Positions 1-37,078 of a stretch of DNA of 37,078 nt are shown in pieces. The translations under genes were made by a program, and so were the position numbers. The DNA is from a bacterium. GTDB taxonomy: Bacteria; UBP6; UBA1177. Position 1 is the stretch's first letter; every line of letters begins with the position of its first letter. The notes below the pieces were generated by a model, which saw only the letters and a list, made by a program, of their open reading frames with translations, had not been told where the DNA came from and made no database searches. Location: the NCBI GenBank assembly GCA_017405875.1, contig JAFQZM010000011.1, positions 1 to 37,078 of the forward strand, in the 5' to 3' direction.

Positions 1-275
1 AACGGTGTTTTGATTGTGTTTTCGTTGTAGCGCAGATCAAGACACTCGACTTTTTCAGGTGAGTCTGAATCGGAATCAGCATCCGATGTTTCATCAGAAT
101 TATCAACAATTTCAGTTTCTCGAGTGTCGGAGTCATCATCCCTAATTTCTGAATCCTGCGTGTCTGTGTCAACATCAGGAATAGAATCGGAATCATTTGA
201 AGAGTTGGAAGAGGAACAGGAAAATAGGAAAAACAACCATGAAACAATTAAAAATATTTTCAAATGTCCGGGCAT
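1..275 (-). CDS. Partial lipoprotein with Asp/Ser-rich linker (5' end only)
   Basis: The reading frame starts at an ATG at 275, about 6 bases after a strong GGAGG ribosome binding site, and stays open to the left edge. The product begins with a short hydrophobic signal segment ending in L-F-S-C, a good lipobox, followed by a serine-rich stretch. A long linker of alternating Asp, Ser, Glu and Thr follows, and then a more ordinary sequence begins with V-E-C-L-D-L-R-Y. It is therefore predicted to be an exported lipoprotein with an acidic spacer after the acylated cysteine. The functional domain lies outside the window, so its role is unknown. The linker style matches the lipoproteins at 19734 and 22835. 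A likely promoter lies just upstream, between this gene and the RND pump gene. Confidence 0.75.
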   Translation of the reverse strand, partial: MPGHLKIFLIVSWLFFLFSCSSSNSSNDSDSIPDVDTDTQDSEIRDDDSDTRETEIVDNSDETSDADSDSDSPEKVECLDLRYNENTIKTP

Positions 276-314
276 TAAACCTCCGAAGAATGATGGTTTA
301 AAACATCTTTGAGC

Positions 315-342
315 AGTTTAATTTTTGTTCAGATAGTGTCAA
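315..342 (-). promoter_or_regulatory. Predicted sigma-70-type promoter for the left-edge lipoprotein
   Basis: Reading the minus strand, a perfect TTGACA (337-342) is followed after 16 bases by TAAACT (315-320). The position, 40 bases upstream of the ATG at 275 and after the RND gene stop, suits separate transcription of the lipoprotein. Assigned by eye. Confidence 0.45.
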
Positions 343-371
343 GGAAGAGCGGGCTTTTTCTTTTCCGGAAT

Positions 372-3300
372 TTATCTCAGGTGAAGTTTTACGAGGATGC
401 TGTCAACGACCGCATAGACGCTGGGGACGAGAACGAGAGTGATGAGTGTCGAAACGGTGAGACCGAAAACTACGGCTGTTCCCATCGGGCTGAACATAGC
501 CGAACCTTCGCCGCTCATAAGCATCATCGGGACCATACCGAAAATAGTGGTCATAGCCGTCATGAGAATAGGTCTCAGACGCTTTCCGCCTGCGATGACA
601 AGAGCGTCATGCGTCGAAAGTGAATCTCGCTCTTTGATTTGCTTCATGTAGTCGATAAGAACGATTGCGTTGTTTACAACGATACCGACAAGGATGATCA
701 TTCCTAAGAACGCGGGCATCGAAAGAGATTTACCCATTACGAAAAGTCCGACGAGAACACCGGATATGCCGAACGGGATCGAGAAGAGGATTACAAACGG
801 GTCAATGAACGATTCAAACTGAGCTGCCATTACGAGGAAGACGAGGATGACGCCGAGGAGAAGAAGGGCAAGAAGGTCGCCTGTCGTATCCTGCTGCTGC
901 TTCATGTTGCCGCCGTATTCGACACCGATATCGGCCGGAAGGTCGATGTTTTTGAATGCCTGAAGAACCTGCGGGAAGATTTTTCCGACTGCGATATCGT
1001 CTTCGAGATTGGCCGAAACAGTGACCATTCTTTCACGGTTGAGCCTGTTTACGACAAGCGAAGTAAGACCATCGGTGATTTCAGCCACATCTTTGAGTTT
1101 TACGACTGTTCCGTTCAAAGTCTTGAGTTCCATTTCCTTGAGCTGTTCGATGTTGGAGCGGTCTCCTTTCTGATATTTTACGACGATGTCGTATTCCTGT
1201 CCGTTGTCTCTGTAGACCGAAGCAGTCTGGCCGTAGAACGAGTATCTGACAGCCATCGCTATCTGCGCCATTTTAAGTCCGACTTTGCTTGCGCGGACTC
1301 TGTCGACCTTGATCGAGATCTCGGGTTTGAGAACATCGGCGTCGTTCGTGACGTCGGTGAGTCCGGGGATCTTCAGAAGTTCGCTCTGGAGTTTTGCCGC
1401 ATACTCGGAGTTCTTCTCGAAACTCTTGTTGAGGAGCTTGATCGTTATCGGTTTTTCCGACATGCCCATGCCGTTTCCGCCTGTCTGGAAATCGGCTTTT
1501 TCGATGCCGGCGACTTCGGTGGTTATTCTTTTACGGATACCTTTTGCATACTGTCTGACAGTGATGTCGCGGTAGTTCGTCGAAATGAGTTTCGCACCTA
1601 TTGTCGCCGTGTTGGTTCCTTCGATCTTCTGCGACATACCGCTGTTGTTCGAACCGCCGCGGACATATGTTCTTGTTAAATGTTCAAGCGGGATCTCCTC
1701 GCGGATGATACGCTCGATGTGCTGAGCTGCTTTCAAAGTCTCTTCGATTCTTGTTCCCTGCGGGAGCTCGATATCAATCTGGAGCGAACCCTGATCATCT
1801 TCAGGCATGAAGTCAAGACCTACGATCGGAACAAGCATCAAAGAAGCGATAAAGAGAGCTACTGCTACGAAAATGGTGGTCTTTTTGAAGCGCAGAGTCT
1901 TTTCTATCACTTTGGAATAAATACTTTCGGCGGTCGAGAGAAATTTTTCTCCGGCGCGATAGATTATGTTCTGCTTTTTCGGTTTTTCTTCAATGATTAT
2001 ATTGCCGTTTTCATCGTGTTTCGCCTCTTTGAGTATCTTCGAGCAGACCATCGGCGTAAGAAGCATTGCGGACATGAGCGATGCTGTGAGAGTGAGGATG
2101 ATAACGCCTGCAAGCTGGGCAAAGAATATGCTGATGATGCCGCTGACAAAGAAGAGCGGAGCGAAAATTACGATCGTGGTGAGGGTCGAGGCTACGATTG
2201 CGCTGCCGACCTCGCTCGCACCTTTGATCGCAGCTTCCTTTTTGGTTTCTCCCTGTTCCAGATATCTTGTGATGTTGTCCAGAACAACGATCGAGTTGTC
2301 AACGACCATACCGACTGCAAGGCAGAGAGACATGAGCGAGACCATGTTCAGTGTGTAGCCGAAACCGTAGAGGAACGCGAACGCGATGATCATCGAAGCC
2401 GGTATCGAAAGGATGACGATGAGGCTCGAGCGGATCCTCCGCAGGAAGAAAACGACGACGAGCATGACGCAGATCATAGCGGTGAGGACTGAATCTGTGA
2501 GGTTGCCTACCATGCTCAGGATGTATTCGGAGTTGTCTCGGATGATGTCGATATGCATTCCTTTCGGAAGTCTTCCGTTCATCTCTTCAATTCTTTTTCT
2601 GACGGCATCGGCAATGGCGACAGTGTTTGCGCCCGACTGCTTCTGGACCATCATGAAAACCATGTATTTTCCGTTGTTGAGACCGAACTGACGCGTGTCG
2701 TCGGCACCCCAGAAGACTCTTGCAACATCTTTGATCCGGATAATGCCGAGCGGAGTATTGGCGATGATCGTTTCTGCGACATCGTCAATATCTTCGTATT
2801 CGCCGGGGACACGTAGAGTGTAGTCGAAAGAGCCGATCTGCATGTTTCCGCCTGGAACGGAGAGGTTTTCCGCCGCGATAACCGATGAAATGTCGCTGAC
2901 CGAAAGGCCGAGGGAAGCAAGTTTCTGTTTGTCGGCTGCGATGATGATCTGTTTTTCCATCGCGTTGAAAAGAGCTACTGAACCGACACCCGGGATTCGC
3001 TCGATCGGATTCTGAATGTAATCCTCGATGATCTCTTTCTGAAAGCGGATGTCCTCTTCCTCAGAAGTGATTGCCATGAAAAGAATAGGCATCATGCTCA
3101 TGTCGATCTTGAATATACGCGGATCATCAACGTTGTCGGGAAGGTAGCTTCGCACCATGTTGATTTTGTCACGGATCGAGTTTGTTGCTTCGGCAAGATC
3201 GACCCCGTATTCGAACTCGCAGCTTACCGTGGAGAGGTTTTCCATCGACTTGCTGTGGAGGTTTTTCAGGTTCTCGACCGAGGAAAGTGCCGATTCAAGG

Positions 3301-3497
3301 ACTTTTGTGATTTTTTCCTCGACTTCTTCCGAGCCTGCGCCTTCATAGATCGTGATGATTGAGATATAGGGGATCTCGATATCGGGCATGAGGTCGATCG
3401 GAAGGTCGGTAAGCGAGTAGAGACCGAAAAGAGTCATCATCAGAAATATGACCGAGACTAAAACCGGCCTTTTGACTGCAATTTGAGGAATACTCAT
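372..3497 (-). CDS. RND-family efflux pump inner-membrane transporter (HAE1/AcrB-like)
   Basis: At 1041 residues the protein has the usual size of an AcrB-type resistance-nodulation-division pump. It starts with the typical P-Q-I-A-V-K-R-P-V cytoplasmic stretch and first membrane helix. A large periplasmic loop follows, then a block of helices from about residue 330, a second periplasmic loop from about 560 and a second helix block from about 870. The TM4 proton-relay region reads V-G-M-V-V-D-N-S-I-V-V, so the second Asp of the AcrB Asp-Asp pair is Asn. The TM10 region reads V-G-I-V-V-N-N-A-I-V and lacks the AcrB lysine, as in the non-AcrB HAE1 branches. GGAGG precedes the ATG. It is the last gene of the tolC-tetR-adaptor-RND operon, 12 bases after the adaptor gene. 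It should export hydrophobic compounds through the adaptor and TolC-like channel by proton antiport; the substrate is unknown. Confidence 0.93.
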   Translation of the reverse strand: MSIPQIAVKRPVLVSVIFLMMTLFGLYSLTDLPIDLMPDIEIPYISIITIYEGAGSEEVEEKITKVLESALSSVENLKNLHSKSMENLSTVSCEFEYGVDLAEATNSIRDKINMVRSYLPDNVDDPRIFKIDMSMMPILFMAITSEEEDIRFQKEIIEDYIQNPIERIPGVGSVALFNAMEKQIIIAADKQKLASLGLSVSDISSVIAAENLSVPGGNMQIGSFDYTLRVPGEYEDIDDVAETIIANTPLGIIRIKDVARVFWGADDTRQFGLNNGKYMVFMMVQKQSGANTVAIADAVRKRIEEMNGRLPKGMHIDIIRDNSEYILSMVGNLTDSVLTAMICVMLVVVFFLRRIRSSLIVILSIPASMIIAFAFLYGFGYTLNMVSLMSLCLAVGMVVDNSIVVLDNITRYLEQGETKKEAAIKGASEVGSAIVASTLTTIVIFAPLFFVSGIISIFFAQLAGVIILTLTASLMSAMLLTPMVCSKILKEAKHDENGNIIIEEKPKKQNIIYRAGEKFLSTAESIYSKVIEKTLRFKKTTIFVAVALFIASLMLVPIVGLDFMPEDDQGSLQIDIELPQGTRIEETLKAAQHIERIIREEIPLEHLTRTYVRGGSNNSGMSQKIEGTNTATIGAKLISTNYRDITVRQYAKGIRKRITTEVAGIEKADFQTGGNGMGMSEKPITIKLLNKSFEKNSEYAAKLQSELLKIPGLTDVTNDADVLKPEISIKVDRVRASKVGLKMAQIAMAVRYSFYGQTASVYRDNGQEYDIVVKYQKGDRSNIEQLKEMELKTLNGTVVKLKDVAEITDGLTSLVVNRLNRERMVTVSANLEDDIAVGKIFPQVLQAFKNIDLPADIGVEYGGNMKQQQDTTGDLLALLLLGVILVFLVMAAQFESFIDPFVILFSIPFGISGVLVGLFVMGKSLSMPAFLGMIILVGIVVNNAIVLIDYMKQIKERDSLSTHDALVIAGGKRLRPILMTAMTTIFGMVPMMLMSGEGSAMFSPMGTAVVFGLTVSTLITLVLVPSVYAVVDSILVKLHLR

Positions 3498-3509
3498 TTT
3501 TTCCTCCGC

Positions 3510-4652
3510 TTAATTTCTGTTTTCGATGACTGTTACGGACTGGCCTTCCTCGAGCTGTCTTCCGCCGCCGACAACGATCTCCTCGTTTCCGTCAAGTCCG
3601 TTTCTGATAATCGAGAATCCTTCGACGGAGCCGCCCATCGTGACATCTTTTGAGTAGACTTTGTTGTCGTCTGTTTTGTAGTAAACCGTTCCGACTTCGT
3701 TGTCGCGGGTGAAAATCGAGTTTCTGGGAACTACGAGATGCTCTCTTTCAGGCAGTGTTATCTTTGCGCGGACAGTCATGCCGGGTTTGTAGAGATGTTC
3801 TTTGTTGTCGAAAACGAATTCAACTTTTACGCTGCTTGTAGCCGAATCGACTTTACTGTTGATGTAGTTCACTTTTGCGGTCTCCTTTCTGTCGGGATAA
3901 GCGTCAAATGTGATCTCTGCTGTCGAATCTTTCGTTATGCCGTAGATCTCAAGTTCGCTGATGTAAAGATTGACTTTGAGTTTATCTGTCTGGACGATCT
4001 CGAACATAGGCATCGCGGGGCTTGCCATTTCGCCGATTTCACCCCGTTTCATCGAGATGTAGCCGTCGAACGGAGCTTTTATCGTAGTGTAGGCAAGCTG
4101 GTTGTTGTAGTTGTTGAGCGAACTTTTTGCCATTTCTACCTGCGCTTTTGCCGCAGCGAGACCTGCTTCGGTCTGCTTGTAGCCTGATTCCACCGATTCA
4201 AAGTCGCTTTCGGAGATCGAACCCTGTTTTTTGAGCTTTTTGTAACGCTCGTAGTCGTTGCTCATTTTTTCAAAAGCAGCTTCCGCCTGCATTACGCCTG
4301 CTTCAGCAGCCTGGACCTGCGCTTCCGCCGCCTTTTTGCCTACCATGTAGTCGGTTTTGTCAAGCTGTGCCAGAGCCTGTCCCGCTTTTACTTTGTCGCC
4401 TTCCTGAACTATGAATTTTACGATATTCGCCGAAACTTTCGGTGTGATGGTCGCTACTTTGAAAGCAGTTGTCGTCGAAGAACTGTCGAATGTCTCCGAG
4501 AATTTTCTTACTTCGGGCTTTGTGATTACTACAGCCTGTGAAAGCTCTTCACCTTTTTCCAATTTCGGTTTTCTTTTGCATGAAACCGATGATACAAGAG
4601 TGAGCGTGATGACGAGAAACATAATGACTGCGAACCTGAAATTGAATTTCAT
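3510..4652 (-). CDS. RND periplasmic adaptor subunit (membrane fusion protein, HlyD/AcrA-like)
   Basis: The 380-residue product begins with a hydrophobic signal segment ending S-S-V-S-C at Cys25. This is probably a lipoprotein signal, although the -3 residue is Ser and so not ideal. It then has the adaptor layout: a lipoyl/barrel-sandwich half (V-Q-E-G-D-K-V-K-A-G-Q-A-L-A), a long alanine-rich coiled-coil hairpin at about 110-180, the second lipoyl half (I-K-A-P-F-D-G-Y-I) and beta-barrel and membrane-proximal domains. I chose the ATG at 4652 because GGAGGAAAC lies directly before it; a TTG 12 bases upstream overlaps that ribosome binding site. It joins the RND pump downstream to the TolC-like channel encoded upstream. 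The gap to the tetR-like gene is 12 bases. Confidence 0.9.
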   Translation of the reverse strand: MKFNFRFAVIMFLVITLTLVSSVSCKRKPKLEKGEELSQAVVITKPEVRKFSETFDSSSTTTAFKVATITPKVSANIVKFIVQEGDKVKAGQALAQLDKTDYMVGKKAAEAQVQAAEAGVMQAEAAFEKMSNDYERYKKLKKQGSISESDFESVESGYKQTEAGLAAAKAQVEMAKSSLNNYNNQLAYTTIKAPFDGYISMKRGEIGEMASPAMPMFEIVQTDKLKVNLYISELEIYGITKDSTAEITFDAYPDRKETAKVNYINSKVDSATSSVKVEFVFDNKEHLYKPGMTVRAKITLPEREHLVVPRNSIFTRDNEVGTVYYKTDDNKVYSKDVTMGGSVEGFSIIRNGLDGNEEIVVGGGRQLEEGQSVTVIENRN

Positions 4653-4664
4653 TGTTTCCTCCAA

Positions 4665-5348
4665 TTAATTTTTATCTTTAAATGTCGTTTTTATCAAAGC
4701 GTCTATTCCGCTGATAATGAAGGCGGAAAACTCTTCATTAGTTGTTTTTTCAAGGATTTCTCCCGAAAATTTCATCTTCGGTCCTTCCGTTGCCGAAACA
4801 GTCTCTTCTTTCCTTATTTTGAAAAGCATGATCAGAAATCCTGAAATCATAGTGGAAACCGTTATGGCAACTTTGACGATACGCGGGTCGTCCTTTTCTC
4901 TGCCGGAGTATGCTGAGATCATCCCGCAAAGTATCTCAAGCTCCCTGTCGCGGTCGATTTTGATTTCGCGGATAAGATCGGGGATCGTCGTGACATATTT
5001 CTGTACTTCGCGTGCTGTATCTTCCGAAAATTCGAAAAGAGCGCGCATTTCATCGTCTTTTGCCACGACTGAGAACGAAAAATCGCAGTAAGCTTTGATT
5101 TTTTCGGCAGGATTTACAGCCTTTTTCATCATTGCCTCGCATTTTCCGTTCATTTTGTCGCGGAAATACCTGTAAGTCGCAATGATGAGGGCTTCTTTCG
5201 AATTAAAGTAATAGTAAAGCGCCGATTTCGTGAGCCCCGATTTTTCTGCAACATCGTTCAAGGTGACCTTTTCTATGCCGTACTGCTGCATGAGCGAGAC
5301 AAAATTCCGAAGAATGATCTCCTTTTTCTGCTCGGTGGAGATTTTCAT
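4665..5348 (-). CDS. TetR/AcrR-family transcriptional regulator
   Basis: The 227-residue protein has an N-terminal TetR DNA-binding domain at about residues 8-55. The recognition region reads L-N-D-V-A-E-K-S-G-L-T-K-S-A-L-Y-Y-Y-F, followed by N-S-K-E-A-L, which is diagnostic for the family. The remainder is helical and variable and should be the ligand-binding and dimerisation domain. The start codon overlaps the TolC-like gene stop by one base (TGATG), implying translational coupling. The gene sits inside the efflux operon rather than divergently from it, so the repressor is probably made together with the pump and controls its own operon. I saw no clear operator palindrome. The inducing ligand is unknown. 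Confidence 0.9.
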   Translation of the reverse strand: MKISTEQKKEIILRNFVSLMQQYGIEKVTLNDVAEKSGLTKSALYYYFNSKEALIIATYRYFRDKMNGKCEAMMKKAVNPAEKIKAYCDFSFSVVAKDDEMRALFEFSEDTAREVQKYVTTIPDLIREIKIDRDRELEILCGMISAYSGREKDDPRIVKVAITVSTMISGFLIMLFKIRKEETVSATEGPKMKFSGEILEKTTNEEFSAFIISGIDALIKTTFKDKN

Positions 5349-6676
5349 CAGTTTCCTCCTTCAGTGATGCTGCCGTATTCTGTGCCTATCGTGATGGCGA
5401 GCGTGTGAAGTGCGACTTCATGTTCGTACATCGCGGTGAGAAGGCCGAGTTTTGCGCTTCTGAGCGAAAGCGAGGCTGCCAGAAGGTCGGTTTCGGTCGT
5501 CATTTTAGCTTTGTATTTGTCTTCTTCGATCCGCAGGTTTTCTTCAGCAGATTCGATTTCGCGCTTTGAGATTTCAATAGAGAGAGCCTTTGTCTCAACA
5601 TCGTTTTCAAGCTGCGTGAGCTGAAGCGAGAGCTGTTTTCTTGTCGCTGCGTTCTCAAGGCGTGTCTGAACTTTTTTGTGTTTTGACTGTTTGATGTCGA
5701 AAGCGGTTTTTCCCCAGTCGAAACCGATATTCCACGAAAGCTGTCCGCCGATGAAAACTGTATCTTCAGGCTTCATTGAGCCTGCATCCCAGTCTTTTTT
5801 GTAACCCGCTACAAGAGCTAAAGTCGGGATGAGCGGCTGAACCGCGAGCATTTCTGAATATTCGGAAATACTTTCGCTTTTTTCAAGAAGTTTATATTCA
5901 AGCCTGTTGTCGGTCATTATTTTTTCAAGCTGAGAATTGTCTGCCGAAAGATTTTTTTCGGTAACTTCCTTCTTTTCAAGTTCGAAAGAGTCCACCGGTT
6001 TGTTTATGAGAATGCCGATATTTCTTTTTATCAGGTTAGTGTTGCCTGTAACTGTCTGGATCTGCTGCTCAAGTTTTGTCATTTCGATCTCGATCTTGAG
6101 CACCGAACGCTTGTCAACGACGCCTGCATCGTAGAAGTTTTTCGCCTGTTCGTAATATTTCTGAAGCTGTTCCTTCGTTTCGTTTAAAATCTCCATGCTT
6201 TCGTTAAGCAGCTGATAGTTGTAGAAAAGGTTCATAACTTCGAGTTTGAGCTGGTCTTCAGAAAGTTCGCGCTGGAGTTTTGCGATGTCTTCTGCCGTTT
6301 CCAGACTTTTGTAGCCGTAGGAGACGCTCCAGAGCGGGGTTATCGGCTGAACGACCGTGATTCCGAGAGTTCTGCTCTTCTCAGGAAACGGCACAGTTAC
6401 AGGCTGAAATGTCGTCATATCAACACTTGAATAACCTTCTGGATTGTATTTCGGCATCCAGGTAAGAGCCACATCCAAGGTTGCAGTCGGCAGAAACGAG
6501 AAAACTGTTCCGTCCTTGCCGCTTTTCGCAGCCGCTTCGCTTTCCTGCATAGCCTTTATCTTATCGCTTTCCTTGAGTGTGCGGTCGATACAATCCTCAA
6601 GCGAAAGTGTTTCGGCAGCCGCATAAAAACAGGCAAACAAAATCAAAACTGCCGCCGTAAAATTTTTCAATCTCAT
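5348..6676 (-). CDS. TolC-like outer membrane efflux protein
   Basis: The 442-residue product has an N-terminal signal peptide ending near A-A-A-E. It then begins L-S-L-E-D-C-I-D-R-T-L, the usual opening of the outer membrane efflux protein (OEP) repeat. Two long helical, coiled-coil-rich halves fit the family, with the second half ending in A-L-H-T-L-A-I-T-I-G-T. I chose the ATG at 6676 because AGGAGG lies 6 bases before it; an in-frame ATG at 6700 has no such site. It is the first gene of the operon and should form the trimeric outer membrane channel for the RND pump and adaptor encoded downstream. Confidence 0.88.
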   Translation of the reverse strand: MRLKNFTAAVLILFACFYAAAETLSLEDCIDRTLKESDKIKAMQESEAAAKSGKDGTVFSFLPTATLDVALTWMPKYNPEGYSSVDMTTFQPVTVPFPEKSRTLGITVVQPITPLWSVSYGYKSLETAEDIAKLQRELSEDQLKLEVMNLFYNYQLLNESMEILNETKEQLQKYYEQAKNFYDAGVVDKRSVLKIEIEMTKLEQQIQTVTGNTNLIKRNIGILINKPVDSFELEKKEVTEKNLSADNSQLEKIMTDNRLEYKLLEKSESISEYSEMLAVQPLIPTLALVAGYKKDWDAGSMKPEDTVFIGGQLSWNIGFDWGKTAFDIKQSKHKKVQTRLENAATRKQLSLQLTQLENDVETKALSIEISKREIESAEENLRIEEDKYKAKMTTETDLLAASLSLRSAKLGLLTAMYEHEVALHTLAITIGTEYGSITEGGN

Positions 6677-6727
6677 GTTCCCTCCTGAATTTTTGAACAT
6701 TCGAGCAAAAAAGCCAAAAAACGCCGA

Positions 6728-6755
6728 TTTGTAACCAAAATAAAGACTGTGTCAA
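6728..6755 (-). promoter_or_regulatory. Predicted promoter of the efflux operon
   Basis: On the minus strand a perfect TTGACA (6750-6755) is followed by 16 bases and TACAAA (6728-6733), about 50 bases upstream of the tolC-like ATG. It is the natural site for control by the TetR-like repressor of the same operon, though no clear inverted repeat was seen over it. Confidence 0.45.
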
Positions 6756-6804
6756 TAGGTGTTGAGGAAAAAGTCGATAGTTATTTTATATTATTGATGA
6801 ATTT

Positions 6805-7488
6805 TTACAGTTTTGTTTCTTCGGAAAAGTGCCATTCGGACTGGAGACCGTCATTTTCGCTCGTTATTTCCATCTCGACGCCTTCAAATCCGTCGAAATT
6901 TTCGTTTGTCTTCATTGAGCCCGATATCGTTGTCCGGGTCTTTCCGATAGAGCCGCTACAGTTCAAATCGATTTTGTTTCCGTCATCTTTCATTGAAACG
7001 GAGTAAGAGCAGAGAAAGGATTGACCGCATGAGAAAAGATCCCAGCTTTGTCCGTCAAAAAGCGGATTGCGCGGCATGAAGTATACATAGTTGCGAAGAG
7101 CTGTCGGATAGTGCGGAACGAAATCTTCAGGGCAGTATGAAGTCGAAAGGTCGATTTTCTGCGAATAGGTGTCGCCTTTTATCAAAGGTTTGAGAACGGG
7201 ATCGAAATCACCTTCGGTTTTTCCTTCAAGAGTGAGGATGTTATTTGAAAAGCTTCTTTTCTCAAAAGCCGTGTAGCGGTTTTCGAAATTTGAGATTTTG
7301 CCCGATTTATAGGTTATTTTGCCGGTTTCAGTGATTTTTTTGTCAAGAACGGCTTCAGGTTTGAATTCAAAAACCGTTTGCTGTGAAAAATTGCCGCGGT
7401 AAATATAAACAGCCGCAATTATTGCAACGACTAAAATAAGTCTTTTCGACAATCTTTTGATGAGACTGTTATTGTTTTCAGGACTCAT
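6805..7488 (-). CDS. Unknown protein with N-terminal membrane anchor
   Basis: I do not recognise a family. The product is about 227 residues, starting M-S-P-E-N-N-N. Two possible starts (7488 and 7500) both lie inside the end of dnaB; I prefer 7488 because AGCAGG stands just before it. A basic stretch (K-R-L-S-K-R) is followed by one transmembrane helix (L-I-L-V-V-A-I-I-A-A-V-Y-I-Y). The rest, about 190 residues, looks beta-rich and extracytoplasmic, with four cysteines in the second half (Y-C-P-E, S-C-G-Q, L-C-S-Y and N-C-S-G) that could form disulphides. The overlap with dnaB makes it the last gene of the ribosomal protein-dnaB transcript. A periplasmic or surface role is inferred only from topology. 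Confidence 0.65.
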   Translation of the reverse strand: MSPENNNSLIKRLSKRLILVVAIIAAVYIYRGNFSQQTVFEFKPEAVLDKKITETGKITYKSGKISNFENRYTAFEKRSFSNNILTLEGKTEGDFDPVLKPLIKGDTYSQKIDLSTSYCPEDFVPHYPTALRNYVYFMPRNPLFDGQSWDLFSCGQSFLCSYSVSMKDDGNKIDLNCSGSIGKTRTTISGSMKTNENFDGFEGVEMEITSENDGLQSEWHFSEETKL

Positions 7489-8893
7489 TTGCCTGCTCAT
7501 AGCTGTCTGCAACAGGATCGAGCTGGAGGAATTTCATATAGTGCGGAACAAAGCGGAATTTGATGCTTCCGGTCGGTCCGTGCCTGTTTTTTTCAACGAA
7601 AATTTCGGCTTCGTTGTTTTTCTCTTCCTCTTTTTTTCTGTAGGCGTCTTCCCTGTGGATGAACATGACCATGTCGGCATCCTGCTCGATCGAACCGGAG
7701 TCCTTGAGATCGCTCAGCATCGGTTTGTTGCTGCTGAATTCAACTTTCCCGCCGCGGCGCTCCTCAATTTTTCTGTTGAGCTGCGCCATTGCGATTATCG
7801 GAATGCCGAGATCCTTCGCCAGTTTCTTGATGTTTTTCGAGTTGTATTCGACCTGACGGACTTTATCTTCTTTAAAAACATTGGAATCCATAAGCTGAAG
7901 GTAGTCGATGAAAATGCAGTCGAGTTTGTTCGGTCCCTGCCTCTTCGAATTCGGAGTTTTGCGGAGTTCCGCATCGAGTTTTTTCGCTTTCGAGCGGAGT
8001 TCCGGAATGGTGAGCGACGAAGATTCATCGATAAAAATAGGAAGGTCGGCGACATCGTCGAAATTCCCCCACAGTCTGTTCGTTTCATCGGGATCGAACT
8101 TCGCATTAAGCAGACTTTTTGAATTTATGCTGCACTCGATGCTGACGAACCTGTTCAGAATCTGCTGCGCCGGCATCTCAAGCGAAAAGAAAAGAACGTT
8201 GAGTCCCTGTTTCGCTATTGCAAGAGCCATATTTATCGCAAAACCTGTCTTTCCCATGCCGGGACGACCCGCAACGATGACCATGTCGCCCGGTTTCAGA
8301 CCGCTGCACATTGAGTCGAGGCGCGGATAACCCGATGAAATGCCGAGGAGCGAAGAACCTTTGCTTGACTGTTCCTGAATTCTTTCGAGCAGTTCTCCCA
8401 TAAGAGTTTTGAACGGCACCACCGAATTCGTATGCCTGCGGTTGCCGAGTGCGATAAGCTCGTTCGTCGTCTGGTCGGAAAGTTCGTCGAATTCGATTTT
8501 CTGACCGTATGATACGTCTATTGCGTTAGAGCAGATCCCGATCAGCGAACGGTGAAGCGACTTCTCGAGAATTATCGAGCAGTACTGCTGAAGCGTATCT
8601 TCAGAATATATCGGCGCGTTTTTTGCCAGATCGAAAACGAAAGATGCTTCCGGCGGATTCGGTATTTTTGCAAATTCGTCGATGACCGTGAGCGCGTCAG
8701 GAGTTCTCTGTGATTCGAAGATGGCTTTTATCGTGCGGAATACCGCCGCGTGGCGCTCCTGCGAGAAATCTTCGGGCAAAAGACCGAAACCTTCGATGTC
8801 GCCGTAAAGTTTGCCGTCGTTGAGGAGACATCCCAAAAGGGCGGCTTCTACATCGACATTTGAAGGGAGCATTCTGAGGGATGTATCTTCCAT
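7478..8893 (-). CDS. dnaB: Replicative DNA helicase DnaB
   Basis: The 471-residue product matches the size and layout of DnaB. It has an N-terminal helical DnaB domain (residues 10-110, starting with the typical N-V-D-V-E-A-A-L-L-G-C-L-L) and a RecA-like ATPase domain from about 180. The Walker A motif is G-R-P-G-M-G-K-T at 209-216, followed by F-F-S-L-E-M-P and the Walker B region I-F-I-D-Y-L-Q-L-M. The C-terminal part has D-L-K-D-S-G-S-I-E-Q-D-A-D, also diagnostic. It unwinds DNA at the replication fork as a hexameric ring on the lagging strand. It follows rplI by 43 bases, as in many bacterial genomes. AAGGAT lies 6 bases before the ATG. No intein is present. Confidence 0.97.
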   Translation of the reverse strand: MEDTSLRMLPSNVDVEAALLGCLLNDGKLYGDIEGFGLLPEDFSQERHAAVFRTIKAIFESQRTPDALTVIDEFAKIPNPPEASFVFDLAKNAPIYSEDTLQQYCSIILEKSLHRSLIGICSNAIDVSYGQKIEFDELSDQTTNELIALGNRRHTNSVVPFKTLMGELLERIQEQSSKGSSLLGISSGYPRLDSMCSGLKPGDMVIVAGRPGMGKTGFAINMALAIAKQGLNVLFFSLEMPAQQILNRFVSIECSINSKSLLNAKFDPDETNRLWGNFDDVADLPIFIDESSSLTIPELRSKAKKLDAELRKTPNSKRQGPNKLDCIFIDYLQLMDSNVFKEDKVRQVEYNSKNIKKLAKDLGIPIIAMAQLNRKIEERRGGKVEFSSNKPMLSDLKDSGSIEQDADMVMFIHREDAYRKKEEEKNNEAEIFVEKNRHGPTGSIKFRFVPHYMKFLQLDPVADSYEQANES

Positions 8894-8936
8894 GAAGAAT
8901 CCTTATGTTTTAAAGAAAAATTGTTCTAACAGATAA

Positions 8937-9413
8937 TTATTCAGCAGCCTGAACCGGAGCTTCCTCGCTGTCTTCAGAAACTACGAAAAGTTTGAAAACG
9001 CCGCGGACTTCTCTGAAAAGTTTGACTTCGACTTCGTAAACACCGCTTTTTTTGATGTTCGAGTCAATGATGAGGTCTCTGTGGTCGATCTCAAATCCTT
9101 TTTCTTTGAGTGCGTCGCCGATCTCTCTGCTTGTTACGCTGCCGAAAAGTTTTCCTTCGTCGCCGACTTTCTTGCTGATTTTGATTTCGCATGCAGCAAG
9201 TCTGGAAGCGAGGTCGTTGGCTTTTGCAAGCTCGGAATTAATCTTCTTTTCGATCATTCTTTTGTTGAACTCAAGCTGTTTTACGCTTTTTTCGTTTGCA
9301 ACGAGAGCGAATCCCTGCGGAATGAGGTAGTTGCGTGCGTAGCCGTCTTTTACTTTTACGACTTCACCGGCTTTGCCGAGTTTTTCAACATCTTTTGCAA
9401 GTATAACGTTCAT
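8937..9413 (-). CDS. rplI: Large ribosomal subunit protein bL9
   Basis: The 158-residue protein starts M-N-V-I-L-A-K-D-V-E-K-L-G-K-A-G and continues V-K-D-G-Y-A-R-N-Y-L-I-P-Q-G-F-A, the characteristic N-terminal rRNA-binding domain of bL9. A connecting helix at about 40-75 and the C-terminal domain (L-F-G-S-V-T-S-R-E-I) follow. The last 12 residues are an acidic tail (S-E-D-S-E-E-A-P-V-Q-A-A-E) slightly longer than usual. AGGAGG precedes the ATG. The gene lies 9 bases downstream of rpsR within the conserved rpsF-rpsR-rplI-dnaB cluster. Confidence 0.97.
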   Translation of the reverse strand: MNVILAKDVEKLGKAGEVVKVKDGYARNYLIPQGFALVANEKSVKQLEFNKRMIEKKINSELAKANDLASRLAACEIKISKKVGDEGKLFGSVTSREIGDALKEKGFEIDHRDLIIDSNIKKSGVYEVEVKLFREVRGVFKLFVVSEDSEEAPVQAAE

Positions 9414-9422
9414 TTTGTCCTC

Positions 9423-9647
9423 CTATCTTCCGGTTACGGTGTAGGGAAGCAGCGCGATCGATCTTGCTCTTTTGATTTCTCTTGAAAGCTCTCTCTGATG
9501 TTTTGCGCATACGCCGCTGATCCTTCTCGGGATGATTTTGCCTCTCTCGGTGATGTAGTTGAGAAGAAGATCTACATTTTTATAATCCGGTTCCACTTCG
9601 GTGTGAAGGCAGAAACGGCAGACTTTTCTTTTTTTGTATGAAGCCAT
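9423..9647 (-). CDS. rpsR: Small ribosomal subunit protein bS18
   Basis: The 74-residue protein contains the bS18 core [16 protein letters not shown]. It carries C-R-F-C near the N terminus and C-A-K-H in the middle, so it is probably the zinc-ribbon (C+) form of S18. It binds next to bS6 on the platform of the 30S subunit. It lies 15 bases downstream of rpsF, leaving no room for the ssb gene that often stands there. Confidence 0.97.
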
Positions 9648-9662
9648 GATTTTCTCCTTAAA

Positions 9663-10148
9663 TTAAAGTGTTACGTCTTCTTCTTCCTCACCGGCGCTAC
9701 TCAGTGATTTCTGAAGCTCTTCATTGTATTTTCTTGCATCTTCGAAACCGTTTCTTCCGTCTTCATAAGCCTGATCCGGAGAAGATTTCTTTTCCTGTTT
9801 TTCGAAAAGGGATGCAATTCCCTTTGCCGATTCGAGCATTTCATCGAGATTTTCGACTTTGTCGACTCTTACCGACATGAACTTGAGAACGACTTCCCAG
9901 ATGTTGAAGTTTCTTTCAACTTCTTCAACCATTTTGCCGTTTCCGATGATGTCGAAAAGCAGATAGTGACCTTTAAGGTTCTTTTTGATTTCATAAGCAA
10001 GCTTTCTTTCGCCCCACGAACGAAGAGAAACGATTTTGCCTCCGAAATCGTTGACGATAGCGTCTACACGCTCAGCGAATTGCCTGATTGCTTCCGGGCC
10101 GCCTTCCGGCTTAAGGATAGCAGTAAGCTCGTAGTGTTTTCTTTCCAT
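9663..10148 (-). CDS. rpsF: Small ribosomal subunit protein bS6 with long C-terminal extension
   Basis: Residues 1-100 show the bS6 fold signature: H-Y-E-L-T-A-I-L-K-P-E-G-G at the start, then W-G-E-R-K-L-A-Y-E-I-K-K and G-H-Y-L-L-F-D. At 161 residues it is longer than the usual 95-135. The extra 55-60 residues are charged and end in an acidic run, E-E-E-E-D-V-T-L. AGGAGG lies 7 bases before the ATG. It is the first gene of the ribosomal protein cluster, with a promoter and a possible hairpin in the leader. In the ribosome it pairs with bS18, encoded next. Confidence 0.95.
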   Translation of the reverse strand: MERKHYELTAILKPEGGPEAIRQFAERVDAIVNDFGGKIVSLRSWGERKLAYEIKKNLKGHYLLFDIIGNGKMVEEVERNFNIWEVVLKFMSVRVDKVENLDEMLESAKGIASLFEKQEKKSSPDQAYEDGRNGFEDARKYNEELQKSLSSAGEEEEDVTL

Positions 10149-10180
10149 AATTCCTCCTTACGGGTATAAAGTCCAAAACA

Positions 10181-10207
10181 TTGAACAAGGAGATTTCCAC
10201 TGTTCAA
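10181..10207 (-). promoter_or_regulatory. Hairpin in the rpsF leader, possible autoregulatory element
   Basis: A perfect 7-bp inverted repeat (TTGAACA and TGTTCAA, arms at 10181-10187 and 10201-10207) encloses 13 bases, with a possible inner GGA/TCC pairing. It lies between the predicted promoter and the rpsF ribosome binding site, so it would form in the leader RNA. Many bacteria control this operon by binding of S6:S18 to the leader. I could not match the known CCG-bulge structure here with confidence. Confidence 0.3.
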
Positions 10208-10225
10208 AAAACAATTAGCGCAGGG

Positions 10226-10253
10226 AATATAGTCAGAAAAGTTCAAAAAGCAA
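10226..10253 (-). promoter_or_regulatory. Predicted promoter of the rpsF-rpsR-rplI-dnaB operon
   Basis: On the minus strand TTGCTT (10248-10253), 16 bases and TATATT (10226-10231) form a good sigma-70-type promoter about 80 bases upstream of rpsF. A divergent promoter for the lipoprotein at 10346 starts less than 40 bases away. Confidence 0.45.
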
Positions 10254-10288
10254 GATTTTTGTTCGCTTGCCGGTTCATGCGGCAATAT

Positions 10289-10316
10289 TTGCGGAAAAAA
10301 TCGATTTCGCTATAAT
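10289..10316 (+). promoter_or_regulatory. Predicted promoter for the lipoprotein-add-sigma factor genes
   Basis: TTGCGG (10289-10294), 16 bases and a perfect TATAAT (10311-10316) lie 30 bases upstream of the lipoprotein ATG at 10346. The -10 element is strong and the -35 element moderate. Confidence 0.5.
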
Positions 10317-10345
10317 ACTTGGATTTTGTTTTTTCGGAGGCGGAT

Positions 10346-11020
10346 ATGAAAAAGGTTTTTTTGATTTTTTCGGCGTTGGTTTTCAGCGTATTTTTTACCG
10401 CATGTATTCAGAACAGCGATGAACAGTACGAAGTGGAAGACTTTCAGGTAGATAACGAATACATCGAATATCCGGATGCAGATGACGATACTGTTTCCGA
10501 CGATGATGCCGCAGGTGCGGTCTGGGATGTCAACTTTTCGTTCCTCGGAACTATAAACGACGGCAATGCAGAGACGATCAACTACGGCTCGGGCGTTCTG
10601 ACTTATATCAACCTTGAGGGCAATCCCGTAATGGTAAACAGCGCTTCCTGGGTCATCAAAAAGTCGCTGACTCTGAATTCCGGTCATCAGGTTCCGATCC
10701 TTCAGGTCTTTTTTGCAGACAGCACTGCACATGCGGACGATGACGGCAGAGTGGTTTACTTCGTGCTTCAGCTCGAAGGTTCGTCGGTTTCTTCAAAAAG
10801 CGAGACTTACTACATCAACAACGACAAGCTTTACAAAGCGAAAGTCAGACTCGACGAGGAAGGAAAAATCGAGGAAATCTGCTACATTCAGGAACCCGAT
10901 CCCACGAAGGGCAAAGTCAATATTTACACCAGCAACATCCGCATCGGGGAAGAACTCAGAGTCGACGGCTATGCGAATATGCTCGATATGGAGGTTAAAG
11001 AGTGCAAGGTCATGAACTGA
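10346..11020 (+). CDS. Lipoprotein of unknown function with acidic linker
   Basis: The 224-residue product starts with M-K-K-V-F and a hydrophobic signal ending F-F-T-A-C, a plausible lipobox. GGAGG lies 6 bases before this ATG; an upstream in-frame ATG at 10319 overlaps the promoter region and is not preferred. An acidic stretch follows (P-D-A-D-D-D-T-V-S-D-D-D). The mature part, from about residue 50, looks beta-rich with a central hydrophobic strand pattern. I recognise no domain. Its last 19 bases overlap the start of the adenosine deaminase gene, and the ribosome binding site of that gene lies inside this one, so the two are probably co-translated. Confidence 0.8.
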   Translation: MKKVFLIFSALVFSVFFTACIQNSDEQYEVEDFQVDNEYIEYPDADDDTVSDDDAAGAVWDVNFSFLGTINDGNAETINYGSGVLTYINLEGNPVMVNSASWVIKKSLTLNSGHQVPILQVFFADSTAHADDDGRVVYFVLQLEGSSVSSKSETYYINNDKLYKAKVRLDEEGKIEEICYIQEPDPTKGKVNIYTSNIRIGEELRVDGYANMLDMEVKECKVMN

Positions 11021-12138
11021 AAAAAGTCGATGATGCCGTTTCCGATGTCGCCCACGGTCTCACACTGACACGCGAGTTTTTTGAAAAGCTTCCGAAAACC
11101 GATCTTCACGTCCATCTCGACGGTTCTCTGCGTCTTGAAACGATCTGGGATCTGGCAAAAAAAGATCATATCGACCTCGGTGCAGACTCGATTGAAGAAT
11201 TGCGGGAACTTATTTCTCCCGGAAAAACGCACGCATCTTTAAACGATTATCTGAAAGGTTTTGAAATAACTCTCAAAGTTCTGCAGACAAGGGAAAACCT
11301 TTACCGCGCGGCTTACGAACTTGCCGAAGACTGCGCAAAAGAGAATGTCGGATACTTCGAAGTCCGCTATTCACCGATACTTCACACTCAGAAAGGGCTT
11401 TCTCTGCCGGTCATTCTTGAAGCTGTCATCGACGGTCTCAAGGCCGGTCAGCGCGATTTCGGCGTTATGAGCGGCGTAATCGTCTGCGGTATGCGCAACA
11501 TTTCACCCGAAGTCAGCCTCAGAATGGCTGAACTTGCAGTTGCCTTCAAACACCGCGGCGTCGTAGGTTTCGACCTTGCCGGTGCCGAAAACAACTATCC
11601 TGCACGTGACCACTTGGGAGCGTTTTCGCTGATTCTTTCAAACAACGTCAACGTTACGATCCATGCGGGCGAGGCATACGGTCCCGACAGCATCCATCAG
11701 GCGCTTCACTACTGCGGCGCTCATAGAATAGGCCACGGTGTCAGACTCCGCGAAGACGGCGATCTTCTGAACTATGTCAACGACCACAGAATCCCGCTTG
11801 AGCTCTGCCCTTCGAGCAACGTTCAGACGGGTGCCGTTAAAAACATAACCGAACATCCGCTCAAATTTTACCTTGATTTAAGCCTCAGAGTCACGCTGAA
11901 TACCGACAACAGGCTTATTACGAATACGACGATGACCGACGAATACTGGCAGGCATACAAAACTTTCGATCTTTCGCCGCAGAACATACTCGATCTCATC
12001 ATCAACGGCGTAAAAAGTTCGTTCATGCCGTACGAGTTGAAAAAGGCTTATCTGCGCGACGTGAAACGCAAGGCGATCAAGCTCTTCCTGCGTGAAGCGA
12101 ATATAAATCTCAACATCAAACCCGTTACAGGAAAATGA
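11002..12138 (+). CDS. add: Adenosine deaminase
   Basis: The 378-residue protein is an adenosine/AMP deaminase family amidohydrolase. The zinc-binding H-V-H-L-D-G-S motif stands at 36-42. Later come H-A-G-E (catalytic Glu), G-H-G-V-R-L and the N-T-D-N segment that carries the metal-binding Asp. The L-N-T-D-N-R-L form is what I recall for bacterial adenosine deaminases rather than adenine deaminases. It converts adenosine to inosine in purine salvage and should be cytoplasmic. The start is a GTG at 11002: no ATG exists in the N-terminal region, and GGAGG lies 7 bases upstream within the preceding lipoprotein gene. The stop overlaps the start of the sigma factor gene (ATGA). Confidence 0.85.
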   Translation: MQGHELKKVDDAVSDVAHGLTLTREFFEKLPKTDLHVHLDGSLRLETIWDLAKKDHIDLGADSIEELRELISPGKTHASLNDYLKGFEITLKVLQTRENLYRAAYELAEDCAKENVGYFEVRYSPILHTQKGLSLPVILEAVIDGLKAGQRDFGVMSGVIVCGMRNISPEVSLRMAELAVAFKHRGVVGFDLAGAENNYPARDHLGAFSLILSNNVNVTIHAGEAYGPDSIHQALHYCGAHRIGHGVRLREDGDLLNYVNDHRIPLELCPSSNVQTGAVKNITEHPLKFYLDLSLRVTLNTDNRLITNTTMTDEYWQAYKTFDLSPQNILDLIINGVKSSFMPYELKKAYLRDVKRKAIKLFLREANINLNIKPVTGK

Positions 12139-12692
12139 ATCCGTCTGATGAAAAAACGCTTGTCAGGCGCGCCGTTGCAGGTGATGTCAGGGCTTTCAAC
12201 GAGCTTTTGAAGGAAACCGGCGGCAAACTTTTTTCATTTGCCATGTCAATTTGCGCCGGAAACCGCGATACTGCTGAGGAAATCTATCAGGAAGCGCTGA
12301 CGAAAGCGTTCGTAAGCATCGGAAAATTCAAAGGGGAATCCTCTTTTTCGACCTGGATCTGGACGATAACCAAAAACAGCTACATCGATTTTATGTCCGA
12401 GAGCAGAAAGTTCGCCGCTCTGGATAGTATCGAAAGTTTCGAGCCTTCTTCAGATATTCCGGCGGAACTCGAACTCATCAGGGAAGACCGCGCAAAAATG
12501 CTGCGCAGGCTGATTTCGGAACTTCCTGTTTCCTACAGCGAAGTGATAACTCTCATCGATCTGCAGGAGATGGATCACTCCGAAGCGGCTGAACTTCTGG
12601 GAATCGACAAAAACCTTCTCAAAGTGCGTCTTCACAGAGCGAGAAACGCTCTCGAAAAAGTGATTCTGGCAAACATTGAATTTTTTAAATAA
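12135..12692 (+). CDS. ECF-type RNA polymerase sigma factor
   Basis: The 185-residue product has the two-domain layout of an extracytoplasmic function sigma factor. Sigma region 2 covers about residues 20-90 (D-T-A-E-E-I-Y-Q-E-A-L-T-K-A-F, then F-S-T-W-I-W-T-I-T-K-N). Sigma region 4 covers about 125-180 (L-P-V-S-Y-S-E-V-I-T-L, then H-S-E-A-A-E-L-L-G-I-D and V-R-L-H-R-A-R). It directs RNA polymerase to a specific promoter set. Its ATG overlaps the add stop by four bases, so it depends on the same transcript. No anti-sigma factor gene lies beside it, which leaves its control and regulon open. Confidence 0.9.
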   Translation: MNPSDEKTLVRRAVAGDVRAFNELLKETGGKLFSFAMSICAGNRDTAEEIYQEALTKAFVSIGKFKGESSFSTWIWTITKNSYIDFMSESRKFAALDSIESFEPSSDIPAELELIREDRAKMLRRLISELPVSYSEVITLIDLQEMDHSEAAELLGIDKNLLKVRLHRARNALEKVILANIEFFK

Positions 12693-12696
12693 TAAT

Positions 12697-12725
12697 TTGT
12701 AATTTTCATGTTTTTGGTGTTTAAT
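12697..12725 (+). promoter_or_regulatory. Predicted promoter for the GAF-domain gene
   Basis: TTGTAA (12697-12702), 17 bases and TTTAAT (12720-12725) lie 41 bases upstream of the GAF gene ATG. A strong AAGGAG ribosome binding site follows at about 12755. The spacing of all three elements is good. Confidence 0.45.
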
Positions 12726-12766
12726 GCTCTGTTTTTTTTGTAGGAGTCATTCTTAAGGAGAACATT

Positions 12767-13579
12767 ATGGCTAAATTCGAAGTCTTTATTCCAATGGCTG
12801 GAAGCTCAAAAGGTGTTGTTATTACTACGGAAAGTGCTGATTACATGGAGGCGCTCAAAGAGGCGCTCACGAGTAAAGGTCTCGCAGACTGCATGAAACA
12901 CATTCTTTGCGATGTCAAAGAAAACGGTCTTATCGTTGTCACCGATACCGATTCCAGAAGAAAATTTTATCTCAGGGAAGTCGATCCGGCGAATACCACC
13001 GACATCAGAGAGCTTGTTGAAGAGAAAAAATCAGGATGGGTTGCAGACAAGATCACTCCGAAAGATGAACTTCTTGCTGATCTTTTCACCGAAGTCATGG
13101 ATGGTTGGGGAATGCCGCAGCAGAAGGGAATCGATTTCTTCCTTGATCTGGCGCTCAAATATATACCGTGCGAAAGCGGTTCGTTTGCAAGATCAGACCT
13201 CAGCACGACCGATATGGAATTCGTTTCATGCCGCGGTCCGAAAGCTGAATCTGTTCTCGGAATCAAAGTCCGCGTAGGTCAGGGACTTGTCGGTTTTGCT
13301 GCAAAGCACAGCTGCTACATTGCTGTCGGTGACGTTCAGAAAGATCCGCGTTTCTTCAAGGATATAAGCCAGAAGATCGGTTATGAGACCAATTCGATAG
13401 TATGTGTTCCGGTAAAATCAATGGAAACAAACATCACTTTCGGTGTTCTCGAGCTTATAAACAAGAAGGGCAGCAGCCGTTTCGATGCTGACGATATGGA
13501 AGCTATGCGCTTTATCGGTGAAAAGATGGGCGAATACTTCCACATGATCTGGACTGGAACGAACAACACGTTTGAATAG
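12767..13579 (+). CDS. GAF-domain protein
   Basis: The 270-residue product has a C-terminal GAF domain at about residues 115-265. It shows the typical course from L-D-L-A-L-K-Y-I-P-C-E-S-G through V-G-Q-G-L-V-G-F-A-A, P-R-F-F-K-D-I and S-I-V-C-V-P-V to G-V-L-E-L-I-N-K. GAF domains bind small ligands or mediate sensing. The first ~80 residues form a separate compact domain that I cannot name. No output domain (kinase, cyclase or HTH) is attached, so it probably acts by protein contact or ligand binding. AAGGAG lies 8 bases before the ATG. It has its own promoter and stands between the sigma factor and pckA genes. Confidence 0.8.
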   Translation: MAKFEVFIPMAGSSKGVVITTESADYMEALKEALTSKGLADCMKHILCDVKENGLIVVTDTDSRRKFYLREVDPANTTDIRELVEEKKSGWVADKITPKDELLADLFTEVMDGWGMPQQKGIDFFLDLALKYIPCESGSFARSDLSTTDMEFVSCRGPKAESVLGIKVRVGQGLVGFAAKHSCYIAVGDVQKDPRFFKDISQKIGYETNSIVCVPVKSMETNITFGVLELINKKGSSRFDADDMEAMRFIGEKMGEYFHMIWTGTNNTFE

Positions 13580-13676
13580 TCCGCTTTGCCGATATTTGAG
13601 GCAGGGAATCCCGGTCTTTCAATGAAGAAAATTTCTGAAAACCAATATTTTGTCAATAATTTAAAGGAGTTATGAA

Positions 13677-15323
13677 ATGAATTTTAAAGCTGGTCTTAAA
13701 GAGCTTCTTGATGCTCACAAAAAAGTTTTAGTCAACCCCTCAAGGGAAATGCTTATCCACAAATCGGTAACGAAAGAGAAAGTTTTTGTTACGAAAAACG
13801 GTGCTCTTGCAGTCTGGACGCCGGCTGAATCGACCGGAAGAAGCCCGAAAGACACATTCATCGTAAAAAATTCGAAGACTGAAAAAACTGTCGACTGGAC
13901 TTCACCCAACAACCTTCCTGTAAGCCAGGAAACTTTCGACATGCTTTTTGAAGACGCAATCGCCGGACTTGCAAAGAAAGACATGCTTTTCGTAACCGAC
14001 AGAGTCATCGGCGCTGATGCAAGCTATGCTCTTCCGATCAGAACCATCACCGACAGAGCTTTCACTTCGCTTTTTGCAGACAATATGTTCAGAGCGGTTC
14101 CCGAAGGCATCGAAAAAAGCGTTCTCTGGGATAAAAAATTCACGCTTTTGGTTCTTCCCTACGACAAACTTGACGAGAAAAAATACAGAAACCGCATCAG
14201 AATGATAAACGAGAACAAATCGAGCGACATGGCTATCGTCATGGATTACGAAAATTCGATGGGTATCGTTTTCGGCTCGGCTTATCTCGGAAGCTGCAAA
14301 AAACTTATGTTCACAGTTATGAACTACTACCTGCCTGAATGCGGCATTCTTCCGCTTCACTGCAGCGCAAACGAAGGTGCTGACGGCAAAAGCGCGCTCA
14401 TGCTGGGACTCAGCGGCACGGGAAAAACGACACTTTCGGCTGACCCCGAAAGAAAACTTATTGGTGATGACGAGCACGGCTGGAACGATAACGGCATCGC
14501 GAACTTCGAAAACGGCTGCTATGCGAAACTCATAAACCTCAAGAAAGAGAAAGAGCCCGAAATCTACAACGCTGTTTTCCACGAAGCTGACTACATGGAA
14601 CACGGCGCAATGATCGAAAACTGCATGATTTATCCTGACGGAACGATCGATTTCGACGACGAAAGATACACGGCAAACTCGCGTGCAAGCTATCCGCTCA
14701 GATTCCTCTCCAACATCAAGGAATCTTCTGTCAGCGGCCACCCGACAACGATCATTTTCCTCACTGCTGATGCAAACGGCGTTCTTCCGCCTGTTGCAAA
14801 ACTCACGAGAGAGCAGGCTATGCTCTGGTTCCTTATGGGCTACACGAGCAAACTTGCAGGAACGGAAACGGGAATCGTTGAGCCGGTAAGCACTTTCTCA
14901 AGATTCTTCGGTGCGCCTTTCATGCCGAGAAACCCGAATGATTACAGCGAACTTCTCGGTAAAAAAATGGACCGCCACGGCGTAAACGTATATCTTGTAA
15001 ACACCGGCTGGAGCGGCGGCGCTTACGGAACCGGCAAAAGAATGGATATCAACATTACGAGAGCTATCGTTTCAGCTGCAATCGGCGGCGAACTTGAAAA
15101 ATCGGAATACACCGAAGACAAACTTTTCCACGTCATGATCCCGAAGAGCTGCCCCGGCGTAGAAAGCTCGATCCTTGATCCCATCAACACATGGAGCGAC
15201 AAAGAGGCTTTCAAAGCAAGAGCAGAAAAACTTGCGGCTGAGTTTGCAAAACAGTTCGACAAGGCTTACGGCAGCAATGCCAGCATTTCTGACGCGGTCA
15301 GAAAACAATGCCCCGGGAAATAA
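13677..15323 (+). CDS. pckA: Phosphoenolpyruvate carboxykinase (ATP)
   Basis: The 548-residue protein has the length and motifs of ATP-dependent PEP carboxykinase. These are the G-R-S-P-K-D substrate region near residue 54, the kinase-1a P-loop G-L-S-G-T-G-K-T-T-L-S at 244-254 and G-D-D-E-H-G-W at 263-269. The C-terminal half has N-T-G-W-S-G-G-A-Y-G-T-G-K-R. The enzyme interconverts oxaloacetate plus ATP and PEP, CO2 and ADP. It serves gluconeogenesis, or in some anaerobes CO2 fixation toward C4 acids. AAAGGAG lies close before the ATG. The stop codon overlaps the following ABC ATPase gene. Confidence 0.96.
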   Translation: MNFKAGLKELLDAHKKVLVNPSREMLIHKSVTKEKVFVTKNGALAVWTPAESTGRSPKDTFIVKNSKTEKTVDWTSPNNLPVSQETFDMLFEDAIAGLAKKDMLFVTDRVIGADASYALPIRTITDRAFTSLFADNMFRAVPEGIEKSVLWDKKFTLLVLPYDKLDEKKYRNRIRMINENKSSDMAIVMDYENSMGIVFGSAYLGSCKKLMFTVMNYYLPECGILPLHCSANEGADGKSALMLGLSGTGKTTLSADPERKLIGDDEHGWNDNGIANFENGCYAKLINLKKEKEPEIYNAVFHEADYMEHGAMIENCMIYPDGTIDFDDERYTANSRASYPLRFLSNIKESSVSGHPTTIIFLTADANGVLPPVAKLTREQAMLWFLMGYTSKLAGTETGIVEPVSTFSRFFGAPFMPRNPNDYSELLGKKMDRHGVNVYLVNTGWSGGAYGTGKRMDINITRAIVSAAIGGELEKSEYTEDKLFHVMIPKSCPGVESSILDPINTWSDKEAFKARAEKLAAEFAKQFDKAYGSNASISDAVRKQCPGK

Positions 15324-16060
15324 TGCTCAGAACCGAGAATCTTACCGCAGGTTACGGCGCGGGAACGATTCTCGAGGACATAACCTTCCAGATTGAAAAA
15401 GGGGAGCGTTTCATCGTTTTGGGCGAGTCAGGCTGCGGAAAATCGACTTTGATGAAGGCGATCGTCGGCCTGAACCCGCCCTTAAGCGGTCGTATTTTCT
15501 TCCACGAGGAAGAGATAATCCACCCGATGCCTGAAAATTCGGATTTCTATAAGAAAATCGGCATCTTATATCAGAATTCGGCGCTCCTCAATTCACTTAC
15601 TCTCGAAGAAAACATCATGCTTCCGATAACGATGCACTATCCTGATTTTTCCAAAAAAACGGCGCGCGATATCGCCGATGAAAAGTTGGCGATGGTAAAT
15701 CTCTATAAACACCGCGAAAAATTTCCGCAGGAACTTTCGGGCGGTATGAAAAAAAGGGGAGCACTGGCTCGCGCTCTTGTTCTTGACCCGGACATTATCT
15801 TTTTCGATGAGCCTCAGGCAGGTCTTGACCCGGTCACGGCACGCGATCTCGATATGCTTTTCATCAAACTCAACGAGCAGCTTGGAACGACATATTTTAT
15901 CGTAACCCACGAACTTCTTTCGATAAAACGAACGGCTCAGAAAGTTTTAATGCTCGCCGACAAGCATGTTTTGTTCTCCGGTACATTTGACGGCGCGATG
16001 GCATCTGAGATTTTCAAAGTCCAGCGTTTTTTCAACGTTGACAAATACGGAAAGAATTAA
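15323..16060 (+). CDS. ABC transporter ATP-binding protein, MlaF/Ttg2A-like
   Basis: The product (245 residues from the ATG at 15323) is an ABC ATPase. Its Walker A is G-E-S-G-C-G-K-S-T, its signature L-S-G-G-M-K-K-R-G-A-L-A-R-A-L and its Walker B I-I-F-F-D-E-P-Q-A-G-L-D-P. The signature followed by K-K-R resembles MlaF of the lipid-asymmetry (Mla) system. I prefer the ATG at 15323, which overlaps the pckA stop (TAATG) and starts M-L-R-T-E-N-L; an ATG at 15308 would add five residues. No MlaE permease, MlaD substrate-binding protein or other partner is encoded nearby, so it is an orphan whose transporter must be elsewhere. Its 3' end meets the minus-strand gene at 16057 with a shared TTAA. 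Confidence 0.85.
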   Translation: MLRTENLTAGYGAGTILEDITFQIEKGERFIVLGESGCGKSTLMKAIVGLNPPLSGRIFFHEEEIIHPMPENSDFYKKIGILYQNSALLNSLTLEENIMLPITMHYPDFSKKTARDIADEKLAMVNLYKHREKFPQELSGGMKKRGALARALVLDPDIIFFDEPQAGLDPVTARDLDMLFIKLNEQLGTTYFIVTHELLSIKRTAQKVLMLADKHVLFSGTFDGAMASEIFKVQRFFNVDKYGKN

Positions 16061-16626
16061 CGTCTTACCGGCTTGATTTTGACTTTTCCGTCTTCGAAGT
16101 AGACATCAAATGAGAAGTTGTTTCCGAATTTCTGACGGACATCGCCGATTTTTTTCGTGAGCATCTCGGTTACGGCATCAAAACTGTAAGCCTTATTTGT
16201 GTATTTTTTGCTTAACTCGATGAATTTATTGGCAGTTTGGTCGATCATTGCGCTCATCGCGAATGCCTCGGCATCTCGCCTTTCGACAGAATCTGCAGCC
16301 GATTTCAGATCATTGAGGTCGCTGATTCCGAAGCCTCCGAAGAATTTCGTTCCCGGTTTTGCGCGTCCTTCTTCGATGTCGCGAACGCATCTTTCCCACT
16401 TCTGGCGGTAAGTCGTGAAGCGGTTTATAAGCTGCGTTGCAAGATTTTTTTCAATAAGATTCTGTGACTCGGCAGCTCCTTTCATGAGGAGATTTACCTC
16501 GCGCTTCATGTTTTCCAAAGCCTGAAGCGGAGCTTTTTTCTCCTGAGCGGTGAAATAGAGGTTGAAATCGTGGTCCAGTTTTTCTATTTTTGTGATGAGA
16601 GTCGAAACGAATTCGCCGATCTGCAT
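16057..16626 (-). CDS. Unknown helical cytoplasmic protein
   Basis: The 189-residue protein has no signal peptide or membrane segment and I recognise no family. It is largely helical and charged, with heptad-like stretches at about 1-75, a glycine-rich turn (K-F-F-G-G-F-G) near 95, more helix to about 160 and a basic beta-like end (D-V-Y-F-E-D-G-K-V-K-I-K-P-V-R-R). Its start overlaps the stop of the lipoprotein gene upstream, so the two are co-transcribed and likely coupled. The arrangement suggests a joint role with that lipoprotein, but nothing in the sequence defines it. Confidence 0.7.
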   Translation of the reverse strand: MQIGEFVSTLITKIEKLDHDFNLYFTAQEKKAPLQALENMKREVNLLMKGAAESQNLIEKNLATQLINRFTTYRQKWERCVRDIEEGRAKPGTKFFGGFGISDLNDLKSAADSVERRDAEAFAMSAMIDQTANKFIELSKKYTNKAYSFDAVTEMLTKKIGDVRQKFGNNFSFDVYFEDGKVKIKPVRR

Positions 16627-17486
16627 TATTTCTTTTTCGGAAGTTTCAGATCTTCGATTTTGATGAGTTCAGCCTGAGTAGCAACTTTGACTGCGTTGAC
16701 TTCCCACTGAAGTTTGCCGGTCCAGTTGCCGTCGATATCGCCTGCATCGTAGCCGGGGATGATGATGTTTCTTTCTTCACCGGGCTGGATCGGGTAGATT
16801 TCTTCGATCTGGCGGGTGTAGATTACGAAGAAAGTCTTCTCGAAAAGGACTTTCTGTTCAGCATCGTCCATGAATTTTACGAGAACACCGACGTAGCTGA
16901 GCGGTTTGTCGGTGTTGTTTTTAACAGTTGCATCCATCATATACTGAGCTGTAGGACCGTCGCCGACTTCGCCGTTGCGGAGATTCTTGACTTCGATCTT
17001 GTCTTTGTAAAGTTTAGCGGTTTCGATAAGTTCCGGATCAATGGGAATCTCGATAGAATCTCTTTTCTGCTCTTCGCGGATCTGGTCGATTCTTTCCTGA
17101 AGTCTTACCTGCCATTTGCCGTCATTTTTGCTTGCGTAGTAGGTGATTTTTGCTTCGGGAAGTTTGTTGAAAGCGACTTTCTGACCGGTATATTCGGTTT
17201 CCAGAATCGCTCTGTCGCCCGCTTCGTTGATTTTTATCGGCTTGTTTTTAAGGAACATCGCGTTGCCGGAAATGTTCTGAGCGTCTTCCAAAAATTTTTT
17301 CTGGCCGACGACTTCCTGCGATTCCTGATCAAGCATTTCCCACGCTTTTGCGAAATTTTTCGCTTTGAGAAGTTCAACGTAAGATTCTATCGTTTTTTCT
17401 GCTTCTCCTTTCGAGCCGGCGCATGAAACTGCGAAAAAGGCAAGGAAAAGTGTGAAAATCAAAGCCGTAAACTGAAATTTTTTCAT
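16626..17486 (-). CDS. Lipoprotein with DUF4878-like N-terminal region
   Basis: The 286-residue product starts M-K-K-F-Q-F with a lipoprotein signal ending F-A-V-S-C. I chose this ATG because GAGGTG lies just upstream; longer in-frame versions lack one. The first mature part (A-E-K-T-I-E-S-Y-V-E-L-L, then A-K-A-W-E-M-L) resembles the NTF2-like DUF4878 fold of small exported lipoproteins. The second half, from about residue 160, is beta-rich (N-N-T-D-K-P-L-S-Y-V-G-V-L-V-K-F), like FxLYD-type domains that follow such modules. The gene lies 16 bases after the HTH gene. The DUF4878 and FxLYD-like assignments are by pattern only. Confidence 0.75.
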   Translation of the reverse strand: MKKFQFTALIFTLFLAFFAVSCAGSKGEAEKTIESYVELLKAKNFAKAWEMLDQESQEVVGQKKFLEDAQNISGNAMFLKNKPIKINEAGDRAILETEYTGQKVAFNKLPEAKITYYASKNDGKWQVRLQERIDQIREEQKRDSIEIPIDPELIETAKLYKDKIEVKNLRNGEVGDGPTAQYMMDATVKNNTDKPLSYVGVLVKFMDDAEQKVLFEKTFFVIYTRQIEEIYPIQPGEERNIIIPGYDAGDIDGNWTGKLQWEVNAVKVATQAELIKIEDLKLPKKK

Positions 17487-17502
17487 TTTTTCACCTCGTT
17501 TT

Positions 17503-17715
17503 TTAATTATTTTCAGGAAAAACTTCATCTTTTTCGTCGAAAGTGAGCCCCAATGCCTCAATTATCTTTCTTTTTGTCGAAAGACGGCAGTCGTAGCCTC
17601 TTTCTATCCTGTCGAGAGTCACGAGCGAAATTTCGGCTTCTCTGGCAAGCTCGGTTTTGCTTATAAGTCTTTGTTCCCTTATTGTTTTTAAATTGTTCGT
17701 CTTTTCTTTTTCCAT
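17503..17715 (-). CDS. Small XRE-type helix-turn-helix regulator
   Basis: The 70-residue protein is little more than a Cro/C1-type HTH domain. It reads L-K-T-I-R-E-Q-R-L-I-S-K-T-E-L-A-R-E-A-E and then I-S-L-V-T-L-D-R-I-E-R-G, followed by the helix that ends the fold. The ATG at 17715 follows a GGAG site. A TTG 12 bases upstream is in frame but overlaps that site. It is the first gene of a three-gene unit with a lipoprotein and an unknown protein and probably controls its own transcript. A promoter with good elements lies directly upstream. Confidence 0.85.
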   Translation of the reverse strand: MEKEKTNNLKTIREQRLISKTELAREAEISLVTLDRIERGYDCRLSTKRKIIEALGLTFDEKDEVFPENN

Positions 17716-17738
17716 AGCACTCTCCAAAAAAACGAAAA

Positions 17739-17766
17739 ATTTTAGTCCGAAAGCTGTTCAAGTCAA
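17739..17766 (-). promoter_or_regulatory. Predicted promoter of the HTH-lipoprotein operon
   Basis: On the minus strand TTGACT (17761-17766), 16 bases and TAAAAT (17739-17744) form a strong match to a sigma-70-type promoter 24 bases upstream of the HTH gene ATG. The short leader is compatible with autorepression. Confidence 0.5.
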
Positions 17767-17849
17767 GAGTTTTGGAGATTTTGTTTCGGTAATTTGAGAA
17801 ATTTTACTGCTTGAAAAAGTTCTATGCTGATTTTATTGGATGAATCGGG

Positions 17850-18371
17850 TTATTTTTCGATGCCGGTTCTCGCTTCGACACCTTTTGTGTAGTAGTGTTT
17901 GATCTCTTTCATTTCGGTGACGAGGTCGGCGAAATCTATGATTTCCTGCGGTGCGTATCTGCCGGTGATGATAACTTCAACGTGCTCTGCGCGGTTTTTG
18001 ACTGCGTCGATAAGTTCTTCTGCGGAGAAAAGGTGATAGAAAAGGGCGATGTTGGCTTCGTCCATGATGACGATGTCGTATTTTCCGCTTTTGAGGATAT
18101 CTCTCATTTCGGCAAGACCGTCACCAGCGATTTTGATGTCATGCTCGGTCGGAGCTTTGACGATGAAGCAGTCAGCGCCGTACTGTCTGATTTCGATATT
18201 TTTGATGAATTCGGGAACTTTGAGTTCGCTGTAGGGCATTCCTTTTACGAACTGACCGATGAAAACTTTTTTACCGGCCATTGCAGCTCTCAGCGCAAGC
18301 CCGAAAGAAGCGGTCGTTTTTCCTTTTCCGTTGCCGGTGTAGACCTGAACGTAACCTTTGCAGTTTTCCAT
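17850..18371 (-). CDS. cobO: Corrinoid (cob(I)yrinic acid a,c-diamide) adenosyltransferase
   Basis: The 173-residue protein matches the CobA/CobO/BtuR family in size and motifs. It starts G-Y-V-Q-V-Y-T-G-N-G-K-G-K-T-T, with the P-loop at 13-20. It has the I-G-Q-F-V-K-G segment, the V-I-M-D-E-A-N Walker B-like region and T-G-R-Y-A-P near the end. It transfers the adenosyl group of ATP to reduced corrinoid to make the coenzyme form of vitamin B12. No other cobalamin genes are in the window, so it may serve salvage. It is the last gene of a three-gene unit. Confidence 0.92.
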   Translation of the reverse strand: MENCKGYVQVYTGNGKGKTTASFGLALRAAMAGKKVFIGQFVKGMPYSELKVPEFIKNIEIRQYGADCFIVKAPTEHDIKIAGDGLAEMRDILKSGKYDIVIMDEANIALFYHLFSAEELIDAVKNRAEHVEVIITGRYAPQEIIDFADLVTEMKEIKHYYTKGVEARTGIEK

Positions 18372-18380
18372 TTTTCCCTC

Positions 18381-18893
18381 CTATGAGTTTTCCTTGATTT
18401 CTTTCAGCGATTCCTTGAGGAGCGGCATAGATTTTGCGATAGTTTTTTCGATTTTTTCTATGTCGTCGTCATTTTTTATGGTGAACGAAATTTTGAAGCT
18501 GTTTCCTTCCGCAAAATCGGGAAACGTGATTTCACCGCCGGTTGCTGCGCAGAATTTGTTTTTGAGTTTCGTGAAGGCGGCCTGTTTCCTGCTCCAGAAC
18601 GGATAGCGCAGATTGTAAAGCCGGTTCATCAGTTCTTCACCCTTTGTTTTTTCAGATAACGACGCATCGTCGAGGATTTTGAAAAATCCCGCAGATTCAA
18701 AAATTTCGTCAAAAGGTCTGCCTTCACGCAAGCCGATTTCACGTGTGTAGCGGACAAAATTTTTGAAAGAATTCGCGTTGAGGTCTGCTTTTTCGAGGAT
18801 GCAGAGCGAAAAATCGAGAAGTTCCGGTTCTTTCTGAAGCGAACCGACGATTTTCGGATTGATACCGCGTTTTTCTAAAATCGAAATATCCAT
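18381..18893 (-). CDS. Possible stand-alone ParB-type C-terminal domain protein
   Basis: The 170-residue protein is not firmly recognised. It has no signal or membrane segment. The order of features resembles the C-terminal half of ParB-like partition proteins I recall from deltaproteobacterial genomes: a helical segment with F-V-R-Y-T-R-E-I-G-L-R-E-G, then L-Y-N-L-R-Y-P-F-W-S-R-K-Q-A-A-F, then a G-E-I-T-F-P-D-F-A-E-G-N beta segment and F-K-I-S-F-T-I-K-N-D-D-D-I-E-K-I. The N-terminal ParB CTPase/nuclease domain is absent. It starts 2 bases after the TPR gene stop and ends 9 bases before cobO, so all three are one operon. A shortened paralogue or an unrelated family are both possible. Confidence 0.7.
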   Translation of the reverse strand: MDISILEKRGINPKIVGSLQKEPELLDFSLCILEKADLNANSFKNFVRYTREIGLREGRPFDEIFESAGFFKILDDASLSEKTKGEELMNRLYNLRYPFWSRKQAAFTKLKNKFCAATGGEITFPDFAEGNSFKISFTIKNDDDIEKIEKTIAKSMPLLKESLKEIKENS

Positions 18894-18895
18894 GA

Positions 18896-19630
18896 TTATC
18901 GTACGAAATTCTTGACACCCATGCTTTTCTGCTGGTTCTTTATCATTTTGTTCTGAAGCTTCGAGAGCCCCTTTCTGTCAAGCATCAGCTGATACCACTG
19001 CTCTCCGTATTTTTCCATTTTGAACTCTTTGTTGTTCTGGAAAGCGAGAAGATGTTCTTTGATCTTCGGATTGTCCGGCATGATTTTCGTTGCTTTCGTC
19101 AAAGTCTCGAGAGCTTTGTCGCGGTTGTCGAGTTCTTCTTCATATATGTAAGCAATTGCGGAGTAGACGAAAGGATCCTTTTTGTTGAAGCGGATGAGCA
19201 GGTCGATGTTCTTGTCGATGTTTTCGGTTTTTTTGTTCTTGATGCAGCCGATTATATACATCAGATAGCCCATCATTATTCTCGGGTTCGAGTTCTTAAG
19301 ATATTTGTAAGCCTCGCCGAACTTTTTCTGCGAATAGAGGATGATTCCGATCTGTGTGTCGATCTGCGCCTGAACAAGAAAAGCGTATTTGTTGTAGCGG
19401 TAACCCTCTTTCAAAGTTTCTATCGCTTTGTCGAAATGCTGTTTTTGTATTTCAAAATTCGCAGCCATGAATATAGCCTGAAGTTTTTTTGAGAAAAATC
19501 TCTGAAAAAAGATAAAAGCAGCGAGAAAAGCGAAGATTCCGAGAAAAATACCGAGTCCGACATTTACCAAAAAACCGAGAACAAGCCCTGCAACAATGCC
19601 GATACCAAGTGAAATAAGTAGACTGAACAT
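18896..19630 (-). CDS. TPR-repeat membrane protein
   Basis: The 244-residue product begins with two closely spaced, glycine-rich transmembrane segments (residues 1-45), followed by a basic turn. From about residue 55 the rest is helical with tetratricopeptide-type spacing. A F-D-K-A-I-E-T-L-K-E-G-Y repeat lies at about 68-80 and a K-A-L-E-T-L-T-K-A-T-K-I-M-P repeat near 172-186. The TPR part should be cytoplasmic and mediate protein contacts. AAAGGAG lies 8 bases before the ATG. It leads the operon with the ParB-like fragment and cobO; a functional link to either is not evident. Confidence 0.8.
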   Translation of the reverse strand: MFSLLISLGIGIVAGLVLGFLVNVGLGIFLGIFAFLAAFIFFQRFFSKKLQAIFMAANFEIQKQHFDKAIETLKEGYRYNKYAFLVQAQIDTQIGIILYSQKKFGEAYKYLKNSNPRIMMGYLMYIIGCIKNKKTENIDKNIDLLIRFNKKDPFVYSAIAYIYEEELDNRDKALETLTKATKIMPDNPKIKEHLLAFQNNKEFKMEKYGEQWYQLMLDRKGLSKLQNKMIKNQQKSMGVKNFVR

Positions 19631-19657
19631 AAAATACTCCTTTAAAAAAACCGCGTA

Positions 19658-19685
19658 AATCTAACGATACGAGAGTTTATTTCAA
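19658..19685 (-). promoter_or_regulatory. Predicted promoter of the TPR-cobO operon
   Basis: On the minus strand TTGAAA (19680-19685), 16 bases and TAGATT (19658-19663) lie about 28 bases before the TPR gene start. The match is moderate. Confidence 0.4.
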
Positions 19686-19733
19686 GAAAAATCAGGCGAA
19701 TTTAGGGAAAAATCTGAAAATCGGATCAAACGA

Positions 19734-20510
19734 TTAGTAGCAGTAACCCTGAACGCAAGGCATACCGGAGCAACATTCGCTTACGCCTTCAACACACTGC
19801 TGACCTGCCGGAACACACTGTGCAGCGTTGATTACTACACCTGCGGAGCATCCGCTTGTCGAGGTGTTTGCTTTGCAGATGTATTCACCGGATTTGCAAG
19901 CGTAGCATTTTGCCGGAGGATTGGTTGCGCCGGAGTTGAGTGTCGGGCAGTTGTCGGTTGTTGTCGAGCAAACTGCATCGATACATTTTGAATCTTCCGG
20001 AGAATAAACCTGGTTCTGCGGGCAAAGACCGCATGTCGTAGCCGTTGCATTTGCACCGGTAGCACATTTAAGACCGGTAAGACCTTTTTCTGCATAGCAG
20101 CATCCTGCAGGGCAGTTTGCTTCCGAGCATGCCTGAGTCGAAGCGAGAACGCTCAAGCAGCGGGCAAGTTTAGTGTTGCATTTTGTTCCTGCCATTGTGC
20201 AGTCAGTATCAGACGTGCAGCCTTTTACACATTTTCCGCCGGTAACGCAGATCATGCAGGCACCGCACTCAGTATCGGTTGCACACTGTTTGCCGAGATT
20301 TTCGTTTGCACATTCGTCACCAGTTGGCTCCGGAGTAGTGTCTTCATCTGTTTCAGGAGCGGCATCCGTCGGTTCAGCAGTGTCTTCATCGTTTACATCG
20401 GAATCTTCTTCAGCCGGCTCTGTGTCGGGTTTGACTACGAGCGGATCATCACCGCATGCAACAAACATGAAAAGTACAGCAAGTAATGCTGCAAAAGACA
20501 TTTTCTTCAT
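19734..20510 (-). CDS. Cysteine-rich lipoprotein with acidic linker
   Basis: The 258-residue protein has a lipoprotein signal ending F-V-A-C, directly followed by G-D-D-P. An acidic/Pro/Thr linker runs to about residue 65. The mature part is packed with cysteines in short C-x(2-6)-C arrangements (for example C-A-T-D-T-E-C-G-A-C-M-I-C, T-S-D-T-D-C-T and S-E-C-C-S-G-M-P-C), a disulphide-rich surface-protein style like the Cys-rich modules of Myxococcota. GGAGG lies 8 bases before the ATG. No enzymatic motif is visible; binding or adhesion is possible. It is divergent from the collagen-like genes across a 196-base gap. Confidence 0.82.
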   Translation of the reverse strand: MKKMSFAALLAVLFMFVACGDDPLVVKPDTEPAEEDSDVNDEDTAEPTDAAPETDEDTTPEPTGDECANENLGKQCATDTECGACMICVTGGKCVKGCTSDTDCTMAGTKCNTKLARCLSVLASTQACSEANCPAGCCYAEKGLTGLKCATGANATATTCGLCPQNQVYSPEDSKCIDAVCSTTTDNCPTLNSGATNPPAKCYACKSGEYICKANTSTSGCSAGVVINAAQCVPAGQQCVEGVSECCSGMPCVQGYCY

Positions 20511-20706
20511 CTCAAACCTCCAAAAAATATAGAATTAAATGTCAAATCAACTCAAACGCGGAGAGTATTCTAATCCGAAAAAGTTTTTTTTCAACAAAAA
20601 AATGAAAGAAAAAATATTGTTCCCGGCGAGAGCTTTCTAAACTTGAATTTTTCTCCGATTTAATAATGATAGAACGTTCATTGTTTTGATTGTTAGAGGA
20701 GTAATT

Positions 20707-21825
20707 ATGAAAAAATCTGCTTTTATTATTTTCTTAAGTTTTTTGTTTGTAGAAGCTCTGTCGGCAGAAAATATGCTTGTCAATGTTTCTGATGACGACA
20801 CCGGAACTTGCGCTAACGGCGGCAAAAAAATCGAAGTCGGTACGGATGAAGATGGAAACGGAGCGCTGGACGAAAACAACGAATTCGGTAATAACGAAAT
20901 AACAAAGACCGAATTTGTCTGCAATGGTGCTGACGGTACGGCTACGGCAATTTCGGTAACGGAAAATCCGTCTGAGTGCGGAGCGGCCGGCGGTTTTAAA
21001 GTTACTGTGAACGGAAACGATTTCTTTGCCTGCAACGGTGCTGACGGCGACGATACTTTTGTTACGACTTCCACCTTTGAAGGTAGTGAAGGCGGCTGTG
21101 AAAACGGCGGGGTCAAAATTGAGGCCGGTAAAAACAACACAGTCACTAAAACTGAATATGTCTGCAACGGCGAAAAAGGTGATGCCGGTAAAGACGGAAA
21201 CAATGTTCTTGTCAAAATTTCAGAAACCGAAGAAGGAAAATGTAAGAAATACGGCGGAATAAAAATCGAAGTTTTCATTGATAAAAACAATAACGGCGTA
21301 GTTGACGAAGGAGACGAAATCATCGAAGATCAGACACAATATATCTGCAACGGTGAAAAAGGAACTGCAGGCGGCTCCGGCACACCTGGTCCGAAAGGCG
21401 AAGACGGTGAAAACGGAAAAGACGGAGCACCTGGCGAGCAGGGTGAAAAAGGCGAAACCGGCGCAAAAGGCGATCAGGGAATCCAAGGCGAAACCGGCGC
21501 AAAAGGTGAAAACGGCACAGACGGAATATCTTCTCTCGTTGCGGTAGTTGATGAACCGAAAGGCGAAAACTGCGTTACAGGCGGCAAAAAAATCTCTGTC
21601 GGACTCGATTCGAACAGAAACGGAACACTTGATGAAGACGAAATCGATCCGGAAAGTGTTTATTATGTCTGCAACGGGCGTGATGCTGAAGAGGCTGGTC
21701 TCAGTTCATCGTCAACAGGCTGTTCTTTGACTACTGTTGATGAAAACGAAACTCTGATTTCAGTTGTTTTTGCTCTTTTGACGGCTGTTTCGGCTGCTTT
21801 TGCATTGAAAAAGGTCCGCAGTTAG
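20707..21825 (+). CDS. Secreted collagen-like protein with DUF7151-like repeats and GCS C-terminal signal
   Basis: The 372-residue product starts M-K-K-S-A-F with a signal peptide ending about residue 20. I chose this ATG because GAGGAG precedes it. Five DUF7151-like modules are visible, of the form C-x-x-G-G-x-K-I-x-V-G ... Y-V-C-N-G. Several carry Ca-loop-like D-x-D-x-N-G-x-L-D-E sequences. A collagen-like Gly-X-Y stretch lies at about 215-273 (G-E-K-G-E-T-G-A-K-G-D-Q-G). The C terminus has S-S-S-T-G-C-S (Cys339), then a hydrophobic helix at about 350-367 and a basic K-K-V-R-S end. This Cys-helix-basic order resembles MYXO-CTERM-type anchoring signals. It is followed 9 bases later by a second gene of the same kind. 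An adhesive or structural surface role is inferred. Confidence 0.85.
   Translation: MKKSAFIIFLSFLFVEALSAENMLVNVSDDDTGTCANGGKKIEVGTDEDGNGALDENNEFGNNEITKTEFVCNGADGTATAISVTENPSECGAAGGFKVTVNGNDFFACNGADGDDTFVTTSTFEGSEGGCENGGVKIEAGKNNTVTKTEYVCNGEKGDAGKDGNNVLVKISETEEGKCKKYGGIKIEVFIDKNNNGVVDEGDEIIEDQTQYICNGEKGTAGGSGTPGPKGEDGENGKDGAPGEQGEKGETGAKGDQGIQGETGAKGENGTDGISSLVAVVDEPKGENCVTGGKKISVGLDSNRNGTLDEDEIDPESVYYVCNGRDAEEAGLSSSSTGCSLTTVDENETLISVVFALLTAVSAAFALKKVRS
21349..21525 (+). repeat. Collagen-like Gly-X-Y coding repeat
   Basis: Triplet-level repetition with Gly codons (GGC, GGT or GGA) at every third codon and frequent GAA, AAA and CAG between them. It encodes the collagen-like stalk of the protein at 20707. 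Confidence 0.85.
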
Positions 21826-21833
21826 GAGGCATT

Positions 21834-22838
21834 ATGAAAAAAATAATTTTACTGCTTTCCGTTTTTGTCTCAGCTCAACTGTGTGCCGACTGGTTGATTG
21901 AGACAACTGCTTTGTACGAAGGCGATGAGCATTGTCCGAACGGCGGAACACTCCTTGCTTTCGGCGAAGATCCCGGAACCGGCACATTGGATGATACGGC
22001 ATTAAAAGCGTATGTTTGTAACGGTAAAAACGGCTGCAAAATGTTAGCGCTTCCTTCAGCGAACACGCCGAAAATCGGATGCTTCACGATAAAAAGCGGA
22101 TTGGATTGTGATCTCAACAATGCAATAGACGACCTCGAAACATCAACGTCAATGACACTTTGTACCGGTGAAAACGGCGAAGACGGCACCTTCCAAATCA
22201 ATTCCGGAAGTGACGCTTCCAAAGGAGAAGACGGAGAAGACGGTGCAAACGGAAAAGTTTCAGAACTTGTTATAACTGAAGAATATGCCGGAGACAACTG
22301 TGCAAACGGCGGAACAAAAATCGAGAACCGCTTTGATTCAAACGGAAACGGTACTTTTGAAGAATCGGAAATTTCTGTTAATTACGTCTGCAAGGGTGAA
22401 GAAGGCGTCACTCCCGTAGGTCCGCAAGGCAGTGACGGACTTCCCGGAACTGACGGAAAAGACGGAGCTAAGGGCGCAAAAGGTGAAACCGGCGACAAAG
22501 GCGAACAGGGCGATCAGGGAATTCCGGGTGAAAAAGGCGCCGACGGTAGTGACGGCTACGATTCACTGCTCAGTGTAGTTGATGAACCTGCCGGAGACAA
22601 CTGTGCAAACGGCGGAAAAAAGTTCCTGAGCGGAACCGACACCGACAGAAACGGCGCTCTTGACGAAAGCGAAGTCAAAAACAGCTACTACATATGCAAC
22701 GGCGAGGATGCTGTCGAGGCAAGCGAACAGGCGGCAAGTTCAGGCTGCTCTGTTTCCTCGATTGATAATAATTCCGGTTTCGAGTTTTTGTATTCAGTAA
22801 TTTCGAATGTCTGCCGATTGATGTCGGATCTTTTCTAA
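21834..22838 (+). CDS. Second secreted collagen-like/DUF7151-like protein with GCS tail
   Basis: The 334-residue product has a signal peptide (M-K-K-I-I-L-L-L-S-V ... C-A-D) and the same plan as its upstream neighbour. Four DUF7151-like modules are present, of which the one ending Y-V-C-K-G before the collagen stretch and the one ending Y-I-C-N-G after it are the clearest. A Gly-X-Y stretch lies at about 188-241. The C-terminal A-S-S-G-C-S (Cys305) is followed by about 29 residues containing a weakly hydrophobic segment, but no clear basic end. GGAGG lies close before the ATG. Spacing of 9 bases to the first copy suggests one transcript and a tandem duplication followed by divergence. Its stop overlaps that of the convergent PNGase F-like gene. 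Confidence 0.85.
   Translation: MKKIILLLSVFVSAQLCADWLIETTALYEGDEHCPNGGTLLAFGEDPGTGTLDDTALKAYVCNGKNGCKMLALPSANTPKIGCFTIKSGLDCDLNNAIDDLETSTSMTLCTGENGEDGTFQINSGSDASKGEDGEDGANGKVSELVITEEYAGDNCANGGTKIENRFDSNGNGTFEESEISVNYVCKGEEGVTPVGPQGSDGLPGTDGKDGAKGAKGETGDKGEQGDQGIPGEKGADGSDGYDSLLSVVDEPAGDNCANGGKKFLSGTDTDRNGALDESEVKNSYYICNGEDAVEASEQAASSGCSVSSIDNNSGFEFLYSVISNVCRLMSDLF
22395..22556 (+). repeat. Collagen-like Gly-X-Y coding repeat
   Basis: Glycine codons at every third codon position encode the stalk of the second collagen-like protein, with motifs such as G-A-K-G-E-T-G-D-K-G-E-Q-G that also occur in the first. Confidence 0.8.
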
Positions 22839-24463
22839 TAAATCACGAGATAGCTTGAAAGGTAAATTTCGGCGCGGTAGCCGTTTTCATCGGTGACAAC
22901 CGGTTCGTAAACTTCTCCGTTGAGATATGCGCCGTAGGAAAATGTGTTTTCGCCGCTTGTAAGTGCTTTGGTTACATTGATTCTTATGAGTTTGACATCC
23001 TGTCCCGGGCACCATCCGGCGCGTCCGTATGGCCATGAGCCGTATTGATTCGGCACAACGCCGTCACTGACCGATTCGAAACACCCGTCGCTGGTTCCTG
23101 CATTTTTGAAATCGATTTTAAAATTGCTGCCGTTAACGGTGAAAACCGATTCAAACGGGCAGAATTCGGCGCAGTTGGCCGCTTCCGAACCGTTTCCGTG
23201 TCCTGTTATAAAGGCGACTATTTCAGCCTTTTTCACATCTTCGCTTTTTATCGTCTGCGGCTCGAATTGCGAGTTGTAGTTTTCGTCAAACTGCTCAAGC
23301 TGGTTGAAAAGCGGGATCAGACTTTTAGGTTCATCAGCCTCTTTTTTCACAAAAACGAAATCAAGGTTGTTGACGTAATAGTCTCCGTCAACCGTAAAGC
23401 GGAATTTGTATTTTCCGTTTTTCTCAAACATCGGTTTAAGCGGTGTGATGTCGGTGAGCCACTTGCCGCTTCTGCCGTAAGTCGTGATCCAGCGGCCGAT
23501 TTCGGTTTCACATTTTTCGCCGGTTTCATCGCAAAGGAAAAGTCTTTCAAGTCTGTCCCATTCGCAGCTTTTCGGTGTGTCGCAAATCTGTTCGAGCGAT
23601 ATGAAGAGTTCTCCGTTTTCGTTCAGACCGTTGAAATCAATATCGAAAAACAGCTCTTTTGTCCATCCTTCTTCTGCAAAAGGTTTGTTTTCAAGACCTT
23701 TGAAAACAGTCGAGTTTCCGGAATTTTCTTTGATGAAATCAGTGTTTTGCCTTTCGTAGTTGTAAAGTTCGCTCTCTTTGTAAAGATGCTTGAATTTCGG
23801 CGGAAAATCGCTCGAATCCCAGCTTGAAAACGAGCCGCCGCGCCTGATTCTGCGTTCTCCGTCTATCCCGAAAAAGAAATCGGAATTATTTTTGAGCCAC
23901 TCGTTTATCCATGAATCTGTTTCTGCGACCGGCTGTTCAAGAATGTGGATTTTCTTTAAAAGCGCAGCGTTTCCGACCATATCCTGAGCATCTGCGACGG
24001 AATTTTTTATTATTTGGATTTTTTCTTTTGCAAAGTCTGTGTCATCAGTATCAATCATGAAAAAGTAATGAGTGTTTTCAGGCGATTGGTCAAAAAGAGC
24101 GTAGAGATCGGTTTCCCAGATTTTTTTGCTGTCAGAATTTTTTTTGCGGTAAAAAACAAAGAGATAGTTTTCCTCTTTTGAGTAATTTTCGGCGAAATTC
24201 CAGTCGCCGGAATCAAACGTAAGAGTGAAGTCGCAGGCATAGTCTCCGAAAGAATTCCCGCATTCCAAATCTTCAAAATCGGGGCTCGGGGTTCTTCCGT
24301 CCGGCACCTCAGCGTTGTCGTCATCAGAAATTTCCGTGTTGTCGCTGTCGGAAAAGTTGTCGTTGTCGGCATTGGTTTCATTTTCGCTTTTTTTGCTTCC
24401 TGAACATGCCGCCGCAATGAACAGAATCGCAAAAACGACAAGATAGAACTGTTTGAGCTTCAT
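22835..24463 (-). CDS. Lipoprotein with peptide-N-glycosidase F-like domain
   Basis: The 542-residue product has a lipoprotein signal ending A-A-A-C (Cys20) and an Asp/Asn/Ser-rich linker to about residue 60. From residue 419 it carries a segment that I recognise as PNGase F C-terminal-like: I-T-G-H-G-N-G-S-E, N-C-A-E-F-C, then G-V-V-P-N-Q-Y-G-S-W-P-Y-G-R-A-G-W-C-P-G. PNGase F-type enzymes cut the bond between Asn and the first GlcNAc of N-glycans. The preceding ~100 residues could contain the N-terminal jelly-roll half. Residues 65-280 are unknown and include repeated aromatic/acidic stretches. GAGGT lies before the ATG. It is downstream of the subtilisin-like protease by 53 bases and probably shares its transcript. 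Activity on glycoproteins is inferred from family resemblance. Confidence 0.75.
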   Translation of the reverse strand: MKLKQFYLVVFAILFIAAACSGSKKSENETNADNDNFSDSDNTEISDDDNAEVPDGRTPSPDFEDLECGNSFGDYACDFTLTFDSGDWNFAENYSKEENYLFVFYRKKNSDSKKIWETDLYALFDQSPENTHYFFMIDTDDTDFAKEKIQIIKNSVADAQDMVGNAALLKKIHILEQPVAETDSWINEWLKNNSDFFFGIDGERRIRRGGSFSSWDSSDFPPKFKHLYKESELYNYERQNTDFIKENSGNSTVFKGLENKPFAEEGWTKELFFDIDFNGLNENGELFISLEQICDTPKSCEWDRLERLFLCDETGEKCETEIGRWITTYGRSGKWLTDITPLKPMFEKNGKYKFRFTVDGDYYVNNLDFVFVKKEADEPKSLIPLFNQLEQFDENYNSQFEPQTIKSEDVKKAEIVAFITGHGNGSEAANCAEFCPFESVFTVNGSNFKIDFKNAGTSDGCFESVSDGVVPNQYGSWPYGRAGWCPGQDVKLIRINVTKALTSGENTFSYGAYLNGEVYEPVVTDENGYRAEIYLSSYLVIY

Positions 24464-24516
24464 TCTCTTACCTCGTGATTAATTGATGGATTTTATTGAA
24501 TAAAAAAGTGCCAAAT

Positions 24517-27114
24517 TTAGAAAACCGTTACAGAGCAGCCTGATGATTTGGAAGAATTCTCTTTCATGCAGTATTTCGAGCAGCCGTCGCCGTCCATTCT
24601 GTTTCCGTCGTCGCACTGTTCGCCTACATCAAGGAGTCCGTTTCCGCAGTTTTCCTTGTTGCTTCCGCCGTTGTTATCCGAACTGTTGTTGTCGTTGTTG
24701 TTGCCAGGATTGTCCTCACCGGAATAGCAGCCTGATTTATCCCAGCCAAGGCAGTTTGCAGCGCATTTTGCCGTTCCGTTTTCGGGTGCGCCGGCAAGCT
24801 GTTTGCACGGAATTGTGTCTCCGTCGCAGACTTCGTCGTTGTCTACATTGTTGTTGCCGCAGAGAACTCCGCCGCCGCCTTCACATGTGCTTGTGTCGTA
24901 GCCTGTGCAGTTTTTGTTGCAGTAAGCGATTCCGCCTGTGAAACGGTCATCGATTGATTTGCACGATTTGTAGCCGCCGTCGCATTTTTCACCTTCTTCC
25001 TTGAGGTCGTTTCCGCAGCTGGCGATAGTTTCTGTTCCTTTCGGGAGAATTTTGTTGGAAATGCAGGCGTATCCTGAACGGACTTCGTTGTAGCTGCATT
25101 TTGCGATGCACTGACCCTGATAACACTCAACGCTGCTGTTTCCGTTGTAGCAGTCGTTGTTTTTGGTGCATGTCGCTGAGCAGTAGCCGTCTTTCCAGTC
25201 TCCGTCCGTTATACATTTCGGCGTAGCTGCCGTGTTTATACAGTCGGAATCAACCGAGCATGGGTCAGCAGCTCTTCCTTTGCTGTTGCCGTCGGTGCAG
25301 CCGTTGTCGACTATGCCGTCGCAATCGTCGTCTTTGTCGTAGTTGTTGCCGTAACAGCCGTCGATTGAAGATGTCGCAACGCATTCACCGCATGTTCCGT
25401 TCTTTGCTCCGACTACCATTGCATTTGCGTCAACTATGCCGAAGCCGTAACACGGAGAGTGTTCTTTCGATCCGCCTGTAATCCATTCGTCGTTTTGTGT
25501 GGTCCAGCCGCCTTCCGCGCAGTTAGTCGACGGTCTGCGGGCAGACAATTTTATGCAGTTCATAGCTCCGGAAACATCCAGATTGGGATTTGCTGCAAGC
25601 ATTAGTGCGACTGCGCCTGCTGCTACAGGTGTTGCCGCACTCGTTCCGCTCATACCGCTCGTATAGTCACCGTTGCTGTCAAGACTTCCGAGACAACCAT
25701 ATTCATTACATGCATAACCGTAACTGTTCCCGGTAATATCGGTTGTGTTGTTTCCTGCACCTGCAGAGATATCGATTTCGGCACCGTAGTTCGAGTAGCT
25801 TTCCAAAGAACCCGACTGACTGAGTGCGCTGATTGTCAGAAAATCGTTGTCTTTAAGGAAGCTGTTCTTATTGGTATTGCAGTGAGAGTTTCCGGCTGCC
25901 CAGAGGAAAATAGTTCCTTTGCCGCCTCTTCCGTTGGTTCTGCCGTAGTCAACACCCTGCGAGCTGTTGTTGTCGGCCGGAACATTGGTGCAGTTGCCGC
26001 GGTTGTCCGTGTCCTGTGCGCCCCAGCTGTTGCTTACGACCCAAGCGCCGTTGTCAACAGCATATTTCAATGCTTCGAGTGTTGCGCCGGCACCGGCATA
26101 TTCTCTCCAACTGTCGGAAATAAGTCTTATCGGAATGATCGGGCAGCCCCAGCATGAAGCTGAAACACCCGTACCGTTGTTTGTTTTAGCTGCAGCGAGA
26201 CCGGCACAAGCTGTTCCGTGCGGAACACCTTCATGGTCGTTGCCGTTTCCTGAAGTGTTAGGTGCACCGCCCAGATTGCCGATATAATCTTTTCCGAGAT
26301 TCTTCAGAACATTGATGTCCGGATGATTCAAATCAACGCCGGTATCGACGATTGCGATTCTGACATCCTTGTTCTCTGCAGTTTCGGTGTCCCATGCATC
26401 CGGCGCGTTTATCTGCGTCAAGTGCCACTGTTTTGAAAAATAGGGATCGTTCGGAGTTGTCGAAAGAGGTATCATTCTCCAAAGCCAGTTCGGTTGAGCC
26501 CAGCGGACAAGCTGTTTTTCGTAAAGCGAATTCGCGATTGCGAAAGGATCGCTTCCTATAGGCAGTGAAACCGTGTAAAAATTCATGTCTTCGTCGATTT
26601 CAACAACTTTCAGATTATAAAGTTCAAGAGTTTTTTCCTGTTCTTCCTTGGTTGTGTATTTTGTGAAGACAAGGTTCATTGTTCCGTCAAGAACGATCGG
26701 AGCATCTGCAGCGTGATAAGTGAGAACAGGCCATGCTTCGATGCCGTTTTTTGCAAGAAGATTGCGTACCTGTATCCAGTTTTTGCGGTCGAATTCGTCA
26801 AGATTGATTTTGAATGCCCTGAAATTATGATGATCGAAAGTGACATCAGAGATCATGTCGGTGATTCGGATTCCGTTAAATTCAAGCCCGTGAAGAGAGT
26901 TCAGATTGACAGAGTGAGGAATAGCGATTTCATCATATTTCTGCAAAAGATACTGCGGTTCGCCGTCCATATGATAGTAAAAAGTATCGTAAAGTCTGCC
27001 GTTTATTTCGATGAGTTTGCCTAAAACCGGTGCTTCAAACTCCAACTTTTCAGCAGATAAAACAAATGAAAAACAGAGCAGAAAAGAGATTAAGACTTTC
27101 TTCATACAGGACAT
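24517..27114 (-). CDS. Secreted subtilisin-family (S8) serine protease with Cys-rich repeats and SSGCS tail
   Basis: From the ATG at 27114 (strong AGGAGG upstream) the protein has 865 residues. It has a signal peptide to about residue 21 and a ~200-residue propeptide region. The S8 catalytic domain spans about 225-540: catalytic Asp257 in A-I-V-D-T-G-V-D, His299 in H-G-T-A-C-A-G, oxyanion Asn409 in A-A-G-N-S and Ser492 in S-G-T-S-A-A-T-P. The C-terminal third is cysteine-rich. Two related modules have C-G-N ... E-x-C-D-G ... C-K and end in A-N-C-L-G-W-D-K-S-G-C or N-C-T-G-Y-D-T-S-T-C. A Myxococcus-type repeat follows (C-G-N-G-L-L-D-V-G-E-Q-C-D-D-G-N). The extreme C terminus is K-S-S-G-C-S-V-T-V-F. 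It should be an exported, probably surface-attached protease. Confidence 0.92.
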   Translation of the reverse strand: MSCMKKVLISFLLCFSFVLSAEKLEFEAPVLGKLIEINGRLYDTFYYHMDGEPQYLLQKYDEIAIPHSVNLNSLHGLEFNGIRITDMISDVTFDHHNFRAFKINLDEFDRKNWIQVRNLLAKNGIEAWPVLTYHAADAPIVLDGTMNLVFTKYTTKEEQEKTLELYNLKVVEIDEDMNFYTVSLPIGSDPFAIANSLYEKQLVRWAQPNWLWRMIPLSTTPNDPYFSKQWHLTQINAPDAWDTETAENKDVRIAIVDTGVDLNHPDINVLKNLGKDYIGNLGGAPNTSGNGNDHEGVPHGTACAGLAAAKTNNGTGVSASCWGCPIIPIRLISDSWREYAGAGATLEALKYAVDNGAWVVSNSWGAQDTDNRGNCTNVPADNNSSQGVDYGRTNGRGGKGTIFLWAAGNSHCNTNKNSFLKDNDFLTISALSQSGSLESYSNYGAEIDISAGAGNNTTDITGNSYGYACNEYGCLGSLDSNGDYTSGMSGTSAATPVAAGAVALMLAANPNLDVSGAMNCIKLSARRPSTNCAEGGWTTQNDEWITGGSKEHSPCYGFGIVDANAMVVGAKNGTCGECVATSSIDGCYGNNYDKDDDCDGIVDNGCTDGNSKGRAADPCSVDSDCINTAATPKCITDGDWKDGYCSATCTKNNDCYNGNSSVECYQGQCIAKCSYNEVRSGYACISNKILPKGTETIASCGNDLKEEGEKCDGGYKSCKSIDDRFTGGIAYCNKNCTGYDTSTCEGGGGVLCGNNNVDNDEVCDGDTIPCKQLAGAPENGTAKCAANCLGWDKSGCYSGEDNPGNNNDNNSSDNNGGSNKENCGNGLLDVGEQCDDGNRMDGDGCSKYCMKENSSKSSGCSVTVF

Positions 27115-27221
27115 TTTTTCCTCCTTTATAAACAAAAAAACAAAAAATCATAAGCAAAAGCAATGCCTTAGAAAAATCATCAATAAAATCGACATATTTT
27201 CCAAGGTACGAAAAACTAATA

Positions 27222-27249
27222 ATTGTAGCCTCAAAAAAATCAAAATCAA
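27222..27249 (-). promoter_or_regulatory. Predicted promoter of the S8 protease gene
   Basis: On the minus strand TTGATT (27244-27249), 16 bases and TACAAT (27222-27227) lie about 108 bases before the protease ATG, within the 183-base gap to the serine hydrolase gene. The remaining ~100-base leader is AT-rich, with no clear structure. Confidence 0.4.
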
Positions 27250-27297
27250 GTGCCGTTTTGCACTGCTTTGTTCAGGAATGTATGCGATAACCTGAGA

Positions 27298-28269
27298 TCA
27301 AAGAAACGCACTGTCGAAAAACTGCTGCCTTGCCAGCCTGATCCGCTCTTTTCTTTCGGGCTTTTCGGGTGTCGGATGTGTCGAATTGGTGAGAAGGGCG
27401 GCTGTTGTGTTTGTTTTTGGATCGACGAGAAATGCCGTGCCAGTGAATCCCAGATGACCGAAATACCTTTCTTTAGCCGATTTCCCGTAGTTGGAATCGT
27501 CTCCTTCAGGCCTGTCGAAACCTGCAAAGTCCAGTTTTTGCGCGATCGGCAGGAACCACGGTGTTTTCAGCAACCTGTCAAAATAACCGACAACTTCCGA
27601 TGCGCTTCCGAAAACTCCGGCATGGGCGGTGATTCCCCCCAAAAACCATGAGTTTTCATCTTCAACGGTTTTTTCCGGAAATGATCCTCGCATTTTTGAA
27701 AAGGCTGTTTTCGGAGTTTTTTCTTTCGGACGGTATGTGAGATTAAAATCTAAACTGTTGGATTTCTTGAAGTTTTCAAAAATTTCATCAATCGGCTGAT
27801 GGTGAATTTTTTCAAGAATAAAACCCAAAAGAAGAAAGTTCAGATCGCTGTAACACTTCGTTTTGTCGGAAGTTTCATGCCCGAAAATGATTTTGACGAC
27901 TTCTTTTTTCCTTTCTTCCAAAGATTTTTCTGCCGGAACAAGTTCGTAAAACGGAAGCCATGCCGGAAACCCGGAAGTGTGGCTTAAAAGCTCAACGACA
28001 GTGACATCACCGTTAAAGTCGCTGAAAAATCGGGAAATATTCTCGTTTTCAGAAAGTTTTTTTGATGAAAAAAGCTCATAAAAAATGGGAACCGTAACGA
28101 TCGCCTTTGTGAGTGAAGCCAAATCAAACTGCGTGGAATCATTGATTCTTTCACTCGAATCAAAGCCGAATGTTCCGCCATTACAGCACGAAAAAACGCC
28201 GTTTTTCAAAGATGCAGACTGATAGGCCGAATAAAGCCCTGAGCCGATATTTTTTTGCAGAAAATCCAT
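27298..28269 (-). CDS. Beta-lactamase-fold serine hydrolase (class C/esterase type)
   Basis: The 323-residue protein belongs to the serine beta-lactamase-like superfamily (Pfam beta-lactamase). The nucleophile motif S-x-x-K is S-L-T-K within F-D-L-A-S-L-T-K. H-T-S-G-F-P-A-W follows, and Y-S-D-L-N provides the Y-x-N element. The third motif is probably H-L-G-F-T-G-T near 270. There is no signal peptide, so it may be cytoplasmic or exported by another route; this is odd next to secreted proteins. Members include D-amino-acid peptidases, esterases and transpeptidase relatives, so the substrate cannot be stated. Its start overlaps the metallopeptidase stop by one base (TAATG), so translation is coupled to that gene. 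Confidence 0.85.
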   Translation of the reverse strand: MDFLQKNIGSGLYSAYQSASLKNGVFSCCNGGTFGFDSSERINDSTQFDLASLTKAIVTVPIFYELFSSKKLSENENISRFFSDFNGDVTVVELLSHTSGFPAWLPFYELVPAEKSLEERKKEVVKIIFGHETSDKTKCYSDLNFLLLGFILEKIHHQPIDEIFENFKKSNSLDFNLTYRPKEKTPKTAFSKMRGSFPEKTVEDENSWFLGGITAHAGVFGSASEVVGYFDRLLKTPWFLPIAQKLDFAGFDRPEGDDSNYGKSAKERYFGHLGFTGTAFLVDPKTNTTAALLTNSTHPTPEKPERKERIRLARQQFFDSAFL

Positions 28270-30560
28270 TAGAAAACGGTCATTGAACAGCCGCTGCTTT
28301 TACTTTCTTTCTTGGGTTCGTCGTCGCTGTAGGTATCATCATCCGGCGTGGTTTCACTATCATCGTCTGAAATCACATCGTCGTCAGATTCTTCTTCTTC
28401 CGGAGCTCCGCATTCTTTTTCGGAAGTCCATGAAGCTCTGGCTTTCGGATTGTACAAAAGTCCCGCAGGTCCTTTGTTTATAAAATGAATATAATATCTT
28501 TCGCCCGGTTTGAGATTCGTGAAAGTCCATGTTCCTTTACTTTCGCTTTCGACGATTTGATCATATTTTACAGTAATTGAATAGTCTTCTTCCCAGATTA
28601 CAGGTTCTCCTTCGCGGACAAGAGCGGTCAGTTTGGGAGCTGATCTTTGATCGCCGCTGCTTCCGTAAGGAGTGCCTGTTATTGTCAAAGTATCGATACA
28701 TTCAGGTACATCGAAGTAAAGCTGGACATACATGGGAGCCACTTCAATATCCTCGTCTTCCAATTCTGCATTAACGGTATCTGTTGACGGGTTGTAGTAT
28801 CCGTCACCGACACCGCCGAAGTAGAAGTAATCTGCAGGATTCATGACGTTTCTTGCTCTGATTTCTTCAAAGTAGCCTCTGTCCGTGAGAATTTGTTTGA
28901 AATCATCCTTCAGAGCCGATGCAGGGCTTGATTCGGTTGCTTCAAGCATGAGTTCGCCCCATTCTTTGTAGCCGATCTCGCTGTGCGGAACCGACATGAG
29001 TGCTGTAAGGAAAATCTTCGCGAAATCATCTCTGGTGAAGCCTTTTTCAAGCATTTTTTTATAAATTTCCCAGTGTGCTCCGACCATCGGAAGACCGTCG
29101 TTGTGGGATTCACCGTTGAAATCTTCGTTTACGCGGTTCGGATTCGTTGTCGTTCTGAGACAGCTTTTACCGTCAAGGGTTACTGCGCCGCCTGCCGCAC
29201 CGACTCCTTTTGCTACATATTCTGCAAGGCACGGATCTTCCGTGATGATGAACGAGAAAACGTCCGCCATACCTTCGTTCATTCCCATGATCTCATTTGT
29301 GAAACCGTATTTGTCGGGCCAGCCTTCGTATGCGAACTGAGCAATGCCGTCGATTACACCGTGACCGAATTCGTGATAGACAACATCTCCGTCATAAGCG
29401 AAATCGGCATTTGTTCCCTGACCGAAAACAAGTGCGTCGCTGTCACTGTATTCAAAATCGCCGAAAAACATCTCAGAGAAAGAAGGGTCGGATTTGCTGA
29501 AGAAAGCGTTGTCCATCGGCTTAAGGTCGGACGTGTTGTATCCGCTGTAATAGCCCATCATCTGGAAGTTTGCGATTCCGACGATCGGTTTTTCTCCTTT
29601 GTGGTTCGGAAGTTCCGTGTATTCCTTGAGGCCGAGCCCTGCAAGATAATCGTAAATTTTCGTCATGTGGTAGTAAAGTGCGATTTCGGGATAAATATCG
29701 TCGGTGTCGAGTTTGTATTTCAGACCTTTATCCCAGTCTTCGTATATGAAGCTACCGTTTTCCTCTTTGTTTGCAAGCTGTTTGACTGTGCAGACAGGGA
29801 ATTCATACTGTCCGTAAGAAAAGGTTTCGCCTTCGTCAGGGCAGTTTGCCGCAACGATTTTTCTGAGTCCGTTTTCGTCTTCTTCAGCCGAAAGGAACCC
29901 GTCTGCATCGTCTCCTACCCAGAGAAGATCGACTTCTATCGGTTCCGGAGTGCTTACCGGGTTCATCTCGAAAACTTTCGCTTTGTTCGTTGCAAATTTT
30001 ACAAGGTTTCCGGTGCGGAGAACTCTGCCGTTGTTTGCGTCAACAAAGAAAAATTTTCCGTCAATCGGGCTGATCGGACGGAAACGGATGCGGTATGCGA
30101 GTCTGTATTCGCCGTTGTATTCGATTATAACCGGATACGAAGCGAAATCGGGCTTCGAAACCGTGCTGCCGAACTGCTTTTTAGCCAAAGCGGCAGCGGC
30201 CTGTTCAGCTGTCATAGCCGGTTTGGTGCTGATCGAAAAATCATGTATGCCGTTGATGATATTTACAATTTTGCCGTCTTTCTCTTTGATGACGGTGAAT
30301 TTGCCGACAACAGGAATACCGTTGTAAGACCATGCGATTCTATGGATTGCGATTCCCGAAATCGTGTTCGAATTTTGAATCTCACCTTTGAAAAGCGGAC
30401 TTTTAAGCGATATCAGCGCAGGAAGTTTCTGCTCTACAAAAGCGGTCATGTTTTTTACTGCAAGAGGTTTTGCAGGTTTGATCATCTCAAATTTCGGTTT
30501 TTCGCCGAATAGAGCAAAAACCGCAAAAACGAGTGAGAGTGCGACAAGTAATTTTTTCAT
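28269..30560 (-). CDS. Secreted M4/M36-type metallopeptidase with SSGCS tail
   Basis: The 763-residue product has a signal peptide to about residue 20. An FTP/PepSY-like propeptide region covers about 60-190 (G-I-P-V-V-G-K-F-T-V, then Y-R-L-A-Y-R-I-R-F). The gluzincin catalytic domain has H-E-F-G-H at 396-400, with the third zinc ligand probably Glu429 in N-E-G-M-A-D. The later H-N-D-G-L-P-M-V-G-A-H-W-E-I-Y is closer to fungalysin (M36) than to thermolysin, so the family could be either. A beta-rich domain covers about 570-725. The end is an Asp-rich linker and K-S-S-G-C-S-M-T-V-F. AGGAG lies before the ATG. It is coupled to the serine hydrolase downstream. Confidence 0.9.
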   Translation of the reverse strand: MKKLLVALSLVFAVFALFGEKPKFEMIKPAKPLAVKNMTAFVEQKLPALISLKSPLFKGEIQNSNTISGIAIHRIAWSYNGIPVVGKFTVIKEKDGKIVNIINGIHDFSISTKPAMTAEQAAAALAKKQFGSTVSKPDFASYPVIIEYNGEYRLAYRIRFRPISPIDGKFFFVDANNGRVLRTGNLVKFATNKAKVFEMNPVSTPEPIEVDLLWVGDDADGFLSAEEDENGLRKIVAANCPDEGETFSYGQYEFPVCTVKQLANKEENGSFIYEDWDKGLKYKLDTDDIYPEIALYYHMTKIYDYLAGLGLKEYTELPNHKGEKPIVGIANFQMMGYYSGYNTSDLKPMDNAFFSKSDPSFSEMFFGDFEYSDSDALVFGQGTNADFAYDGDVVYHEFGHGVIDGIAQFAYEGWPDKYGFTNEIMGMNEGMADVFSFIITEDPCLAEYVAKGVGAAGGAVTLDGKSCLRTTTNPNRVNEDFNGESHNDGLPMVGAHWEIYKKMLEKGFTRDDFAKIFLTALMSVPHSEIGYKEWGELMLEATESSPASALKDDFKQILTDRGYFEEIRARNVMNPADYFYFGGVGDGYYNPSTDTVNAELEDEDIEVAPMYVQLYFDVPECIDTLTITGTPYGSSGDQRSAPKLTALVREGEPVIWEEDYSITVKYDQIVESESKGTWTFTNLKPGERYYIHFINKGPAGLLYNPKARASWTSEKECGAPEEEESDDDVISDDDSETTPDDDTYSDDEPKKESKSSGCSMTVF

Positions 30561-30599
30561 TTCATTCTCCTATAAAAAAACAAACTTAATTCTGCCAGC

Positions 30600-30627
30600 A
30601 ATAAATATTCTCAATTTTTTTTGTCAA
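30600..30627 (-). promoter_or_regulatory. Weak predicted promoter for the metallopeptidase gene
   Basis: A perfect TTGACA on the minus strand (30622-30627) lies 5 bases beyond the dxs stop, followed after 16 bases by TTTATT (30600-30605), a poor -10 element. It would separate the peptidase genes from rsmE-dxs. Confidence 0.3.
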
Positions 30628-30632
30628 TAATT

Positions 30633-32480
30633 TTAAGTCAGTGAGAGTACGGTTTCAACTATGCTCCCGGCGTCGATTCCTTCCGTTTTTCTCAGTTCTT
30701 TCTGCGTTCCGTGAGTTGAAAAAGTGTCTTTAACTCCGATAATCGTGCAGGGTATGTTCATTTTGAGTCCGCTCAGTTTTTCAAGTACCGCAGAACCCGC
30801 GCCGCCTGCCGCAATGCCGTCTTCAACCGTGACGATGTGCGTTATTCCGTGCTTTTTGATGAGTTCGAAAAGCTCATCCGGCAGCGGTTTTACGAATTTC
30901 AGGTCATATATAAACGGCGAAACTCCCGATTTTTCGAGTTTTTCAGCTGCCTCAAGCGCAAAAACGGTCGTTATGCCGACTCCGACGATCATTATTTTGT
31001 CTTTACCGCTTTTCATCAGTTCACCAGTGCAGGTTTTAAGCGGAGTGAGGCGGTTGGAAGCGCGTTTTCCGCTTCCGCTTCCCCTGGGATAACGTATCGC
31101 GACAGGGGAGTGCAGAGTGAGTGAAAATTCTATCATTCTAGCCATTTCGCTTTCATCGCGCGGCGCCATTACGGTCATATTCGGGATCATGCGGAAGTAG
31201 GCGAGATCGAAAAGTCCGTGGTGCGTTGCTCCGTCCTCTCCTACAAGTCCTGCTCTGTCAACAAGAAAAGTGACAGGCAGATTCTGGAGTGCGACATCGT
31301 GGACAATATTGTCGAAAGCGCGCTGCAGAAATGTCGAATATATCGCAACTATCGGGCGCAAGCCCCCTGCGGCAAGGCCGGAAGCGAAGGTCACGGCGTG
31401 GCCTTCGGACATTCCGACATCAAAAACTCTCGACGGGTAGGCTTCCTGAAGTTTCCAAAGCCCTGTTCCGTCGGGCATTGCGGCAGTTATCGCGACCAGA
31501 TTCGAATGTCTTCTGAAAAGGCGCGGCAGATAGTCCGCAAGATATGCCGTAAACGACGGCGATGCCGGTTTTTTCATCTCGCCTGTTTTAATGTCGAAAG
31601 GAGCTATGCCGTGGAATTTTCTGGGGTTTTCTTCTGCGAACTTGTAACCTTTCCCTTTCATCGTGTGAATGTGGAGAAGCACCGGTTCGCTGTTGTGCTT
31701 CAAATCCTGAAGCGTTTCCACAAGTTCTTCGATATTGTGACCGTCAATCGGGCCGACATACTGATAGCCGAAGCCTTCGAAAAGGATTCCCGGAGTGAGC
31801 AGTGATTTTGAAGAATTTATAGTTTTTCTAATAATATCAACGATCTTGTCTCCGTGAAAAATCGGAGGCAGTTTGGAAATGAGCTGCTTTATTTCGGTTC
31901 TCGCGGAAGAATATTTCTGCCCGGAAAGTTTGCGGCTGAACCACTTCGAAAGGGCTCCGACAGAGGTCGAAATGAACATGTCGTTGTCGTTTAAGATCGT
32001 TATCGTGTTTCTGCCGAAGCGGTCGACATTGTTCATAGCTTCAAGAGCAAGTCCGCTGGTTATCGCGCCGTCACCGATTACCGAAATCACTTTGGACTGG
32101 TCGCTTTTCATCCGCATAGCCTCGCGCATTCCGAGCCCTGCCGAAATCGAAGTGCCGCCGTGACCGGTGCCGAAAAAGTCGTATTTTGATTCCGAAATTT
32201 TCGGGAAACCCGAAATGCCGCCGAAAGTTCTCAGCGTGTCGAAGTTTTCACTTCTGTCGGTGAGCATTTTGTAGGCGTATGACTGATGTCCTACATCCCA
32301 GATAATTTTATCTTTCGGCAGATCGAAAACTTTGAGGAGCGCGATCGTAAGTTCGACCGTTCCGAGCGACGAAGCGAGATGACCGCCTCTTTTGGAGACC
32401 GTTTCGACCATTTTTTTTCTTGTTTCGGCTGCGAGTTCAACAAGCTCTTTCAAGTCGGCGTTTTTTATTTTTTCAATCAT
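30633..32480 (-). CDS. dxs: 1-deoxy-D-xylulose-5-phosphate synthase
   Basis: The 615-residue protein matches DXS in length and layout. The thiamine diphosphate domain has G-H-G-G-T-S-I-S-A-G-L-G and the G-D-G-A-I-T-S-G-L-A-L-E-A-M-N-N cofactor motif. The central pyrimidine-binding domain has D-R-A-G-L-V-G-E-D-G-A-T-H-H-G and R-Y-P-R-G. A transketolase C-terminal domain ends the protein (V-E-D-G-I-A-A-G-G-A-G-S). It condenses pyruvate and glyceraldehyde 3-phosphate, the first step of the MEP isoprenoid pathway. The ATG at 32480 lies one base after the rsmE stop and behind GGAG; a GTG 12 bases upstream overlaps that site. The genes are probably translationally coupled. Confidence 0.96.
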   Translation of the reverse strand: MIEKIKNADLKELVELAAETRKKMVETVSKRGGHLASSLGTVELTIALLKVFDLPKDKIIWDVGHQSYAYKMLTDRSENFDTLRTFGGISGFPKISESKYDFFGTGHGGTSISAGLGMREAMRMKSDQSKVISVIGDGAITSGLALEAMNNVDRFGRNTITILNDNDMFISTSVGALSKWFSRKLSGQKYSSARTEIKQLISKLPPIFHGDKIVDIIRKTINSSKSLLTPGILFEGFGYQYVGPIDGHNIEELVETLQDLKHNSEPVLLHIHTMKGKGYKFAEENPRKFHGIAPFDIKTGEMKKPASPSFTAYLADYLPRLFRRHSNLVAITAAMPDGTGLWKLQEAYPSRVFDVGMSEGHAVTFASGLAAGGLRPIVAIYSTFLQRAFDNIVHDVALQNLPVTFLVDRAGLVGEDGATHHGLFDLAYFRMIPNMTVMAPRDESEMARMIEFSLTLHSPVAIRYPRGSGSGKRASNRLTPLKTCTGELMKSGKDKIMIVGVGITTVFALEAAEKLEKSGVSPFIYDLKFVKPLPDELFELIKKHGITHIVTVEDGIAAGGAGSAVLEKLSGLKMNIPCTIIGVKDTFSTHGTQKELRKTEGIDAGSIVETVLSLT

Positions 32481-32481
32481 T

Positions 32482-33192
32482 TCAATCTCCACTCTGCAGA
32501 TTTATCAGATTCCTGACAAAGGCAAGCGACACCGTAACGGCGTTTTCCATTCGGAGAATCGGAGTTTTGAGGGAAAACATTCGAAAATTTTTCCTCTCGA
32601 AAAAAGCAGTCTCTTTTTCTGAAAATCCCCCTTCGGCACCGATCCAGAGCATTTTGTCTTTTTTGTTTTTGCAATCATAACTGTTTAAATTTATTGATGA
32701 ATACGGATGGAGCGCAATGTGCTCGCAATCCTTGTCCGCAAGCTCTTCCATAGTTTTCAAAGTTATTTCAGGAAGTATCGTACGGCGTGATTGAGATGCT
32801 GCAGAGGCGACTATCGTTTTAAGGCGCGGCATCTTTTTTTCGATTAGTTTCATGTCGGTGTTGGAGTAATCCGACCTGAAGATGAAAAATGCGTCAGCAC
32901 CCGCTTCGACTCCGTTTCTCAGACACTCTTCAAGAGCCGAAATGTCTGCCGAGGCCAGAGCTGCAAAAAGTTTCGGTTTGACATTTAAATCGCTGTATTT
33001 ATTGATGATTCTAAACGCTGCATCTTTGCCGTAGAGAACGCATTCGGTTTCGAAAACATATCCCTCAGAGGCAAAAGAAACCTTCTCTCCGCTGCGAATC
33101 CTGCGCACTTTTACGAGATAATGGAGATCAGCATCGTCGGGAATGAGAAAATCTCCTGAAATATTGAGTTTTTCTTTGACTAAATGAATCAT
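32482..33192 (-). CDS. rsmE: 16S rRNA (uracil-1498-N3)-methyltransferase RsmE
   Basis: The 236-residue protein is a SPOUT-class methyltransferase of the RsmE family. It has an N-terminal PUA-like domain with H-Y-L-V-K-V-R-R-I-R-S-G-E-K-V. The C-terminal trefoil-knot domain has the S-Q-S-R-R-T-I-L-P-E-I segment and the SAM-binding I-G-A-E-G-G-F-S-E-K-E motif. It methylates U1498 in 16S rRNA. The ATG at 33192 has only a weak ribosome binding site. It is upstream of dxs and divergent from the PEGA protein gene over about 140 bases. Confidence 0.93.
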   Translation of the reverse strand: MIHLVKEKLNISGDFLIPDDADLHYLVKVRRIRSGEKVSFASEGYVFETECVLYGKDAAFRIINKYSDLNVKPKLFAALASADISALEECLRNGVEAGADAFFIFRSDYSNTDMKLIEKKMPRLKTIVASAASQSRRTILPEITLKTMEELADKDCEHIALHPYSSINLNSYDCKNKKDKMLWIGAEGGFSEKETAFFERKNFRMFSLKTPILRMENAVTVSLAFVRNLINLQSGD

Positions 33193-33269
33193 TGCAACAA
33201 AGTTTCCCGTTTACAAAAATCAAAAACGTGGAACTATACCCAATTTTTCGGGAAAATCCATGTGCTGTA

Positions 33270-33297
33270 TTGACTCTTTAAAATTTTTAAGTATAGA
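33270..33297 (+). promoter_or_regulatory. Predicted promoter of the PEGA-protein operon
   Basis: TTGACT (33270-33275), 16 bases and TATAGA (33292-33297) lie 34 bases upstream of the ATG at 33332, with GAGGA as ribosome binding site. This is one of the better promoter matches in the window. Confidence 0.5.
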
Positions 33298-33331
33298 CAA
33301 TTGGTTTTTTTGATGTTTTGAGGAATAAAAA

Positions 33332-34867
33332 ATGAGATTTACAGTAGTTTATTTAATTCTTGTCTCCTTTACGTTCCTTTCGCTGACACCTTCAGGTATA
33401 TCGCTTGCGGAACTTCGTGCGGATGACGATCTCGAGCTTGACGAGCTTGATCTGGGACTTGAAGAGGACGAAGAAGATTCTGAAGAAGAGGAATCTTCCG
33501 GTAAAAAGAGCAGAAAATCAGACGACGAAGAAGATGAAGAAGAGAGTTCGGAAGATTCTGAAGATTCCGAGGACTCTGAAGATGAAGCTCCTGCTCCGAA
33601 AAAATCGGCAAAAAAAGATGATGATTCGGAAGAAGATTACGCTGCTTCCGGCAAAAAAGTCATGGCGGTTTATGTGTTCGCAGATTCGCACACTGTCAAG
33701 GCAGCATCTCATGTCGTAGCTGAAACGGCTTCACGTCTTGCTGAATCCAAAGATTACGATTATGTCGGAACTGAAGCCGCGGTTTCCTCATCATCCTCTT
33801 CGTGGCTGAAAAACGCCAAAAAGAATTTCGAAGAAGGAAAAGCGCTTTATAACGACCTCGGTATCGAAGATGCTGCGGAAAAGTTCAAGTCTGCTCTCAA
33901 ATATTTTGAAGACAACATGGATAAAGTCGGCGATATGAGCCTGATGAGCGAGATTATCTTCTATCTCGGCGCAAGTTACTCGCTTATCGACGAGGAAGAA
34001 CAGGCTGAATCATATTTCAAACTTTACCTTTCGATAAATCCTGACGGAGAGCCATCAGATTCGTTTTCCGATGAAGTAACATCTGCTTTCAACGATGTCA
34101 AAAGCGACAGGAAAAGCGGCGGAAAGGGTTCGCTTAAAGTTCAGAGCAATACTGACGGCGCACTTGTTTTCATGGACGGGAAAATAGTCGGAATGACCCC
34201 GGTCACTCTTCGCGGCATCAGAGAAGGAAAACACTATTACCGCATACACAAAAACGGTTTCCGTGCTGCCGGCGGTTCGATATCCGTGCGCGGCGGAAAG
34301 ACTGCATCCATCAATGAAACCCTGACGAAAAGTTCGTCCGCTTCAGTTGTTGCCGAACTCGAGAAAGAGATGAAGTCCGAATTCGGAAGCCTTTCAATGG
34401 TCCGCAAAGCGACCGATCTGGCAGAGGACAACAACCTCAGCAATATTTTGCTCGTCAAAGCGTCGCTCGGTGCTGACGAAAGACTTAAATATCAAGGTTT
34501 CATGATCGACTGCGACAAAAAGGAATTCAAGAAATCGGAAGCGGTTTTCGATCTTCCCGAAAAAGGTGCGGCAGCTGATTCAGTATCGCTCAATCAGTTC
34601 AATAAAACGCTTGTAGACGATCCTTACGAATACAAGGCAATATCCGATCTTCTTATGGAAGAAGCAGATCTTCTCGGACTTTCCGACAAACCCGCTGAAA
34701 GCCAGAAGGATGAGAAGGAAAAGAAACCGGTTTACAAGGAATGGTGGCTGTGGACAGTTGTCGGTGTCGTTGTTGCCGGCGGTGTGGCAGCCGGAGTAGT
34801 CTGCGGAATGGGAAAATGCTCAGGCGGCGGTAGCAGCGGTGCAACTTTGGATGTTAATTTTCAATAA
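33332..34867 (+). CDS. TPR/PEGA-domain protein with acidic low-complexity region and C-terminal membrane helix
   Basis: The 511-residue product has a signal-like hydrophobic start (residues 3-25). A very acidic Glu/Asp/Ser/Lys low-complexity segment lies at about 30-105. A helical TPR-like region follows at about 160-255 (F-E-E-G-K-A-L-Y-N-D-L-G, then A-E-S-Y-F-K-L-Y-L-S-I-N-P). A PEGA domain lies at about 266-331 (G-S-L-K-V-Q-S-N-T-D-G-A-L-V-F-M-D-G-K-I-V-G, then T-P-V-T-L-R-G-I-R-E-G). A C-terminal membrane helix (about 471-493) and a Gly/Ser-rich tail end the protein. PEGA proteins of this kind are usually envelope proteins of Myxococcota-like bacteria; this one would sit in the periplasm anchored to a membrane. 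It leads the downstream operon. Confidence 0.85.
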   Translation: MRFTVVYLILVSFTFLSLTPSGISLAELRADDDLELDELDLGLEEDEEDSEEEESSGKKSRKSDDEEDEEESSEDSEDSEDSEDEAPAPKKSAKKDDDSEEDYAASGKKVMAVYVFADSHTVKAASHVVAETASRLAESKDYDYVGTEAAVSSSSSSWLKNAKKNFEEGKALYNDLGIEDAAEKFKSALKYFEDNMDKVGDMSLMSEIIFYLGASYSLIDEEEQAESYFKLYLSINPDGEPSDSFSDEVTSAFNDVKSDRKSGGKGSLKVQSNTDGALVFMDGKIVGMTPVTLRGIREGKHYYRIHKNGFRAAGGSISVRGGKTASINETLTKSSSASVVAELEKEMKSEFGSLSMVRKATDLAEDNNLSNILLVKASLGADERLKYQGFMIDCDKKEFKKSEAVFDLPEKGAAADSVSLNQFNKTLVDDPYEYKAISDLLMEEADLLGLSDKPAESQKDEKEKKPVYKEWWLWTVVGVVVAGGVAAGVVCGMGKCSGGGSSGATLDVNFQ

Positions 34868-34878
34868 CGGAGGAAAAA

Positions 34879-35076
34879 ATGGCTAAGGAAAATAAAGAAA
34901 ATAAAATCGTTATTCCCGAAATCGACACGAGAACGATCGAAAAAAAGCTCAAAAGCGGCGAAATCACAGAAGAAGAGTACAAAAAATATCTCGACAGCCT
35001 TGAAGAGTGCACCGATTATGACACTGTCAACGAGGCATCGCTCATCAAAGAAGCAAATATCAAAAGAAATTACTAG
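34879..35076 (+). CDS. Small charged protein of unknown function
   Basis: The 65-residue protein has a strong GGAGG ribosome binding site 7 bases before its ATG and lies 11 bases after the PEGA gene. It is helical and highly charged (E-K-K-L-K-S-G-E-I-T-E-E-E-Y-K-K-Y-L-D-S-L), with a short-linker S-G-E-I-T-E-E-E-Y pattern like other small SHOCT-type helices. There is no signal or membrane segment. The good translation signal and operon position support it as real; the function is unknown. Confidence 0.75.
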   Translation: MAKENKENKIVIPEIDTRTIEKKLKSGEITEEEYKKYLDSLEECTDYDTVNEASLIKEANIKRNY

Positions 35077-35084
35077 AGGTCTTT

Positions 35085-35363
35085 ATGGATAACGAAAGCA
35101 AAGCTGAACTTTCGTCGATAGTCAGTCCGTCGTTTGAAAGCCTTGTTTCTTCGGTTTATTCGGCAATTCTGCTGAATTTGGGAGAAATCAAGGTCAAGGG
35201 CGCCGGCGAGGTGAGCGAAAATCTCGAAATCGCGAAATTCAATATCGGACTTCTCAAGATGCTTGAAGAAAAAACCAAGGGAAATCTTACTGAAGAAGAG
35301 GATTCCTATCTTCACGGCGTAATACTCAATTCAATGGAAAAGCTGCGTGAACACTCGCTCTGA
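35085..35363 (+). CDS. DUF1844-family protein
   Basis: The 92-residue protein matches DUF1844. It has F-E-S-L-V-S-S-V-Y-S-A-I-L-L-N-L-G, then N-L-E-I-A-K-F-N-I-G-L-L-K-M-L-E-E-K-T-K and G-N-L-T-E-E-E, as I recall from that family. Its function is not known to me. It follows the 65-aa gene by 8 bases. Its 3' end overlaps the next gene, which starts at a GTG inside it. Confidence 0.85.
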   Translation: MDNESKAELSSIVSPSFESLVSSVYSAILLNLGEIKVKGAGEVSENLEIAKFNIGLLKMLEEKTKGNLTEEEDSYLHGVILNSMEKLREHSL

Positions 35364-36141
35364 CAGGCTTTTACAAGTCATAGAAATCGCAAGATCGGCA
35401 GGAATTACCGCCGAAAAGTTTTTTTGTTCCCCTGAACTTAAAAAATCTTTCAAATCAAAGTGCGATCTTGTGACAGAAGCCGACGTTGCAGTCGAAAAAA
35501 TGCTTCTTGAAAAGCTGAAAACTGTTGATAATATTGACTTTTTAAGCGAAGAGTTCAACCCGAAGACAGGGCTTGCAAAACCGTGCTGGATAGTTGATCC
35601 TATTGACGGAACAACCAATTTCGTTGCCGGAATAGCACCTTTTGCGATATCTATTGCACATTATAACGGAAAAGAAGTCGATTTTGCGGTCTGTTTTCTT
35701 CCTGTAACCGGTGAAATGTTTTCAGCTGAAAAAGGGTGCGGTGCGTGGCTGAACGGCGAAAAAATAAGCGTCAACAGCGAAGATACAGCAATAAACTGCG
35801 TCGGTGCGACAGGTTTTGCCGACATAACTCAGCACGGCGGAACGGGAACTCTGCCTGTTTTCTGCAATATGGTTCAGAAAACCCGCGCAATGAGGCGTTT
35901 AGGCTCGGCTGTGACTGATCTCGTTTATACCGCATGCGGAAAATTCGCGTTTTTCTACGAAGCGGGGCTTTCTCCGTGGGATGTAGCGGCGGGATCGCTC
36001 ATCGTTAAAGAGGCCGGCGGGATTGTGACGGAGTTTTCCGGCGGAGAAAACTACATTCTCGGAAAAACGATAATCGCCTCAAACCCGAAAATGTATGATT
36101 TTGTCAAAAACGAGATCGAAAACTCACTTCTTTTGTCTTAA
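35347..36141 (+). CDS. Inositol-monophosphatase-family phosphatase
   Basis: The 264-residue product carries the metal-binding set of the family: S-E-E-F (Glu68/69), D-P-I-D-G-T-T-N-F at 84-92 and W-D-V-A-A-G at 211-216. Members hydrolyse inositol monophosphate or related sugar phosphates and 3'-phosphoadenosine nucleotides, so the substrate is open. The start is a GTG at 35347, overlapping the DUF1844 stop by 17 bases; an ATG of equal quality is absent nearby. It lies 11 bases before the nucleotidyltransferase gene. Together they suggest a link to phospholipid or sugar metabolism, but this is inference. Confidence 0.88.
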   Translation: MNTRSDRLLQVIEIARSAGITAEKFFCSPELKKSFKSKCDLVTEADVAVEKMLLEKLKTVDNIDFLSEEFNPKTGLAKPCWIVDPIDGTTNFVAGIAPFAISIAHYNGKEVDFAVCFLPVTGEMFSAEKGCGAWLNGEKISVNSEDTAINCVGATGFADITQHGGTGTLPVFCNMVQKTRAMRRLGSAVTDLVYTACGKFAFFYEAGLSPWDVAAGSLIVKEAGGIVTEFSGGENYILGKTIIASNPKMYDFVKNEIENSLLLS

Positions 36142-36152
36142 TTCGAGGTCAA

Positions 36153-36887
36153 ATGAAAGCACTTATTCTTGCAGCAGGGTTCGGAAAACGGCTTCAGCCG
36201 ATCACAAATTCGATTCCGAAATCGATGGTCGAAGTGAACGGAACTCCTTTGTTGGTCAATGCACTTAACAATCTGACTTCATTAGGGATTTTTGATATCG
36301 GAATCGTTGTCGGCCACATGGCTGACTACATCAGAAGCCGTATCGGGAACGAATGGAACGGCGCGAAAATCAGCTACTTCGAAAATGAGCGCTATCTCGA
36401 AACGAACAATGTCGTAAGTCTTTACAACGCGCTCGATTTCTGCAATGACGACATGCTGATGCTCGAATGCGATATTTTTTACCACAAAGAAATGCTCGAA
36501 AAGCTGATTGCCGGAGAGGGAGAATGCTCGATTTTGGTAAGTCCGTTCGATCCTGAAACGATGGACGGAAGCGTCGTCAGAGTTGATGACGGCAGGGCGG
36601 TCGAACTTGTTCTCGGCAAGTGGCAGGGCGAGGGATTTGACTACGCGAACACCCGGAAAACCGTCAATATGTACCGCTTCACGAAAGGTTTTACCGCAAA
36701 GTATATGCCTCTGATAAAGTGGTATGTCGAAAATATGGGCGAAAACAGCTACTACGAAAAAGTGCTCGGAAGCCTTATCTACCTCAGGGAATGTGATATA
36801 AGAACCGTCGAAGTTCCGGCTGAAATGTGGTGCGAAATCGATGATGCCGGAGACCTCGAAAGAGCAAAGAAAAAATTCGGATATTAA
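36153..36887 (+). CDS. LicC-like nucleotidyltransferase (choline-phosphate/sugar-phosphate cytidylyltransferase type)
   Basis: The 244-residue protein belongs to the NTP-transferase superfamily. It starts M-K-A-L-I-L-A-A-G-F-G-K-R-L-Q-P-I-T, the nucleotide-binding loop, followed by I-P-K-S-M-V-E-V-N-G-T-P-L-L. The later T-N-N-V-V-S-L-Y-N-A-L and W-C-E-I-D-D-A-G-D-L-E-R-A segments resemble LicC-type CTP:phosphocholine or aminoethylphosphonate cytidylyltransferases rather than RfbA-type sugar enzymes. The polar head group is not determined. It is the last gene of the operon led by the PEGA protein, and its 3' end is followed by a palindromic repeat. Confidence 0.8.
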   Translation: MKALILAAGFGKRLQPITNSIPKSMVEVNGTPLLVNALNNLTSLGIFDIGIVVGHMADYIRSRIGNEWNGAKISYFENERYLETNNVVSLYNALDFCNDDMLMLECDIFYHKEMLEKLIAGEGECSILVSPFDPETMDGSVVRVDDGRAVELVLGKWQGEGFDYANTRKTVNMYRFTKGFTAKYMPLIKWYVENMGENSYYEKVLGSLIYLRECDIRTVEVPAEMWCEIDDAGDLERAKKKFGY

Positions 36888-36897
36888 ACTCGTATAG

Positions 36898-36965
36898 ACA
36901 CGCCATGGCACGTCTTGAACTCTCCCTCTAAGGTAGAGGGAGTGGCGCGGAGCGACGAGGGCGTG
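36898..36965. repeat. Palindromic repeat (REP-like)
   Basis: Between the two converging genes there is an outer inverted repeat (ACACGCC at 36898-36904 and GGCGTGT at 36959-36965) around an inner hairpin. The inner hairpin is CTCCCTCTA at 36922-36930 and TAGAGGGAG at 36934-36942, with a 3-base loop. The composition (T-A-G-A-G-G-G-A-G-T-G-G-C followed by GCGGAGCGACGAGGGCG) resembles small mobile palindromes found in many bacterial genomes. No T-run follows the hairpin, so a pure terminator is less likely, though the location at the end of two genes fits one. A single copy is visible here. Confidence 0.5.
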
Positions 36966-36995
36966 TGTGGTATTTATTGGCCAGTGCTATCCAGT

Positions 36996-37078
36996 TTACC
37001 AGCCGTCATCGGAGCAATTATTCGTATTGTAGCCGTCACATGTTGAATTACAGGTAGCAGTTCCGCTGACATAATTTG
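36996..37078 (-). CDS. 3' end of a cysteine-rich secreted protein gene (partial)
   Basis: The frame on the minus strand is open from the right edge to a TAA at 36996-36998. It encodes the ending N-Y-V-S-G-T-A-T-C-N-S-T-C-D-G-Y-N-T-N-N-C-S-D-D-G-W. This T-A-T-C-N-x-x-C-D-G-Y-N-T-x-x-C pattern matches the Cys-rich modules in the S8 protease (for example A-Y-C-N-K-N-C-T-G-Y-D-T-S-T-C). Only the last 26 residues are visible, and no GCS tail is present. It is probably another exported repeat protein. Confidence 0.6.
   Translation of the reverse strand, partial: NYVSGTATCNSTCDGYNTNNCSDDGW

Follow-up and report, generated by a model that had tools for sequence, protein, structure and literature searches.

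Cysteine-containing C-terminal tails, with and without a membrane helix, in exported proteins of the bacterial phylum UBP6: a possible myxosortase-type sorting signal

Two adjacent genes of a bacterium from the uncultured rumen phylum UBP6 encode collagen-like proteins (here A and B) that carry the motif Gly-Cys-Ser (G-C-S) towards their C-terminal ends. In protein A the motif is followed by a hydrophobic segment and a basic end, whereas in protein B it is not. The locus raises the question of whether the motif is part of a surface-sorting signal, and whether such a signal could do without its helix. The window analysed, 37,078 nucleotides in length, is an entire contig (C3); the genome to which it belongs (G000) measures 2.51 Mb and is 99% complete.

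The long tail of protein A

The reading frame of protein A opens with an ATG at 20707 that has AGGAG just 5' of it, and closes with the stop codon at 21823-21825 (Table 1). Two Pfam families were matched in the protein, DUF7151 at E=3e-34 and Collagen at E=6e-9; a regular expression matched none of the DUF7151 units, and the Pfam result was used instead.

Table 1 Features of the window discussed in the text
Feature	Coordinates	Strand	Evidence and remarks
Protein A	20707..21825	+	ORF and Pfam; 372 aa; signal peptide, three DUF7151 units, collagen run, C-terminal Cys tail
Collagen-like Gly-X-Y run of protein A	21352..21531	+	20 triplets, residues 216-275
Long tail of protein A	21706..21822	+	SSSTGCS, polar spacer, hydrophobic helix, KKVRS; sequence SSSTGCSLTTVDENETLISVVFALLTAVSAAFALKKVRS
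Invariant Cys codon (TGT) of the long tail of protein A	21721..21723	+	Sequence and tail alignment
Predicted membrane helix of protein A, TLISVVFALLTAVSAAFAL	21751..21807	+	Additive energy -1.1; limits approximate
Basic end KKVRS of protein A	21808..21822	+	Sequence
Protein B	21834..22838	+	Second DUF7151/collagen-like protein; starts 8 bases after A
Helix-less tail of protein B, SGCSVSSIDNNSGFEFLYSVISNVCRLMSDLF	22740..22835	+	Keeps SSGCS; no membrane helix, no basic end
Subtilase (peptidase S8) with signal peptide and short tail	24517..27135	-	Peptidase_S8 E=1e-36; likely ATG start 27105
Short tail GCSVTVF of the subtilase	24520..24540	-	Directly before stop codon
M4-like metallopeptidase (HEFGH) with signal peptide and short tail	28269..30560	-	Gene-end scan
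Short tail GCSMTVF of the M4-like metallopeptidase	28272..28292	-	Directly before stop codon

A sequence-only reading of the window had placed SSSTGCS, a polar spacer, a hydrophobic segment and KKVRS at the end of protein A, and all of these residues were found exactly as placed. It had also proposed a membrane-sorting role for GCS, one to be refuted if orthologues lacked a conserved Cys. They do not: Cys, helix and basic end are present in all 14 readable same-genus tails of protein A. The proposal is supported because orthologues keep the Cys, unrelated proteins share the tail and the lone CPBP protease of the genome is myxosortase-like (see below); sorting, lipidation and cleavage themselves are inferred. 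The proposed comparison of the two tails as membrane helices was made by a rough additive estimate of insertion energy (19-residue window; only the contrast between A and B is usable), which gave -1.1 for the protein A segment, a helix, versus +9.9 for the protein B segment, no helix.

An alignment of 19 long tails, drawn from orthologues of protein A, from DUF11-type proteins and from further genera, had G and C as its sole invariant columns. The tail is not a chance resemblance: a profile of it recovered the protein A tail at E=1.4e-18 and gave 8 matches at E<=1 in its own genome, where six proteins have the tail: protein A and five DUF11-type surface proteins, one of which (on contig C18) has S instead of G before the Cys. 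Matches at E<=1 were found in 27 of 28 genomes (this genome and 26 of the 27 others); among the 28 is one genome that does not belong to the phylum, and its only match was at E=1. A match in acetate kinase (C22:62956) was rejected as false, being internal to the protein.

The sequence-only reading had also suggested comparison with sorting-signal models, and no NCBIfam model fits above its cut-off. The NCBIfam tail models, LPXTG and other non-Cys signals included, gave no match to the tail of protein A; for the remaining tails, the non-Cys C-terminal signal models gave only scattered weak matches. With the MYXO-CTERM model (TIGR03901), a search of the genome gave no match at E<=10 (the curated cut-off of 20 bits was unmet) and 3 of the 19 long tails matched weakly (best E 5.7e-4); the JDVT-CTERM model (NF033191) weakly matched 7 of the 19 (best E 0.022). 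The long tails, that of protein A included, do have the MYXO-CTERM traits of an invariant Cys motif before a helix, the helix and a basic end; the latter two are absent from protein B and from the short tails described below. We consider the long tail most likely to be a new, UBP6-type relative of MYXO-CTERM and probably a variant of the Cys C-terminal signals, its roles in sorting, lipidation and cleavage being inferred.

Helix-less tails of protein B and other exported proteins

Proteins A and B are likely to be encoded in one operon. The sequence-only reading had described the neighbour of A as keeping GCS with a weaker helix and no clear basic end. This held, in that SSGCS is kept and the basic end is absent, and the facts go further: B is not merely a weaker copy, as it has no helix and belongs to a larger helix-less class. 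Of 15 same-genus genomes, 7 encode a B orthologue whose tail runs on as a short non-membrane stretch to SDLF or a similar end, and in the other 8 the protein stops at once, as SGCSLTLF, SGCSLTVF or SGCSATVL. The Cys is kept in 15 of 15 despite switching between these two helix-less ends, and the tail states change at least three times on the protease tree, which is only a rough guide to the species and is poorly supported in places. A helix hidden by programmed frameshifting past the short stop was considered and rejected, as none was encoded in any of the three downstream frames, either for B orthologues or for a short-tail subtilase on contig C35.

The short tail consists of G-C-S, then 2-4 mostly hydrophobic residues, then the stop codon, with no helix. 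Two further genes of the window, those of a subtilase and an M4-like metallopeptidase, end in it (Table 1). In the whole genome 15 real ORFs do so: four subtilases, two M4-like peptidases, one C25 peptidase, two calcineurin-like phosphoesterases, one DUF11-type protein, and five proteins from a Cys-rich family of ~300 aa (two of the five truncated at a contig end). A signal peptide was evident by eye in all full-length N-termini read, except that of the C25 peptidase, the start of which is unclear. With a 15-position profile of the short tail, all 25 genomes of the order had between 8 and 28 matches (E<=1) apiece; the three genomes of the sister family f4 had 0, 0 and 1, and 33 others had 0-5 weak matches. 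The profile itself contains no stop, and all 22 of the best order matches checked end straight at a stop codon, whereas none of 3 outgroup matches checked does so. A second short-tail profile run against 77 Myxococcota genomes gave four weak matches, none convincing when read; those read in Myxococcota and other phyla were rejected because they were either internal or confined to tiny frames. Among 275 crude gene calls sampled without bias, 2 had the short tail, versus 0.04-0.07 expected.

Sixty short tails were collected from the loci with a pattern in which C had to be followed by either S or A; one of the sixty is a clear stray. The Cys is sixth from the end in 41 and fourth in 3; the residue before it is G in 56 and the residue after it S in 57, and 50 of the tails end in F, L, I or V. 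The Cys is also invariant in the short-tail profile alignments. Codons vary (TGC or TGT, and several Ser and Gly codons), as do the hydrophobic residues, and this free codon variation argues that protein rather than DNA is conserved. The short tail is undescribed in the literature searched, but a key 2024 survey of such signals lay outside that search.

Long and short tails are exchanged between related proteins. Subtilases end in GCSxxx-stop in families f1-f3 versus Cys-helix-RKK in the sister family f4, and one DUF11-type paralogue ends GCSLLFVD, whereas its relatives end in the helix tail. It is this exchange of tail types, more than the shared letters, that leads us to think both tails serve one anchoring route.

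Several neighbouring features were recorded. Adjoining the collagen-like pair is a minus-strand gene (22835-24463) for a lipoprotein whose C-terminal domain matches peptide-N-glycosidase F (E=2.5e-23), and between the two short-tail peptidases lies one (27298-28269, minus strand) for a beta-lactamase-fold serine hydrolase (PF00144) with no evident signal peptide. A Cys-rich acidic lipoprotein encoded at 19734-20510 (minus strand) has a normal N-terminal lipobox; thus, ordinary lipoproteins coexist with C-terminal Cys tails. On contig C35 (locus L117) two DUF11-type long-tail genes converge tail to tail, with a short-tail subtilase just upstream of one. The multi-copy, secreted ~300-aa Cys-rich family has no Pfam match, and its members (L141, L143, L156 and L192, on contigs C6, C8, C22 and C24) all end KSDGCSMLF[VIL]; in relatives, several copies lie near one another, e.g. 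at C1:157079-166915 of genome G007. Two short-tail profile matches, C9:85055 and C32:18618, fall in frames of 14-15 codons that are dispersed DNA repeats rather than genes. The regions around them (L216, C9:83000-87500; L217, C32:16500-20500) have repeats of 34-45 bases outside genes, near-identical to the DNA encoding the ~300-aa family tail and lying, e.g., after an mnmA-like gene and toxin-antitoxin-like small gene pairs. They possibly represent a dispersed or cassette-like element.

A myxosortase-like protease and the secretion route

A search of the genome found a single CPBP/Rce1-like protein, of 213 aa and encoded on contig C11. Its nearest NCBIfam models are MrtP (84 bits), MrtC and Mrt_core (78 bits), all below cut-off, and it scored 62 bits against MrtJ. 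The Mrt_core (NF040914) cut-off of 100 bits is unmet throughout the order (78-87 bits), the CPBP proteins of sister family f4 score 93-104 bits, with that of genome G025 passing at 103.7, and those of most other phyla score no more than 44 bits. Each genome of the order has one myxosortase-like match, save one that is 65% complete, and the glutamic protease motifs (EExxxR, a middle His and HxxxN) are intact in all order members read. The named proteins closest to the protease come from MAGs of rumen and gut; several of these MAGs carry the label UBP6 (UBA1177 and others), and on this basis the genome is placed in that candidate phylum. The AlphaFold2 model is confident, with a pLDDT of 90.6, and a PDB fold search with it found no significant match (best E 2.4). 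The protease gene adjoins no substrate gene in its own genome. The GspD secretin of the type II secretion system (T2SS), a component of the route by which MYXO-CTERM proteins leave the cell, was found above cut-off in 24 of 28 genomes, this one included.

For MYXO-CTERM proteins, the cysteines are required for MrtX to cleave, lipidation is a hypothesis, and delivery requires the T2SS (PMC11980579). Rce1 enzymes, which are related to myxosortases, cut helix-less CaaX ends after lipidation.

A proposed route, its rivals and known systems

The reading we favour, at a probability of roughly 0.6, is that the tail of protein A is a myxosortase-type (Cys) surface-sorting signal and that the same anchoring step in the order accepts a helix-less G-C-S end. 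By analogy, protein A would follow the MYXO-CTERM route of Cys lipidation, myxosortase-like cleavage, T2SS delivery and surface anchoring, whereas the short tail would be read without a helix and used like a periplasmic CaaX box in exported proteins. Such a step is plausible for short tails because Rce1 enzymes accept CaaX substrates that have no helix. For these bacteria there are no data on lipids, cleavage or localisation; lipidation, cleavage, the pairing of enzyme with substrate, surface location and a shared route for the short tails are all inferred. A bolder version, which we put forward tentatively and would not bet on, is that the G-C-[SA] box is the periplasmic counterpart of CaaX in UBP6, its Cys being lipidated and its end trimmed by a divergent myxosortase, with the helix having been lost from a Cys-helix-basic signal.

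Several points count against the favoured reading. The protease falls below the Mrt_core cut-off, its gene lies beside no substrate and its model has no significant PDB match, while the tails match MYXO-CTERM and JDVT-CTERM weakly or not at all. As co-occurrence was seen within one phylum, tails and protease are not independent witnesses. Moreover, a helix-less tail offers no obvious membrane hold to an intramembrane protease.

The rival that survives best, which we nonetheless consider unlikely, is that the long tails alone are myxosortase signals and that the short tails are a separate feature, their Cys carrying a lipid or forming a disulfide with a surface partner, with no proteolysis. In its favour, short tails have no helix to remove, the longer form of B fails the helix estimate, and the helix-less end looks derived because the sister family has helices. 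Against it, the G-C-S core and the tail exchange in subtilases, DUF11-type proteins and B orthologues suggest one pathway, and the residues after Cys-Ser stay hydrophobic and near-constant in length (Cys sixth from the end in 41/60), which would be odd if they were unread.

It is very unlikely that a PDZ-type periplasmic factor, either a quality-control protease or a secretion component, reads the short hydrophobic C termini and that the Cys is incidental. The final residues (F, L, I or V in 50/60) would suit it, but a PDZ reader needs no Cys, and the Cys is invariant in the profile alignments, preceded by G (56/60) and followed by S (57/60). We give equally little credence to an ordinary, uncleaved C-terminal helix in the inner membrane with the Cys as a lineage quirk. 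The protein A segment is a good helix and the tail models are not met, but G-C is the sole invariant pair in the tails of unrelated proteins and the Cys outlives the helix in protein B and the subtilases. Finally, that short tails stem from repeated DNA at the ends of genes, and not from selection on protein, is all but excluded: copies resembling the ~300-aa family tail code do lie outside genes on C9 and C32, but the varied codons and hydrophobic residues of the other short tails largely refute it.

The favoured reading can be set beside four known systems. MYXO-CTERM with MrtX/MrtC in Myxococcota shares with UBP6 the Cys motif, helix and basic end, a CPBP protease of the myxosortase group, the presence of a T2SS and tags on many unrelated surface proteins. 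It differs in that the UBP6 motif is S-[ST]-G-C-[SA] with a polar, often acidic spacer of ~9 residues, the UBP6 end is Lys-containing rather than Arg-rich, the UBP6 protease scores under the family cut-off, and UBP6 has the helix-less short form, of which the 77 Myxococcota genomes gave no convincing example. JDVT-CTERM/MrtJ (NF033191, NF033192) likewise joins a Cys motif to a helix; its model matches 7 of the 19 tails only weakly, and the UBP6 protease scores 62 bits against MrtJ. However, it is described as two genes, for a single protease and its single target (PMC11980579), whereas UBP6 shows many targets and no adjacency. Rce1 and its CaaX substrates (archaeal MmRce1, eukaryotic Rce1) have in common the CPBP family and a substrate without a helix, in which Cys precedes a short hydrophobic end. 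However, the CaaX Cys is fourth from the end and on cytosolic proteins, whereas in UBP6 it is mostly sixth (41/60, versus 3/60 fourth) and on proteins with export signals. GlyGly-CTERM with rhombosortase is also a tripartite C-terminal signal on T2SS-exported surface proteases, but with Gly-Gly rather than Cys and a rhomboid rather than a CPBP enzyme. To our knowledge, no C-terminal sorting signal of this kind lacks the helix and basic end beside its motif. If the favoured reading is true, loss of the helix with retention of the Cys and a short hydrophobic end would separate the part of the substrate read by the enzyme from the part that holds it in the membrane, and would link bacterial myxosortases to the CaaX processing of eukaryotes and archaea. 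The tails also allow easy genome-based listing of the UBP6 surface proteome, secreted peptidases included.
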